Shown piece after piece: positions 1 to 64,000 of a stretch of DNA of 64,000 nucleotides (its first letter is position 1; each line of letters opens with the position of its first letter). The stretch lies in the NCBI GenBank assembly GCA_019749835.1, contig JAIEPJ010000020.1:26412-90411 (forward strand), given 5' to 3'. A program made the translations under genes and the position numbers. The DNA comes from Phreatobacter sp. Lineage in GTDB: Bacteria > Pseudomonadota > Alphaproteobacteria > Rhizobiales > Phreatobacteraceae. Under the pieces are notes generated by a model. It had not been told where the DNA came from, did no database searches, and was given only the letters and a program-made list of their open reading frames with translations.

Positions 1-181
1 AGCGGTGGCGCAACTGATTGGAGATCTTGGCCAACCCCGGCGGCTGGCGGATGTCGGCGTGCGGGAGGACCAGTTCGAACGCATTGCCGAGCTGGCCATG
101 AGCAATCCGTTCGTGAAGGCGAATCCACGTCCGATTACCTCGCCGGCGGATGTGGTGGCGATCCTGCAGTTGGCGGCGTGA
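1..181 (+). CDS. C-terminal fragment of iron-containing alcohol dehydrogenase / maleylacetate reductase-like protein (truncated by window start)
   Basis: Open frame from the window start to TGA at 179-181, reading ...VAQLIGDLGQPRRLADVGVREDQFERIAELAMSNPFVKANPRPITSPADVVAILQLAA; typical Fe-ADH C-terminus. Confidence 0.75.
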   Translation, partial: AVAQLIGDLGQPRRLADVGVREDQFERIAELAMSNPFVKANPRPITSPADVVAILQLAA

Positions 182-657
182 GATCGGCCAGGCCGCATCT
201 GCCTGTCGTTATCGGCAGCGCAAAGCGGAAGCTGCCGGGCCGCTTCCATGGCCAGAAGCGAATGCAAACGCCCGTTTCGGCAGCTGAGAGCACATTACTC
301 CAAGCCAAAGCGAGCGACGCAGGCGACGGCCGGCTCAAATAACTCTCCAACAATGAAGAGCATGCTCGCTTCAAGTCTTTGCCTATGCTTGATTTATTGC
401 GTTCGCTCGCGGAATCAACCATCGGCACCACGGCAAAGCACCACGGGCTGGTTTGGCCCTCGCCATCGGCCGTTATGCGGGTGCCCGTCCCTCTGGCCCA
501 GGTTCGTTCTGTACTGGAGCGGCAGTCTTCGGCGCTATCCAAACCCCGGACTAGATGAATACCGGCCGAAGTCCCACCAGGCATTGGGCCTGGTGTTATC
601 CGTGGTGAGCGCCGCCGACGTTTGAAGACTGGTCGATGTCCACCATCTGCCGGGACA

Positions 658-1569
658 TCACCCCCGAATGGCTCCCAGGAGTGGGCGCAGGTAGTCAACC
701 GATCCAGCCTCGACAACGTCCAGAAAGTCTCTGGCGGCCTGGGACAATGCCCGCTGCCGTGCGGTGACGATCGAAAAACCTGCGTCAATGGCGGGACGGA
801 AAGGCAGGACCACGACACCGCGGTCAACGAAGGCCCGCGCCGTATAGGCTTCGACGAGGGCAATGCCGACCCCTTCGCTGGCGAGTGCGCAGGCGATGGC
901 GGAGAGCGGTGTCTCCACCGTGGAGCGAATGGATATGCCGGCCAGGGCCACCTCGATGATGTGCCGCTGGTAGCTGCCCCGCCCCAACAGGATGACATCT
1001 TCCCCCGCCAGATCGGGAGCGCGGATCTCAGCCAGTTGGGCGAGGCGGCGGTCCGCGGGGACGACGGCGACGATCGGGGCCATCATCGGCGCCATGGTCA
1101 AAGAGGAGCGTTCGGCCGGCACGGCCACGAAGCCGAAGTCGAACTGGCCTCCTGCGACACGGTCGAGGACCAGATGCGAGGGAATACCGTCGATCTGCAC
1201 CGCGAGGCCCGGGCGTGTCGCACGGAAGCGGGCCATCAGGAACGGCAGAAATCCGAGGGCCAGCGCCGGCAGGGCAGCAACCCGCAGCGATCCTGCTCTT
1301 GCCGACCTCAGATCCGCGGCGAAGGCCTTCACATGTTCGAGGCCGAGATAGGACCGTTCGACCTCGGCGAGAAGGGCGACCGCCTCCGGGGTCGGGCTCA
1401 ACTGGTTCCCCCTGCGCTCAAACAGACGGATCTTCAGATTGTATTCGAGATCGCGGATCAGGCGGCTGACGGCCGGCTGGGTGACACGGAGCACTTCAGC
1501 CCCGGCCGTCATGCCACCGGTCATCATGACAGCGCGGAAAGCTTCCAACTGACGATCGAGCACAATCAA
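658..1569 (-). CDS. LysR family transcriptional regulator
   Basis: 303 aa; N-terminal LTTR HTH (LEAFRAVMMTGGMTAGAEVLRVTQPAVSRLIRDLE) and substrate-binding domain; divergent from ABC operon. Confidence 0.93.
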   Translation of the reverse strand: MIVLDRQLEAFRAVMMTGGMTAGAEVLRVTQPAVSRLIRDLEYNLKIRLFERRGNQLSPTPEAVALLAEVERSYLGLEHVKAFAADLRSARAGSLRVAALPALALGFLPFLMARFRATRPGLAVQIDGIPSHLVLDRVAGGQFDFGFVAVPAERSSLTMAPMMAPIVAVVPADRRLAQLAEIRAPDLAGEDVILLGRGSYQRHIIEVALAGISIRSTVETPLSAIACALASEGVGIALVEAYTARAFVDRGVVVLPFRPAIDAGFSIVTARQRALSQAARDFLDVVEAGSVDYLRPLLGAIRG

Positions 1570-1579
1570 TCTCCATCAC

Positions 1580-1610
1580 ATTCAAACATGCTAGGTCCGG
1601 AATTTTGAAT
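1580..1610. promoter_or_regulatory. candidate LysR operator (inverted repeat ATTCAAA-N17-TTTGAAT)
   Basis: Perfect 7-bp inverted repeat in the AT-rich lysR/ABC divergent intergenic region. Confidence 0.45.
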
Positions 1611-1686
1611 TTGATATTATTGAAGGAATGCAACCACCCTCGCAATCACGAAGGCAAACCCGCCTTCAGGGGTTGAGGAGGGATCC

Positions 1687-2715
1687 ATGCAATCGAGGTT
1701 TCTGCTGGCGCTCGGCGCGACGGCGACGATGCTTCTTTCAGCAGGCGTCGGACATGCCCAGGAAACACTGGTCGTGGCCGGATCGGGGGGGTCGATCGAG
1801 AAGGTTCTGCGCGAGCGGGTCATTGCGCCTTTCGAGCGGGCCCACAATGTCCGCATCGTCTATGTCGCCGGGAACTCCACCGACAACCTGGCCAAGCTCC
1901 AGGCCCAGCGGGACAATCAGGAGATCGATGTCGCGATCATCGACGATGGTCCGATGATGCGGGCCGTGTCTCTCGGATTCTGTGCGCCCCTCGAGGGCGT
2001 CGACCAGTCGAGGCTCCACGATGTCGCCAGGCTGCCGGGCGGCCGTGCCTCGGGCATGGGCCTGATCGCGACAGGCCTGATGTACAATACGAGGGTCTTC
2101 AGGGAGAACGGCTGGGCGGCGCCCACCTCCTGGAACGACCTGATGGATCCCAAGTATCGGGGCCGGGTCGTCATGCCGCCGCTGAACAACGGCTACGGCC
2201 TGCTGACGGTGGTCATGCTCGCGCGGCTGCATGGCGGTGGCGAGAGCAACATCAACCCCGGCTTCGATGTCATGCGCCGGCATGTCGGCCCCAACATCCT
2301 CGCCTATGAGCCCTCACCGGCCAAACATGCCGAACTGTTCCAGACGGGCCAGGCGATCTTCGGCGTCTGGGGCACGGCACGGGTCCAGCCCTTGATCGAT
2401 GCCGGCGTTCCCGTCGAATTCGTCTATCCGAAGGAGGGCTCGCCGGTGGTCATGATGGCGATCTGTCCGGTGGCCAAGCGGCAGATATCCGCCAAGGCCC
2501 ATGCCTTCGTGCAGACGATCCTGTCGGCGGAAACGCAATCGCTCCTCGCCAATGAGGCAGGCCTTGCGCCGGTCAACAAGGAAGCGACTGTCGCACGCCC
2601 GGGAATCATGCCGGTGGGAGAACTGGCGTCCCGCCTCGTTGCGGCAGACTGGAACATCATCAACCCGGTGCGTGATGACTGGAATCGCCGCTGGGTTCGC
2701 GAGATCGAACGCTGA
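1687..2715 (+). CDS. ABC transporter substrate-binding protein, spermidine/putrescine (PotD) type
   Basis: Signal peptide; ETLVVAGSGGSIEKVLRERVIAPFE..., LAKLQAQRDNQEIDVAIIDDGP; followed by PotA/B/C-type genes. Confidence 0.9.
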   Translation: MQSRFLLALGATATMLLSAGVGHAQETLVVAGSGGSIEKVLRERVIAPFERAHNVRIVYVAGNSTDNLAKLQAQRDNQEIDVAIIDDGPMMRAVSLGFCAPLEGVDQSRLHDVARLPGGRASGMGLIATGLMYNTRVFRENGWAAPTSWNDLMDPKYRGRVVMPPLNNGYGLLTVVMLARLHGGGESNINPGFDVMRRHVGPNILAYEPSPAKHAELFQTGQAIFGVWGTARVQPLIDAGVPVEFVYPKEGSPVVMMAICPVAKRQISAKAHAFVQTILSAETQSLLANEAGLAPVNKEATVARPGIMPVGELASRLVAADWNIINPVRDDWNRRWVREIER

Positions 2716-2799
2716 GCTTCACCCGGGGCCCGGCCTTGGCCGGGAGCCCCACCCGCAAAGGCAGGGCGCGCATCGGCGCGCCCCACTGACCTGGAGGGC

Positions 2800-3831
2800 G
2801 TGATGCCCTATCTCGCGCTCGAAAACATCCGGAAAGCCTATGGTCCCGCCGTCGCGGTCGATCGTCTCGACCTCGGTGTCGAGAAGGGCGAGTTCATTTC
2901 GCTGCTCGGTCCTTCGGGCTGCGGCAAGACCACGACGCTGCAGATGATCGCGGGCTTCGTCGAGCCGACCCAAGGCGCGATCGCCCTCGACGGGATCGAT
3001 CTGTCGCGGCTTGCGCCTGAGAAGCGAGGCCTCGGCATCGTCTTCCAGAGCTATGCGCTGTTCCCGCACATGACGGTGGCTGCCAATGTCGCTTTCGGCT
3101 TGGAAATGCGCAGGGTCGGCAAAGCCGAGATCCGGCAGCGGGTGGAACAGGCCCTGGCGATGGTCGGCCTGGCCGACAAGGGGGGCCGCTATCCCCGCCA
3201 GATGTCGGGCGGCCAGCAGCAGCGTGTCGCACTGGCACGGGCACTGGTCATCCGGCCCGCGATCCTCTTGCTCGACGAGCCGCTCTCCAACCTCGATGCC
3301 AAGCTGCGAGAGGAAATGCAGCTGGAGCTGCGGCAGATCCAGCGGCAGTCCGGCACCACGACGGTTCTCGTTACTCACGATCAGCAGGAGGCCCTCGCCC
3401 TGTCCGACCGGATCGTGGTGATGAATCAGGGCAGGGTCGAGCAGATCGGCTCGCCATTCGACGTCTACGAACGCCCAGGCTCGGCCTTCGTCGCGACCTT
3501 CCTCGGCAGGACCAACACGTTCAGCGCCGAGCCGACCTCACGGGGGCTTGCGGTCGCAGGCCATGTCATGATGCCGGGTGAGCGGCCGGCGACCATCTCC
3601 ATCCGGCCGGAAAAGGTCGATTTCACGACGGATGGCGACGGTTTGCCTGGGCGGGTGCTGACCCGGGTCTTCCAGGGCAACCATTGGCTGCTCCACGTGG
3701 AGACGCCGGATGGCCTGTGCCTGGTCATCCGGCCGAACGACGGACGTCCTGTACCGGGCGAAGGCGAGACGGTCGTCCTCGCGTTCCGCGCCCGCGACGC
3801 CTCGCTGTCCTTGGCTGGATCCACCCCATGA
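2800..3831 (+). CDS. ABC transporter ATP-binding protein (PotA type)
   Basis: Walker [10 protein letters not shown], signature [15 protein letters not shown], Walker [17 protein letters not shown]-like C-terminus. Confidence 0.95.
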
Positions 3832-4688
3832 ACGCCCAAGAACACCAAGGCTGGCTCCTGGTCGCCCCCGCGACCCTGCTCTTCGTCGGCATCGTGGCGA
3901 CGCCTCTCGCCATGACGCTGCTGCTGTCCTTCAACGGCTGGAGCAGCACCCAAGGCATCGTCCCGACCCTGACGGTCCAGAACTATGCCGAGATCCTGTC
4001 CGACAGTTTCTTCGCGGAGATCTTTCTCAGGACGCTGCGTATCGCCCTCTGGGTGACGCTCATCTGCGTGCTCATCGGTGCGCCCGAGGCCTACATCCTG
4101 CGCCGGATGCGGGAGCCGTGGCGCTCGTCCTTCATCCTCGTCGTCATCGGCCCCCTGCTGGTGTCGGTGGTCGCCAGGACGCTCGGCTGGGCGCTGCTCC
4201 TGGGCGGCAACGGTCTCATTCCGCTGGCGCTTCACCGGCTGGGCCTGACGTCCAGTCCAGTCTCGCTGATGTTCACCGAGACCGGTGTCGTCATCGCGCT
4301 GGTCCATGTTCTCGTGCCCTTCATGGTTCTCTCCGTCTGGGCCTCCCTCGCTCGGATGGATCCGGCAACCGAACGTGCCGCGCAGTCGCTGGGTGCCTCG
4401 CAGATCACGATTTTCCTGCGCATCGTGCTGCCGCAGGCCATGCCTGGCATCCTGTCAGGCGGCATCATCGTCTTCTCGCTCGCGGCAAGCGCCTTCGCGA
4501 CCCCGGCGATCATCGGGGGAAGGCGGCTCAAGGTGGCATCGACCCTCGCCTACGACGAATTTCTCAATACGCTGAACTGGCCCCTCGGCGCGGCCATCGC
4601 CGTTCTCCTTCTGGTGGGTATCGTCGCCATCGTCGTGGGCTGGAACCGGTTTATCGAACGGCGTTATTCCCAGGTCTTCGCGTCATGA
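3828..4688 (+). CDS. ABC transporter permease (PotB type)
   Basis: Starts at ATG overlapping the upstream stop (ATGA); hydrophobic, EAA loop region AAQSLGASQITIFLRIVLPQAMPGI. Confidence 0.92.
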   Translation: MNAQEHQGWLLVAPATLLFVGIVATPLAMTLLLSFNGWSSTQGIVPTLTVQNYAEILSDSFFAEIFLRTLRIALWVTLICVLIGAPEAYILRRMREPWRSSFILVVIGPLLVSVVARTLGWALLLGGNGLIPLALHRLGLTSSPVSLMFTETGVVIALVHVLVPFMVLSVWASLARMDPATERAAQSLGASQITIFLRIVLPQAMPGILSGGIIVFSLAASAFATPAIIGGRRLKVASTLAYDEFLNTLNWPLGAAIAVLLLVGIVAIVVGWNRFIERRYSQVFAS

Positions 4689-5482
4689 GGAACGGTCCCC
4701 TCGCCGTCGTTTTCCACGCCGTCTTCGTGGTCTTTCTGCTGGCGCCGATGGTTCTGGTCTGCCTGGTGGCTTTCACGCCGGAGGGCTTTCTATCGATCCC
4801 GACCACCCGCTTTTCCCTGCGCTGGTTCGAACGCGTCGCACAATATCCGGACTTCATCGCAGCCTTCCGCACCAGCCTGTTCGTGGCAACAGCCGCCTCC
4901 CTGATCGCTGTCCTGTTCGCCGTGCCGGCCGCGCTGGCGATCGCCCGTTACCGGTTCACCGGGCGCGAGGCGCTGAACGCCTTCTTCATGGCGCCGCTGA
5001 TGATCCCGCACCTGGTGCTCGGCATCGCCTTCCTCAGGTTCTATTCGCTGCTGGGGATTTCCGGCACGATGGCGGGACTGATCATCGGCCATGTGGTGGT
5101 GGTGTTTCCCTTCGCGATGCGCATGGTGCTCGCTGCCGCGACGGGTATGGACAAGCGCATCGAGGACGCAGCAACCGCCCTTGGCGCGGACAGGATCACC
5201 ACCTACCGGCGGATCGTCATCCCGCTGATCATTCCGGGTATGGCCAGTGGCTTTGCCCTCGCCTTCATCCAGAGTTTCGACGAGGTCACGATGACCGTCT
5301 TCATCGCCTCCGCCACCACCACCACGCTACCCGTCCGCATGTTCACCTATATCCAGGACTCCATCGACCCGCTGATTTGCGCCGTGTCGGCTCTGCTGAT
5401 CCTCTTCACAGTGCTGGCCATGCTTGTGATCGACCGGTTTTACGGACTCCAGCGGCTGTTCATCGGCGAGGACAAGTCATGA
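4685..5482 (+). CDS. ABC transporter permease (PotC type)
   Basis: ATGA overlap with upstream gene; DAATALGADRITTYRRIVIPLIIPGMASG EAA loop. Confidence 0.92.
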   Translation: MRNGPLAVVFHAVFVVFLLAPMVLVCLVAFTPEGFLSIPTTRFSLRWFERVAQYPDFIAAFRTSLFVATAASLIAVLFAVPAALAIARYRFTGREALNAFFMAPLMIPHLVLGIAFLRFYSLLGISGTMAGLIIGHVVVVFPFAMRMVLAAATGMDKRIEDAATALGADRITTYRRIVIPLIIPGMASGFALAFIQSFDEVTMTVFIASATTTTLPVRMFTYIQDSIDPLICAVSALLILFTVLAMLVIDRFYGLQRLFIGEDKS

Positions 5483-6618
5483 GCCCGGCGCCTGAGCGAT
5501 CGGGCAACGATTGCGACGTCGCGGTGATCGGTGGGGGCGTCGTCGGCCTGTCGCTCGCCTATGGGCTGGCGAAAACCGGCCTGGCCGTCACGATCCTCGA
5601 CGAGGGCGACATCGCGCACCGGGCCTCCCGTGGCAATTTCGGTCTCGTCTGGGTCCAGGGAAAGGGCCTCGACAACCCGGACTACGCCCGCTGGAGCCTT
5701 GCTTCCGCACGAGCATGGCCATTCTTCGCTGCCGAGATCGAGGCCGTCACCGATACGGCGCTGTCGTACGAGCAACGGGGCGGGCTCATGGCCTCGCTGA
5801 CCGAGGACGATCTCGACACGCGCTGCAATGACCTGCGGCGCCTGCACAATCGCGGGCGGGATTGCGCGGATTTCGAGCGCCTTGATGCAGGCGGGATGAA
5901 GCGCCTCTTGCCGGCCATCGGCCCTGATGTCGTCGGAGGCACCTTTTGTCCGCATGACGGCCACGTCAATGCCCTCCGGCTCTTCAACGCGCTCCATGCC
6001 GCCGCTGCGAGCCTTGGCGCGATCTACCGCCCGAACGCGACCGTCGAGGCGATCGATCGTCTCCCGGACGGGTTCAGCATCACCGGCGCAGCCGGCGAGA
6101 TACGGGCCGGAAAGGTCGTGCTGGCCGCCGGGCTCGGCAATGCCCGCCTCGGCCCGATGGTGGGGATCCACGCCCCCGTCCGGCCGCAGCGGGGGCAAAT
6201 CCTCGTCACCGAAAAGCTCGCGCACTTTCTGGACTACCCGCTCGGCACCATCCGGCAGACGGATGAGGGGGGTGTCATGATCGGCGACAGCAAGGAGGAG
6301 GTCGGCTTCGACAACGGCACCCGGCACGACGTTCTGGCCGGCATTGCCGCCAAAGCGATCCGCATTTTTCCGCTTCTGGCTCAGGCCCAGGTGGTGCGGA
6401 GCTGGGGGGCGCTGCGGGTCATGACCCCGGACGGCTATCCCATCTATGAGCGCTCGGTCACCCATCCTGGCGCCTATCTCGTCACCTGCCACAGCGGCGT
6501 GACGCTGGCAGCCGTCCATGCCTCGCATGTCGCCGGCATGATCGCCTCGGGTGACTGGTTGCCTGACCTCACACCCTTCGCTGCGGGGAGGTTCGCCGAT
6601 GTTCCGTCGCCTGGTTGA
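5479..6618 (+). CDS. FAD-dependent oxidoreductase, DAO family (cassette A)
   Basis: CDVAVIGGGVVGLSLAYGLAKTGLAVTILDEG Rossmann motif; starts at ATGA overlap with permease. Confidence 0.92.
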   Translation: MSPAPERSGNDCDVAVIGGGVVGLSLAYGLAKTGLAVTILDEGDIAHRASRGNFGLVWVQGKGLDNPDYARWSLASARAWPFFAAEIEAVTDTALSYEQRGGLMASLTEDDLDTRCNDLRRLHNRGRDCADFERLDAGGMKRLLPAIGPDVVGGTFCPHDGHVNALRLFNALHAAAASLGAIYRPNATVEAIDRLPDGFSITGAAGEIRAGKVVLAAGLGNARLGPMVGIHAPVRPQRGQILVTEKLAHFLDYPLGTIRQTDEGGVMIGDSKEEVGFDNGTRHDVLAGIAAKAIRIFPLLAQAQVVRSWGALRVMTPDGYPIYERSVTHPGAYLVTCHSGVTLAAVHASHVAGMIASGDWLPDLTPFAAGRFADVPSPG

Positions 6619-6904
6619 GCCTGCTGGCCATGTCACGGTGACGATCGACGGGCGACCATTCAGCGTCGCGGCCGGCGAGACGCTGTCGACAGCACTGCTT
6701 CTCGCCGGCTTTGCGGGATTGCGTCGCTCGGCGCGCCTCGGTCGGGAGCGCGGCCCGTTCTGCGGCATGGGCGTCTGCTTCGATTGTCTGGTCACCATCG
6801 ATGGCGCAGCGAACCGCCAGGCCTGCCTGGTCCGTGTCAGGGACGGCATGGCGGTCCAGACCGGCACACGCCTGCCGGCTCTCGCGGACACGGTCCCGGA
6901 ATGA
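6599..6904 (+). CDS. (2Fe-2S)-binding protein, small subunit of trimeric dehydrogenase (cassette A)
   Basis: Ferredoxin-fold Cys motif GPFCGMGVCFDCLVTIDGAANRQAC; overlaps neighbours. Confidence 0.9.
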   Translation: MFRRLVEPAGHVTVTIDGRPFSVAAGETLSTALLLAGFAGLRRSARLGRERGPFCGMGVCFDCLVTIDGAANRQACLVRVRDGMAVQTGTRLPALADTVPE

Positions 6905-8340
6905 GCATGACGCGTCTTGACCTGGTGATCGTCGGCGCCGGCCCTGCCGGACTGCGCGCAGCCGTGGAGGCGGCGACCGGCGGGCTGTCGGTGATGCTGG
7001 TGGACGAGGGCCGGGAACCGGGCGGCCAGATCTATCGCGGATCCGAGAGCGGTGCCTTCGCCGGAACGGCAAAGCTCGGCTCAGACTATGCCGCGGGTGC
7101 AGTCCTCGCGGCAGCGTTCCGCGCTTCCGGGGTGGAGGCGCTCTTCGGCGCGACCGTCATCCAGATCGAGCGGGAGGCGGATGGCTCGTTCTCCGTCAGT
7201 GTCGCAACCGGCCATGACAAGGCGGTCGTCGTCAGGGCGAGGGCGGTCATCGCGGCAACGGGAGCCCAGGAGCGACCGTTCCCCATCGACGGCTGGACAC
7301 TGCCGGGAGTCATGACCGCAGGAGCCGCCCAGACCATGCTGAAGGCCGACGGGGTTGTGCCGGACGGGCCGGTGGTGCTCGCCGGCACCGGTCCCCTGCT
7401 CTACCTGCTGGCAGCGCAATATGGCGCACTGGGCGTTGCCATCGACACGCTCCTGGATACTGCAGGCCCCGGGAACTGGCGACGGGCTTTGCCGCATGTC
7501 GCCGGCTTCCTGACCAGCCGCTACGCCTTCAAGGGGCTCGGCCTCCTCGGCAAGGCGCTTGCGGCGACGCGCATCATTCGCGGCGTGGAGGCAGTCTCCG
7601 CGATCGGGGACACGCGCCTGTCGGCTGTCACCTACCGCAAGGGCGCCACGGAAAGAACGATTCCCGCGCATGTTCTGCTTCTGCACCATGGCGTGGTCCC
7701 GCAGATCAATCTGACATGGTCCGCCGGCGCCCAGCACCGCTGGAACGCGGCGCGGCTGGCTTTCGAGCCCGTCCGTGACGCGAGCGGCCAGACCGATGTG
7801 CCCGGTCTGTTCATTGCCGGCGATTCCGGCGGGATCGGTGGCGCACAGGCCGCCGAGGCCGAAGGGGCGCTCGCGGCGTTCGGCGTCTTGCGCATGCTGC
7901 GGGGAACAGCGGGAGATGACGATCGGATAGAACGGCAATGGCGACGCCGTCTCGCCGTCAGCTTGCGCGGCCGCGCCTTCCTCGACGCGCTCTATGCACC
8001 GCGACAGTCGCATCTCTGCCCGCCCGACGAGGTGATCGTCTGTCGTTGCGAGGAGGTGACGGCGGGGGACATCCGCAAGGCTGTTCGCCGCGGGGCAATG
8101 GGGCCGAACCAGGTCAAGGCCTTCACGCGGGCTGGCATGGGGCCATGCCAGTCGCGGATGTGCGGACTGACCACGGTCGCGATCATCGCCGAGGAAACGG
8201 GACTGTCGCCGGGCGACATCGGACACATGCGCCTTCGCGCGCCGGTCAAGCCGGTGACCGTGGCGCAAATCGCGTCCTTGTCGGAAGCTGATGAGCGTCG
8301 CCCAACAGAATCGCCTTCAGCTACTCGTCCATGCAAGTAA
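6901..8340 (+). CDS. FAD/NAD(P)-binding oxidoreductase with BFD-like [2Fe-2S] domain (HcnB/opine-oxidase alpha-like; cassette A)
   Basis: DLVIVGAGPAGLRAAVEAA; Cys motif VCRCEEVTAGDIRKAVRRGAMGPNQVKAFTRAGMGPCQSRMCG; unusual C-terminal tail. Confidence 0.9.
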   Translation: MSMTRLDLVIVGAGPAGLRAAVEAATGGLSVMLVDEGREPGGQIYRGSESGAFAGTAKLGSDYAAGAVLAAAFRASGVEALFGATVIQIEREADGSFSVSVATGHDKAVVVRARAVIAATGAQERPFPIDGWTLPGVMTAGAAQTMLKADGVVPDGPVVLAGTGPLLYLLAAQYGALGVAIDTLLDTAGPGNWRRALPHVAGFLTSRYAFKGLGLLGKALAATRIIRGVEAVSAIGDTRLSAVTYRKGATERTIPAHVLLLHHGVVPQINLTWSAGAQHRWNAARLAFEPVRDASGQTDVPGLFIAGDSGGIGGAQAAEAEGALAAFGVLRMLRGTAGDDDRIERQWRRRLAVSLRGRAFLDALYAPRQSHLCPPDEVIVCRCEEVTAGDIRKAVRRGAMGPNQVKAFTRAGMGPCQSRMCGLTTVAIIAEETGLSPGDIGHMRLRAPVKPVTVAQIASLSEADERRPTESPSATRPCK

Positions 8341-8964
8341 ACCACCTTGGGTTGCCTGGACGCAGGGTGGCGAGATCGATAGCCCAATCGTCGGCTCGGC
8401 CCGCGACGCAAAGCAAACTCTCCGGCTGCCGCGTCCAGGACATTGTGGTGGGCTTGAGCAGGCGGCAGACTCACCGAGCGGGCGCGGTAGTCTCAAGATG
8501 CCGGAGCGCGGGAGGTCGCGCGGCGACATCTACAGCATTCCTGAGAAGCAAGCGGCTGACTCCACCTTAAATAATTGATATTTATGTTTTTTCGACCGGA
8601 CCGCCCGCTTCGTCATCGGTGCCGCGGCGAAGCGCCAGGGGATGGTTTAGGCCTCTAAATCGACTGTCATGCGGGTTCCCACCCATCTGACACAGTTTCA
8701 TTGCGCGCTGGAGGGGCCTTTGTGCGGCGCCATTCAGGTCCCGGATTGCAGCAATGTCGGCCGATGCTCCCGCCAGACGTCACTCCTGATCATCGCAGCC
8801 AGCACCTTCTTCGCCATTCGCAGGCAGATCGAGGGCCATTCCTGGCTCCATCATCCCATGGAAAACGACCGAAGCGCCCCCCAGGCCGGACCGTTCTGCG
8901 ACCGTAAATTGACATCATTCCGCATGTGACACAAAGTTATGCCATACGCTTGGAGACGTAGCTC

Positions 8965-9570
8965 GTGCGTGCTGCAGTCCTTGCCGCCATAGCGACCATC
9001 ATCGGCGCGTCTCCCGCTTCGGCCGTTTCCGGCGTGCTCGGTCGCGCATCCAATGCCAGGGCCTGCTTCGAGCGAATCTATGACGCCGCGCATCTGGCTC
9101 GTAACCCGTCCCAGACCGTCAGTCGCATTCGGATTTCGGTGAGCCGGGAGACCATCCCCGGCAGCTTCGGCTCGCCTCCGGCAGATGTCTTGCGTGTGGA
9201 ATTGACCCGCCGGGGCGACGCGCAGACCAGACGCGCCATTGCGTGGTGCGAGCATCCGTTCGGCGGTGAGAGGCTGAATTCGCGCGGGGAGGTTACCAAT
9301 CGCGGCCAGCCGGGTGCGCGCTGTCGCGTGACAGGCGAGAACTATATGAACGCCGAGGAGGGCAATGATGGCGGCAGCGTCGACATCAGGGCCGCCGAAG
9401 GCGGAGTTCTCGCGCGTATCTCGTCGCGGCTGCGGCTGCGCACCGGCGACAGGGTCAGCGTCGACAAGGGCAGCGAATTCAGGCTCGGGCCATCGGATCG
9501 GACGTTCCGGCTCAGTTCCATGCCGGCCTCGGCCTGCGACGATCTCCGGCAGGCCATCCGCGAGGAATGA
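8965..9570 (+). CDS. hypothetical secreted protein
   Basis: Signal peptide-like MRAAVLAAIATIIGASPASAV; no recognised domain. Confidence 0.6.
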   Translation: MRAAVLAAIATIIGASPASAVSGVLGRASNARACFERIYDAAHLARNPSQTVSRIRISVSRETIPGSFGSPPADVLRVELTRRGDAQTRRAIAWCEHPFGGERLNSRGEVTNRGQPGARCRVTGENYMNAEEGNDGGSVDIRAAEGGVLARISSRLRLRTGDRVSVDKGSEFRLGPSDRTFRLSSMPASACDDLRQAIREE

Positions 9571-10142
9571 CCATCATGAGCCATGTCACGACAGCGGCCG
9601 CCCTCGGCATCGCGATCCTGATGGGATTGCCGCCCGCACAGACCGCGAGCGCCGAGCCGCTCACCCCGCCCGAGGCCGTCGCACATCTGCTGTTTTCCAG
9701 CGTCACCACGGCAATGCCCAGAACCGTGAGCCCGGGTCGTGTCACCTATCGCGGCAACACGATCTCCGGGGAACCGGAGCGAACGATCCTCAGCATCTCG
9801 GCGAGCAGGGCGGCCCCTTGCCTGTTCGATGCTTTCTTCATCGAGGCCCCGACGCCGGTGATGGACCCAAAAATCGCCGTGACAACGGCCTATCATGCGA
9901 CGATCGACCTTCGCAGACTTGCGCAGGCGACATTCACCGCGACACCGCAACCTGCGGGAGGCGCGCAGCTTGTCCTGGCGGCAAATGAGATGTTTTGCTC
10001 GCGCAGCATCATTCTCGAGCAGACCCCCAAGCTGACCTACAATGAAAGTTGTCTCGACACGATCGACGACACAATCCAACCCGACGATGTGCCACGCCTG
10101 CGCGCGGCCTTCGAGGCTTTGCGAAGCGCCTGCCAGTGGTGA
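9567..10142 (+). CDS. hypothetical secreted protein
   Basis: Signal peptide-like start overlapping the previous gene's stop (ATGA); no recognised domain. Confidence 0.6.
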   Translation: MTIMSHVTTAAALGIAILMGLPPAQTASAEPLTPPEAVAHLLFSSVTTAMPRTVSPGRVTYRGNTISGEPERTILSISASRAAPCLFDAFFIEAPTPVMDPKIAVTTAYHATIDLRRLAQATFTATPQPAGGAQLVLAANEMFCSRSIILEQTPKLTYNESCLDTIDDTIQPDDVPRLRAAFEALRSACQW

Positions 10143-10630
10143 CGTGATGTCGGCTGCTTCCGCGCGCTGATCGCACACGCCCTGACAAGCCGCTCCCCGC
10201 CGGTTTATGCCGCGCGTGCGAAGACGAGCCCGGCGCCCGTCATCTGTGCCGGCCGGGCTGGGGGCCGCGGTAGACTGGGCCGCTGACTGGCAGTTGCACG
10301 CACGCTGCCGGAAAAACACGACCAGACGGGCCTGGTCGCCGCGGCCCCTGCCCGGCCGGGATCATGCTGCAGGTGTGAGTCTGGCCCCTCGGTGGCAAAA
10401 GTTATCCACGAGGGATGGAGTGGGCAACGAAGGCTCCCGGGCACCTTCAGCGTCAACATGGCCGCAGAGCTCTGCCTTTCGCCGGACCGGACACGTGGGT
10501 GAATGAGACGAGCGCGGGCCTGTCCCTGCCGGTAAAGCCCCGCATTCCCGGCCCGTAACGGCGTCATTCGCATCGATCACCACACGACACAGTGCACACC
10601 TTCGGGGAACACCCGGGCTTGCGAATTGGA

Positions 10631-10650
10631 AGTTATTGTATAACATAACT
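10631..10650. promoter_or_regulatory. candidate Zur-type operator AGTTATTGTATAACATAACT
   Basis: Core GTTAT-N3-ATAAC (10632-10644) matches the core of the well-known Zur box TGTTATAnTATAACA; overlaps a plausible promoter upstream of the riboswitch. Confidence 0.45.
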
Positions 10651-10699
10651 TTTAAGGCAGCCTTGCTCCGCGCAAGACGGTCTGCTCATGTGTGTGCGT

Positions 10700-10870
10700 C
10701 TTTCGGTGCTCCCCCCTGAAGGGAGTGAAACGGGAATGTGGTGCGGACCTTCGTGTCCAAAGCCACGGCTGCCCCCGCAACTGTAAGCGGCGAGTGCTCC
10801 TCGCATGTCCACTGGCCTTCGGGCCGGGAAGGGTGATCGAGCGCGTCGACCCGCGAGCCAGGAGACCGGC
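10700..10870 (+). ncRNA. cobalamin riboswitch
   Basis: Conserved elements in order: CGGTGCTCCCCCCTGAAGGGAGTGAAACGGGAATGTGGTG, AAAGCCACGGCTGCCCCCGCAACTGTAAGCGG (B12-box core), CCACTGGCCTTCGGGCCGGGAAGG, GACCCGCGAGCCAGGAGACC; followed by TonB receptor. Confidence 0.96.
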
Positions 10871-10890
10871 CGAGGACGTGTGCAACCTTG

Positions 10891-10909
10891 TTCCGGCGGT
10901 GGGCCGGAA
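10891..10909 (+). promoter_or_regulatory. RBS-sequestering hairpin (riboswitch expression platform)
   Basis: TTCCGGC-GGTGG-GCCGGAA perfect 7-bp stem whose 3' arm runs into the Shine-Dalgarno AAGGAG just before ATG 10920. Confidence 0.7.
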
Positions 10910-10919
10910 GGAGACATCG

Positions 10920-13091
10920 ATGTCTATACTCGTCCGCGGGCGCCGGCCGGCTGCCCCGCTTATTGCTTTTCTTTTTGCCTTTTCGCCTCCCGCCGTCGCG
11001 CAAGACCGATCGACGCCACCGACCATCCTCGATGAGATCGTCGTCACCTCGACAGGCCGGCCCGAGCCGCGCAGCCGCACCACCGGCACCGTTCAGGTGA
11101 TCGACAGCGAAGCCATCAGCCGGTCAAGCGCCCGTTCGGTGACCGAACTCCTTTCGGACAATGCCGTCGGCTTCTTCTCCGAATGGACCCCCGGACAGAC
11201 CTCCATCAACATCCGCGGCGGGGCATCGGATGGTCAGGGCAAGGATTTCCGTAGTCAGGTGCTCGTCCTGATCAACGGTCGGCGCGCCGGCACCGCCAAT
11301 ATCTCGAAACTCTCACCCGCCGATGTCGAGCGGATCGAGGTGATCCGCGGGCCGGCTTCGGTGATCTACGGGTCGGGCGCCATGGGCGGCGTCGTCAACA
11401 TCATCCTGCGCAACGGCCGCAACACGACCGGAAGCGCTGCCGAGATCCAGGGCGGCTCCTGGGGACTCGTGCAGGGGCGCGCCCACACGTCCGGCCAGCA
11501 TGGCCCGATCGACTACTACATCGGTCTCTCGGGCGGGCGGCGCGACAGCTATTCGTCGGGCGGCGGCGGCGGCCTGATGGGCAATACCCAATGGCAGCGT
11601 CTCGGCGTCACTGGCGCTTTCGGCCACCAGTTGAACGACCTCAACCGCATCGACGTCACGGTCCGTTCTGACGGCATCTACAATGCCGGCTTTCGCGGGT
11701 CGTCCTGGAGCACGTTCAACCGCGACCAGCGCAGCAATGCGTCGTTCGACTTTGTCTATACGGGGCGGACGGCGACCGATTTCGCCCGCTGGACCTCGCA
11801 CAGCTACCTCGTCGAGGACCAGGACGTCTTCCGCTGGGCCTCGCGCAGTGGCGGCACACGGCTCGACATCAACCGCCGCCACCTGACCATCATGGGGACG
11901 AAGTTCGAGCCCATCTTTGCCCTCTTCCCGGGCAATGAGCTGCTGCTCGGCCTCAATCTGGAGCGCAGCTGGCTGCGGTCCGCCCGCCATCGGGAAGCGA
12001 TCAATCCGCCCCATACGATGGCTCAGGTCGCACCGCAGGATGCGAACCAGACCGAATCGCTGATGGCCTTCTATGCCGAGAACAGCCAGCGGCTCTTCGA
12101 CGACCGGCTGGTGCTGCGGGCCGGCCTTCGCCATACCCGGGGCTCCACCAGCTTCGATCCGACACCAAACCTGGCCAACCAGCAGACGGGATCGCGACCC
12201 TACACATCCACCACCTACACCGTGGGTGGGACTGTCAGGGCCACCGAGCATCTGAGCTTCCGCACCGGCCTGTCGACCGGCTTCCGCGCCCCGACCGCGA
12301 CGGAGCTCGCTGGCGACTACACAGTCCTCGCCGGCGGCCTGATCTTCGGCAATCCCAATCTGCGTCCAGAAACGAGCCGCCAGTACGAGATCGGAACGAG
12401 CTTCGCCTGGAACGGCCTCAGCATCGATGCCGCCCTGTTCCAGAACACGATCTCGCAGCGCATTATATCGCAGCGGCGCGCCGGGGCGCTCAACGTCTCC
12501 GACTTCGTCAACAATCCCGGCGACATCGTCATCCGCGGCCTCGAGCTTCAGGCGAACCTCGACGTGATGCGCGCCTTCCAGGCCCAGTCCGGCGGCTGGC
12601 ATTGGTCGATCTTCGCCAATGGCGGCTACAATTTCGACATGCGGGACTTCGGCGCGGCCCCCACTGCCAATTCCCGTCAGGTCCAACGCGCCTACAAGTT
12701 CCAGGCGGCGATCGGCACCCGCTTCGGCCAGCGGACCGGAGTCGCCATTCCCTGGACCTTCTCGGTGACCGGCATCCTGCGCGGGCCGATCTGGTACGAC
12801 ACCGAAGAGACCCTGCTGATCCCGGCAGGCGAGCCGTCCAGCACCTTCATCCATCAGAAGACCAGCTATTGGGTCTGGAACGCCCGGCTGGAGGGCGAAT
12901 TGCGCAAGGGCCTCACCGCCTATGTCGCCATGAACAACATCTTCAACGTCAACCAGCACGCCCTGTTCATCGCGCTCGACCAGCAGCCCTTCCTCGGCAA
13001 CGCGGCGGTCGCCAACACCAACGGTATCGGCAATATGGGTAATTCCATGCCCGGCAGGGAGATTATCTTCGGCCTCAAGGCAGCGTTCTGA
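10920..13091 (+). CDS. TonB-dependent receptor (BtuB-like)
   Basis: Plug domain (DEIVVTSTGRPEPRSRTTGTVQVIDSEAISRS...ADVERIEVIRGPASVIYGSGAMGGVVNIIL), C-terminal barrel ending in F; downstream of cobalamin riboswitch. Confidence 0.94.
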   Translation: MSILVRGRRPAAPLIAFLFAFSPPAVAQDRSTPPTILDEIVVTSTGRPEPRSRTTGTVQVIDSEAISRSSARSVTELLSDNAVGFFSEWTPGQTSINIRGGASDGQGKDFRSQVLVLINGRRAGTANISKLSPADVERIEVIRGPASVIYGSGAMGGVVNIILRNGRNTTGSAAEIQGGSWGLVQGRAHTSGQHGPIDYYIGLSGGRRDSYSSGGGGGLMGNTQWQRLGVTGAFGHQLNDLNRIDVTVRSDGIYNAGFRGSSWSTFNRDQRSNASFDFVYTGRTATDFARWTSHSYLVEDQDVFRWASRSGGTRLDINRRHLTIMGTKFEPIFALFPGNELLLGLNLERSWLRSARHREAINPPHTMAQVAPQDANQTESLMAFYAENSQRLFDDRLVLRAGLRHTRGSTSFDPTPNLANQQTGSRPYTSTTYTVGGTVRATEHLSFRTGLSTGFRAPTATELAGDYTVLAGGLIFGNPNLRPETSRQYEIGTSFAWNGLSIDAALFQNTISQRIISQRRAGALNVSDFVNNPGDIVIRGLELQANLDVMRAFQAQSGGWHWSIFANGGYNFDMRDFGAAPTANSRQVQRAYKFQAAIGTRFGQRTGVAIPWTFSVTGILRGPIWYDTEETLLIPAGEPSSTFIHQKTSYWVWNARLEGELRKGLTAYVAMNNIFNVNQHALFIALDQQPFLGNAAVANTNGIGNMGNSMPGREIIFGLKAAF

Positions 13092-13096
13092 GCAGC

Positions 13097-13999
13097 ATGA
13101 CGAGCCGCCGCGGATTCGTCGTGGGTCTCGGCGCGGCGGGGGTGACCCTCGCCGCGCCTGCGGCCGCATCTGAGCTGATCGTCGACGCGCTCGGGCGACG
13201 GGTGGTGCTCTCCACCCCGCCGCGGCGGATCGTTCCCATCTTCGCCTCGAACACCGAACTGGTCGTCGCGGCCGGTCTCACCGACCGGATCGTCGGCGTC
13301 GAGGCCTATACCCGGTTTCCACCGGCCATCGCGGGCCTGCCGCAGGTCGGCGGGCGGCTTGGCTTTTCCGTGGACCGCGTTGCCCGCCTGCGGCCTGACC
13401 TCGTCATCGTCACGCCGGCGCGGCAGGCTGTCCACCAACTCGTCGACCCGCTGGAACGGCTGGGCATCCCGGTCATGGTGCTCAACCACCCTTCCCTCGC
13501 TGCGGTTCTCGCCAATCTGCGCCTCGTGGCCCGCGCCGGAGGGGTCGCGGCCGAAGGCGAGGCCGTGGCGCGCCGCCTCGAGGCGCGTCTGGCAGCGGTC
13601 ACCGCGCGGACCGCCTCGCGACCCCGCCCGAGGGCCCTGATGATCACCGGCCGGGTCTCCAACGGCCTGCTGCTCGTCGCCCGCCCGGACAGCTATACCG
13701 CAGATGCGGCGCGCGCTGCCGGGACGCGGGACGCTCTGGAAGGCTCGCGGCTCCTTTCACAGGTGTCCCCCGAAGCCATCCTGCGCGCTGATCCAGACTG
13801 CATCCTCTTCGCCGGCACGGAAGCGGCAATGCGAGACGTCTTCGATGCCGCGGCCTGGGCCGGCCTTGGGGCGCGCCGCAACGGACGGCTTTTCGCCGTC
13901 AACCGCGCCGAGTTCCTCATTCCGGGCCCTCGGGTCGTCGACGGCATCGAAAGTCTGGCGGCACGGCTCGGAGACGTCGCCTGGGAGCGGCCGACGTGA
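13097..13999 (+). CDS. ABC transporter substrate-binding protein (BtuF/FepB type)
   Basis: Tat-like start TSRRGFVVG; VDALGRRVVLSTPPRRIVPIFASNTELVVAAGLTDRIVGVE. Confidence 0.9.
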   Translation: MTSRRGFVVGLGAAGVTLAAPAAASELIVDALGRRVVLSTPPRRIVPIFASNTELVVAAGLTDRIVGVEAYTRFPPAIAGLPQVGGRLGFSVDRVARLRPDLVIVTPARQAVHQLVDPLERLGIPVMVLNHPSLAAVLANLRLVARAGGVAAEGEAVARRLEARLAAVTARTASRPRPRALMITGRVSNGLLLVARPDSYTADAARAAGTRDALEGSRLLSQVSPEAILRADPDCILFAGTEAAMRDVFDAAAWAGLGARRNGRLFAVNRAEFLIPGPRVVDGIESLAARLGDVAWERPT

Positions 14000-15015
14000 C
14001 CGCGGCGATCACACCCCCACGGGACGGATTCACCATCCAGCTCGCCGTGCTGCTGGGCCTCGGCCTGGCAATCTCCGTCTGCGTGGGGCTTGCCGCCGGC
14101 CATGACTGGGCATCGCCGGCCCGGCTCCTCGCGGCACTGACCGGGGATCGTTCCCTCGACAGCCGCCTCATCACCGACTGGCGCTTGCCGCGCGTGCTGG
14201 CTGCTGCCCTTGTCGGCGCATTGCTCGGCTTCGGTGGCTGCCTGTTCCAGGGTCTGTTTCGCAACCCCCTGGCCGAGCCCTATCTCCTGGGATCAGCGGG
14301 CGGCGCCGCGGTCGGGGCCACGGTCGCACTGCTCGTGCCGCTGGGCGTGCCGCAGGCCCTGGCCCTGCCCATACTCGCCTTTTGCGGCGCCTGGAGCGCC
14401 ACCGTCATGGTTCTGTTCATCGGCCGCGTCTCCGGGGTCGTCGATGCCGCCGGCCTGCTCCTGGCCGGTGTCGCCGTCGCCGCGATCCTCGGGGCGCTGC
14501 GCTCCTTCCTGATGCTCGCCCTCTCCGACGAGAGCATCAGCCTCCAGGTCGTGCTGAGCTGGGTGCTCGGCGGCATCCAGACGCCTGGCCCAGCCGGGCT
14601 CTCCGTTCTTGTCATTCTCACCGGCGCATGCCTCCTTCTGGCGCTGACCACCGGGCGCGGGCTGGATCTTCTCGGCCTCGGCGAGGACATGGCGCGCAGC
14701 TTCGGCCTGGACGTGAAGCGCTTCATCGCGATGACGATCCTCATCGGATCCGCCGTGGTTGCCGTCGCTGTCGCTTTCGGCGGACTCGTCGCCTTCGTCG
14801 GTCTCGCGGCGCCCCATCTTGGCCGGAACCTCGTCGGGCCGCGCCATCGCCCCCTCATCCTCGCCTCGGCGCTGATCGGAGCCATCACGGTCGTGCTTGC
14901 GGACGCCATTGCACGTGCGGCCCTGCCGCCCGCCGAAATCCCGCTTGGTCTCATCACGGCCATCGCCGGCGGGCCGTTCTTCCTGTTTCTGCTCGCCCGG
15001 CGGCTGCGGCCATGA
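13996..15015 (+). CDS. FecCD/BtuC-type ABC permease
   Basis: WRLPRVLAAALVGALLGFGGCLFQGLFRNPLAEPYLLGSAGGAAVGA; GTG start overlapping upstream stop. Confidence 0.93.
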   Translation: MTAAITPPRDGFTIQLAVLLGLGLAISVCVGLAAGHDWASPARLLAALTGDRSLDSRLITDWRLPRVLAAALVGALLGFGGCLFQGLFRNPLAEPYLLGSAGGAAVGATVALLVPLGVPQALALPILAFCGAWSATVMVLFIGRVSGVVDAAGLLLAGVAVAAILGALRSFLMLALSDESISLQVVLSWVLGGIQTPGPAGLSVLVILTGACLLLALTTGRGLDLLGLGEDMARSFGLDVKRFIAMTILIGSAVVAVAVAFGGLVAFVGLAAPHLGRNLVGPRHRPLILASALIGAITVVLADAIARAALPPAEIPLGLITAIAGGPFFLFLLARRLRP

Positions 15016-15764
15016 CCGGTCTCATGGTCCACAAGCTGACGGTGATACGGGGAGGCCGCCCGATCCTCGACGACGTCAGCTTCGCCTGCCCCAGCCAAGG
15101 GCTCGTGGGCCTTCTCGGTCCGAACGGGGCCGGCAAATCGACCCTGGCCCGCCTCCTGGCCGGCCAGCCGGGAGCCCATGCAGGCGCGGTCCGCCTCGGC
15201 GGTGAGGACGTGGCCGCCCTGCCAGCAGCGCGCCGCGCGGCGATGATCGGCTACATGCCGCAGGCCTTCACACCGCACTGGGACATCAGCCCCCGCATGC
15301 TGGTCGAGATGGGCGCAGCGCGCCGGCCCGACCTGCCCGGGGGAACGGTTCGATCAGCAATATCGGAGGCCGGCCTTGGCGGCCATGCCGACCGCCTCTG
15401 GTCGACCCTGTCCGGCGGCGAGAAGGCCCGCGCGCTGTTTGCCGCGGTCACTGTCGCCGATCCGGCCATCCTTGTCGTCGACGAGCCCGGCGCCAGCCTC
15501 GACATCCGTCATCGCATTCAGCTGATGCGCCGGCTGGCGGAGCGCGGACGGACGCGGCTGGTCGTCGCCGTGCTGCACGATATCGAGCTCGCGACCACCT
15601 GGTGCGACCGCCTCGTGATCCTGGATGCGGGCCGCGTGGTCGCCGACGACACTGCCGACGCCGTGGCCCGTTCCGACACGATAGCGCAGGTCTTCGGCGT
15701 GGCTTTCGAGACGGTCGAGGCCGGCGGGATCACTGTCGCCCGCCCCCTTTGCGGGAGGGATTGA
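15012..15764 (+). CDS. ABC transporter ATP-binding protein (BtuD/FecE type)
   Basis: Walker A GPNGAGKSTLARL, LSGGEKARALFA, ILVVDEPGASLDI; ATG overlaps permease stop. Confidence 0.93.
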   Translation: MTGLMVHKLTVIRGGRPILDDVSFACPSQGLVGLLGPNGAGKSTLARLLAGQPGAHAGAVRLGGEDVAALPAARRAAMIGYMPQAFTPHWDISPRMLVEMGAARRPDLPGGTVRSAISEAGLGGHADRLWSTLSGGEKARALFAAVTVADPAILVVDEPGASLDIRHRIQLMRRLAERGRTRLVVAVLHDIELATTWCDRLVILDAGRVVADDTADAVARSDTIAQVFGVAFETVEAGGITVARPLCGRD

Positions 15765-16771
15765 TGCGCATCGATCTGGCCGGCTGGACGCGTGAGGCGA
15801 CCGCCATGGACCACCGCGATTTTCTCGCCATTTTCGAGGAGGCGGACAGACTTGGATTCGACGGCGTCTGGTTCAACGAGTTCCGGTTTCACCAGCCGCG
15901 CATTGCCTATCCCTCGCCCCACCTGCTCGCCGCCGCGATCTTTGCCCGTACCGAGCGGCTGCGGGTTGGCACCTCGGTGCTGGTGCTGCCGCTGCACAAT
16001 CCGCTGACCCTCGCCGAGGAGATCGGCCAGCTCGATCTGCAGAGCGGCGGGCGCCTCGACATCGGGATCGGACGCGGCACCGATCCTGCCACTTTCGCGA
16101 CGCTGGGCATTGCCCATGAGGAGGCCCGCGCCCGGTTCGAGCAGGGCTTTCTCCTGTTGCGCCAGGCACTCACCACAGGCGGCGTGCCCGTGGCAACGGG
16201 ACCTTGGCACTATCGGGAGGCGATGATCGGCCCGCGGCCCGTGCAGGTGCCTCACCCGCCGATCTATGTCGCGGGATCGACGCCGGAAACCCTGGGCTTC
16301 GCGCTCGCCGAGGGCCTGCCGCTGCTGCTAAGCCTCGAACCCCCGGAAAACCGCCAGCTCGACATCTATCTTGCCCTGGCCGAGGCCCGCGCGATCGCAC
16401 CCCGGCTCGCCTCATCCTCGCTGTCACGCTATGTCGTCATCGGCCGGACGGCGACCGAGGCGGCAGACCAGCTCGATCCGCTGCTCGCAGGATTGGAAGC
16501 GCGCCGTCGCCATTTCGCGACGCTGCAGGGACGCACCATGGCTCCGGTTGATCGCCCGCAGCTCTTGGCTGAACGTTTCATCTGGGGCGATCCAGAACAG
16601 TGCCACCGGCAATTGGCCGCGTTGTCACAGCGCCGGGGGATCGACCAGATTCGCTGCGTCTTCAACGGAAACGGCGTCCTCGGCCCTGAACGCGCGCTGC
16701 AGGCGATGCGGTTGTTCGCCCGCGAGGTGATCCCCACCATTCGGAAGACCGCGGCCTTGTCCGATGCGTGA
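15764..16771 (+). CDS. LLM-class (luciferase-like) flavin-dependent oxidoreductase
   Basis: MRIDLAGWT...ADRLGFDGVWFNEFRFH...LRVGTSVLVLPLHNPLTLAEEIGQLDLQSGGRLDIGIGRG; start overlaps ATPase stop by 1 nt. Confidence 0.9.
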   Translation: MRIDLAGWTREATAMDHRDFLAIFEEADRLGFDGVWFNEFRFHQPRIAYPSPHLLAAAIFARTERLRVGTSVLVLPLHNPLTLAEEIGQLDLQSGGRLDIGIGRGTDPATFATLGIAHEEARARFEQGFLLLRQALTTGGVPVATGPWHYREAMIGPRPVQVPHPPIYVAGSTPETLGFALAEGLPLLLSLEPPENRQLDIYLALAEARAIAPRLASSSLSRYVVIGRTATEAADQLDPLLAGLEARRRHFATLQGRTMAPVDRPQLLAERFIWGDPEQCHRQLAALSQRRGIDQIRCVFNGNGVLGPERALQAMRLFAREVIPTIRKTAALSDA

Positions 16772-17159
16772 TGACGCCATCGCTGCGCCCGTCTGTCCAA
16801 CAGGACCGCACCATGGACGCCAGAGTGTCAGTCGGTTGTCTGTGAGCTCGGCCTGTTCCGGTCTCCACTCCATCCGTCGACGACGCGACCGCCAACCACC
16901 GGAGCCTCGGCCTGCCCGACAGCATGCTTGCTGGCTCTCGTCCATGCCGACCGGCATCATCCGATAGTTGGCTGGCGCGATTCGGCACCTTTCGCCGCGC
17001 CGGCTACAACACTCTTGGGTGCGGTCGCACCGAGGTGAGAGCCTGGGTTGCATCATCGCGCTAAGCCGCACCAAAGGTGGGTTGGCTGACAAGCTGCGGC
17101 GATCCCCTTTGCCCATCGCCTTGGCCACGGCAGCGGAATTCGGGAGGATAGGCGCGACG

Positions 17160-17645
17160 ATGATCGAACCCGCCCTTTTCGAGGTGCGCCGCGACGGCTT
17201 CCTGCTCTCCACCGACCGTGCCCGACTGGACGTCGATACGATCCACCGTTTCCTCGCCGAGCAATCCTACTGGGCGGCGGGGCTGGAGCGCGGCCGGCTG
17301 GAGCGCGCCCTGGCAGGCTCCCTGCCCATCGGCATCTATGCGGCCGACCAGAAAATGGCGGCCTTTGGCCGGCTGGTGACCGACTGTGCCATGTTCGCCT
17401 ATCTGAGGGATGTCTTCACGCTTCCCGAACACCGCGGCCGGGGTCTCGCGACCTGGATGGCGCGCGAGATTCGCAACCATCCGGACCTGTCGATGGTCGG
17501 AAACTGGATGCTCGCGACCCGTGATGCCCATGCAGTCTATGCGAAGGCGGGCTTTCGGCCGGTGCCCCATCCCGAATTCTACATGAGCCTGCGGCGGGCC
17601 CCGGGCGAGCCTGCCGCGGCTGACACGAAGGACGCGCCGCTGTGA
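17160..17645 (+). CDS. GNAT family N-acetyltransferase
   Basis: DVFTLPEHRGRGLATWMAREIRNHPDLSMVGNWMLATRDAHAVYAKAGFRPVPHPEFYM. Confidence 0.85.
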   Translation: MIEPALFEVRRDGFLLSTDRARLDVDTIHRFLAEQSYWAAGLERGRLERALAGSLPIGIYAADQKMAAFGRLVTDCAMFAYLRDVFTLPEHRGRGLATWMAREIRNHPDLSMVGNWMLATRDAHAVYAKAGFRPVPHPEFYMSLRRAPGEPAAADTKDAPL

Positions 17646-19684
17646 CCATCCGGATCGGTGTGGATGTCGGCGGCTCGTTCACCGACTTTGCTGTCCTCGA
17701 CACCACGAGCGGCAAGGTCACGACCCTCAAGGTCTTCTCGCGGCCCGACGACCCCGGCGCCGAGATCATGCTGGCGCTCGACATCCTGCGCGACCGCGAC
17801 GGCCTCCATGCCGATGCCGTGACCGGGTTCGCCCACGGCACGACCGTCGGGATCAACACGGTGATCCAGCGCAACGGCGAGGCGCTCGCCTTGTTCACGA
17901 CCCGCAATTTCGAGGACGTGCTGGAAGTGGCGCGCCTGAAGATACCCCAGATCCACAATCTCTACTCGCGTCGTCCCGCGCCCCTGATCCGCCGCGAATG
18001 CGTCTTCGGGATCGACGAGCGGACTCTGGCGAGTGGTGACATCCTCGCCGCCCCGCGCCGAGACGACGTGACAGCGGCGGTCGAGGCGGCACGGGCGCTG
18101 GGATGCCGGGGAATGGTGATCGCCTTCCTGCACGCCTATCGCAACCCCGCCAACGAGCAGGCGGTGAAGGCGATGATCGCGGAGATCGCGCCGGACATGG
18201 CGGTCGTCGCCTCCGCCGAGACATGGCCGATCATCCGCGAGTACGAGCGAACCATCACGGCGGTGATCTCCGGCTATGTGCGGCCGCGCGTCAGCCACTA
18301 TCTCGATCGCTTCGAGGACCGGCTTCGCCAGCGGGGTGTCGTCTGCCCGCTCCTGATCACCAAGTCGAACGGCGGGGTGATGGGCCTGGACCAGGCGCGC
18401 GCCGAATGCGTGCAGATGATCCTTTCCGGCACGGCCTCCGGCGTCATCGGTGCTGGCCATCTCGCGCGCGCCTCCGGATTCGACCGGGTGCTCAGCCTCG
18501 ACATCGGCGGGACATCGGCCGATGTCGCCGTCATCGTCGACGGCGAGCCCCAGTACGGAGTCGGCGAGACCATCGGCGACTTTCATATTCACATCCCCTC
18601 GGTATCGGTGTCGTCGGTCGGCCAGGGCGGCGGCTCCATCGCCTGGGTCGACGACCTCGGCGTGCTCCAGGTCGGGCCGAAGAGCGCCGGCTCGACACCG
18701 GGCCCGGCCTGTTATGGCCGCGGCGGGGTGGCCCCCACGATCACGGATGCCATGGCCGTGCAGAACCTGATCGGTCATCTCCCGCTTGGCTATGGGGCGG
18801 TCAGCGTCGACCATGCAGCAGCCCGCGCCGCCTTCGCGCCACTGGCGGAGCGGCTGGACTCTCCGGTCGAATTGGTCGCTGCGGATGTCCTTGCCATAGC
18901 CGTGTCCGGTATGTTCGCCGAGGTCTCGGGGTTGATCTCGCGCTTTGCCATCGATCCGCGGGAGTTTCATCTCTTCGCCTTCGGCGGCGCCGGTCCCATG
19001 CTTGCCTGTTTCCTGGCCAGAGAACTGGACCTCAAGGGCATTGTCGTGCCACCGGCGCCCGGCGTGGTCTCGGCCTTTGGCGGGCTCATCGCCGACCTGA
19101 AGAACGACTTCATCGCCACGCTCTATCGCGAGGCGACGTCGGAGGCGATGGAGGAGGTTGCCGGGGTCTTCGGCACTCTGGTCGGGCGGGCCAGGGCCTG
19201 GCTGGAACAGCAGGGCCACGAGGGACCAGGTGCACTTCGCCTGTCGGCTGACATGCGCTACGCCGGTCAAAGCTTCGAGATCGAAACGCCCATCGAATCC
19301 ACTTGGGTGGATTCGCCTGACCTCGATTCGTTGCGCTCTGCCTTCCATGGCGAACATGCGCGGGTCTATGGGCATGCCGACACAGAAGGCGCCGTGCAGA
19401 TCGTCAATCTGCGGGTCGTCATCATGGCAGCGACTCCCAAGCCTTCCCTGGTCAAGCCGGATGGCGCGACCGGTCCGCTCCAGCCGACCCTGACGGTCGC
19501 CGCGCATTTCTACGGACGACCCCACCAGGTTCCGGTCTTCGTCCGGGACGACATCCGGCCCGGACATCGCGTGCCGAGCCCGGCCATCATCGCGCAGGAC
19601 GACACGACGACCGTGATACCTCCCGGTTTCGCCACAGAGGTCGACCGCTTCGGCAATCTCGTCATCACCAGGGACCGGCGCTGA
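17642..19684 (+). CDS. hydantoinase/oxoprolinase family protein, subunit A (HyuA)
   Basis: IRIGVDVGGSFTDFAVLDTTSGKVTTLKV; VLSLDIGGTSADVAVI; overlaps GNAT stop (GTGA). Confidence 0.94.
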   Translation: MTIRIGVDVGGSFTDFAVLDTTSGKVTTLKVFSRPDDPGAEIMLALDILRDRDGLHADAVTGFAHGTTVGINTVIQRNGEALALFTTRNFEDVLEVARLKIPQIHNLYSRRPAPLIRRECVFGIDERTLASGDILAAPRRDDVTAAVEAARALGCRGMVIAFLHAYRNPANEQAVKAMIAEIAPDMAVVASAETWPIIREYERTITAVISGYVRPRVSHYLDRFEDRLRQRGVVCPLLITKSNGGVMGLDQARAECVQMILSGTASGVIGAGHLARASGFDRVLSLDIGGTSADVAVIVDGEPQYGVGETIGDFHIHIPSVSVSSVGQGGGSIAWVDDLGVLQVGPKSAGSTPGPACYGRGGVAPTITDAMAVQNLIGHLPLGYGAVSVDHAAARAAFAPLAERLDSPVELVAADVLAIAVSGMFAEVSGLISRFAIDPREFHLFAFGGAGPMLACFLARELDLKGIVVPPAPGVVSAFGGLIADLKNDFIATLYREATSEAMEEVAGVFGTLVGRARAWLEQQGHEGPGALRLSADMRYAGQSFEIETPIESTWVDSPDLDSLRSAFHGEHARVYGHADTEGAVQIVNLRVVIMAATPKPSLVKPDGATGPLQPTLTVAAHFYGRPHQVPVFVRDDIRPGHRVPSPAIIAQDDTTTVIPPGFATEVDRFGNLVITRDRR

Positions 19685-21654
19685 TGGCCTTCGATCCTCG
19701 TCACCTGAAGGTCTTCGCCAATTTCTGCGCCGCGGCCGCCGATGCCATGGCCTTCACGCTGATGCGCACCGCCCATTCCGCCTTCGTGAAGGAGACCGAG
19801 GATTTCTCCTGCCAGGTCGTCAGCCGCGAGGGTCTCGCCTTTGCCAACCCCCGCAGCTTCGGCGCCCCCTGGTATTCAGGGATCGACTATGGCCCGCTTC
19901 TCGCCCGTTTCGAGACCTATCGCGACGGTGACATCTGCATCACCAATGATGTCTACGAGGGCCATGTCGCCACCCATACGCCCGATATCCACATCTGGAA
20001 GCCGGTCTTCCATGCGGGACGCATCGCCTGTTTCGTCGTAGGCCATATCCACAACACGGATGTCGGCGGTGCCGTCCCGGCCTCGCTGTCTCGCTCGCTG
20101 ACCGAGATCGAGCAGGAGGGGCTGCGCATCCCCCCGGTCAAGCTGGTCGAGAACGGTCGGCTGAACACCTTCGTCCTCGCTGCGATCCGCTCCAACGTGC
20201 GCGCACCCGACCAGAACATCGGTGACATCCAGGCCCAGATCGCCTCGGTCAATGTCGGCGAACGGAAGATGGCCGAAATCGTCCACCGCTTCGGCTTCGA
20301 CGGGTTCATGGCGGGTGTCGACGCCATCCTGGACTATGCCGATCGTCAGGCCCGCGCCATCATCCGGCGGATCCCGGATGGCGACTATTTCTTCGCCGAT
20401 TATGCGGACGAGGATTCGGTCGGCGGCCAACCGTGCCGGGTGGCGCTGACGCTGTCGGTGCGCGGCGACGAGGTCGTGCTCGACTATACCGGCTCCGACC
20501 CGCAACTTGGCTCCTCGCTGAACATGCCGACCGGCGGCCGCGAGCGACACCCGCTCGTGATGGTGGGGCTGACCTATGTGCTGTGGACGCTGGACAACAG
20601 CCTCCTGCTGAACGCCGGGACGCTGCGGCCGACACGCGCGGTCCTCCCCGAGGGCAGCGTCGTGAATTGCCAGATGCCCGCGGCTGTCGGCATGCGCTCC
20701 CTGACATGCGCCATGACGCAGATCGTCACCGTCGGCGCCTTCGCCCAGGCGATGCCCGATCTCATCCCGACCGCCTCTCCGGGCGGCAATGCCATCATGA
20801 ACATCAAGACGCAGGGACGTGCCGGACGCCCGGTCATGGCCTCGATCGGTCCGGTCGGCGGCGGCGGCGGGGCCACGCCCTTCGCCGATGGCTCGGACGG
20901 CGCTGGCGGAGCGACCGGCTTTCTCCGCAACACGCCGATCGAGATCAGCGAGGCGGAGGTGCCGATCCGCTTCCTGCGCTACGGCCTCGAGCCCGATACC
21001 GGTGCCCCGGGGCGCTATCGCGGTGGCCTCTCCGCGGTCATGGAATTCGAGGTGGCCGCCCCCGAGACGGTCGTCACGGCCCGAAACCGCAACCGCTCGG
21101 TGATGGGGAGCTGGGGCCTGCACGGCGGATCGCCGGGCCGGATCTCGCTGTTCCTGCGTAATCCGGGCCGCGCGGACGCGGTTTCGCTGGGCAACACTGA
21201 TCTCGTCGCCTGCGCACCAGGCGACGTCATCCGGGTCGTCGGACCGGGGGCCGGAGGATGGGGGGACCCCTTCCGACGCTCCCCTGAAGAGGTGCTGACC
21301 GACGTCGTCCGCGGCGCTGTCTCTGTGGCGAGTGCCCGCGCCGACTATGGCGTGGTGATCGCGGACCGGGCGGTCGATGTCGCAGCCACGACAGCGATCC
21401 GCAGTTCCCGGGCCGCGCAACCGGAAGAGGCCGTCGTGTTCAGCCCCGAGCGCATCGCCTTCGAAACGATCTGGACACGCGAACGCTACGATCTGCTGAC
21501 CGACTTCCTGGCCCGGCAACCCGTGACCTGGCGCTTCTTCCTGAAACACCGCGTCTTCGCGGCGGTGGCGGCGTCATCACAGGCTTCACCCGTGTCGGAC
21601 CAGATGCGGGCGATCTTCGCCGACCTGACGCAACGCTACGGCCTGCCGGCCTGA
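19684..21654 (+). CDS. hydantoinase B/oxoprolinase family protein (HyuB)
   Basis: FANFCAAAADAMAFTLMRTAHSAFVKETEDFSCQVVSREG; VVGPGAGGWGDPFRRSPEEVLTDV. Confidence 0.94.
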   Translation: MAFDPRHLKVFANFCAAAADAMAFTLMRTAHSAFVKETEDFSCQVVSREGLAFANPRSFGAPWYSGIDYGPLLARFETYRDGDICITNDVYEGHVATHTPDIHIWKPVFHAGRIACFVVGHIHNTDVGGAVPASLSRSLTEIEQEGLRIPPVKLVENGRLNTFVLAAIRSNVRAPDQNIGDIQAQIASVNVGERKMAEIVHRFGFDGFMAGVDAILDYADRQARAIIRRIPDGDYFFADYADEDSVGGQPCRVALTLSVRGDEVVLDYTGSDPQLGSSLNMPTGGRERHPLVMVGLTYVLWTLDNSLLLNAGTLRPTRAVLPEGSVVNCQMPAAVGMRSLTCAMTQIVTVGAFAQAMPDLIPTASPGGNAIMNIKTQGRAGRPVMASIGPVGGGGGATPFADGSDGAGGATGFLRNTPIEISEAEVPIRFLRYGLEPDTGAPGRYRGGLSAVMEFEVAAPETVVTARNRNRSVMGSWGLHGGSPGRISLFLRNPGRADAVSLGNTDLVACAPGDVIRVVGPGAGGWGDPFRRSPEEVLTDVVRGAVSVASARADYGVVIADRAVDVAATTAIRSSRAAQPEEAVVFSPERIAFETIWTRERYDLLTDFLARQPVTWRFFLKHRVFAAVAASSQASPVSDQMRAIFADLTQRYGLPA

Positions 21655-21657
21655 CGC

Positions 21658-23439
21658 TCAGCCCGCCGGAAGGTGGCAAGCGATCGCCCCGCCCGCCGCC
21701 GTTGTGCGGATCGGCGGCTGGCCGATCTCGCAGGTGCCCGCGATCCGGTCGGGGCAGCGGGGATGGAAGACGCAGCCCTCGGCCAGAGAGAGGTCGACCT
21801 TGCCTTCGCGCGCGGCCAGGGCCTCCTCCTCCAGCCACCCCCGCCGCAGGGCTGGAACCGACGCCAGCAGCAGCCGGGTATAGGGGTGATGATCCGTCCC
21901 GGCGATGCCCGACGCGGCCATCGTCTCGACCTGCCGGCCGGCATAGAGAACCAGGACGTCGTCGCAGATGGCCCGGACGGTCTTCAGGTCATGGCTGATG
22001 AACATGGTCGTCAGGCCGAGTTCGCGTCGCAGTTCCACGATGAGGTCGAGGATGGCGGCCGCGACCACCGTGTCGAGCGCAGAGGTAACCTCATCGCAGA
22101 GCAGCACGTCGGGCCTGGCCGCCAGCGCCCGGGCGAGGTTCACGCGTTGCTTCTGGCCGCCGGACAGGTCACCTGGAAGTCGGCCCAGAACATCGGCCGG
22201 CAGGTGGGTAAGATCCAGCATCCGGCGGACCTGAGCGCGGCGCTCCTCACCGCGCAGCCCGAAATAGAAGGTCAGCGGACGTCCGATGATCTCCTCGATC
22301 GACATGGTCGGATTGAGGGCTGTGTCGGCCGACTGGAAGACCAGCTGAATGCGCCGGAGCTGATCCTTGCTGCGCTGGGCGAGGGCCGGCGGCAGGTTTT
22401 CGCCCGCCAGCGCCACGGTGCCGCGGGTCTGCGGGGCGAGGCCGGCGATGACACGGGCAAGGGTCGACTTGCCGCAACCGGACTCGCCGATGATGCCGAG
22501 CGAGGCACCGCGCGCGATCGTCAGAGCGACGTCCCGGAGGATCGGAATGCGCGGCTCGCCGGTCTCGGTCAGGCCGCCGTATCCGGCCGTCAGACCCGTC
22601 ACGGCGAGAAGCGGCGGCTCCTTGGCCTTGGCATCCTCGTCCCGCAGCCGCGGCGCCGGCTCGGCGGCGGCGAGAAGGCTTCGGGTGTAGTCGTTCTTCG
22701 GCTGCGTCAGCAGGGCATCGATCGGCCCGGTCTCGCGGACCTCGCCGTTGCGAAGCACGACGATGCGATCGGCAATCTGGGCGATGACCGCGAGATCGTG
22801 GGTGACATAGATGCCGGTGGTCGCCCGGTCGCGGATCGCCGCCTTGAAGGCCTTGAGCACCTCGATCTGCGTCGTCACGTCCAGCGCCGTCGTCGGCTCG
22901 TCGAAGATGACGACATCGGGGTCCGTGATCAGTGCCATGGCCGCCATGAGGCGCTGCAGCTGGCCACCGGAGACCTGATGCGGATAGCGGTTGCCGATGG
23001 TGTCCGGCGCGGGAATGGCAAGGGCGCGGAACAGGTCGACGGCCTTGGCACGCGCCTCGGCTTCGCTGGCGGTGCCGTGGATCAGCGCGCTTTCGATGAC
23101 CTGCGCCATGATCGTGCGGGAGGGATTGAAGGAGGCCGCCGCGCTCTGGGCGATATAGGCGATGCGCCGGCCGCGGATGGCCCGCAGGGCCTTCTCGCCG
23201 AGCGACGTGATCTCGGCCTCGCCAACCCGGATCGTGCCACCCGATATCCGGCAGCCGTAGCGCGCATATCCCATGGTCGCGAGCGCGATCGTCGTCTTGC
23301 CTGAGCCCGACTCGCCGATGAGCCCGAGCACCTCGCCACGCGCGACCTCGAGGCTGACGCCCTTGACGATCTCGGTCTCGGTGCCGTCGGCGCCGCGTGC
23401 CGTCACACGCAGGTCCTGGATGCTGACGAGGGCTGTCAC
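21658..23439 (-). CDS. dipeptide/oligopeptide ABC transporter, fused double ATP-binding protein (DppD-DppF type)
   Basis: Two NBDs in one ORF: GLIGESGSGKTTIA and GIIGESGCGKSTLA, two Walker B/signature sets. Confidence 0.93.
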   Translation of the reverse strand: MTALVSIQDLRVTARGADGTETEIVKGVSLEVARGEVLGLIGESGSGKTTIALATMGYARYGCRISGGTIRVGEAEITSLGEKALRAIRGRRIAYIAQSAAASFNPSRTIMAQVIESALIHGTASEAEARAKAVDLFRALAIPAPDTIGNRYPHQVSGGQLQRLMAAMALITDPDVVIFDEPTTALDVTTQIEVLKAFKAAIRDRATTGIYVTHDLAVIAQIADRIVVLRNGEVRETGPIDALLTQPKNDYTRSLLAAAEPAPRLRDEDAKAKEPPLLAVTGLTAGYGGLTETGEPRIPILRDVALTIARGASLGIIGESGCGKSTLARVIAGLAPQTRGTVALAGENLPPALAQRSKDQLRRIQLVFQSADTALNPTMSIEEIIGRPLTFYFGLRGEERRAQVRRMLDLTHLPADVLGRLPGDLSGGQKQRVNLARALAARPDVLLCDEVTSALDTVVAAAILDLIVELRRELGLTTMFISHDLKTVRAICDDVLVLYAGRQVETMAASGIAGTDHHPYTRLLLASVPALRRGWLEEEALAAREGKVDLSLAEGCVFHPRCPDRIAGTCEIGQPPIRTTAAGGAIACHLPAG

Positions 23440-23440
23440 C

Positions 23441-24280
23441 TCAATGCACTCCCTCGCGCACGCGGCCGCTGAAGAAGGCGTCGATCGACAGGTTCACCGC
23501 GATGGTGAGGGAGGCAATGGCGAGTGCTGGCAGGACGACGGCGGGCGCGCCATAGGCGAGACCACTGATGTTCTCGCGCACCAGTGACCCCCAGTCGGCC
23601 TGCGGGGGCTGCACCCCGAGACCGAGGAAACTGAGGCTCGACAGCAGCAGAACGACATAGATGAACCGAAGGCCGAAATCGGCGAGGACCGGGCTCACCA
23701 TGTTCGGCAGGATCTCCCGGGTCATGATGTAGAACGTGCCCTCCCCCCGCGCGCGTGCCGCCACGACGAAATCGAGCGCCGCGACATTCACCGCCACGGA
23801 CCGGACAATGCGGTAGCAGCCGGGCACGTAGATGATGGCGAGCGTCAGGATCAGCACCGGCACCGACGAGCCGAAGGCCGCAACGACAACAAGGCCGAAC
23901 ATCTTCGAGGGAATGGAAATCAGCGCATCGAGAAAGCGGCTGAGGGCGGCATCGAAGAAACCGCCGATCGCCGAAGCGGCTAGGCCCAGCATCAGGCCGG
24001 TGGTGACCGCCAGGCTCGTAGCGACGAGGGCGATGCCGAGGGTCTGGCGGGTGCCGGCGATGATACGGGAGAGCATGTCGCGGCCAAAATAGTCCGTTCC
24101 GAGGAGGAACTTGGCGCTGAAACCCTCGAACAGATCGGCATCCTGGATGGCGGCGGGATCATAGGGAGCAATCGCCGGGCCGAACACCGCGACGAGCAGC
24201 CAGGCGATGACGATCACCGGAGCGATGATCCGGGTGAGGTTGCGGGTCCGGCGGGGGCGAGTGTCGGCGATGGCGGCCAT
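23441..24280 (-). CDS. peptide-type ABC permease (DppC type)
   Basis: MAAIADTRPRRTRNLTRI..., LLGTDYFGRDMLSRIIAGTRQTLGIALVATSLAV typical DppC segment. Confidence 0.9.
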   Translation of the reverse strand: MAAIADTRPRRTRNLTRIIAPVIVIAWLLVAVFGPAIAPYDPAAIQDADLFEGFSAKFLLGTDYFGRDMLSRIIAGTRQTLGIALVATSLAVTTGLMLGLAASAIGGFFDAALSRFLDALISIPSKMFGLVVVAAFGSSVPVLILTLAIIYVPGCYRIVRSVAVNVAALDFVVAARARGEGTFYIMTREILPNMVSPVLADFGLRFIYVVLLLSSLSFLGLGVQPPQADWGSLVRENISGLAYGAPAVVLPALAIASLTIAVNLSIDAFFSGRVREGVH

Positions 24281-24282
24281 GC

Positions 24283-25239
24283 TCAGCCCTGCCTCAGACG
24301 TGGATTGGCGAGGATGGCGGCCACGTCGGCTGCGGTGACGAGGACGAGATAGGCGGCACAGAACAGCATGGCGCAGGCCTGGACCAGCGGCAGGTCGCGC
24401 GTCGACACGCCGTCGACCATCAGCTTGGCGATGCCCGGATAGTTGAAGATGGTCTCGACGATGATGACCCCGCCGAGCAGGAAGGACAGCGAGAAGGCGA
24501 TCGCATTGGCGATGGGCCCGATGGCATTGGGCAAGGCATGCCACAAGACGATGCGCATCTGGCTGGCGCCCTTCAGCCGCGCCATCTCGACATAGGACGA
24601 CGACAGGACGTCGACGAGAGCGGCGCGGGTCATGCGCGCCATCTGGGCGACGACGACAAAGGTCAGCGTCATGACCGGCAGCGCGAAAACGCGGATGGCA
24701 TCGAAGAGGCCATTGATCCGGCCGAGCTGGGACAGCGCCGGCACCCATTGCAGGTGAACCGCGAAGATCAGAACCGCCGCCGATGCCACAAGGAACTCCG
24801 GCACCGAAACGACCAGCACCGTCGACGCGCCCACCACCCGATCGTAGAGAGACCCCCGCCAGACGGCGGAAGTGATCCCGAGCGTCAAGGCGAGCGGGAC
24901 GGCGACGAGCGCCGTCACACCGGCGAGAATGAGGGAGTTGCCGAGCCGTGACCCGATGAGCGCAGCAACCGGCTGGCCGTTGACGAGGGACAGTCCGGCA
25001 TCGCCGGTCAGCAGTTTGCCGAGCCAGGCAAGATAGCGCTGGAAGGGCGGCACATCGAGGCCGAGCGCGGTGCGCAGGCCGGCGACGGCCTCGGGCGTCG
25101 CGGCCTGGCCGAGCAATTCCTGGGCGACATCACCTGGCAGAAGGTTGGTGATGACGAAGACCGCCGTGGCGACGAAGAGGAGCGTTGCCAGCGACAGCAG
25201 GAAGCGGCTCAGCAGAAGCCAGCCGATCGTCGCCCTCAT
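24283..25239 (-). CDS. peptide-type ABC permease (DppB type)
   Basis: FVITNLLPGDVAQELLGQAATPEAVAGLRTALGLDVPPFQRYLAWLGKLLTGDAGLSL. Confidence 0.92.
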   Translation of the reverse strand: MRATIGWLLLSRFLLSLATLLFVATAVFVITNLLPGDVAQELLGQAATPEAVAGLRTALGLDVPPFQRYLAWLGKLLTGDAGLSLVNGQPVAALIGSRLGNSLILAGVTALVAVPLALTLGITSAVWRGSLYDRVVGASTVLVVSVPEFLVASAAVLIFAVHLQWVPALSQLGRINGLFDAIRVFALPVMTLTFVVVAQMARMTRAALVDVLSSSYVEMARLKGASQMRIVLWHALPNAIGPIANAIAFSLSFLLGGVIIVETIFNYPGIAKLMVDGVSTRDLPLVQACAMLFCAAYLVLVTAADVAAILANPRLRQG

Positions 25240-25299
25240 CGCCTCCTCCTTTCATCGTCTCGAAAGGCGCCCCCGCGAAGCGGAGGCGCCGTGACCGGG

Positions 25300-26925
25300 T
25301 CAGGCGTCGAGCCAGACATGCTCGGCGAAGGCGTAGCCCATGAGCGAGCCCGTTCCCATTGGCGTCAGGCCTTTCAGCTTGGCTGAATGGGCGTCGAGAC
25401 CGCTGATGAAGACCGGAATGCCGATGCCCGAGCTCTCATGCACCATCACCTGCATGTCGGTATACATCTGCTTGCGCTTGGCCCCGTCCGTCTCGGCACG
25501 CGCGGCCAGCAGCAATTGGTCGAACTTCTCGTTCTTCCAGCCGCTCTCGTTCCAGGCCGCCGTGGAGGCGAAGAACAGGCTGAACAGCACATCGGCCGAG
25601 GGGCGCGGGTTGATGTTGCCGTAGCCGACCGGAACCTTCATCCAGTAGTTCGACCAGTAGCCATCGGCCGGCACCTGTCGCAGCTCGATCTTGACACCGA
25701 TGGCCTGGGCCGCCTGCTGCAGCAGCAAGCCCATCTCGACCGAACCGGTCGCGGCAACGGAGGTGACCACGGGAATGGTCGAGCCGATCGCGCCGGCCTT
25801 GTTCATGTGGAACTTGGCCTTTTCCGGATCGAAGGGCCGCTGCGGAATGTCCTTGGCGTGGTAACGGTTCATCGGCGGGATCGGCTGGTCGTTGGCCACC
25901 TCCGCATAGTTCTGGAAGACATTGCGCCGGATGACGTTGCGGTTCATCAGCAACTTCATGCCGAGGACGAAGTCGGCGTTGTTGCCGGGCGGCTGGTCGA
26001 GGCGCATGACCAGATCGGTGTAATTACCCGACTTGGTCTCCATGATCGCCAGATCATTGCGCGCGAGGATCAGACGCGCCGAGGCCGGGTTGACGTTACC
26101 GACAAGCTGCACGTCACCGGCCATCAATGCGTTGACGCGGGCGCCGACGTCGGGAATGCCGAAGAACTCGATCTCGTCGACATAGGGCCCGCCGCCCTGC
26201 TTCCAATAGTTCTCATTGCGGACGGCGATGGACCGGACGCCGGGCGTGAATTCCTTGCACTTGTAGGGGCCGGTGCCGATGCCCTTGGAGAAATCGGTAG
26301 TGCCGGCCGGGGCGATCAGGAAGTGATGCGTGCCGAGAACGACGGGGAAATCGGCATTGGGACCGGTGAGCGTGACGGTCACCTCATGGGTGCCGGTCGC
26401 GACGATCTCCTTCATCTGGGCGGCGAGGGCGCGGGCCCGCGACCCGGTCGCCGGATCGAGATGGCGCTGCAGGGAGAAGACGACGTCCTCGGCCTTGAAC
26501 TCCTTGCCGTCGTGGAACTGCACGCCCTTGCGCAGCTTGATGGTCCAGACTGTCGCCTTGTCGCTGGTCATGGATTCCGCCAGCGACATCTGCGGGGTCA
26601 GCGTGGCGTCGAGATCGACAAGGCCGTTGTAGAACATCGAACAGCGGCAGTAGTCCGTCGAGTAGGACTGCTTGGCGGGATCAAGCGTATCGGCGGTCGA
26701 CGTGCCGAAACCTGCAACACGGATCTTGCCGCCCTTTTTCGGGGTCTGGGCATGGGCCGTCGTGGCGGCGCCAATCAGGCTCCCGCCGAAGCCAGCACCG
26801 ATGCCGATCGCACCGAGGAGCGCGAGGACGTCGCGGCGAGAGGCGCCTGTACGCACGGCCTGCATGAGGCGTTGGCGCTCCGTCAGCGACAGGAGCGAAA
26901 GCGGATCGAAGGACTGTCCGGTCAT
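25300..26925 (-). CDS. peptide-type ABC transporter substrate-binding protein (SBP family 5)
   Basis: Tat-like ASRRDVLALLGAIGIGAG; LRKGVQFHDGKEFKAEDVVFSLQRHLDP. Confidence 0.93.
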   Translation of the reverse strand: MTGQSFDPLSLLSLTERQRLMQAVRTGASRRDVLALLGAIGIGAGFGGSLIGAATTAHAQTPKKGGKIRVAGFGTSTADTLDPAKQSYSTDYCRCSMFYNGLVDLDATLTPQMSLAESMTSDKATVWTIKLRKGVQFHDGKEFKAEDVVFSLQRHLDPATGSRARALAAQMKEIVATGTHEVTVTLTGPNADFPVVLGTHHFLIAPAGTTDFSKGIGTGPYKCKEFTPGVRSIAVRNENYWKQGGGPYVDEIEFFGIPDVGARVNALMAGDVQLVGNVNPASARLILARNDLAIMETKSGNYTDLVMRLDQPPGNNADFVLGMKLLMNRNVIRRNVFQNYAEVANDQPIPPMNRYHAKDIPQRPFDPEKAKFHMNKAGAIGSTIPVVTSVAATGSVEMGLLLQQAAQAIGVKIELRQVPADGYWSNYWMKVPVGYGNINPRPSADVLFSLFFASTAAWNESGWKNEKFDQLLLAARAETDGAKRKQMYTDMQVMVHESSGIGIPVFISGLDAHSAKLKGLTPMGTGSLMGYAFAEHVWLDA

Positions 26926-27069
26926 TGTTGAGTTCCCCTGGTCTTGGTGGTCGTCACTCTGCAGATCTCTGGATCGTCCCCCTGCGGCGCGGAGCCTTTG
27001 CCCTCTCTCGCCGATGGGGATCTTGCCGTGTTGCCGTCTCAGGCCGTCGTTGCCACCTCCCTCACTGGC

Positions 27070-28344
27070 TCAGGACCAGCGATCCTTGGCGCGGTAGTAC
27101 AGCCCCACGAAGGGCAGGAACCACGGCTTGCCGAAGTGGAAGGGAACGGCGGACCAGTCGAGGTCGCGCCACGGATTGGCAACATCCTGCCCGACGGCTT
27201 CGCGGGCCATGAGGTCGCCCATATAGGTCGACATCTGCACACCGTGCCCCGAGAAACCCATGGCGAAATGCATGCCGCGATGGGTGCCGGAGCGCGGCAG
27301 TCGATCCTGGGTCATGTCGACGAGACCGCCCCAGCAATAGTCGATGCGGCAATCTGCAATCTGCGGGAAAACAGCCCGCAACTGCCGTTGCAGGATCTCG
27401 CCGCTCTTCAGGTCGGACCTCGGGCTGGACATGGCGAACCGTGCCCGACCACCCCAGACGAGGCGATGGTCGGGTGTGAGACGGAAGTAGTTGCCGATGT
27501 TCTGCGTGGTGGTGCAGGTGCGCCCGCCCGGCATGATGTCGCGCGCAAGGTTCTCGCCGAGGGGCTCGGTGACGATGATGAAGCTGCCGATGGGGACGAG
27601 GCGGCGGCGGAACCAGCTGAAAGGACCGTGCTGGCTTGCGCCGGTGGCGAGGATCACCTTGTCGGCGACAACGGTGCCGCGGATCGTGCCGATACGGTAC
27701 TGCCCGGCCAGTTCCTCGATCGCGGTCACGGCCGCATCCTCGAAGATGGTCGCACCGGCGCGCGCCGCCACACCTGCCAGCCCCTGGCCGAACTTGCCGA
27801 CATGCAGCATGGCCGACCGGCGGTAGAGAAGCCCGCCATGATAACCGTCATTGCCGATCTCGGCTCTCAGGTCGCCACGCTCGATGATCGCAGTGTCGTC
27901 GTCGACCTCGCGGGCCAGGACGTCGCGCGCCCGGCGCATGGAATCGAAATGCGCCGGTTTCGCCGCCAGCTTGAGCTTGCCCGAGCGGACGAAATGGCAG
28001 TCGATCGCCTCGCTGCGGACGATCTCCTCCACGAGGTCCACACCGGCATCGAAGGCGCGGTACATTTCCCGCGCCCGATCGATGCCATGCGCCGCGGCCG
28101 TCGCCGAGAAATCGTGGGCAAGCCCGTTGTTGCAGTGCCCGCCATTGCGACCCGAAGCCTCAGAGGCGACCTTTCCGGCCTCGAGCAGCGCGACCGAGAC
28201 GCCGAGCCTCGCCAGGGTCCTGGCGGCGGAAAGACCGGTGAAGCCCCCGCCGATGACGACCACGTCGTAGCGACCGGAGACGGGCTCGGGCGATGAGCCG
28301 ATGAAGGGCGGAGCCGTGTCGAGCCAGTAGGAGGCGGGGTTCAT
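27070..28344 (-). CDS. FAD-dependent oxidoreductase (PuuB/DAO-like)
   Basis: YDVVVIGGGFTGLSAARTLARLGVSVALLEAGKVASEASGRNGGHCNNG; FSGHGVQMSTYMGDLMA. Confidence 0.9.
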   Translation of the reverse strand: MNPASYWLDTAPPFIGSSPEPVSGRYDVVVIGGGFTGLSAARTLARLGVSVALLEAGKVASEASGRNGGHCNNGLAHDFSATAAAHGIDRAREMYRAFDAGVDLVEEIVRSEAIDCHFVRSGKLKLAAKPAHFDSMRRARDVLAREVDDDTAIIERGDLRAEIGNDGYHGGLLYRRSAMLHVGKFGQGLAGVAARAGATIFEDAAVTAIEELAGQYRIGTIRGTVVADKVILATGASQHGPFSWFRRRLVPIGSFIIVTEPLGENLARDIMPGGRTCTTTQNIGNYFRLTPDHRLVWGGRARFAMSSPRSDLKSGEILQRQLRAVFPQIADCRIDYCWGGLVDMTQDRLPRSGTHRGMHFAMGFSGHGVQMSTYMGDLMAREAVGQDVANPWRDLDWSAVPFHFGKPWFLPFVGLYYRAKDRWS

Positions 28345-28387
28345 GATGACCTGGCCCGTGTCGAGAAGCGTCCGGTCATCGCGCGCC

Positions 28388-29056
28388 TCACAGCCCGACG
28401 AGGCCGGCGAGCCCGCCGATATCGGCGATCTCGTGAGCACCATAGTAGGGCGTCAGTGGCTCATGCTGGCGGTTGACGAAGGCCCGCATGCCGAAGCGCA
28501 TGTCATGGGCCGTCATCAGGTCGTAGCGATAGGACGAGGAGACATGGAGAATGTGCTCCGGCGAGCAGCCGAGCTGGTCGAGCATGAACTCGAAGGCCTG
28601 CATGCGCGGCTTGTAGGCCTGCGCCATCTGCGCCGTGTAGACGGCATGAAAGGGCGCGCCGAGCTTGTCGACATTGTGCTGGATCTGGTCATTCGAGGCG
28701 TTGGACAGAATGACCAGGGGAATCTTGGCGGCAACCTTGGAGAGCCCGGCGGGGACATCGGCATGCGGTCCCCAGGTCGGCACCGCGAGATAGAATTTCT
28801 CGCCCTCCGCCTCCGACACGGGGAACCCCCAAAGCTTGCCCGTGCGCTGGATGGCATTCACCAGGACATCCCGGTAGGGCTTCCAGGGGCCGAGGATTTC
28901 GTCGAGGCGATAGGTCGAAAAATCGCGAATGAAATCGTCGATCCGATCGGCAGGAACCCGGTCGGCGAACATTTCGCGGGCCATCTCGCTCATGCGAAAC
29001 CGGGTCAGCGTCCCGTAGCAGTCGAAGGTGATGAATTTGGGCCGGAAGGCGGTCAT
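28388..29056 (-). CDS. haloacid dehalogenase type II-like HAD hydrolase
   Basis: KFITFDCYGTLTRFRMSEMAREMFAD; VILSNASNDQIQHNVDKL; YKPRMQAFEFML. Confidence 0.88.
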   Translation of the reverse strand: MTAFRPKFITFDCYGTLTRFRMSEMAREMFADRVPADRIDDFIRDFSTYRLDEILGPWKPYRDVLVNAIQRTGKLWGFPVSEAEGEKFYLAVPTWGPHADVPAGLSKVAAKIPLVILSNASNDQIQHNVDKLGAPFHAVYTAQMAQAYKPRMQAFEFMLDQLGCSPEHILHVSSSYRYDLMTAHDMRFGMRAFVNRQHEPLTPYYGAHEIADIGGLAGLVGL

Positions 29057-29201
29057 GGCGCGTCTTGATCCCCTGCATTCCGAGCTCGTGCCGTCTCATC
29101 AAGGCTGGCATGACCCGGCTGGATTTCACGGAAGCTTTGCATGGGCCACATGGCAGATTCTGCTGTTGTACGGGCGCCGCCCGGCAGTTTTCTGCAGGTG
29201 C

Positions 29202-30692
29202 TCAGGCCGAGAAGGCCATGAGCACGGACTTGGTCCGGCGGCTGGCTTCGAAAGCCTGACGACCGAGATCCTTGCCGATTCCCGACTGCCCGAAGCCGCC
29301 GGTGGGAATGATGTGGTCGGACGAGCGCCCATAGCGGTTGACCCAGACGGTGCCGGCCTCGATGGCGCGGATCGCCCGCATGGCGCGGTCCAGATTGGCC
29401 GTATGAATGCCTGCCGCGAGGCCATAGGTCGGGTGCCCGGCGAGCGCGAAAGCCTCGGCCTCGTCGCGGAAGGTCTGGACGGTGAGGACCGGCCCGAAAA
29501 CCTCCTCGTGGAGGACGGCGGCGTCGGGAGGCAAACGATCGATCATCGTCGGCGCGAAGAAGGCACCGTCCTGTGGCTGGCGCAGACGATGACCGCCCGC
29601 CAGCAGGTGGCCTCCGGCGGCCAAGGCCGCGCCGACCAGGGACTCGATTCGGCCACACTGGCCTTCGGAGATGATCGGCGGCAGGGTCGTGTCCGCGTCC
29701 CAGGTCGGGCCCGCGACGAGGGTCGCGAAATGGGCGGCGATCCGTTCCGTCATCTCGGCCGCCAAACGCTCCTCGACGATGAGCCGGGATCCGGCGACGC
29801 AGACCTGCCCGGCATTGCCGGCGATCGCCCGCGCCACCGTGACGGCCGTCACTGCGGGATCAGCGACATCGGCGAAGACGACCTGCGGGCTCTTGCCGCC
29901 CAGCTCCAGGGTGACAGGCTTGGTGCCATGGAGGGCGCAATTGGCCATGATGCGCGCGCCCGTGCGCGTGGAGCCGGTAAAGCTGACCTTGCCGACGAGG
30001 GGATGCTGGCAGATGGCCTCGCCGACTGTCGCACCGCGCCCCTGGACCACGTTGAACAGGCCAGGCGGCAGGCCCGCCCCCACGGCAAGTTCGGCGAGCC
30101 GGACCACGCTGAAGGGCGTCATCTCCGAGGGCTTCAGCACGACGGCATTGCCCGCGGCGAGAGCCGGCGCCAGTTTCCATATCGCCATGACAAGCGGGAA
30201 GTTCCACGGGGCGATGGCACCGACGACGCCGTAGGGCTCGTGGATCATCAGGCCGAGATGGTCGGATGCCGTCGCCGCGACCGCACCACCGTCCTTGTCG
30301 CAGAGTTCGGCGAAGAAGCGGATGACGTCGACGGTGTAGGGAATGTCCCAGGCCAGAACATCGCGGATCGGGCGGGTCGAGCCGACGGCCTCCAGCCGGG
30401 CAAGGGCGGAGGCGTCCGCTGCGATGGCGTCGGCCCAAAGGTTCAGGATTCGCGCGCGGGCGCGCGGGGCCAGTTGCGGCCACCCCGAGGTGGTGAAGGC
30501 CCGCCGGGCGCTGGTCACCACCTCGTCCACCAGCGCGGCATCGCCATCCGGCAGCGTGGCGTAGATCCTGCCGTCGGACGGCCGGACGACGGGCAGCCCG
30601 GTGCTCCCGCCGCGATGCACGGCATCGATGAAATGGCCCGGGGGCACATTCACCGCATCGGGGTCGAATCCTGGCATGGCAACCCTCCACAT
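29202..30692 (-). CDS. aldehyde dehydrogenase family protein
   Basis: PWNFPLVMAIWKLAPALAAGNAVVLKPSEMTP; VTLELGGKSPQVVFADVAD; GNAGQVCVAGSRLIVEERL. Confidence 0.94.
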   Translation of the reverse strand: MWRVAMPGFDPDAVNVPPGHFIDAVHRGGSTGLPVVRPSDGRIYATLPDGDAALVDEVVTSARRAFTTSGWPQLAPRARARILNLWADAIAADASALARLEAVGSTRPIRDVLAWDIPYTVDVIRFFAELCDKDGGAVAATASDHLGLMIHEPYGVVGAIAPWNFPLVMAIWKLAPALAAGNAVVLKPSEMTPFSVVRLAELAVGAGLPPGLFNVVQGRGATVGEAICQHPLVGKVSFTGSTRTGARIMANCALHGTKPVTLELGGKSPQVVFADVADPAVTAVTVARAIAGNAGQVCVAGSRLIVEERLAAEMTERIAAHFATLVAGPTWDADTTLPPIISEGQCGRIESLVGAALAAGGHLLAGGHRLRQPQDGAFFAPTMIDRLPPDAAVLHEEVFGPVLTVQTFRDEAEAFALAGHPTYGLAAGIHTANLDRAMRAIRAIEAGTVWVNRYGRSSDHIIPTGGFGQSGIGKDLGRQAFEASRRTKSVLMAFSA

Positions 30693-30896
30693 GGCGACCG
30701 GCCCGAAGCCGATGCGCCCATGCTAGAAGACTTCTCCCTGCCGGATCAGACGGAGGCGGGGCGGCCGCGCCGTGGAATGCACCGTTTGCGGGCTGGCAAA
30801 CGCGACAAAATTCTTCTCCGCTGCGCCTAGACTGAACGCCCCGACACCGACAGGGGCACCACCGCCCGGACCCGGATGCACGCTGCGGCCGACGGG

Positions 30897-31781
30897 ATGT
30901 CACACGAGGGAGCGAAGCCGTTGAGCGTCAGCCAGCCCGCCATACAGTTCGACCTGTGCCCAATGAGCGAGAGCGATCTGGCGGCCGCCCATGCGCTGTC
31001 CCGCACCGTCGGCTGGCCGCATCGGCTGGAGGACTGGCAATTCGCGCTGACTGTCGGCGAGGGTCTCGTCGCCTATTCCGGCGACCGGATGGTGGGCACC
31101 GCCATGTGGTGGCGCTATGAGGGCCGGCAGGCCCGCATCGGGCTGGTGATCGTCGACCCGACCATCCAGCGGGCGGGAATCGGGCGACGGATGATGAAGG
31201 CGGTCATCGACCGGCTGGACGAGCCCTGCATCATCCTGAACGCGACCGATGCGGGCGAGACGCTCTACCGGCAACTGGGCTTCAGTGGCGCCAGCACCAT
31301 CATCCAGCATCAGGGCGCCGCGTTCGGCGCGCCGCTGGTCGCGTTGCGCGCGGGAGAGCGCATCCGGCCGCTCGGTCGCAACGATGCCGAGCGCCTCATC
31401 ACGCTCGACGCGATGGCTCTCGGCGCGCGGCGCGAGAAGGTGATCGCCGAAATGATGAGCCAGGGTGACGCCGTCGTTCTGGACGACGGCGGCGAGACCG
31501 TCGGCTTCGCCTTCTTCCGCCGTTTCGGCCGCGGCCACGTCATCGGGCCGGTCGTCGCCCGTGACACGGCAGCGGCGCGGGCGCTCATCGCCCATTGGGT
31601 CGGCCTGAATGCGGGGATGTTCCTGAGGGTCGACGTCCCCGGCGAATCCGGTCTGTCCGACTGGCTCGACGGCCTGGGACTGGCGCGCGTCAGTCCGGTG
31701 CTGACAATGGTGCGCGGCGCGGCGCTGCCGACGCCCGGACCCTACCGGACCTTCGGACTGGTCAGTCAGGCGCTTGGCTGA
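30897..31781 (+). CDS. GNAT family N-acetyltransferase
   Basis: LVIVDPTIQRAGIGRRMMKAVIDRLDEPCIILNATDAGETLYRQLGFSGAST; exact start uncertain. Confidence 0.82.
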   Translation: MSHEGAKPLSVSQPAIQFDLCPMSESDLAAAHALSRTVGWPHRLEDWQFALTVGEGLVAYSGDRMVGTAMWWRYEGRQARIGLVIVDPTIQRAGIGRRMMKAVIDRLDEPCIILNATDAGETLYRQLGFSGASTIIQHQGAAFGAPLVALRAGERIRPLGRNDAERLITLDAMALGARREKVIAEMMSQGDAVVLDDGGETVGFAFFRRFGRGHVIGPVVARDTAAARALIAHWVGLNAGMFLRVDVPGESGLSDWLDGLGLARVSPVLTMVRGAALPTPGPYRTFGLVSQALG

Positions 31782-31909
31782 GCGGCGACGGTACTTTCTG
31801 CCGCGCCATACCGAACAACGATATGCGCCGCCGGGCGCGCCCTTCGGTTCGACAGCAAATGACCGCCGACCCGCGACCATCATCGGAACAGTTTCCGAGG
31901 AGGATGCCG

Positions 31910-33289
31910 ATGCTCGCCAATTCTCTCATCGCGCTCGACCGCGAGCACTATGTCCATCCCGTCAGTGCCTATCGGGCGCATGAGGCGAAGGGCGCCACCG
32001 TTCTCGAAAGCGCACGGGGCATGTTCCTGCGCGATTCGACCGGACACGAACTGATCGACGCCTTCGCCGGGCTCTGGTGTGTCAATATCGGCTACGGCCA
32101 CGAGAGCGTCGTCGAGGCTGCGGCCGCCCAGATGCGCAAGCTCCCCTATGCGACCGGCTATTTCGGCTTCGCCTCAGAACCGGCGATCCGCCTGGCGGCC
32201 AAGCTCGCCGAAATATCGCCGCCGGGACTGTCTCGGGTGTTCTTCAGCCAGGGTGGATCTGACGCGGTCGACAGCGCCATCCGTCTGATCACCCACTATC
32301 ACAACGCCACCGGTCGCCCGTCCAAGAAGCAGTTCATCGCTCTGGAGAAGGGCTACCACGGATCCTCGTCGACCGGCGCCGGCATGACGGCCCTTGCGGT
32401 CTTCCACCGCAATTTCGACCTGCCGCGGGCCAACCAGCACCACATCCCCTCCCCTTACCCCTATCGCAATCCCGCCGGCGCCGATGACGCCTCCGTCATC
32501 GCATCGAGTGTCGCGGCGCTGAGGGCGAAGGTCGAGGAGCTGGGGGTGGACAATGTCGCCGCCTTCTTCTGCGAGCCCATCCAGGGTTCGGGCGGCGTCA
32601 TCGTCCCGCCGGTCGGCTGGCTGAGGGCGATGCGCGAAACGGCGCGTGAACTCGACATCCTGTTCCTGGCTGACGAGGTGATCACCGGCTTCGGCCGCAC
32701 CGGGCCGATGTTCGCCTGCGACGCGGAAGGCGTGACGCCAGATGTGATGACCATCGCCAAGGGCCTGACGGCCGGCTATGTGCCGATGGGCGCAGTGCTG
32801 CTCTCCGAAGACGTTTATGCGGGCATTGCCGACGGCGCTCCCCCCGAGACGACGATCGGCCACGGCTATACCTATTCCGGCCACCCGGTGAGCGCGGCCG
32901 TCGGACTGGAGGTCATTCGCCTCTATGAGAGCGGCATCCTCGCCAACGGCCAGATCGTCGGACGTCAGTTCGAGGCCGGATTGAGCCGGCTTGCCGCACA
33001 CCCACTTGTCGGCGAGGCGCGCGCCCGCGGGATGCTTGGGGGGCTTGAACTGGTCAGCGACAAGCGGCGCAAGACCGCCTTCGCCGCCGATGCGAAGCTT
33101 GCCGAAAAGCTGGCGGCCCACGGCTACCGCAACGGGATCATCTTCCGTGCCTTCCCGGATGGCACCATCGGTCTCGCCCCGGCCCTGTCCTGCACGCCGG
33201 AGGAAATGGACCTGCTGCTGGGGCGCCTGCGCAAGACTCTCGACGACACCCTGGCCGAGCCGGACATCCGCGCTGTGATGCGGGGATGA
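31910..33289 (+). CDS. class III (PLP-dependent) aminotransferase
   Basis: FAGLWCVNIGYGHESVVEAAAAQM; LFLADEVITGFGRTGPMFACDAEGVTPDVMTIAKGLTAGYVPMGAV; RBS GAGGAGG upstream. Confidence 0.94.
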   Translation: MLANSLIALDREHYVHPVSAYRAHEAKGATVLESARGMFLRDSTGHELIDAFAGLWCVNIGYGHESVVEAAAAQMRKLPYATGYFGFASEPAIRLAAKLAEISPPGLSRVFFSQGGSDAVDSAIRLITHYHNATGRPSKKQFIALEKGYHGSSSTGAGMTALAVFHRNFDLPRANQHHIPSPYPYRNPAGADDASVIASSVAALRAKVEELGVDNVAAFFCEPIQGSGGVIVPPVGWLRAMRETARELDILFLADEVITGFGRTGPMFACDAEGVTPDVMTIAKGLTAGYVPMGAVLLSEDVYAGIADGAPPETTIGHGYTYSGHPVSAAVGLEVIRLYESGILANGQIVGRQFEAGLSRLAAHPLVGEARARGMLGGLELVSDKRRKTAFAADAKLAEKLAAHGYRNGIIFRAFPDGTIGLAPALSCTPEEMDLLLGRLRKTLDDTLAEPDIRAVMRG

Positions 33290-33336
33290 AAGGTACTCTG
33301 CTCTTGCCGCGGCCGACGACCGGGCGCAGGATGATC

Positions 33337-33353
33337 GCAGCATTTTATGCTGC
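33337..33353. promoter_or_regulatory. candidate Lrp/AsnC operator: perfect palindrome GCAGCAT-TTT-ATGCTGC
   Basis: 7-bp perfect inverted repeat with 3-nt centre, about 40-55 nt upstream of the Lrp/AsnC-family gene. Confidence 0.5.
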
Positions 33354-33392
33354 ACCCAAAATCAACACCCTGCATTCGAAGGGTAGGTGACG

Positions 33393-33887
33393 ATGTCGAC
33401 ATCGTCGAAGCTGGACCGGATTGATCTCAAGATACTGGCAGAGCTCCAGAAAAATGGACGTATCACCAATGTGGAACTGGCCGATGCGGTCGGCCTGTCG
33501 CCGAGTCCCTGCCTGACGCGAGTGAAGCGGCTGGAGACGTCGGGCTACATCGTGGGCTACGGCGCGCAGATTCAGCTGCGCAAGCTGGGGGACGTCCTCT
33601 TCGTCTTTACCGAAGTGACATTGTCGGACCACCGTTATGACGATTTCGCCCGCTTCGAGGGCGCCATCCGCAACATTCCGGAGATACTGGAATGCCATCT
33701 CGTCAGCGGAGGCTACGACTATCTTCTCAAATTTGTTACAAAAGGTGTCAACAACTACCAGGACATCATGGAGAATCTCCTTGAGCGCGGGGTCGGAATC
33801 GAAAAATACTTTAGTTACATCGTCATAAAATCGCCCTTCGTCAAAGCGCACTACCCCATCGACCGCCTCTTTCCGCATGCAGGATAG
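33393..33887 (+). CDS. Lrp/AsnC family transcriptional regulator
   Basis: LDRIDLKILAELQKNGRITNVELADAVGLSPSPCLTRVKRLETSGYIVGYGAQI. Confidence 0.95.
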   Translation: MSTSSKLDRIDLKILAELQKNGRITNVELADAVGLSPSPCLTRVKRLETSGYIVGYGAQIQLRKLGDVLFVFTEVTLSDHRYDDFARFEGAIRNIPEILECHLVSGGYDYLLKFVTKGVNNYQDIMENLLERGVGIEKYFSYIVIKSPFVKAHYPIDRLFPHAG

Positions 33888-34040
33888 GTCCGAGACGAAC
33901 CGCAGAACATGCCGCCAGCCGGTCCAATTCGGCAAAGTCATCCGCCGCATCGCCGTGCGCCGAAACCATCGCTCACCAGGTTCGTCCTACCGTCGTCAGG
34001 TGGCGCCTTCATGAGCCGCCCATGAGAGGAACAGCCCCCC

Positions 34041-34358
34041 ATGAGCCCGTTGCAGCCGCGTTTCGTGCGACTGGCCGAGACCGACAGGCCGACCGTGCCG
34101 ATTGTCGTCGACGGAGCCACAGTCGAGGCCCTGGAGGGGGACAGCCTGCTTGTCGCCGTCCTCACCCGGGCAGGGCACCTTCGGCACTCGGAATTCGGCC
34201 CGGAGGCGCGCGCCGGCTTCTGTCTCATGGCGGCCTGCCAGGATTGCTGGATGTGGACCCATGACGGCGATCGTCTGCGGGCCTGTGACACGCCCGTCCG
34301 GGCCGGCCTCTCCGTTCTGACCCAACCTCCGGACATGCCATGGCCGAACCGCGCGTGA
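34041..34358 (+). CDS. (2Fe-2S)-binding protein (cassette B)
   Basis: Cys motif RAGFCLMAACQDCWMWTHDGDRLRACDTPV; overlaps the next gene. Confidence 0.88.
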   Translation: MSPLQPRFVRLAETDRPTVPIVVDGATVEALEGDSLLVAVLTRAGHLRHSEFGPEARAGFCLMAACQDCWMWTHDGDRLRACDTPVRAGLSVLTQPPDMPWPNRA

Positions 34359-35716
34359 TCATCGTAGGCGCCGGCCCGGCCGGTGTCCGGGCGGCCGAAA
34401 CGCTCGTCGCCGCCGGGCTCCGTCCCACGGTCGTCGACGAGGGGCGCCGTGACGGCGGCCAGATCTACCGTCGCCAGCCGGAGGGTTTCGCCCGTTCATC
34501 CGCTGAGCTCTACGGGACCGAGGCCGCGCGCGCCGAGGCCCTTCACGCGACCTTCGACGATCTGCGACCGAAGATCGACTACCGACCGGGTCATCTCGCG
34601 TGGAACGTCGCCGATGGCCACCTGCATGTCGTTCACGACGGCAGCGCGGAAGCCTTGCCCTTCGATGCCCTGATCGTCGCCTCCGGAGCGACTGACCGGC
34701 TCATGCCGGTCAAGGGCTGGCAACATGCCGGCGTCTACAGCCTCGGCGCGGCGCAGATCGCCCTCAAGTCCCAGGGCTGCGCCATCGGTCGGCGGGTCGT
34801 CTTCCTCGGCACGGGGCCGCTGATGCAGCTCGTGGCGGCGCAGTACCGCAAGGCTGGAGCCCAAGTCGTCGCCCTCCTGGACACATCGCGCCTGTGGAAC
34901 CAGATCAGGGCCCTTCCGAAACTGGTCAGCCGTCCCGACGTGCTCGCCAAGGGCGTGGGCCTTGCCGCCAGCCATCTGCTGGCCGGCACCATGGTTCGTC
35001 GCGGCGTGACACCGGTCGAGATCTTCGGTGACGCGGATGGCGGTGTCAGCGGCGTCAGCGTGCGGCTCGCCTCCGGGCGTGACCTGCGACTGGCCTGCGA
35101 TGCCGTGGCGCTGGGTTATCACCTGCGCCCGGAAACACAGCTGGCGGATCTCGCCCGCTGCGATTTTGCATTTGATGCCGCGACCCGGCAGTTCTGGCCG
35201 GTCATTGACGAGGACGGCCGCAGTTCGGTGCCCGGGATCTATCTCGCCGGAGACGGCGTTCGCACCCAGGGGGCCGACGGGGCCGAAATCGCCGGCAAGC
35301 TGGCGGCCCTCGCCGTGCTGACGGACCGGGGACGCTCGGCACCCACCGAGCAGATTTCGCGGCTGCGGCAGCAGCGCCGCGCCATGGAGCGATTCCGCGC
35401 GGGCATCGCCGAAGCCTTCCCGTGGCCGCATCATCTGGCGGCGGGCCTCGCAGACGACACCGTCGTCTGTCGCTGCGAAGGAATCACCGCCGGCGAACTG
35501 CGCAGCGTCGTTCACGACAAGGGGGCTGACGAGATGAACCGCGCCAAGGCGTTGAGCCGGGTCGGCATGGGCCGCTGCCAGGGACGCTATTGCGGCCATG
35601 CGGCGGCCGAGGTCGTCGCCGCCGCCACGCAGCTCTCCCCGGCGGTCGTCGGGCGGCTGCGCGGACAGGCGCCGGTCAAGCCGCTCGCCATCCGCACCCG
35701 GAGGGCGGCGCCATGA
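34340..35716 (+). CDS. FAD/NAD(P)-binding oxidoreductase with BFD-like [2Fe-2S] domain (cassette B)
   Basis: RVIIVGAGPAGVRAAETLVAAG; VCRCEGITAGELRSVVHDKGADEMNRAKALSRVGMGRCQGRYCG. Confidence 0.92.
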   Translation: MAEPRVIIVGAGPAGVRAAETLVAAGLRPTVVDEGRRDGGQIYRRQPEGFARSSAELYGTEAARAEALHATFDDLRPKIDYRPGHLAWNVADGHLHVVHDGSAEALPFDALIVASGATDRLMPVKGWQHAGVYSLGAAQIALKSQGCAIGRRVVFLGTGPLMQLVAAQYRKAGAQVVALLDTSRLWNQIRALPKLVSRPDVLAKGVGLAASHLLAGTMVRRGVTPVEIFGDADGGVSGVSVRLASGRDLRLACDAVALGYHLRPETQLADLARCDFAFDAATRQFWPVIDEDGRSSVPGIYLAGDGVRTQGADGAEIAGKLAALAVLTDRGRSAPTEQISRLRQQRRAMERFRAGIAEAFPWPHHLAAGLADDTVVCRCEGITAGELRSVVHDKGADEMNRAKALSRVGMGRCQGRYCGHAAAEVVAAATQLSPAVVGRLRGQAPVKPLAIRTRRAAP

Positions 35717-36852
35717 GCGAGCCGTTCCGCACGGACGTCATCGTCGTCGGTGGCGGCATCATGGGGGCCGCCGCGGCCTTCTTTCTGCGCCGGCGCGGCA
35801 AGTCGGTGGCGCTGATCGAGCGGGCCCTGATCGGACAACAGGCGAGCGGCACGAATTTCGGCAATGTCCGGCGGCAGGGTCGCTTCCTGCGGCAGCTGCC
35901 GCTGGCCAATCGGTCCAGGGACATCTGGGGCCGCCTCAACGAGCTGATCGGGGAGGATGCCGAATTCCTCGCCTCAGGCCATCTGCGGGTCACCTACGAT
36001 GACGAGATGACGGCGCGGATCGAGACCTATGCGCGCGACGCCCTGCCCTATGGGCTGGATCTGCAGATCATCGGCGGCAACCGGCTGAGGGAGCGCTTTC
36101 CCTTTCTCGGCCCCGAAGTGCGTGCCGGCTCCTACGCCCCTCACGACGGCCATGCCAACCCGCGCCTTGCGGCACCCGCCTTCGGCCGGGCGGCCCGGCG
36201 CGAGGGGGCATCGGTTTTCGAGCGGACGGAGATCGTCGCAGTCGAACGCGATGCGGGCACGTTTCGCGTCGAAGCCGCCGATGGGCGGGTGTTCCGGGCG
36301 GAGCAGTTGATGATCGCCGCAGGCGCCTGGGGCAACCGGCTATCGGAGCAGTTCGGGGAACCGGTTCCGCTCGTCACCCACGGCCCGCAGATGGCGGTGA
36401 CCGAGCCCATTCCCTATGCGCTGGAACCTGTGCTCGGCGTCTCCACGACGAAGCTCGAGGAGACCGTCTATTTTCGCCAGGTCAAGCGCGGCAACATCGT
36501 CATCGGCGGCGCGGCGCGGGGCCCGGCGAGCGCCGACACCCAGCGGGCCTCGGTGAAGCCGGAGAACACGCTGCTGCAGTTCACGCAGATCACGCGGGTC
36601 GTGCCGGCCCTCGCCCGGCTCAACATCATTCGGGTGTGGAGCGGTGTCGAAAGCTACCTGCCGGACGATATTCCGATCATGGGGCCCTCGGCCAAGGTGC
36701 CCGGTCTGTACTACGCCTTCGGCTTCTGCGGTCACGGCTTCCAGCTCGGCCCCGGTGTCGGCGACGTGATGGCCGAACTGATCAGCACAGGCCAGACCAC
36801 CACACCGATCGAGCCCTTCGCCATCGCGCGCTTCGCCAGCGCGCCCGCCTGA
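35713..36852 (+). CDS. FAD-dependent oxidoreductase, DAO family (cassette B)
   Basis: DVIVVGGGIMGAAAAFFLRRRGKSVALIERALIGQQASGTNFGNVRRQGR; ATGA overlap. Confidence 0.93.
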   Translation: MSEPFRTDVIVVGGGIMGAAAAFFLRRRGKSVALIERALIGQQASGTNFGNVRRQGRFLRQLPLANRSRDIWGRLNELIGEDAEFLASGHLRVTYDDEMTARIETYARDALPYGLDLQIIGGNRLRERFPFLGPEVRAGSYAPHDGHANPRLAAPAFGRAARREGASVFERTEIVAVERDAGTFRVEAADGRVFRAEQLMIAAGAWGNRLSEQFGEPVPLVTHGPQMAVTEPIPYALEPVLGVSTTKLEETVYFRQVKRGNIVIGGAARGPASADTQRASVKPENTLLQFTQITRVVPALARLNIIRVWSGVESYLPDDIPIMGPSAKVPGLYYAFGFCGHGFQLGPGVGDVMAELISTGQTTTPIEPFAIARFASAPA

Positions 36853-36871
36853 CCCCGTCCGGAGCCGCCGC

Positions 36872-37987
36872 ATGGCGCATTTTCTCATCATCGGCGCCGG
36901 GATCGTCGGCCTGTCCGTCGCCCGTTCCGCCGTGCTCGCCGGGCACCAGGCGACGATCCTGGAACAGGGTCCCGTGCCCAATCCGCAATCGGCCTCGTTC
37001 GATCGCCACCGCATGATCCGCTACCCCTATGGCGCCGCCGCCGGCTATACGCGCATGGTGACGGAGGCCTTCGGCGCCTGGGATCGGCTCTGGGCCGACC
37101 TCGGGACGACGCATTTCGAGAGCACCGGCGCCATCGCCATCTCGCTCGAGGCAGGCGACTATGCCGCGAAGACACTCGCGACCTTCCGCGCCATCGGCCT
37201 GCCGCATGACGTGCTCGACCGGGACGCGGTCGAGGCGCTCTGCCCACACCTGACGCTGCCTCAGGGCGCCTGGGGAGTCACGGCCTTCCCCGGCGGCCCG
37301 CTCTTTGCCGCCGACATCATCACCGACCTGGTCCGCTGGCTGACGGCAGCGGGCGCGCGGATCGAGGCGGGAACACGCGTCGTCGGTCTCGACGAGGCCG
37401 AGGGCCGGGTCGCTCTCGCCGATGGGTCGACGCGGACCGGCGATTTCGTCCTTGTGGCGGCAGGCGCCTGGCTGCCGCGGCTGATGCCGGACAGGTTCGG
37501 CAGCCTTCCCGTCTACCGGCAGGCGCTGGTCTATGTCGAACCGCCCCCGGCCTATGCCGAGAGCTGGCGGAAGGCACCGGCGATCGCGGTTCTCGGGGAT
37601 CATACCGGCTATACGCTCCCCGACCTGCGCGGGGCCGGTCTGAAGATCGGCTACTCCGCCCACAGGCGGCAGGCCATGCCCGATATCGACGGTTTCGACG
37701 CGGATCTCGCCAGCGAAAGCGCGGTGATCCTCGGCGCGTTCAGGCCCTATCTCAATGAACCGGACGCCTATCGGCCGCTGCGCATGCAGGTCGGCTACTA
37801 TGCGCTCGACCCGTCCCGCCGGTTCCTGTTCGACAAGCGTGGCCGCGCCCTGGTCATCACCCAGTGCGACGGTCAGATGTTCAAGTTCGGCCCCCTGATC
37901 GGCGAGCGTGTCGTCGCGATGGTCGAGGGCCGGGAGACCATGGCCAGCCTCGCCCGATGGGCGGCCGGCGACGCCCCCACCCCTTGA
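36872..37987 (+). CDS. FAD-dependent oxidoreductase (sarcosine-oxidase/DAO-like)
   Basis: HFLIIGAGIVGLSVARSAVLAGHQATILEQG...SFDRHRMIRYPYG. Confidence 0.88.
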   Translation: MAHFLIIGAGIVGLSVARSAVLAGHQATILEQGPVPNPQSASFDRHRMIRYPYGAAAGYTRMVTEAFGAWDRLWADLGTTHFESTGAIAISLEAGDYAAKTLATFRAIGLPHDVLDRDAVEALCPHLTLPQGAWGVTAFPGGPLFAADIITDLVRWLTAAGARIEAGTRVVGLDEAEGRVALADGSTRTGDFVLVAAGAWLPRLMPDRFGSLPVYRQALVYVEPPPAYAESWRKAPAIAVLGDHTGYTLPDLRGAGLKIGYSAHRRQAMPDIDGFDADLASESAVILGAFRPYLNEPDAYRPLRMQVGYYALDPSRRFLFDKRGRALVITQCDGQMFKFGPLIGERVVAMVEGRETMASLARWAAGDAPTP

Positions 37988-38000
37988 GACGAGGCTCCCC

Positions 38001-38696
38001 GTGACCCTGCATGTCCTCCACCTTGGCCGCGACGGCGTGCCGCTTGCCCCCGCCACGATCGTTGAACCGGCTGCGGGGGATCCCTTTGCCGGGGTCCGGC
38101 GAACCGCATTCGCGGACAGCGCCGGATTTCTCGCCGGATCCGTGTCGCTGCAGGGCCGGGTGACCGTCGATCGTCTCGGCCGCTCCGAGGCTGCCGTCGT
38201 CGGCCGCGGTCGGATCAGCGTGGGTGGCGAGACCTTCGCGGCCGGATCGGCCTTCGTCATGCCGGCGGGCTTCTCGGGCGAGGTCACCGGTGAGGGCGAT
38301 GCCGTCTGGTTTTTTACGGCAGAACCCGCACGGCCCGCAGCGGGCGACACAGCGCTCGTACGCCTCAATCCGGACCTGCCGCGCCCCGCCTCGAACGGAC
38401 CGGCGGCGGAGGTTCTCATCGGACCGAAGCCCTCCTGCCATGCCCTCAATCAGTTCACCGGGCCCGGCGCCATGCGCGCGGGGGTCTGGGACGTCATGAC
38501 CCCGTGCGAGCGCTCCTTCGTGCCCCATCGCATCCATGAACTGATGCACCTGATCGCAGGCGAAGTGACCCTCACCCACCGCGACGGCACCACCGCCAGC
38601 TTCCGGGCCGGCGACACGCTGTTCGTGCCGCAGGGAGCTCCCTATGCCTGGAAGAACACGATCCCGGTGGTGAAGTTCTACACCGTATCGGCCTGA
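38001..38696 (+). CDS. bicupin domain protein
   Basis: GTG start in frame; two cupin-like repeats, second with HRIHELMHLIAGEVTLTHRDGTTASFRAGDTLFVPQGAPYAWKN. Confidence 0.78.
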   Translation: MTLHVLHLGRDGVPLAPATIVEPAAGDPFAGVRRTAFADSAGFLAGSVSLQGRVTVDRLGRSEAAVVGRGRISVGGETFAAGSAFVMPAGFSGEVTGEGDAVWFFTAEPARPAAGDTALVRLNPDLPRPASNGPAAEVLIGPKPSCHALNQFTGPGAMRAGVWDVMTPCERSFVPHRIHELMHLIAGEVTLTHRDGTTASFRAGDTLFVPQGAPYAWKNTIPVVKFYTVSA

Positions 38697-38706
38697 GGCC
38701 GGCTGG

Positions 38707-39417
38707 TCATTTCATGCGGATCTCACCGGCATCGAAGGCGTCGGCGAGACCCGCCAAACTGGTGAAGCGGTAGTCCGGCTGCGTGAGGGCGGCATCGATC
38801 GTCCCGCCCGAATCCGCCTTGCCGGCCCGGCGTTCGATCCAGCAGACCGTGTAGCCGAGTTGCCGGGCCACGCCGATGTCGTGATATTGGCTCTGCGCGA
38901 CGTGCATCACGTCGTGCAGGCCATGGCCGTCACGCCCCAAACGTTGCAGCGTGAAGGTGAAAAAGCTCGGGTCCGGCTTCTCGCAACCCGTCTCATCGAC
39001 GGTGATGCTGTCGTCGAAAGGCTCGCCCAGGGTTTGGGCGAATTGGTCGAGTGCCCAGCGCTGGGCGTTGGTCATGGCAACCAGCTTGCAGCGGCTCTTC
39101 AAACGCTTCAGCGCGACCACGGAGTCGGAAAAGGCAGGCCAGTCCTTGACCGACGCGCGCAAGCCCTCGGCGATGGCACTGTCCTGCGGCAGGCCGAAGC
39201 GTGGCGCCAGCTCGAAATAGACCCGCACCAGATCGTCGGGATATTTGATGACGGCGGGGTTCTTTCGGCTGGTCCGATAAGCGGCCAGAAAAGTATCGTC
39301 ATCGATGGTGGCGAGTTCGTCGCGGCAGGCCCGCCTGAGATAGTTCAGCATGCCCGTCTCGAAGTCGATCAGGGTTCCCACAACGTCGAAGCTGAGAACC
39401 GCGGGGGTGTCGGCCAT
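38707..39417 (-). CDS. haloacid dehalogenase type II-like HAD hydrolase
   Basis: AVLSFDVVGTLIDFETGMLNYLRRAC; KLVAMTNAQRWALDQFAQTLG; CEKPDPSFFTFTLQRLG. Confidence 0.87.
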   Translation of the reverse strand: MADTPAVLSFDVVGTLIDFETGMLNYLRRACRDELATIDDDTFLAAYRTSRKNPAVIKYPDDLVRVYFELAPRFGLPQDSAIAEGLRASVKDWPAFSDSVVALKRLKSRCKLVAMTNAQRWALDQFAQTLGEPFDDSITVDETGCEKPDPSFFTFTLQRLGRDGHGLHDVMHVAQSQYHDIGVARQLGYTVCWIERRAGKADSGGTIDAALTQPDYRFTSLAGLADAFDAGEIRMK

Positions 39418-39831
39418 GTCGATCTCCGGATCCTTGCTGGCAGCAGCGTGCCTGTCAGGCTAGCCGGGCTGTGCGGTGCAATCGCCCGCGCGGTGCCCGT
39501 GCTGCGGCATCATCTGCCAAAAGCCCCTGATGATACCGACGGTCGTTGGGGGCCCCTCCCGATGGATGGCACGCCATCTATCCCCATGTGCTGCCCCACG
39601 GCTCTGGCTGGCGGCAGGATGGTCCCACGGCGCCGGTGCGATCAACGTCGCCGCCCTCGTCCAGCGACTGCTCCAGGAGACGCCTCGCCGGATCTGCCGT
39701 TGGAATCCCGCGGAACACCCACTTGCCGTGCGCCCTAAGCACAATTTACTGACGTATATTGCTGTGGAAACGTGCCCGATTCGGACGGGCTGTGTTTCTT
39801 GGGTGGCAATCGCGATCCTGGATGCCCGACG

Positions 39832-40710
39832 ATGGCTCTCGAGAATGTTTCCCTCTCCACGGCGCGGTTGCCCAATCCGCTCGCCAGCGACGGAAGTTCA
39901 AACGCCGTGAAGCGGCGCCATGCCATCCGCGTCGTCGGATCCGGCTCGCGCCCCATGGTGTTCGCCCATGGTTTCGGCTGCGACCAGAATATGTGGAAGG
40001 CCTTGGTGCCTGCCTTTCAGGATGACTTTCGCATCATCCTCTTTGACCATGTCGGCGCCGGCCAATCGGATCTCGCGGCATTCGACCCGGCGCGCTATGC
40101 GACGCTCGACGGCTATGCCGAAGACGTGTTGACGATTTGCGAGGCTCTGGATCTGCGTGACGTCGTGTTCGTCGGCCACTCGGTCAGCGCCAGCATCGGG
40201 ATCCGCGCGGCGCTCCTCCAGCCCGAGCGATTCTCGGACCTGGTCCTGATCGGGCCGTCGCCCTGCTATCTCGACGATGGCGACTACCGCGGCGGCTTCT
40301 CGGTCGACGCACTGGAGGAGATGCTTGAGTTGCTGTCGAGCAACTTCCTCGGTTGGTCCAGCGCCATGGCACCGGCGATCATGGGCAATCCCGAACGTCC
40401 GGACCTCGCGGCGGAACTGGAAGAGAGCTTCTGCCGTACCGATCCCGGCATCGCCGCCCATTTCGCGCGCGTCACCTTTTTCTCGGACACACGGGATGAC
40501 CTGCCCCGCATGGGCAAGCCGGCGCTCGTCCTGCAATGTTCGCAGGACGTGATCGCATCGGAGGTTGTCGGCCGCTATGTCGCTGACCACCTGCCACGGG
40601 GACGGTTCGTCCAGCTCGCGGCCACCGGACATTGCCCGCATGTCAGCCACCCAGAAGAGGTCGTCGCGCAGATGCGTCGCTATTTGAGCGATGCCAATGG
40701 ACGGGTCTGA
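39832..40710 (+). CDS. RsbQ-like alpha/beta hydrolase
   Basis: AHGFGCDQNMWKALVPAF, VGHSVSASIGIRAALLQPERFSDLVLIGPSPCYL, GRFVQLAATGHCPHVSHPEEV: strongly RsbQ-like, triad Ser/Asp/His present. Confidence 0.92.
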   Translation: MALENVSLSTARLPNPLASDGSSNAVKRRHAIRVVGSGSRPMVFAHGFGCDQNMWKALVPAFQDDFRIILFDHVGAGQSDLAAFDPARYATLDGYAEDVLTICEALDLRDVVFVGHSVSASIGIRAALLQPERFSDLVLIGPSPCYLDDGDYRGGFSVDALEEMLELLSSNFLGWSSAMAPAIMGNPERPDLAAELEESFCRTDPGIAAHFARVTFFSDTRDDLPRMGKPALVLQCSQDVIASEVVGRYVADHLPRGRFVQLAATGHCPHVSHPEEVVAQMRRYLSDANGRV

Positions 40711-42745
40711 TCGGTCGTTCGCCGACAACTTTTTCGATCAGGCTCCCGCCGGCCTGCTGTCGACCGATGGCGAAGGCGTCGTCCGCGCGGCAAACAGGAC
40801 ACTGCTCGGCTGGATCGGCCGGACCGCCGAGGAGGTGGTCGGGCAGTTCCGCTTCTCCGACTTGCTTTCGGTCGCGGGCCGGACGTTCTTCGAGACCCAT
40901 CTCGCCCCGATGCTCCGGCTGGACAGGGGCTTCCGGGAGGTTGCCCTGACACTGATGGGCCTGGACCGCACGCGCCTCGATGTTCTGGTCACCGCAACCG
41001 TCGATGCCGATGCCGATGCGATCCAGTTCGTCGTGTTCGAGGCCAGACAGCGGCGCGTCTACGAGCGGGAACTGGCCGCCTTGCGGGAGATGGCAGAGAC
41101 CCGCAGTTCGTGGCTGCGACAGGTCGAGGGACTCGCCGCCATTGGGGCCTGGTCGATCGACTTGGACACGAACGAGATGACGTGGTCGGACCAGGTCTTC
41201 ATCCTGCACGACCTGCCGATCGGCGCCCTGCCGACCGCTCGCGAGGCGTTAATGTTCTACCTGCAGGAGGACCGGGACCGCGTGCGCCGTCATCTCGCGC
41301 AGACGCGCGCGACGGGCTTGCCCTTTCGCTTCGATGCCGGGCTGGTCACGGCCACGGGCCGGCTCAGATATGTGCGCGCGACAGGTGAGCTCGAGCGCTG
41401 GGGCGGACGGCCCAAGCGGCTTGTGGGCGTCGTCCAGGACGTCACCGAGCAGCATGAGGCGGAGCTCCAACTGTGGCGCAGTGCCCATATGGATGGGCTG
41501 TCCGGGATCCCCAATCGCACGCTGTTCCAGAAGAGGCTGCGTGAAATGATCGACGTCGCCGGAGCAACAGGCAGCGTCGCACTTCTGCTGCTCGATCTCG
41601 ACGGCTTCAAGGAGGTGAACGATACGCGCGGCCACGATGCGGGCGACGAGGTGTTGCGGTCGGTGGCGGGACGGCTGCGATCCCTGTTCCCCGAACTGGA
41701 CTGCGCGCGCCTCGGCGGCGACGAGTTCGCGATCCTGCTCGCCAACGCCGAGGACCGGTCGGCAGTCGAGGCGCGGGCCGAGGCCATCCTCAACGCCGTC
41801 CGACGCGGGGTGCCGTTCTGCGGAGACTGGGTCTATGTCTCGGGGTCGATCGGCATCGCCTACTACCCGTTCGATGCAGCGACGGCCGAGGACCTTCTCC
41901 GCTTCGCCGACCTCGCCCTCTACGCCGCCAAGCGTTCCGGCAGGGCACGAACGAGCAGCTACAGCCCGACGATCGGCGCCCAGTTCACTGCGCGGCGCGG
42001 GGCCATCGAGATGGTCCGCGAGGCCGGCCTTGCCGGCGGCATCGTTCCCGCGTTCCAACCCTGTCTCGACCTTGCCGACGGGCGTGAGCTCGGATACGAG
42101 GCCTTGGTGCGGCTGCGCTCGGGTGGCGGCGAATTGGTGGGGCCCTCGGCATTCTGGGCGGCGATGTCCGACCCGGAGAGCCTTCGCATCATCGACGAGC
42201 GCATGCTGATCCTGGTCACGGAACAGATGGTCCGTTGGCGTGACGCGGGGATAGACCCCGGGATCGTCGCGCTGAACGCCTCAGAATACACGTTCAACGG
42301 TGGCGATTTTGCCCGGACCGTGCTTGACCGGTTGGAGCAGCTCGCCCTGCCGCCGTCCTCCCTGCGGATAGAGGTGACCGAGACGGTGTTCCTGGGCGAG
42401 AACTCGCGGGCCGTCGAGGTGGCGATCGCCGAGCTCGCGCGGGCCGGCGTCTCGATCGCGCTGGACGATTTCGGCACCGGCCACGCCTCGCTCATCCACC
42501 TGCGCGACTACCCGATCGACTGGATCAAGATCGACCGGTCCTTTGTCAGCGGCATGTCGCTCGTCGGTCGCAGCGGGACCATCGTCAAGGCCATGATCGA
42601 TCTCGCCCATGCCCTCGACATCCAGGTGGTCGCCGAGGGGATCGAAACCGAAGACCAGCGCATCTTCCTGCAGGGAGCCGGCTGCGATGCGGGCCAAGGC
42701 TTCCTGTTCTCAGCCGGTAAGGCGTTTCGCACCTCGCTAGCGTGA
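40691..42745 (+). CDS. PAS-domain diguanylate cyclase/phosphodiesterase (PAS-(PAS)-GGDEF-EAL)
   Basis: PAS (NFFDQAPAGLLSTDGEGVVRAANRTLLGWIGRTAEEVVG), GGDEF (RLGGDEFAILL), EAL (LGYEALVRLRSG; DDFGTGHASLIHLRDYPIDWIKIDRSFV); overlaps the hydrolase gene by 20 bp. Confidence 0.95.
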   Translation: MPMDGSDRSFADNFFDQAPAGLLSTDGEGVVRAANRTLLGWIGRTAEEVVGQFRFSDLLSVAGRTFFETHLAPMLRLDRGFREVALTLMGLDRTRLDVLVTATVDADADAIQFVVFEARQRRVYERELAALREMAETRSSWLRQVEGLAAIGAWSIDLDTNEMTWSDQVFILHDLPIGALPTAREALMFYLQEDRDRVRRHLAQTRATGLPFRFDAGLVTATGRLRYVRATGELERWGGRPKRLVGVVQDVTEQHEAELQLWRSAHMDGLSGIPNRTLFQKRLREMIDVAGATGSVALLLLDLDGFKEVNDTRGHDAGDEVLRSVAGRLRSLFPELDCARLGGDEFAILLANAEDRSAVEARAEAILNAVRRGVPFCGDWVYVSGSIGIAYYPFDAATAEDLLRFADLALYAAKRSGRARTSSYSPTIGAQFTARRGAIEMVREAGLAGGIVPAFQPCLDLADGRELGYEALVRLRSGGGELVGPSAFWAAMSDPESLRIIDERMLILVTEQMVRWRDAGIDPGIVALNASEYTFNGGDFARTVLDRLEQLALPPSSLRIEVTETVFLGENSRAVEVAIAELARAGVSIALDDFGTGHASLIHLRDYPIDWIKIDRSFVSGMSLVGRSGTIVKAMIDLAHALDIQVVAEGIETEDQRIFLQGAGCDAGQGFLFSAGKAFRTSLA

Positions 42746-42767
42746 GACCAGAGGTGAGGCGGGCGCT

Positions 42768-45700
42768 CTACTCGCCCGCGGGGGCGGCCGCGACCTGGGC
42801 CACGGCGGCAGCGCTCTCACCCGGCCGCCGGGTACGGAACATGCGCAGGACGAGGACGAAGAACAGGGGCACGAACAGGACGGCGAGGACGGTGCCCGCA
42901 ACCACCCCGCCGATCACACCGATGCCGATCGCATTCTGTGCGCCAGAGCCCGCCCCGCTGGCGATGGCCAGCGGTACGACGCCGAGGGTGAAGGCGAGCG
43001 AGGTCATGATGATTGGCCGCAAACGCTGGCGCGCCGCCTCCTCCGCGGCATCGGCCAGCGACAGGCCACGGTTGAAGCCCTCGCGCGCAAACTCCACGAT
43101 CAGGATGGCGTTCTTGGCGGTCAGGCCGATCGTGGCCAACAGGCCCACCTGGAAATAGACGTCGTTTGACATGCCGCCATACAGGGACGCCAGAACGGCC
43201 CCCAGCACGCCGAGCGGAACTGCCAGCAAGACGGCGGTCGGAATCGACCAGCTCTCATAGAGCGCCGCCAGGCAGAGAAAGACCACCAGCAACGACAGCA
43301 GGTAGAGCGCCAGGGCCTGGCCGGAGGATTGCCGCTCCTGGAACGAGATACCGCTCCACTCGAAGCCGAAACCGCCGGGCAGCTGCGCCACGAGCCGCTC
43401 CATCTCGTCCATGGCCTGGCCGGTCGTGTATCCGGCAGCCGGCAGGCCCTGGATCTCCCGCGAGGCAATGCCGTTGAACCGTTCAAGGCGGGGCGAACCG
43501 AACTCCCATTCGGTGCGGCCGAAGGCGGAGAAGGGCACCATCTGCCCCTGCGAATTGCGCACGAACCATTTGTCGAGATCGCCGGGCACCATCCGGGCAT
43601 CCGGCTGTCCCTGCATGAAGACCCGTTTGATGCGCCCTCGATCCATGAAGTCGTTGACGTAGGTCGCCCCCCATGCCGTGGCCAGGGTGGCGTTCACCTC
43701 GGTGACGGACAGGCCGAGGGCGCTGGCACGTTCCCAGTCCACGATGAGGCGGAACTGCGCTTCATCGTTCAGGCCGTTGGCCCGAACCCTGGACAGGACC
43801 GGGCTCGCCGCCGCCAGGCGAAGCAACTGGTCGCGTGCCGCCATCAGCGCGCCGTGGCCGAGACCGCCGCGATCGAGGAGTTGCAGGGCGAAGCCGGAGG
43901 CGTTGCCCAGCTCGCGCACGGCTGGCGGAGCCGAGGAGATGATCAGGGCGTCCTGATAGCGCGCGAAGCGCGCGTTGACCCGCTCCGTCAGGGCCTGGAC
44001 GCTGTTCTGCCGGCCGGGCCGCACGTCCCAGTCGCGGAGCGTGATGAAACCGAGCCCCGAATTCTGCCCGCGACCGCCGAAGCTGAATCCGTTGATCGCG
44101 AAGAAATTGTCGACGACGGCGCCTTCTTCCTCACGCAGATACCGGCCCAGTTCGTCCAGAGCGCGCTGGGTACGGTCTGCGGTGGCGCCAGGGGGCGCGG
44201 TCACCTGCGCGAAGGCAATGCCCTGATCCTCATTCGGCAGGAAGCCGCCAGGCAGGCGCAGGAAGCTGTATCCGAGAGCGCCCAGCAAGGCCACGTAGAT
44301 CAGCAGCATCCGCGCCGGCCGGCGCATGCTGGCGCGAACGCCACCGACATAGCCGCGGGTGATGCGATCGAAGCCACGGTTGAACCAGCCATAGACGCCG
44401 CGCGTGCCCTGGCCCGGCTTGTGCGGTCGCAGCAGGGAAACGCAGAGCACCGGCGTGAAGAAGATCGCGACCAGCACCGACAAGGTCATGGCCGTGGCGA
44501 TGGTCACCGAGAATTGCCGGTAGATGACGCCGACCGATCCGCCGAAGAAGGCCATCGGCAGGAAGACGGCCGAGAGCACCAGGCCGATGCCCACCAGGGC
44601 ACCGGTGATCTGGTCCATCGACTTCCGCGTGGCCTCCAGCGGCGAGAGATGTTCCTCCGCCATGACGCGCTCGACATTCTCGACCACGACGATGGCGTCA
44701 TCGACCAGCAGGCCGATGGCCAGCACCAGTCCGAACATCGTCAGGGTATTGACGCTGAAACCCAGCGCCTGCAGCACCGCGAAGGTGCCCAGCAGGACCA
44801 CCGGGATCGCCATGGTCGGGATCAGGGTCGCGCGGAAGTTCTGCAGGAAAATGAACATCACGACGAAGACCAGGGCCACCGCCTCGAGCAAGGTCAGGAT
44901 GACGCTCCGGATCGAGCGCTGCACGAAGGGGGTGGTATCCTGGAGATAGGCGACCTCGAGCCCTTGCGGGAAGCTCGGTCGGAGCCTGTCGATGGTGGCG
45001 CGAACCGCAGCGGCCGTATCGAGCGCATTGGCGCCGCTGGCGAGGCGGATGCCGATGCCGCTGGAGGGCTTTCCGTCCAGCTGGGTGGTGATGGAGTAGT
45101 TCTCGCCGCCGATCTCGACACGCGCGACGTCGCGCAGGCGCACCTGCGATCCGTCGGGGCGGACGCGCATCAGGATGGCCCCGAACTCCTCCACGGTCTG
45201 CAGGTAGGACGGGCCGATGATGGTGGCGTTGAGCTGCTGGCCGGGCATGGCCGGGAGCCCGCCCATCTCGCCGCTGGAGACCTGCACGTTCTGCGCCCGC
45301 ACCGCGGCCGCGACATCCGAGGGCGTCAGCCCGAAATTGATCAGCCTGGCCGGGTCCAGCCAGATGCGCATGGCGAACTGGGCCCCGAAGACCTGGAAGT
45401 CGCCGACGCCAGCGGTCCGGCTGATCGGATCCTGCACATTGGCCACGAGGAAGTCGGAAATGTCCGTGCGTTCCATCCGGCCGTCGGTGGATATGAACCC
45501 GACCACAAGCAGGAAATTGCCGGAGGATTTGACGACACGCAGGCCCTGCTGCTGCACCGTCAGGGGTAGGCGCGGAACTGCGAGTTGGACGCGGTTCTGG
45601 ACCTGCACCTGGGCGGTGTCGGAATTGGTGCCCGGCGCGAAGGTGAGCTGGATGCGCGCCGCGCCATCCTTGGTTGTCTGGGAATCGAAATAAAGCAGGT

Positions 45701-45920
45701 TGTCGATGCCGCTCAGCTGCTGCTCGATGACCTGTACCACCGTGGTCTGGACCGTCTCCGCGGAGGCGCCGGGAAACACCACATTGATGGAGATGGCGGG
45801 CGGCGCGATGGCCGGATACTGCGCCACCGCCATGTTGCGCAGGGCCAGCAGACCGGCGACCATGATGCCGATGGCGATGACCCAGGCAAAAACCGGTCGG
45901 TCGATGAAGAAGCGGGCCAT
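42768..45920 (-). CDS. RND efflux pump inner-membrane transporter (HAE1/AcrB family)
   Basis: MARFFIDRPVFAWVIAIGIMVAGLLAL; 1050 aa; LLVDDAIVVVENVERVMAEE. Confidence 0.96.
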   Translation of the reverse strand: MARFFIDRPVFAWVIAIGIMVAGLLALRNMAVAQYPAIAPPAISINVVFPGASAETVQTTVVQVIEQQLSGIDNLLYFDSQTTKDGAARIQLTFAPGTNSDTAQVQVQNRVQLAVPRLPLTVQQQGLRVVKSSGNFLLVVGFISTDGRMERTDISDFLVANVQDPISRTAGVGDFQVFGAQFAMRIWLDPARLINFGLTPSDVAAAVRAQNVQVSSGEMGGLPAMPGQQLNATIIGPSYLQTVEEFGAILMRVRPDGSQVRLRDVARVEIGGENYSITTQLDGKPSSGIGIRLASGANALDTAAAVRATIDRLRPSFPQGLEVAYLQDTTPFVQRSIRSVILTLLEAVALVFVVMFIFLQNFRATLIPTMAIPVVLLGTFAVLQALGFSVNTLTMFGLVLAIGLLVDDAIVVVENVERVMAEEHLSPLEATRKSMDQITGALVGIGLVLSAVFLPMAFFGGSVGVIYRQFSVTIATAMTLSVLVAIFFTPVLCVSLLRPHKPGQGTRGVYGWFNRGFDRITRGYVGGVRASMRRPARMLLIYVALLGALGYSFLRLPGGFLPNEDQGIAFAQVTAPPGATADRTQRALDELGRYLREEEGAVVDNFFAINGFSFGGRGQNSGLGFITLRDWDVRPGRQNSVQALTERVNARFARYQDALIISSAPPAVRELGNASGFALQLLDRGGLGHGALMAARDQLLRLAAASPVLSRVRANGLNDEAQFRLIVDWERASALGLSVTEVNATLATAWGATYVNDFMDRGRIKRVFMQGQPDARMVPGDLDKWFVRNSQGQMVPFSAFGRTEWEFGSPRLERFNGIASREIQGLPAAGYTTGQAMDEMERLVAQLPGGFGFEWSGISFQERQSSGQALALYLLSLLVVFLCLAALYESWSIPTAVLLAVPLGVLGAVLASLYGGMSNDVYFQVGLLATIGLTAKNAILIVEFAREGFNRGLSLADAAEEAARQRLRPIIMTSLAFTLGVVPLAIASGAGSGAQNAIGIGVIGGVVAGTVLAVLFVPLFFVLVLRMFRTRRPGESAAAVAQVAAAPAGE

Positions 45921-45928
45921 GGCGGGGG

Positions 45929-47140
45929 CTAGGTCCCGCTCGGCGTGGCGGGGCGCTCGCTCGCCTGGACGCGGGTGCCCTGGCGGATGCGCTGCAGGCC
46001 CTCGATGACCACGCGTTCACCCGCGGTGACGCCGTCGGTGACCAGCCAGTCGTTGCCGACGGTCCGGCTGGCGCGCAGAACCCGCTGTTCGACCATCCCT
46101 TCGGCATTGACCACGAAGGCCATGGGCTCGCCGCGCGGCGTACGCAATACGGCCCGCTGCGGAACGAGGATGGCGCGGTCGGTCACCCCCTCCTCGACCC
46201 GGGCGCGGACGAACATGCCGGGCAGCAGGAGCTGGTCGGGATTGGGGAATACCGCCCGCACCGTGACCGAGCCGGTGCCCTGATCGACGATCACCTCGGA
46301 GAACTGGACTTCGCCGGCATGCGGATATTCAGAGCCGTCCTCGAGGAGCAGCCGCGCCGCCGCGCGGTCCGCCGAGTCGCGGCGCAGCACGCCGCTGGCC
46401 ACGTCGCGCCGCTGTTGCAGCAGGACGGCGCTCGGCTGCGTGAGGTCGACATAGATCGGATCGAGCTGGGTGACGGTCACCAGCGCGGTGGTCTGGTTGG
46501 CTGTGACAAGGGCGCCGGGCGTGACGCTGGCACGGCCGGTCCGGCCGTCGATGGGCGAGGCGACGCGCGTGTAGTTGAGGTCGATGCGGGCGGTCTCCAG
46601 CGCTGCGCGCGCCGAGATGATGTCGGCCCGGGTCTGGCGCAGTGTCGCTTCGGCATTCTCAAGGTTCTGCTCGCTCACAACCTGCGCCCGCGCCAGCGTG
46701 CGCAGGCGATTGGCGGTGCTGGACGCGGCCTGTTCGGCGGCCTCGATGCGGGAGAGCGCCGCCTCGGCACGTCGCACGGCAGCCTCGAACGGTGCCGGAT
46801 CAATCTGGAACAGCGACTGGCCCGCCTTCACCGCTTCCCCCTCGGCGAAATGGCGCTCGCGGAGAAGACCGCCCACCTGAGGACGGACCTCCGCGGCCCG
46901 GTAGGGTGCAGTTCGACCAGGCATCACCGATGTCACCGGAATCTCCCGGCGCTCCAGCGTCACCACGGTCACCGCTACGGGGGCCGGAACCGCGGGGTTG
47001 GCGGCGGCGCGCGTCGGCTGGTCATTGCAGCCCGACGAGACGATCAGGATCGCGTCGAGCGCCAGTATCCCCAGCGGGCGGCCTGGAGAAGCCCGACGGG
47101 GCACGGTGCCCTGCGGCTCTGCTCCGGTTATGCGTGCCAT
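45929..47140 (-). CDS. RND efflux periplasmic adaptor (membrane fusion protein)
   Basis: Lipoprotein-like ILIVSSGCND; VTVVTLERREIPVTSVMPGRTAPYRAAEVRPQVGGLLRERHFAEGEAVKAGQSLFQIDPAPF. Confidence 0.94.
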   Translation of the reverse strand: MARITGAEPQGTVPRRASPGRPLGILALDAILIVSSGCNDQPTRAAANPAVPAPVAVTVVTLERREIPVTSVMPGRTAPYRAAEVRPQVGGLLRERHFAEGEAVKAGQSLFQIDPAPFEAAVRRAEAALSRIEAAEQAASSTANRLRTLARAQVVSEQNLENAEATLRQTRADIISARAALETARIDLNYTRVASPIDGRTGRASVTPGALVTANQTTALVTVTQLDPIYVDLTQPSAVLLQQRRDVASGVLRRDSADRAAARLLLEDGSEYPHAGEVQFSEVIVDQGTGSVTVRAVFPNPDQLLLPGMFVRARVEEGVTDRAILVPQRAVLRTPRGEPMAFVVNAEGMVEQRVLRASRTVGNDWLVTDGVTAGERVVIEGLQRIRQGTRVQASERPATPSGT

Positions 47141-47630
47141 GAAGCCTCGTTCGCAAACAGATCGGTTTGACCGTGCGGGGATACTGGGAAGTTTCCTCCA
47201 AGCGTCAACCCGTTTCCAAGGCGGAACGTCCGGAAACGGCGACTGTTCTCTGGGCTTGACGCAGAATTGAGCAGAGTTGCCCTCCGAGGGCGTTCTGCGG
47301 CCGTCGGCTGCCTCGCCATCAGGCATGTCGAAAAGACCGCAGGCGGGGTCGCGAAACGGTCGCCTCCGGATCGCAGGGCGGGCAAGCGCGCAGTATCGTG
47401 CTCCGGTTGGCGACTGGTGCATCGATTGCCACCTGGGACCGAGCCACTTCCCGATGACGATCTTTCGCGACGCGAGGTCATCGCACCGGGCGCGATCGGG
47501 CGCTCGTCTGGGCCTGCCCCCTTTACGCATGACAGAAATGCAGCCGCCGCGCAAAAACGACAACAAGCGTCTAATTCTCTTTTTTTTCAGATACTTACTG
47601 ACTTTTAAGCCGCCATCACAATACCCCAGA

Positions 47631-47649
47631 TTTGCGTGCATTACGCAAA
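47631..47649. promoter_or_regulatory. palindrome TTTGCGT-GCATT-ACGCAAA (candidate operator)
   Basis: Perfect 7-bp inverted repeat in an AT-rich intergenic region upstream of the MCP gene. Confidence 0.45.
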
Positions 47650-47793
47650 GTCATTTTTAATCAAATGCATGCCTTTTATAGCCACCGCTGCAACTACGCG
47701 GCGCAGTCGTGAGAATGCGACGTCCAGCTCCATATTGCAGTGCTCCCTGCATGAAATGGTGCGTTTACTCTGAAAGAAAAGAAGCCACCGGCC

Positions 47794-49482
47794 ATGCAAA
47801 GCCTTCTTCGCAATCTGTCTATCGCCCCAAAGATCTTCTCGGCCATCGCGCTTCTCCTCGCGACATCTGTGATCGTGGCTATGCTCGCCTTGTGGAATTT
47901 CGCGACCATGGACGCTGCGACCCGCGAAGTCGCGGCTTCTGCCACGCGGGTCGAGGCGGGGGGCCGAGCGACGGCCAACCTGCTGTCCTATGCGCGCGCG
48001 GTGGAATTCCTGCCGATCGAGATGCCGGTTTCACAGCGGGAAGCGTTCGAGAACTCCATGAACGACGAATATCGGCGGTTCCTGGTTCGGGTTACCCAAC
48101 TCGAGCAGACGTCGCGCACGTCGGTGGGTCGTGAGGACGTGGAAAAAATGCGCCGCCTGGCGGCCCAGCACCTGGCCGAGGCGTCAAAGATTCGAACCTT
48201 GTCCCGTGACGGGGCCTATGACGAGGCGGGCAAGATCGCATTCACGGCTGCACCGATCATCGCCCAGATCCGCGAGGTCCTCCGCGGCATCGAACAGCGT
48301 GCCTCCTCGCGTCAGCAGGCGGCCGTGAAGGCTGCCGATTCCGCCTATTCTCAGGCGACATGGATGATGATAGCGACCTTGGCCATCGGCGGCGCGCTGA
48401 GCCTGGCGCTCACGGCCTGGATCGTCATCGGCTTTATCACACGACCGCTCGGTGCCATGACCAGCGCCATGCTCAAGGTCGCCGATGGCGATGTGACCAT
48501 CAACGTTCCGGCGCTCGGCCAAAAAGACGAAATCGGCAAGCTTGCCGGCGCGCTTGAGACCTTCAAGGCGAACCTGATCGAGAGCCGTCGCCTGGAAGTC
48601 GAGCAGGCGACCGAGCGCGCCGCCAAGGAACGTCGTGCCAACGTGGTCGCCACCGCGGTGTCCGAGTTCGAAAAGTCGGTCAGCGAAATCGTTTCAACCG
48701 TTACCTCGGCTTCGGCCGAGCTTGAGGCCGCGGCGGGCACCCTGACGGGTACTGCCGAGGTGACTCAGACGAAGTCAGGCATGGTGGCCGCGGCTTCGGA
48801 ACAGGCCTCCGGCAATGTCCAGGCGGTTGCCGCCGCCACCGACGAGATGACCTCGTCGATCCACGAGATCGCCCGCCAGGTCCTGAATTCGACGGAAAAG
48901 GCGAATGCCGCCGTCGCCGAGGCGAAGGCGACCGACGCGAAGGTCTCGGCACTGCTGGACGCAGCCGGGCGCATCGGTGAAGTGGTGAAGCTGATCACGG
49001 CAGTGGCCGAGCAGACCAACCTGCTCGCGCTCAATGCAACGATCGAGGCGGCACGGGCCGGAGAGGCCGGCAAGGGCTTCGCGGTCGTCGCGTCCGAAGT
49101 GAAGGCCCTGGCCGGACAAACCGCAAAAGCCACCGATGCGATCGGCGCAGAGATCTCCGCCATCCAGACAGCGACTCGCGAAGCGGCCGCCTCCATCCGG
49201 TCCATCGGCACGACCATTGTCGAGGTCGCTGACACCGCAACGGCCATCGCAGCGGCGGTGGAAGAACAGGGCGTCGCGACCCAGGAGATCGCACGCAATG
49301 TCCAGGAAGCCGCCAAGGGGACCGTCGAGGTCGCGTCCTCGATCGTGGAGGTGAACCAGGGCGCCGTCGAGACCGGCTCGGCCTCCGCCCAGGTGCTCTC
49401 CGCGTCCCAGGAACTGTCGCAGCAGGGCAGCCGGCTCAAGACCCAGGTCGACGCGTTCCTCGCGACGGTGCGGGCGGCGTGA
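47794..49482 (+). CDS. methyl-accepting chemotaxis protein
   Basis: Two TM segments, HAMP ([41 protein letters not shown]), signalling hairpin ([40 protein letters not shown]). Confidence 0.96.
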
Positions 49483-49557
49483 CGGCCTTCGGTAACTGCC
49501 TCTGACGAAGCCGCCGGACCCCGGACAGGGCCCGGCCGGCCACTTTCGGCCAGCGCT

Positions 49558-50457
49558 CTATGATGATGCGTCCTGCCTCTTTCTGACACTTCGTGCCGAG
49601 AAGGCGATCAGGAGGACACCGGAAACCGCGACGATGGCGCCGCCGACGAGTGTCGTCACCGTCGGCACCTCGCCGAACACCAGGAACCCGATGCCTGAGG
49701 CCCAGATGATCTGGCTGTAGGTCATCGGCGAGACCACGGCCGCCGGGGCATTGGTGAAGGCCCAGACCAGCAGGATGTGCGAGACGACCCCGCAAAGACC
49801 TGAAATGACCAGCAGGCCGACGCCCGTCAGGCCCGGCATTCCGGGAAAGGCCAGGGCACCGATCGCCGAGACGACGAGCGCCCAGAAACTCGCATGGAAG
49901 AGCAGCGCCGTCATCGGATCGGTCCGTCCGGTATGGCGCGTCAGCACCTGATAGACGGCATTGAGACCGGCGAGCGCCAGGGGAAACAGCAGCGCCAGCG
50001 AGAGAAAGGGCGCGCCGGGATCGAGCGCGATCAGCACGCCGGCAAAACCCATGGCAATGAACAGCCACTGCAACGGGCGCGTCCGTTCGCCGAGCGCCGG
50101 TCCGGCCAGGGCGGTGGCGAGGAGCGGCGCGGAGAGCGCGATGGCATAGGTCTGCGACAGCGTAAGATGCGTCAGCGACAGCACCACGAAGAGCGTCGTG
50201 CCGGCGAGGCAGAGTCCGCGGGCGATCTGCAGCAGCGGATGGCGGGTGATGACGAAGCGCGTCCAGTCGCTCGCCAGCGCCCAGACGCCCAGCGCTGCGA
50301 ACTGCACCGCATTGCGCAGAAACACGACGACCGCCACCGAGGCCTCGCGCGCCACCACCCGCATCAGCGAGTCCATGACGACGAACAGGAACACCGCGCT
50401 GGTCATGGCGAGCGCCGCGAGGATGACGGTCCTGCGTTCGGAGCGGACAGTTGTCAC
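49558..50457 (-). CDS. DMT/EamA family transporter
   Basis: 10-TM hydrophobic protein; GTG start overlapping the upstream gene stop. Confidence 0.88.
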   Translation of the reverse strand: MTTVRSERRTVILAALAMTSAVFLFVVMDSLMRVVAREASVAVVVFLRNAVQFAALGVWALASDWTRFVITRHPLLQIARGLCLAGTTLFVVLSLTHLTLSQTYAIALSAPLLATALAGPALGERTRPLQWLFIAMGFAGVLIALDPGAPFLSLALLFPLALAGLNAVYQVLTRHTGRTDPMTALLFHASFWALVVSAIGALAFPGMPGLTGVGLLVISGLCGVVSHILLVWAFTNAPAAVVSPMTYSQIIWASGIGFLVFGEVPTVTTLVGGAIVAVSGVLLIAFSARSVRKRQDASS

Positions 50458-51362
50458 GCGCCCACCCTGAACAGGCGGGCAGGATTGTCGCGAACCATCC
50501 GCGCGAGGTCGTCCCGTGCGACGCCGGCCGCGCCCAGCAGGCGCAGGAACAGGCGCAATCCCTCGACCGGCCGGGGCAGGATACCGACGCCGCAATCGCT
50601 GGAGACGATCACGCTGGCGGCACCGTGTCGCCGGATGATCGCGGCCATGCGCGCTATGCTGACGCCGGCGATGACATGGGCCTCGGCATCGACATGGGTG
50701 AGCGGGACATCGGCAGCCGGCGAGGCGAAGAAATAGGAGAGTTCCGCAACCGCGCCGCCGCTGATCACCGCCGCAATCGCCGCGTCGTCGTAATGCGAGG
50801 CGGGCACGAGGATGCGACCAACGCCGCGGGCACGGGCAAACTCGACCAGCCGCACCGCCTCGTGGGCCGCGACATGGCCGGTATTGAACACAACATCCGC
50901 TGCGGCGATGCGGTCGAGGATCTGCGGGAGCGGGTCCGGAAGCGGCCCTGTTTCCGGGACTTCGAAACAGGCTTCGACATAGAGCGGGGACCGGCCCTCC
51001 GCGCGCGCCACATGGCGGGTGTGGTGTGTCGGCAGAGAGATGAATCGCGCGCCGGTACCCGGCCCGTAGCCATAGGCGAGGGCGATCGCGACCGCCTCGG
51101 CCGAAACACCGCCCGCCGGCGGCTCCATGATCAAGCCACCCCAGATGTCGAGGTCGGGAGCCCCAAGGATGCGACGGGCCAGGGCCGCATAGCCAGCCGA
51201 ATTGGCGAAATTGTCCATGAGCCCGAGGCCCGCCATGCCGGCGGCCCGTGCTTCACGCATGGCCTCGATCACGTCGAGCGAGCGCGCATTGATATGCGGG
51301 CAGGCGTGGACATGGCAGTCGACGGCGCCGACGGTCAGGTCCTTGTCGCTCGCGGCAGCCAC
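50454..51362 (-). CDS. amidohydrolase-like protein (metal-dependent hydrolase fold, possibly DUF6282)
   Basis: VGAVDCHVHACPHINARS, FNTGHVAAHEAVRLVEFARARGVGRILVPASHYDD, IVSSDCGVGILPRPVEGLRLFLRLL. Confidence 0.78.
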   Translation of the reverse strand: MAAASDKDLTVGAVDCHVHACPHINARSLDVIEAMREARAAGMAGLGLMDNFANSAGYAALARRILGAPDLDIWGGLIMEPPAGGVSAEAVAIALAYGYGPGTGARFISLPTHHTRHVARAEGRSPLYVEACFEVPETGPLPDPLPQILDRIAAADVVFNTGHVAAHEAVRLVEFARARGVGRILVPASHYDDAAIAAVISGGAVAELSYFFASPAADVPLTHVDAEAHVIAGVSIARMAAIIRRHGAASVIVSSDCGVGILPRPVEGLRLFLRLLGAAGVARDDLARMVRDNPARLFRVGA

Positions 51363-51363
51363 C

Positions 51364-52101
51364 TCAATGTCTCAGGATCTTGGCGGTAAAATCCTTGAGA
51401 CGGTCGGTTTCCGGCGCGTCGAAGACACGTTGGGGAGTGCCGATCTCGACAATCTTGCCCTGGTCCATGAAGGCGACGCGGCTCGCCACCTCCCGGACGA
51501 AGCCCATCTCGTGACTGACGATGATCATCGTCATGCCCTCGCGTCCGAGCGCACGGATCGTGTCAAGCACCTCCGTGACCAGTTCAGGGTCGAGCGCCGA
51601 GGTCACCTCGTCAAGCAGCAGCACATCAGGCTTCAGCGCGAGCGCCCGGGCGATCGCCACACGCTGCTGCTGCCCGCCGGACAGTTCGTCGGGATAGGCC
51701 CCCACCTTGGCGGACAGCCCGACCTTTGCGAGGAATTCGCGCGCCTCAGCCTCGACATCGCGGCGCGCCCTGCCCTTCACGATGGTCGGTGCGATCGTGA
51801 CGTTGCGCAGGGCCGTCATGTTCTGGAACAGATTGTACTGCTGGAACACGATGGCGAACCGGTCACGCGCGCGCTTCAGCGAGGCCTTCGACCCATAGTC
51901 GATCCGCTCCTCGTCCAGCACGACATGTCCGGCATGTGGCCGGATCAGGCCGACAAGGGTGCGCAAAAGGGTCGATTTGCCCGAGCCCGACGGGCCGATC
52001 AGGGCGAGGATCTCACCGCGACCGATCGACAGGTCGATGCCGGACAGCACGTCGATGGCGCCGTAGCGGGCGGCGAGGCCCTGAACCGTCAAGAAAGTCA
52101 A
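51364..52101 (-). CDS. amino acid ABC transporter ATP-binding protein (GlnQ type)
   Basis: [53 protein letters not shown]. Confidence 0.95.
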   Translation of the reverse strand: MTFLTVQGLAARYGAIDVLSGIDLSIGRGEILALIGPSGSGKSTLLRTLVGLIRPHAGHVVLDEERIDYGSKASLKRARDRFAIVFQQYNLFQNMTALRNVTIAPTIVKGRARRDVEAEAREFLAKVGLSAKVGAYPDELSGGQQQRVAIARALALKPDVLLLDEVTSALDPELVTEVLDTIRALGREGMTMIIVSHEMGFVREVASRVAFMDQGKIVEIGTPQRVFDAPETDRLKDFTAKILRH

Positions 52102-52248
52102 GCCAATGTCTCCTGCAAGCCCGGTCCGGATTCCGCATAGGCGTGCCTCCTTAACAGGCTTGCTCCTGTTTCGAGCAGCACGCTAGCCTGCCCGAAGGTC
52201 AAGGGCCCGGCAAGGCAAGGCCCACCTCGGATTGAAGGGAACGACGAC

Positions 52249-53094
52249 ATGACTGATCTGCCGAAGCGTCCGATCTCCCGCCGCGTGGCGTTGAGCCTCG
52301 CCGCAGGCGCCGCAACGCTCGCTGCCCTGGGAGCGGACGGCACCAGCGCGCTGCCGCTCGACAAGGTGCTCGCCGCCAAGAAGCTGCGTGCCGGCATCAA
52401 TCCGACGCTGCCGCCCTTCGGCGTGTTCAATGCCCAGAACCAGATCGACGGTTTCGATGCCGACATCGCGCGCGAACTTGCGCGCCAGATGAGGGTGGAA
52501 CTGGAAATCGTCCAGGTCGGTTCGCCGGACCGGATTCCGTTCCTGCAGGCCGACCGCATCGACATCGTGCTCGGCGCCATGACGCGCACGGTCGAGCGCG
52601 CGCTGGTCATCGACTATACTGTTCCCCTCCACACCCAGAGCGTCGTGGTGCTGACCAAGGATGGCGGCACGACAGTGCCGATCGCCAAGCCTGCGGACCT
52701 CAACAACCCCCAGGTCAAGCTGGTCCAGGTGCGTGGCACGGTCGGCATTCCGTGGATCCAGGCCAATGCGCCGCAGGCGCAGGTCACGCTTCTCGACAAT
52801 TATCCGGACACGTTCCGGGCGCTCCAGCAGGGCCGCGCCGATGCCATGGTCGACGTGCTCGAGTCGATCGTCATCCCGATGCGCAACGTCCAGAACGTGA
52901 AGTGGAAGGTCCTCGACGAGGTGCTGGGATCGACCTGGGTCGGCATCGGCGTACAGAAGGGCAATTCGACCCTGCGCGACGTGCTGAACGTCACCCTCTT
53001 CGAGATGCATCGCTCCGGCTTCGTCGGCAAGACGTGGGAAAAGTGGTTCGGTGTGCCGATGAAGACGCCGGTTCCGCTCAACCCGATGTTCTGA
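52249..53094 (+). CDS. amino acid ABC transporter substrate-binding protein
   Basis: Tat-like ISRRVALSLAAG; LRAGINPTLPPFGVFNAQNQIDGFDADIARELARQM. Confidence 0.94.
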   Translation: MTDLPKRPISRRVALSLAAGAATLAALGADGTSALPLDKVLAAKKLRAGINPTLPPFGVFNAQNQIDGFDADIARELARQMRVELEIVQVGSPDRIPFLQADRIDIVLGAMTRTVERALVIDYTVPLHTQSVVVLTKDGGTTVPIAKPADLNNPQVKLVQVRGTVGIPWIQANAPQAQVTLLDNYPDTFRALQQGRADAMVDVLESIVIPMRNVQNVKWKVLDEVLGSTWVGIGVQKGNSTLRDVLNVTLFEMHRSGFVGKTWEKWFGVPMKTPVPLNPMF

Positions 53095-53152
53095 TGCCCA
53101 TCGGCCGGGGCCCGTACGCCCCGGCCGCCCCTCCCCGCCAAGGCATGCAACG

Positions 53153-53821
53153 ATGAGCCTCCAATACGGCCAGGTGATCTCCTATCTGCCGGATTTCCTT
53201 GCCGGCGCCTGGCTCTCGCTGCAGATCGCCTCGCTCGCCTTCGTCATGGGGCTGCTGATCGGGCTGTTCGGTGCCGCAGTACTCACCTATGGCGGCACGC
53301 TGGCCCGCGCGCCGATCCGCGCCTATGTCAGCTTCTGCACGAACACGCCGCAGCTGGTGCAGATCTTCTTCCTGTTCTTCGCCCTGCCCGACATGGGCAT
53401 CATCCTGTCGCCCTATGCCGCCGTGCTGATCGGCATGACGCTGAATGCCGGCGCCTATCTGACCGAGATCCAGCGCGCCGGCTTCCAGTCGATCCAGCGC
53501 GCCGAGATCGATGCGGCGGAGACGCTGGGCTTTTCGAGGTTTCAACTGGTGCGCTACGTGGTGGCACCACACATTATCCGCACGCTCTATCCGGGCCTGT
53601 CCAACCAGTACATCATCATGATGCTGGGTACCTCGATGGCGGCGATCTTCGGGGTCGAGGAACTCACCGCCCGCGCCCTCAACGCCAATGCGGTCACCTT
53701 CCGGTCGATCGAGATCTTCTCGATGACCGCGCTCATCTATATCGGGCTCACCATCATCGCTTCCGCCTTGCTCTATGCGCTCGGGCGGGTGCTGTTCCGC
53801 GTCAAGGCGAGGGCCTTCTGA
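53153..53821 (+). CDS. amino acid ABC transporter permease
   Basis: ISYLPDFLAGAWLSLQIASLAFVMG; AETLGFSRFQLVRYVVAPHIIRTLYPGLSNQYI. Confidence 0.94.
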   Translation: MSLQYGQVISYLPDFLAGAWLSLQIASLAFVMGLLIGLFGAAVLTYGGTLARAPIRAYVSFCTNTPQLVQIFFLFFALPDMGIILSPYAAVLIGMTLNAGAYLTEIQRAGFQSIQRAEIDAAETLGFSRFQLVRYVVAPHIIRTLYPGLSNQYIIMMLGTSMAAIFGVEELTARALNANAVTFRSIEIFSMTALIYIGLTIIASALLYALGRVLFRVKARAF

Positions 53822-54540
53822 TGGGCATCATCGCCGGACTGATGGAAGAGGCGCCGCGTTTCTTCACTTATTGGAACATGCTGTTCCTGGCCAATGCGGC
53901 GCTCAACACGCTGCTGGTCTCGCTGATCGGCTGCCTCGCCGGCTATGCGCTCGGCTTCACCATCGCCACTTTCCGCCTGCCGCAGATCACCCCGATCGGG
54001 CCGGTGCGCGGCGTGCTCATCCTCTATGTCGAGGCGATCCGCCGTATCCCCTTCCTCGTCCTCCTGATGTGCGTGTTCTTCGGGTTCCAGCTTTCGGGAG
54101 TTCAGGCGAGCCTGTTCCTGATCGCGGTGACCGCCGTGGCACTGCGCATGTCGGCGCTCTCGGCCGAGAATGTGCGCGCCGGCTACGAGGCGGTCCACGA
54201 GCGCCAATGGGACGCGGCGCTGACGATGAACATCCCGCCGCTGACGGCCTTGTTCCGCATCGTGCTGCCGCAATCCTGGCGGGTCATCCTGCCGCCCTCC
54301 ACCATCCACACGGTCAGCATGATCAAGGAGACGTCGCTGGTCTCGCAGATCGGCTTTCTGGAGCTCACCTTTTCGGCCCGCATGCTGAACCAGCGCGGTT
54401 TCTCGGCGCTGATCTGCTACGGCACGGTGCTCGTGCTCTATTTCGTCATTTCCTACGCCTTCTCGGCCGCCGGCCGCTATGCCGAGCGCAAGCTCGTCGA
54501 TCAGGCGCGGACGGTCCGCACGCCCGTGCTGCCGGCATGA
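53821..54540 (+). CDS. amino acid ABC transporter permease
   Basis: AALNTLLVSLIGCLAGYALGFTIATFRL; PPLTALFRIVLPQSWRVILPPSTIHTVSMIKETSLVSQIG. Confidence 0.94.
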   Translation: MGIIAGLMEEAPRFFTYWNMLFLANAALNTLLVSLIGCLAGYALGFTIATFRLPQITPIGPVRGVLILYVEAIRRIPFLVLLMCVFFGFQLSGVQASLFLIAVTAVALRMSALSAENVRAGYEAVHERQWDAALTMNIPPLTALFRIVLPQSWRVILPPSTIHTVSMIKETSLVSQIGFLELTFSARMLNQRGFSALICYGTVLVLYFVISYAFSAAGRYAERKLVDQARTVRTPVLPA

Positions 54541-54827
54541 GCCTCTGGCGCGCAACCGAGGGCGTGACGCGACCGGCCGAAGTCACCTTCGCGGTGGATG
54601 GCACGGATGTCAGCGCACCGGCCGGCGAGCCGCTGGCGACCGCGCTCGCCGCCGCCGGCATGCTTGGCTTGCGCGACAGTCCGCGCGGCGGCACCCCGCG
54701 CGGCGCCTTCTGTCACATGGGACTCTGCCAGGAATGCGTCGTCACGGTCGACGGGCGCATCGTCCAGGCCTGCCTGACGCCCGTCCGCGCCGGCATGCAG
54801 GTGCGGCTCGGAGGCACGCTCCGGTGA
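54537..54827 (+). CDS. (2Fe-2S)-binding protein (cassette C)
   Basis: Cys motif RGAFCHMGLCQECVVTVDGRIVQACLTPV; ATGA overlap. Confidence 0.92.
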   Translation: MSLWRATEGVTRPAEVTFAVDGTDVSAPAGEPLATALAAAGMLGLRDSPRGGTPRGAFCHMGLCQECVVTVDGRIVQACLTPVRAGMQVRLGGTLR

Positions 54828-56251
54828 TCCGCCGCGCCGATTGTCTGGTGCTGGGAGCAGGCCCCGCCGGGACCGAGGCGGCTTTGGCCGCAGCAGAGGC
54901 CGGCCTCGATGTGGTGCTGATCGATGAACAGGCCGATGCCGGCGGCCAGGGCTGGCGAGCCCCCCTCGGCAGCCTGACGCTGCCGCGCAAGGGCGCGGAT
55001 GCCGAGGCGGGCGATCGCTTGAGGTCAAGGCTTGCCGCATCCGGCGTCGACCGCAGGCTTGGTCGCCGGGTCTGGTCGGTCGGTGGTGCCTTCCGGCTCG
55101 ACGCCGTGGGCCCGGACGGCGCGGAAGCCTATGAGGCCCCCCGCCTGATCGCTGCCACCGGGGCCCATGAGCGCGTCGTGCCCTTTCCCGGCTGGACCCT
55201 GCCGGGGGTCATCGGCCTTGCCGGCGCCACCGTCCTGTTGAAGGCGCAGGCGGTCCTGCCGGGCCGCCGGGTGGTGGTGGCGGGGGCCGGTCCGCTGCTC
55301 TTCGCCGTCGCTGCCGGTATCGTCGCCAAGGGTGGCACGGTCGCAGCCATCGTCGACATGGACGGCCGGCTCGCCTGGGCGAGACGGCTGCCCGGCCTCG
55401 CCCGCCGCTTGGATCTGCTGAAGGAGGGGCTGGGCTGGACCTGGTCGATCCTCGGCGCCCGCGTGCCCTTTCTCGCCGGCCATGGCGTTCGCTGCGCGAC
55501 AGGCCGGTCCGAAGTCGAAGCCGTCATCGTCGGGCCGGTCGATGCCGACGGCGCACCGATCGCAGGGCCGGAGCGGCGGTTCGCATGCGATGCGCTGGCC
55601 GTCGGCCACGGGCTCGTTCCGGGCGGTGAAGTGCCGAAGATCCTGCGTGCCGCCCATCTGTATGACAGACTGCGCGGCGGCTTCATTCCGGAACTCGACC
55701 CCTATGGCCGCACCACGATCGAGAACCTCTATGCCTGCGGCGACGGCACCGGCATCCGCGGCGCGCGTCCGTCGGCGGCCGCGGGCCGATTGGCTGGTCT
55801 CGCCGCGGCCCATGACGCCGGCCGGCTCGATGCGGCGGCCTTTACCGCGCTCGCCGAACCCACGCTCCAGGTGCTGTCGGAATACCGTCCCTTCGCCGAC
55901 ACGGTCGCGGGCGCCATGGCGCTGCGACCCGCGCAGGTCGCCGCCATCGACCCCGCCACCGTGGTCTGCCGCTGCGAGGACGTCAGCCGCGCCGAGATCG
56001 ATGCCGCCGTCGATGCGGGCGCCAGCGACATCAACCAGATGAAGCATTTCACCCGCTGTGGCATGGGGCCCTGCCAGGGCCGGATGTGTGGCGATGTCGC
56101 CGCCGAACTTGTCGCCCAGCGGCGCGGCGTGACGCGCGAGACAGTTGGCTACTGGACCCAGCGCGTGCCGCTCAGACCCGTCCCCTTCGACACGATGATC
56201 GGCAGTTTCGACTATGCCGACATCCCGATCCCGCCACCGGCGCCGCTATGA
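54824..56251 (+). CDS. FAD/NAD(P)-binding oxidoreductase with BFD-like [2Fe-2S] domain (cassette C)
   Basis: GTG start overlapping previous stop; DCLVLGAGPAGTEAALAAAEAGLDVVLIDEQ; VCRCEDVSRAEIDAAVDAGASDINQMKHFTRCGMGPCQGRMCG. Confidence 0.93.
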   Translation: MIRRADCLVLGAGPAGTEAALAAAEAGLDVVLIDEQADAGGQGWRAPLGSLTLPRKGADAEAGDRLRSRLAASGVDRRLGRRVWSVGGAFRLDAVGPDGAEAYEAPRLIAATGAHERVVPFPGWTLPGVIGLAGATVLLKAQAVLPGRRVVVAGAGPLLFAVAAGIVAKGGTVAAIVDMDGRLAWARRLPGLARRLDLLKEGLGWTWSILGARVPFLAGHGVRCATGRSEVEAVIVGPVDADGAPIAGPERRFACDALAVGHGLVPGGEVPKILRAAHLYDRLRGGFIPELDPYGRTTIENLYACGDGTGIRGARPSAAAGRLAGLAAAHDAGRLDAAAFTALAEPTLQVLSEYRPFADTVAGAMALRPAQVAAIDPATVVCRCEDVSRAEIDAAVDAGASDINQMKHFTRCGMGPCQGRMCGDVAAELVAQRRGVTRETVGYWTQRVPLRPVPFDTMIGSFDYADIPIPPPAPL

Positions 56252-57366
56252 GCCAAGCGCCCATCTACGATCTCGGCGTCATCGGCGGCGGCGTGGTCGG
56301 TTCCACGCTGGCGCTGCTGGCCCAGCGCGGCGGCCTGTCTACCGCGATCCTCGACCGCGGCCCGCTCTGCCGCGAGGCCTCCGGAGTCAATGCGGGCACG
56401 CTGACCCTGCAGATGACCCGTGTCGCGCTCATCCCCCACGCGATGCGGGCCCATGCCATGTGGGCCTCCGCCCGCGACTGGCTTGGCCATGATGTCGGCG
56501 TCGTGGTCTGCGACGGCCTGTCGCTCGCTTTCACCGAACGCGAAGCGGCGCTTCTGGAGGAGCGGGCGGGGAAGCGCCGGGCCGCTGGCGCGCCGATCAC
56601 CATCATCAGCCGCGACGAGGCGCTGCGGGTCGAGCCTGGTATCTCCGACAAGATCCTGATGGCCGGCCATTGCGTGGTCGACGGCTATGCCAATGCCTAT
56701 CTGACCGGTCAGGCCTTCCGGGCAGCGCTGGTGGATGCCGGCGTGGCGGTGATGGAGAACCGCGGGGTCAGCGGACTCGACCGCACTGACAAGGGCTTCG
56801 TCGCCCAGACGGCGCAAGGCCCAGTTTCCTTCCGCCGCGTCGTACTCGCCGGTGGAGTCTGGATCGAGCCGATGATGGCCTGGCTCGGCGTTCACCTGCC
56901 GATCAAGGTGCTAGTCAACCAGCTGTCGGTGACGGAACGCATCCGGCCGGTCATGCGCACCGTGGTCGGAATCGCGTCGGGGCTCCTGTCACTGAAGCAA
57001 TATCCCCATGGCACGGTCGTCATCGGCGGCGGCTGGCAGGGTATCGGCGACCGCGAGCGCGGTGGCGTCGAACTCGTCCCCGAACGGCTCGTCGGCAATA
57101 TCCGGCTCGCCTGCCACGCCATCCCGGAACTGGCCGGCGCAAGGCTAGCCCGCGCCTGGGCGGGCCTCGAGGCGGAGACCGCGGACGCCCTGCCCGCCGC
57201 CGGACCCATTCCCGGCATTCCCGATGCTTATGTCTGCGGCTCCATCCATTCGGGCTATACCAGCGGTCCCTCCATTGCCCGCTCGCTCGCCGATGTCATC
57301 CTCGGCCGCGAGCCCGACCTGCCGCTCTTTCCCATCGACCGCCTGATGAAGGCCGCTCCGCCATGA
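56248..57366 (+). CDS. FAD-dependent oxidoreductase, DAO family (cassette C)
   Basis: IYDLGVIGGGVVGSTLALLAQRGGLSTAILDRGPLCREASGVNAGTL; ATGA overlap. Confidence 0.92.
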   Translation: MSQAPIYDLGVIGGGVVGSTLALLAQRGGLSTAILDRGPLCREASGVNAGTLTLQMTRVALIPHAMRAHAMWASARDWLGHDVGVVVCDGLSLAFTEREAALLEERAGKRRAAGAPITIISRDEALRVEPGISDKILMAGHCVVDGYANAYLTGQAFRAALVDAGVAVMENRGVSGLDRTDKGFVAQTAQGPVSFRRVVLAGGVWIEPMMAWLGVHLPIKVLVNQLSVTERIRPVMRTVVGIASGLLSLKQYPHGTVVIGGGWQGIGDRERGGVELVPERLVGNIRLACHAIPELAGARLARAWAGLEAETADALPAAGPIPGIPDAYVCGSIHSGYTSGPSIARSLADVILGREPDLPLFPIDRLMKAAPP

Positions 57367-58331
57367 CCCACCCGCTCGCATCCCGCCTCACCGGCATCCA
57401 TGCCGCGACCATCGTGCCAATGCGTGCCGACTTCTCCGTCGACGAGGATGCGCTGGCCACCCATATCGCGGCGGTCGCCAACCGCCCCGGCATTCGCGGC
57501 CTCCTGATCAACGGCCATGCCGGCGAGAACTTCGTCCTCGATTCCGCCGAAAAGCGCCGCGTGATCGCGATCGCGCGGCAGGTGGCACCCGCCGATTGTG
57601 TCATCTGCTCGGGCATCAATGCGGAATCGAGCCTGCAGGCGGCCCGGGATGCCGCCGACGCCGAGCAGGCCGGCGCCGACATCCTGCTGGTCTTCCCGCC
57701 GAATTCCTGGGCGCTTGGCCATGACGAGCGGGTGGTCGACATCCACCATGACCATGTCGCGGCGGCCTCCAGCCTGCCACTGATGCTCTATGCCGCCCCG
57801 GTCGGGGCAGGCCGGATGGCCTATTCGGCTGAAACCCTCACCAGACTCGCCGCCAACGAGCGGATCATCGCGGTCAAGGAGGGGAGCTGGGAGGTCGCCG
57901 CCTATGAGGCGAACAAGCGGCATCTGGAAGGCCTGCGGCCGGATTTCGTCGTCATGGGCTCGGGCGACGAGCATCTCCTGACCAGCGCGATCATCGGCTC
58001 TGCCGGTGCGCAGGTCTCGCTCGCAGCCCTTGTGCCCGACCTGCTGGTCGCCTTCTTCGCGGCCACGGCCAGCGGCGACTGGACGACGGCGCGGAAGCTT
58101 CACGACAGCATCTATCCCCTCGCCGTCGCCATCTACCGCGACGCCCCGGGCGGCCGCGCCACCGCGCGCCTGAAACTGGCGCTGGCCGCCTGCGGCCGGA
58201 TCCCCACGGCCATCGTCCGGCCGCCGCAACCCGCGCCGAGCCTGGCTGAGCAATGGGCTGTCCTGGCCGCGATCGAGGCCGCCCAGGTCACGGAGTTGGC
58301 GAGCATCGATCGGACGCGGATGCCGATGTGA
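57363..58331 (+). CDS. dihydrodipicolinate synthase family protein (class I lyase/aldolase)
   Basis: GIHAATIVPMRADFSVDEDALATHIAAV...LLINGHAGEN; Tyr in LMLYAAPVGAGRMAY; Schiff-base Lys in RIIAVKEGSWE. Confidence 0.9.
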   Translation: MTHPLASRLTGIHAATIVPMRADFSVDEDALATHIAAVANRPGIRGLLINGHAGENFVLDSAEKRRVIAIARQVAPADCVICSGINAESSLQAARDAADAEQAGADILLVFPPNSWALGHDERVVDIHHDHVAAASSLPLMLYAAPVGAGRMAYSAETLTRLAANERIIAVKEGSWEVAAYEANKRHLEGLRPDFVVMGSGDEHLLTSAIIGSAGAQVSLAALVPDLLVAFFAATASGDWTTARKLHDSIYPLAVAIYRDAPGGRATARLKLALAACGRIPTAIVRPPQPAPSLAEQWAVLAAIEAAQVTELASIDRTRMPM

Positions 58332-58666
58332 TCAGCGCCGCACGGCGGCAGCGGAACTTGGACGATGGGCGACAGACTTGCAGGCGAAAGCCGGTGGGAT
58401 GTTCATTCAGTGACCCGCGGTCCGTAGTCTGAGGGCCGTTACAGGGGCGTCATGCGATACATGGCCGTCGCTCTGGTCGATGATTTGAACGCAGCTGGGA
58501 TGTTGCGCCGACCGACTGAATTTCACATGCCGCGACGACGGCATGGCTGCCGTGGCGCATGGTGATCATCGTGCACGGGCTGTCTTGATCGCCGCGGCAT
58601 GGCCATGCATCGCCGGCGAGCGAAGGAGGCGGGTCATCAACACGGCGCACCTGCAGCAGATCTCGG

Positions 58667-59719
58667 TCAGGTTTGCGTGGTCGCTACGGCAGTAGCGCGC
58701 TCATCGTGTATCGCGAGGATATCAGGCCAGACTGACATCATGGCGTCGACACAAGCGGGATCGAAATGGCGGCCCCGCTCGGCGAGAATGTAGGCGCGCG
58801 CCTGTTCCGTCGGCCAGGCCGGCTTGTAGGGACGCGCCGAGGTCAGCGCATCGAAAACGTCGGCGAGCGCCGTAATCCTTCCAGACAGAGGAATGGCATC
58901 ACCCGCCAGCCTGAAGGGATAGCCGGACCCGTCGTAGCGCTCGTGATGGGAAATGGCGACTTCGCCGGCGAGCCGGATGAGCTCCGACGATGACCGCTCA
59001 AGGATCTCACCGCCCTGCTGGGCATGTTTCTGCATCTCGCTCCGCTCCTCCGGCGTGAGCGGTCCCGGCTTCAGAAGAATGGCATCAGGAACGCCGATCT
59101 TTCCGATGTCGTGCATGGGGGCTGCGATCCGCAACCGCTCGCAGAACGCATCATCCAGCCCGATGGCCCGGGCAATCCTCTCGGAATAGCGCGACATCCG
59201 CTCGAGATGCTCGCCGGTCTCGGGGTCGCGCAGTTCCGCTGCGCGGGCAAGACGCATGACGATTTCGGCCTCGCGGCCGCGCGCCACAGCCAAGGCCTTC
59301 TCCACCTCACGCGACAACCAGGCCGCCTGATCCCTCAGTTTGGTCTGCGCGTCGGCGAGATGCATGAGGTTGCGGACACGCGCCTTGAACTCGGCCGGAT
59401 CGATCGGCTTGAGGATGAAGTCGGTCGCGCCGGCCTGCAGCGCCTCCAGCCGGACAGATCGTTGATCCGTGGTCGTCACCATGACGATCGGCGTGTCCTT
59501 GAAGCGGTCACGGTCGCGCACGGCACGGATGAAGTCGATCCCGTCCAGATCCGGCATCATATAGTCGACAAGGATGAGCGAGGGCCCGAGATCATCGAGC
59601 CGCGACAGAGCCTCGACCGGTTTCTTGAATGTTGATGCCCCGACAATGCCGCAGGCATCCACCAGAGATTTGATGACGAGGAGGTTGGTCTCCGCATCAT
59701 CAACAATCATCACAGTCAT
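58667..59719 (-). CDS. two-component response regulator with HD-GYP phosphodiesterase domain
   Basis: REC (TVMIVDDAETNLLVIKSLVD...ILVDYMMPDLDGIDFIRAVR) and HD-GYP (HDIGKIGVPDAILLKPGPLTPEERSEMQKHAQQGGEIL; ERYDGSGYP). Confidence 0.96.
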   Translation of the reverse strand: MTVMIVDDAETNLLVIKSLVDACGIVGASTFKKPVEALSRLDDLGPSLILVDYMMPDLDGIDFIRAVRDRDRFKDTPIVMVTTTDQRSVRLEALQAGATDFILKPIDPAEFKARVRNLMHLADAQTKLRDQAAWLSREVEKALAVARGREAEIVMRLARAAELRDPETGEHLERMSRYSERIARAIGLDDAFCERLRIAAPMHDIGKIGVPDAILLKPGPLTPEERSEMQKHAQQGGEILERSSSELIRLAGEVAISHHERYDGSGYPFRLAGDAIPLSGRITALADVFDALTSARPYKPAWPTEQARAYILAERGRHFDPACVDAMMSVWPDILAIHDERATAVATTQT

Positions 59720-59901
59720 CGGCCCAACCACCCTTGCAATCGATGATGCACCGCGCGTTTCGGGCAGACAAGAGAGAAACAAGCCTGAGGTGAACGAAGA
59801 GTTCATCCCTCCCCGCAGCGGATCAATATGTTTGCAGCAGGATTCGTTAGCTCCACTCACAGAATCCGAAGACTACGGGCGGAAATTTACGCATCGGAAG
59901 C

Positions 59902-62802
59902 GTGGACATGGCAGCGTCCATCTGTCCAGACAGAGACAGGACCCACTCCGTGCTTCAGTCCCAGGTCAGCGCACAAAAGTCAGTTCGCCGCATCATCCTT
60001 CTCGCGACGGCCCTCGGCTTCGCGGTGATCGGCATGATCTGGACCGCGGTCGAGATGGACATCCGGCAGGAGCGCGCCTTTGCCAATCGTTCGGCGGTCC
60101 AGAGCGCGGAAAACTATGCCCGCCTGTTTGATGAGCACATCAAACAGGCGATCAACGAGACCGACAACACGATCAAATTCATCCGGCACGACTACCTGCG
60201 CGAGGTCGGCACGTTCGATCTGCAGGCCTGGGTGCAAAACCACTACAGCTTCAAGGAACTCGCGCTGCAGTTCACGATCATCGGCGCCGACGGACGCATG
60301 GAGACGACGACCACGGCAGGAGCGACGCCCCGGGTCGATCTCAGCGACCGCGAGCATTTCCGGGTCCATGTCGCCGGCACGACCGACACCCTCTTCATCA
60401 GCCAGCCGGTCCTTGGCCGGGCGTCGGGCCGCTGGTCGATCCAGTTGACGCGGCGGATCACGGATGAGGCCGGCGTGTTCCGGGGGGTCATCGTGGCCTC
60501 GCTCGACCCTTACTATCTCTCGCGCTTCTATGAATCGATCGACCTCGGCAAGGGCGGTGGCATCACGGTGGTGGGCCGCGACCAGGTCGTACGGGCGATG
60601 GCCGGCCTGTCCAAGCAGACTCTCGGAAGCCGGTACGCCGACGAGCCATCGCTCACACGGGCGCTGCGCGACGGCTTCTTCGTCAACATGGGCGGCAATC
60701 AGGAAGCCGGGCGCGCCACCGCCTATCGGGCGATCACCGACTGGCCGCTCGTTGTCACCGTGCGTGTCGATGACAGCGAGGCACGCCAGCGGCGGATCAA
60801 CGCCGCCGCGCAGACTCGCCTCATATCGACGGCACTGTCCATCGTCGTGCTGGCGGTGATCCTCCTCGGCATCGCCTATTGGCGGCGTTTCGGGGAGGCG
60901 CTGGCTGCGCTCACTAAAAGCCGGGCAGCCGCCAAAGCCGCGACGCACGAACTCGACCTGACGCTGAACAACATTACCCAGGGCATCCTGATGGTCGACG
61001 GGAACGGCCAGGTCGCCGTAGTCAACCAGAACGCGCTGAACCTGCTGGGCTTGCCGGCGACCTTCACGCGCGAGGGATTCCTGCTGGCGGACCTCCTGGA
61101 GCACGAGGGCAAGACGGGCGACCGCATCGTCTCCGATGTCCATGGCGGGTCAGCGCCCGAGTCTGACTACCTGTCAGTCCGTGAGTACCCATGCGCGGGA
61201 GGTAAGGTTCTCGAGATCTGCACCCGACATCTCCCCGGCGGCGGCTTCGTCCAGACCTATACCGACATCACCGAACGCAGGCGCTCCGAACAGGCGCTGC
61301 GGGATGCACGCGACATTGCCGAGAAGGCCTCGCAGGTTCGCACGGCCTTCCTCGCGACCATGAGCCACGAGATTCGCACGCCCTTGAACGGCATCATCGG
61401 CATGTCGTCCATCCTTGAGGCCACCCAACTCTCGGCTGCGCAACGTGGCTACCTGAAGACCATCCATGAATGCGGCGAGGCGTTGCTCGACATCGTCAAC
61501 GACGTGCTCGACTACGCCAAGCTCGATTCCGGTGCTATCGCGCTGGAGCAGACGGCCGTCGACGTCCGCGGCCTTGCAACCTCGGTGAAGGAGATGCTGG
61601 GTCCGAGGGCGCTGGAGAAGAACCTCCGCTTCGACCTCGTGGTGGCCGACGACGTGCCCGCCCGAATCGAGACGGACGGGACGCGCATTCGACAGGTACT
61701 CATCAATCTCGTCGCCAATGCCCTGAAATTCACCCTCTCGGGCGGCGTTGTCGTCTCAGTGGCCACGCGTAGCCTTTCGGGGGGACGCCCGGGGCTGCGC
61801 TTGTCCGTCATCGATTCCGGTATCGGCATCGCCGACGAGTCGCGCGCACGTCTCTTCAAGGAGTTCTCGCAGGTCGACGCGTCGATCACCCGCCGCTTCG
61901 GTGGAACGGGCCTTGGCCTTGCCATCTGCAAGCGCATCGTCCAGGCCCTCGGGGGTGAGATCGGTGTCGACAGCACCCTGGGCAAGGGCTCAACCTTCTG
62001 GTTCGACGTGCCCGCGCGCGAAGTCGCCGTTGCCGTGCCGGAGCCGGCACGGGCGTCGCGGACCCAGCTTCCCGCCCGGCTCAGCGTCCTTCTTGTCGAG
62101 GACAATCCCGTCAACCAGCAGGTCGCAACCCTGCTCCTCACGGCCATGGGCCATGCGGTAACGGTCGCCGAACACGGCCGGATAGCGCTCGATCTTGCCG
62201 CGGACCAGGCGTTCGACGTGATCTTGATGGACATGCAGATGCCCGTCATGGACGGGACGCAGGCGGCGCGTGCCTTGCGCAGCGGAACCGGACCGAACTG
62301 CCAGACTGCGATCATCGGCCTGACCGCCAACGCCTTTGCCTCAGACCGGCAGGCCTGCCTCGACGCGGGCATGGACGACTTCCTCGCCAAGCCCGTTACC
62401 CGCGAGAAGCTGGATGCGGTACTGGCGGAACTCGCGCAACACCCCCCGACGACCGCACCGACGAAGGCGGCGAACGGCGATGTCGACCGGGCGTTCCGCC
62501 GCGCTCTCTTCGATGAGATCGGGCCCGACGCCTCCGTCATGCTGCTCAAGACCTTCATCGCCGAGGCGCTGCGGCTTCTCGCCGAAATCCAGGCGGCGGC
62601 CACGGGGGGCGATCCTGTCGCTGTCGCCGGCCTGCTCCACCAGTTGAAGGGCGCCGCCGCCAATCTCGGCCATAACGGGATCGTCGCCCTCACTGAGACG
62701 CCCGTGGGAGATCTCGTCGACAGCGTGGCGTTGCAGAGCTTCTCGACACGGCTGGAGGCCTATCTGGCGGCCGAGAAACACCATTCGCGCGCGGCCGCCT
62801 GA
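59902..62802 (+). CDS. hybrid sensor histidine kinase (Cache-like sensor, PAS, HisKA-HATPase, REC, Hpt)
   Basis: FLATMSHEIRTPLNGIIGMS; GGTGLGLAICKRIVQALGGEIGVDS; LLVEDNPVNQQVATLLL...VILMDMQMPVMDG; LLHQLKGAAANLG. Start codon uncertain (an alternative GTG lies near 59950). Confidence 0.94.
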   Translation: MDMAASICPDRDRTHSVLQSQVSAQKSVRRIILLATALGFAVIGMIWTAVEMDIRQERAFANRSAVQSAENYARLFDEHIKQAINETDNTIKFIRHDYLREVGTFDLQAWVQNHYSFKELALQFTIIGADGRMETTTTAGATPRVDLSDREHFRVHVAGTTDTLFISQPVLGRASGRWSIQLTRRITDEAGVFRGVIVASLDPYYLSRFYESIDLGKGGGITVVGRDQVVRAMAGLSKQTLGSRYADEPSLTRALRDGFFVNMGGNQEAGRATAYRAITDWPLVVTVRVDDSEARQRRINAAAQTRLISTALSIVVLAVILLGIAYWRRFGEALAALTKSRAAAKAATHELDLTLNNITQGILMVDGNGQVAVVNQNALNLLGLPATFTREGFLLADLLEHEGKTGDRIVSDVHGGSAPESDYLSVREYPCAGGKVLEICTRHLPGGGFVQTYTDITERRRSEQALRDARDIAEKASQVRTAFLATMSHEIRTPLNGIIGMSSILEATQLSAAQRGYLKTIHECGEALLDIVNDVLDYAKLDSGAIALEQTAVDVRGLATSVKEMLGPRALEKNLRFDLVVADDVPARIETDGTRIRQVLINLVANALKFTLSGGVVVSVATRSLSGGRPGLRLSVIDSGIGIADESRARLFKEFSQVDASITRRFGGTGLGLAICKRIVQALGGEIGVDSTLGKGSTFWFDVPAREVAVAVPEPARASRTQLPARLSVLLVEDNPVNQQVATLLLTAMGHAVTVAEHGRIALDLAADQAFDVILMDMQMPVMDGTQAARALRSGTGPNCQTAIIGLTANAFASDRQACLDAGMDDFLAKPVTREKLDAVLAELAQHPPTTAPTKAANGDVDRAFRRALFDEIGPDASVMLLKTFIAEALRLLAEIQAAATGGDPVAVAGLLHQLKGAAANLGHNGIVALTETPVGDLVDSVALQSFSTRLEAYLAAEKHHSRAAA

Positions 62803-62960
62803 GGCCGGCGGGACAATGCTGCCCTTTGGGCGAGAATGCCGGGAGACGGGAGCATTCCGGGACGGGCGGTGGCCGTCCGACATGCTTTGGCCGTGTGCCC
62901 CGTCACGCGTCTCCAGACCACAACCAAGGCACGAGAGCGTGCGTGGTCAGATCAGCCTCT

Positions 62961-63248
62961 TCAAATGGTGTGCGGAGGTGTGTCCGGAGAGCAGACCCGC
63001 ACCGTCTTCTCCCTGATGATCGACAAATCCTTGATGTTTCTTTCGATCACCACGAGCGCATCGAGGCGGTCGTCGATATTGCTATCCATATCGATGATGG
63101 ACTGCGCGAGCATGTGGTAGGATTTCGCCATCATCGCCAGCACTTCGAGGATTTCGATTTTCGCGTTGATGCTCTCATCATCGGGGACGTGCGTTCGCAT
63201 CTTGACGACGTTCGCGTCTCGACCGTCCATCTGGTCAGAGTTGATCAT
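62961..63248 (-). CDS. small hypothetical protein (95 aa, helical)
   Basis: MINSDQMDGRDANVVKMRTHVPDDESINAKIEILEVLAMMAKSYHMLAQSIIDMDSNIDDRLDALVVIERNIKDLSIIREKTVRVCSPDTPPHTI; acidic, Met-rich, natural-looking composition unlike the spurious high-GC ORFs. Confidence 0.6.
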   Translation of the reverse strand: MINSDQMDGRDANVVKMRTHVPDDESINAKIEILEVLAMMAKSYHMLAQSIIDMDSNIDDRLDALVVIERNIKDLSIIREKTVRVCSPDTPPHTI

Positions 63249-63374
63249 GAACCTGATCCTGCTCCGGTCGCATGCACAGGCCCGCGTCAGCGCGGAACAC
63301 AGGCTGCGAGAGTGAGGCGGAGAAACCCGGCGGGCCGGCCTTGCGACAGACCGACCCGCCAGCGACGGCGGTGA

Positions 63375-64000
63375 TCATGCGGCCCTGACATTGGCGAGGA
63401 ACTGCCTCACCTCGGCGGAGAGGCGTTCGGCCTGACGGGCGAGATCGGCCGAGGCGCTCAGGACCTGGGAGGCACCGTGCCCGGTCTCGGCCGCGGCCTG
63501 GGCGACGGAGGTGATGGCCGAGGTCACTTCGCTGGTGCCGGTCGAGGCCTGGCCGACGGCATGGACGATCTCCCTTGTTGCGGCGCCCTGCTGCTCGACC
63601 GCCGAGGCGATCGACGAACTGGCATCGTCGATCGAGCGGATGCTGCCGGTGATGCCGGCGATGGCGTCCACCGCCCTCTTGGTCGTTTCCTGGATGGAGA
63701 CGATCTGAGAACCGATCTCGCTCGTGGCCTTCGCCGTCTGTTCGGCGAGGCCCTTGACCTCCTGGGCGACGACAGCGAAGCCCTTGCCGGCCTCGCCTGC
63801 CCGCGCCGCCTCGATGGTGGCGTTGAGGGCGAGGAGATTGGTCTGGCTGGCGATGTTCGAGATCATCTCGACGATGGCGCCGATGCGGGCGGCACCCTGC
63901 GAGAGTTCGGAGACGATGCCTCCCGTCGAGTCCGCTTCCTTGACGGCGCCACGGGCGAGCCCGGCAGAGTGCTGCACCTGGCGGCCGATCTCCTGCACCG
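63375..64000 (-). CDS. methyl-accepting chemotaxis protein, C-terminal part (continues past window end)
   Basis: [55 protein letters not shown] hairpin. Confidence 0.93.

Follow-up and report, generated by a model that had tools for sequence, protein, structure and literature searches.

The DNA analyzed here, referred to as the window, is a stretch of 64,000 nucleotides from Phreatobacter sp. (contig JAIEPJ010000020.1). It contains a compact two-gene unit, with both genes on the same strand, located between a HAD-type gene and an RND efflux gene. The features of the locus are as follows (window positions, with the evidence in parentheses).

38707-39417, reverse strand: HAD-type gene to the left of the pair, pointing away from it
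39832..40710, forward strand: RsbQ-type alpha/beta hydrolase, 292 aa (ATG 39832, TGA 40708-40710; phmmer, Foldseek)
40174..40194, forward strand: nucleophile elbow GHSVSAS with catalytic Ser117 (homologue alignment)
40537..40557, forward strand: CSQDVIA with catalytic Asp239 (homologue alignment)
40627..40647, forward strand: GHCPHVS with catalytic His267 (homologue alignment)
40691..40710, forward strand: 20-bp overlap of the hydrolase and partner reading frames (ORF coordinates)
40691..42745, forward strand: PAS-PAS-GGDEF-EAL protein, 684 aa (ATG 40691, TGA 42743-42745; Pfam)
40724..41041, forward strand: predicted RsbP-type PAS1, residues 12-117, without a DIT motif at its end (signature positions; AlphaFold2 PAS fold)
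40871..40924, forward strand: F-alpha helix of PAS1, residues 61-78, with R64, F66, H70 and P73; expected hydrolase contact (model; alignment)
41042..41128, forward strand: predicted helical linker after PAS1, residues 118-146 (AlphaFold2 model)
41183..41434, forward strand: heterologous PAS2 (PAS_3), followed by a DVT (DIT-like) motif (Pfam; sequence)
41483..41947, forward strand: GGDEF domain with intact GGDEF motif at 41714-41728, residues 342-346 (Pfam E 1e-39; sequence)
42011..42712, forward strand: EAL domain with the EAL, N, E, DDFGTG, K, E and Q catalytic positions (Pfam E 2e-56; motif positions; MorA alignment)
42768-45920, reverse strand: RND efflux gene to the right of the pair, converging with it

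The ORF coordinates and the 20-bp overlap given in the initial annotation match these ATG and TGA positions, and the same 20-bp overlap is found in the congener G002. Read from the overlap only, translation of the two genes may be coupled. A longer hydrolase ORF, starting at GTG 39772, is possible in the window. This start was ruled out by an in-frame stop in G002, where a TGA lies just upstream of the MTMALE start of the hydrolase, so that ATG 39832 is the likely start. A scan for sigma-70 promoters, which is uninformative for this bacterial group, found none.

The best match of the hydrolase among PDB sequences was B. subtilis RsbQ (1wom; E 6.9e-96, 325 bits in phmmer), followed by Olei00960 (248 bits) and KAI2-like proteins (206 bits or less). 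The AlphaFold2 model of the protein has a mean pLDDT of 89.7, and RsbQ 1wom ranked first among its Foldseek matches, with a TM-score of 0.96 by target length and 50% identity. The hydrolase, a Pfam Abhydrolase, is closest to RsbQ and not to KAI2/D14 or metabolic esterases. The RsbQ-like character proposed in the initial annotation is borne out by these matches and by the presence of all the motifs it quoted; the Ser/Asp/His residues that it described as retained correspond to Ser117, Asp239 and His267, which are invariant in 32 homologues. The window copy is the only hydrolase of RsbQ grade in the genome, the next paralogue being 26% identical.

Pfam assigned PAS_4, PAS_3, GGDEF and EAL domains to the partner protein. 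It thus starts with a PAS domain and has a GGDEF and EAL output, as first annotated, but the annotation had missed the second PAS domain. The AlphaFold2 model of PAS1 (mean pLDDT 90.6) shows a canonical PAS fold. Searches of PAS1 against PDB sequences returned weak PAS matches only. The C-terminal end of the domain, FEARQRRVYERELAA, is devoid of a DIT motif, as in the RsbP-type PAS class, and the DIT-like DVT is found in PAS2. When PAS1 was aligned with the PAS domains encoded downstream of the hydrolase at other RsbQ-type loci, N35, T69, H70, P73, R121 and E125 were almost or fully invariant. Positions in RsbP were assigned through the consensus of the class and not through the RsbP sequence itself; this consensus can be matched to the published positions with no gaps. 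On this basis, L59, F66, H70 and E83 of PAS1 are the equivalents of RsbP L48, F55, Y59 and E72, and alanine replacement of any of these four RsbP residues results in a null phenotype in B. subtilis (PMC3183031). All four are kept, the His at the Y59 position being the class residue (79/87 sequences), as are the equivalent of P62 and the further class positions L23 (L13), R64 (Q53, basic) and F67 (C56, hydrophobic). Changes were observed at C10 (A20) and P86 (D97), so that seven of the nine class positions are kept; in RsbP, replacement of C10 had a mild effect and P86A weakened the response (PMC3183031). Because the four null positions and seven of nine class positions are conserved, and because RsbQ-type hydrolases have a PAS neighbour in 107 of 116 loci (see below), the N terminus of the partner is, judged by its sequence, an RsbP-type PAS and not a random PAS neighbour.

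The GGDEF and EAL motifs of the partner are complete. The RxxD inhibitory site is absent from its usual place in the GGDEF domain, as seen by sequence inspection, and all metal-binding and catalytic residues of the EAL domain are kept (E470, N529, E561, D592/D593, K613, E649 and Q669). Among NCBIfam families, the best relatives, though scoring below the cut-off, are phosphodiesterases, for example DibA. The partner is probably a protein that both makes and breaks c-di-GMP.

Among 12 genomes of the genus, the hydrolase and PAS region was present in two, that of the window and G002, and the pair was not found in the ten other congeners; because of this absence, it is an accessory element of the genus. 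The G002 proteins are 90% (hydrolase) and 93% (partner) identical to those of the window, and on a trimmed alignment the hydrolase of one congener is 92% identical. The congener G004 keeps both flanks, the left one up to 39536 and the right one from 42768 onwards. Because they are located on different contigs, the pair (39537-42767) appears to lie at a synteny junction, which suggests that it was either gained with a rearrangement or lost elsewhere. The HAD-family gene to the left of the pair is intact in the window and in G004; it appears broken in G002, where the matches are split over frames (L099:7993-8323).

In a survey of the genes downstream of RsbQ-type hydrolases, 107 of 116 encoded a protein with a matching PAS domain; relatives of the window are over-represented in this sample, which also includes a few duplicate loci. 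The outputs of these 107 proteins were histidine kinases (76), PP2C phosphatases (17), GGDEF (3) and GGDEF-EAL (4) domains, and seven had no assigned output. The gap between the hydrolase and PAS genes was zero, or the genes overlapped, in 80 of 106 measured loci. Nine loci were initially scored as being without a downstream PAS. In four of them, a different reading frame encodes an RsbP-type PAS, L019 has a PAS ORF in frame directly behind the hydrolase stop, and L107 and L108 encode KAI2-type hydrolases; L056 and L081 make up the remainder. Hydrolase and PAS1 distances correlated with an r of 0.82 over 100 pairs, uncorrected for species history; in 500 permutations, r did not exceed 0.20. 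Conserved adjacency in related genomes is thus evident: since G002 keeps both genes with their overlap and 107 of 116 loci have a PAS neighbour, the pairing is conserved and not due to chance.

In the hydrolase tree, the window and G002 proteins pair up next to alphaproteobacterial loci of the kinase type (SH-aLRT 89%, not starred). The window hydrolase is about 60% identical to kinase- and phosphatase-coupled relatives and is placed apart from the hydrolases of the other GGDEF-EAL modules sampled. Its position within the alphaproteobacterial kinase group suggests that the output may have been swapped from a kinase in this lineage. The AU test, run on a quickly built tree in which branches are long, rejected a single clade of all four GGDEF-EAL loci (p 0.0006), and since these loci do not form one clade, capture of the output probably took place on more than one occasion. 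Two loci of other Rhizobiales carry RsbQ-type hydrolases before a GGDEF-EAL protein (L167:2400-4508) and a GGDEF protein (L188:3450-4772); their hydrolases group together, away from that of the window.

Some alphaproteobacterial hydrolases lean towards the KAI2/D14 branch and not towards RsbQ, most clearly that of G055. The best PDB match of the G055 hydrolase was 7ukb, a reconstructed ancestral plant hydrolase (286 bits versus 184 for RsbQ), and the G383 hydrolase leans in the same direction more weakly (242 versus 200 bits for RsbQ); the G060 and G413 proteins were placed with this branch through their similarity to G055. Hydrolases of this branch are found upstream of PAS-GGDEF proteins at L107:4879-7058 (G055), L108:3976-6124 (G060) and L198:2653-4998 (G413), where the N termini of the PAS-GGDEF proteins are not of the RsbP-type PAS class. 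At L199:2725-5073, the G383 hydrolase directly precedes a PAS histidine kinase without an RsbP-type PAS, and hence the output varies in this branch as well. A second, KAI2-like sensor-to-c-di-GMP module may possibly exist in Alphaproteobacteria. We found no paper on the pairing of a KAI2-like hydrolase with a PAS-GGDEF or PAS-kinase protein among the open-licence literature.

Considering these data, we regard it as likely that the pair is a two-gene, bipartite RsbQ-PAS sensing module whose output is GGDEF-EAL. The hydrolase, which is soluble, would bind, and probably hydrolyze, a small hydrophobic ligand and would dock on PAS1 of a dimeric partner, at the F-alpha helix. The docking signal would be transmitted through the helical linker and PAS2 to the catalytic domains, and c-di-GMP turnover would change, most likely by degradation through the EAL domain. 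The direct contact between hydrolase and PAS1 is inferred by analogy with B. subtilis RsbQ/RsbP, in which F55A of RsbP, the equivalent of F66, breaks RsbQ binding (PMC3183031) and for which a published AlphaFold2 model of 2RsbP/2RsbQ places RsbQ at the PAS-linker interface (PMC12143880). Two observations count against the module, namely, the two changed class residues in PAS1 and the accessory nature of the pair, and PAS2 could dominate the input. The pathway initially proposed, from a processed ligand through PAS to c-di-GMP, is reasonable in view of the RsbQ-type hydrolase, its dedicated PAS partner, the intact GGDEF and EAL domains and their adjacency, but its processed-ligand order represents just one of the two models in the literature: either the ligand is delivered to the PAS domain, or the ligand-occupied hydrolase is the sensor that docks on it (PMC3183031).

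According to the former (model 1 of Nadezhdin et al.), PAS1 would be the sensor, and the hydrolase would load its product into the PAS1 pocket as a ligand or cofactor, with catalysis being essential and the complex transient. This is consistent with the invariant triad, with the null phenotype of RsbQ triad mutants in B. subtilis (PMC3183031) and with the canonical PAS fold of the PAS1 model. We nevertheless consider it doubtful, although the foremost of the alternatives: no ligand of the RsbP PAS had been found as of 2011 (PMC3183031), RsbQ binding is disrupted at the very F-alpha positions that are class-conserved and needed for signalling, in keeping with docking, and D14 and KAI2, the relatives in plants, function as receptors. 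A different question is the direction of the output. A net synthesis of c-di-GMP, with a working GGDEF domain and a regulatory EAL domain, would agree with the intact GGDEF motif, the missing RxxD site and the GGDEF-only output of other RsbQ-PAS modules (L176, L177 and L188), but the complete set of EAL catalytic residues with the DDFGTG loop and the phosphodiesterases among the top NCBIfam relatives, though below the cut-off, make it unlikely. Very improbable, finally, is a hitchhiking or relic pairing, in which the hydrolase would be an ordinary esterase, with the GGDEF-EAL protein answering to PAS2 or other inputs. The rarity of the GGDEF-EAL output (4/116), the accessory nature of the pair and the loss of P86 and C10 in PAS1 point in this direction; the retention of the contact-class residues, the congener pair, which is 90-93% identical and has an overlap of the same length, and the class-wide adjacency of hydrolase and PAS speak against it.

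For the bipartite module in the window, the data show homology, fold, catalytic and contact-class residues and conserved adjacency; the ligand, the direction of its effect and the physiological response can be inferred only. We view as rather improbable the more far-reaching scenario in which GGDEF-EAL outputs were acquired independently in separate lineages, here replacing a histidine kinase, and in which, in a genus of Rhizobiales, biofilm and motility are switched directly by a butenolide- or lipid-type ligand. Perception of butenolides by RsbQ in B. subtilis has been reported (Melville et al. 2024, as cited in a review). A module linked to c-di-GMP would provide a readout, both simple and sensitive, with which to look for the natural ligand of RsbQ-type hydrolases, which has long been sought.

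The window pair is a real example of the RsbQ-PAS module that Nadezhdin et al. defined in 2011 with phosphatase, kinase and diguanylate cyclase outputs (PMC3183031), a modular view restated more recently (PMC12143880). As a novelty, the hydrolase-PAS-GGDEF-EAL system is not supported, and a new kind of system is ruled out, because modules with cyclase and cyclase-phosphodiesterase outputs were already published in that study (PMC3183031), at a time when the target was known for the B. subtilis module only. Additions to the 2011 picture are the rejection of a single clade for the GGDEF-EAL loci and the KAI2/D14-leaning hydrolases beside GGDEF or kinase proteins. The same architecture was described for Psychromonas ingrahamii A1SX34 (PMC3183031), with an rsbQ homologue immediately upstream, an RsbP-type PAS as the most N-terminal domain, a heterologous PAS2 and tandem GGDEF and EAL domains; this likeness is based on the published description only, and the lineage of the window differs (Rhizobiales). 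B. subtilis RsbQ-RsbP shares with the window the hydrolase fold, the triad, the adjacent gene order and the PAS1 class residues, whereas RsbP acts on RsbV through a PP2C phosphatase output and the window partner has a GGDEF-EAL output, with an extra PAS. The RsbQ-PAS histidine kinases of Rhizobiales, Caulobacter and Bradyrhizobium have the same hydrolase and PAS1 but differ in their kinase output, the commonest in our survey (76/116). Plant KAI2/D14 proteins have the same fold and triad, with about 36-39% identity in most fold matches, but are less similar to the window hydrolase than RsbQ is (205 versus 325 bits), and they are receptors that act through F-box proteins and not through a PAS partner.
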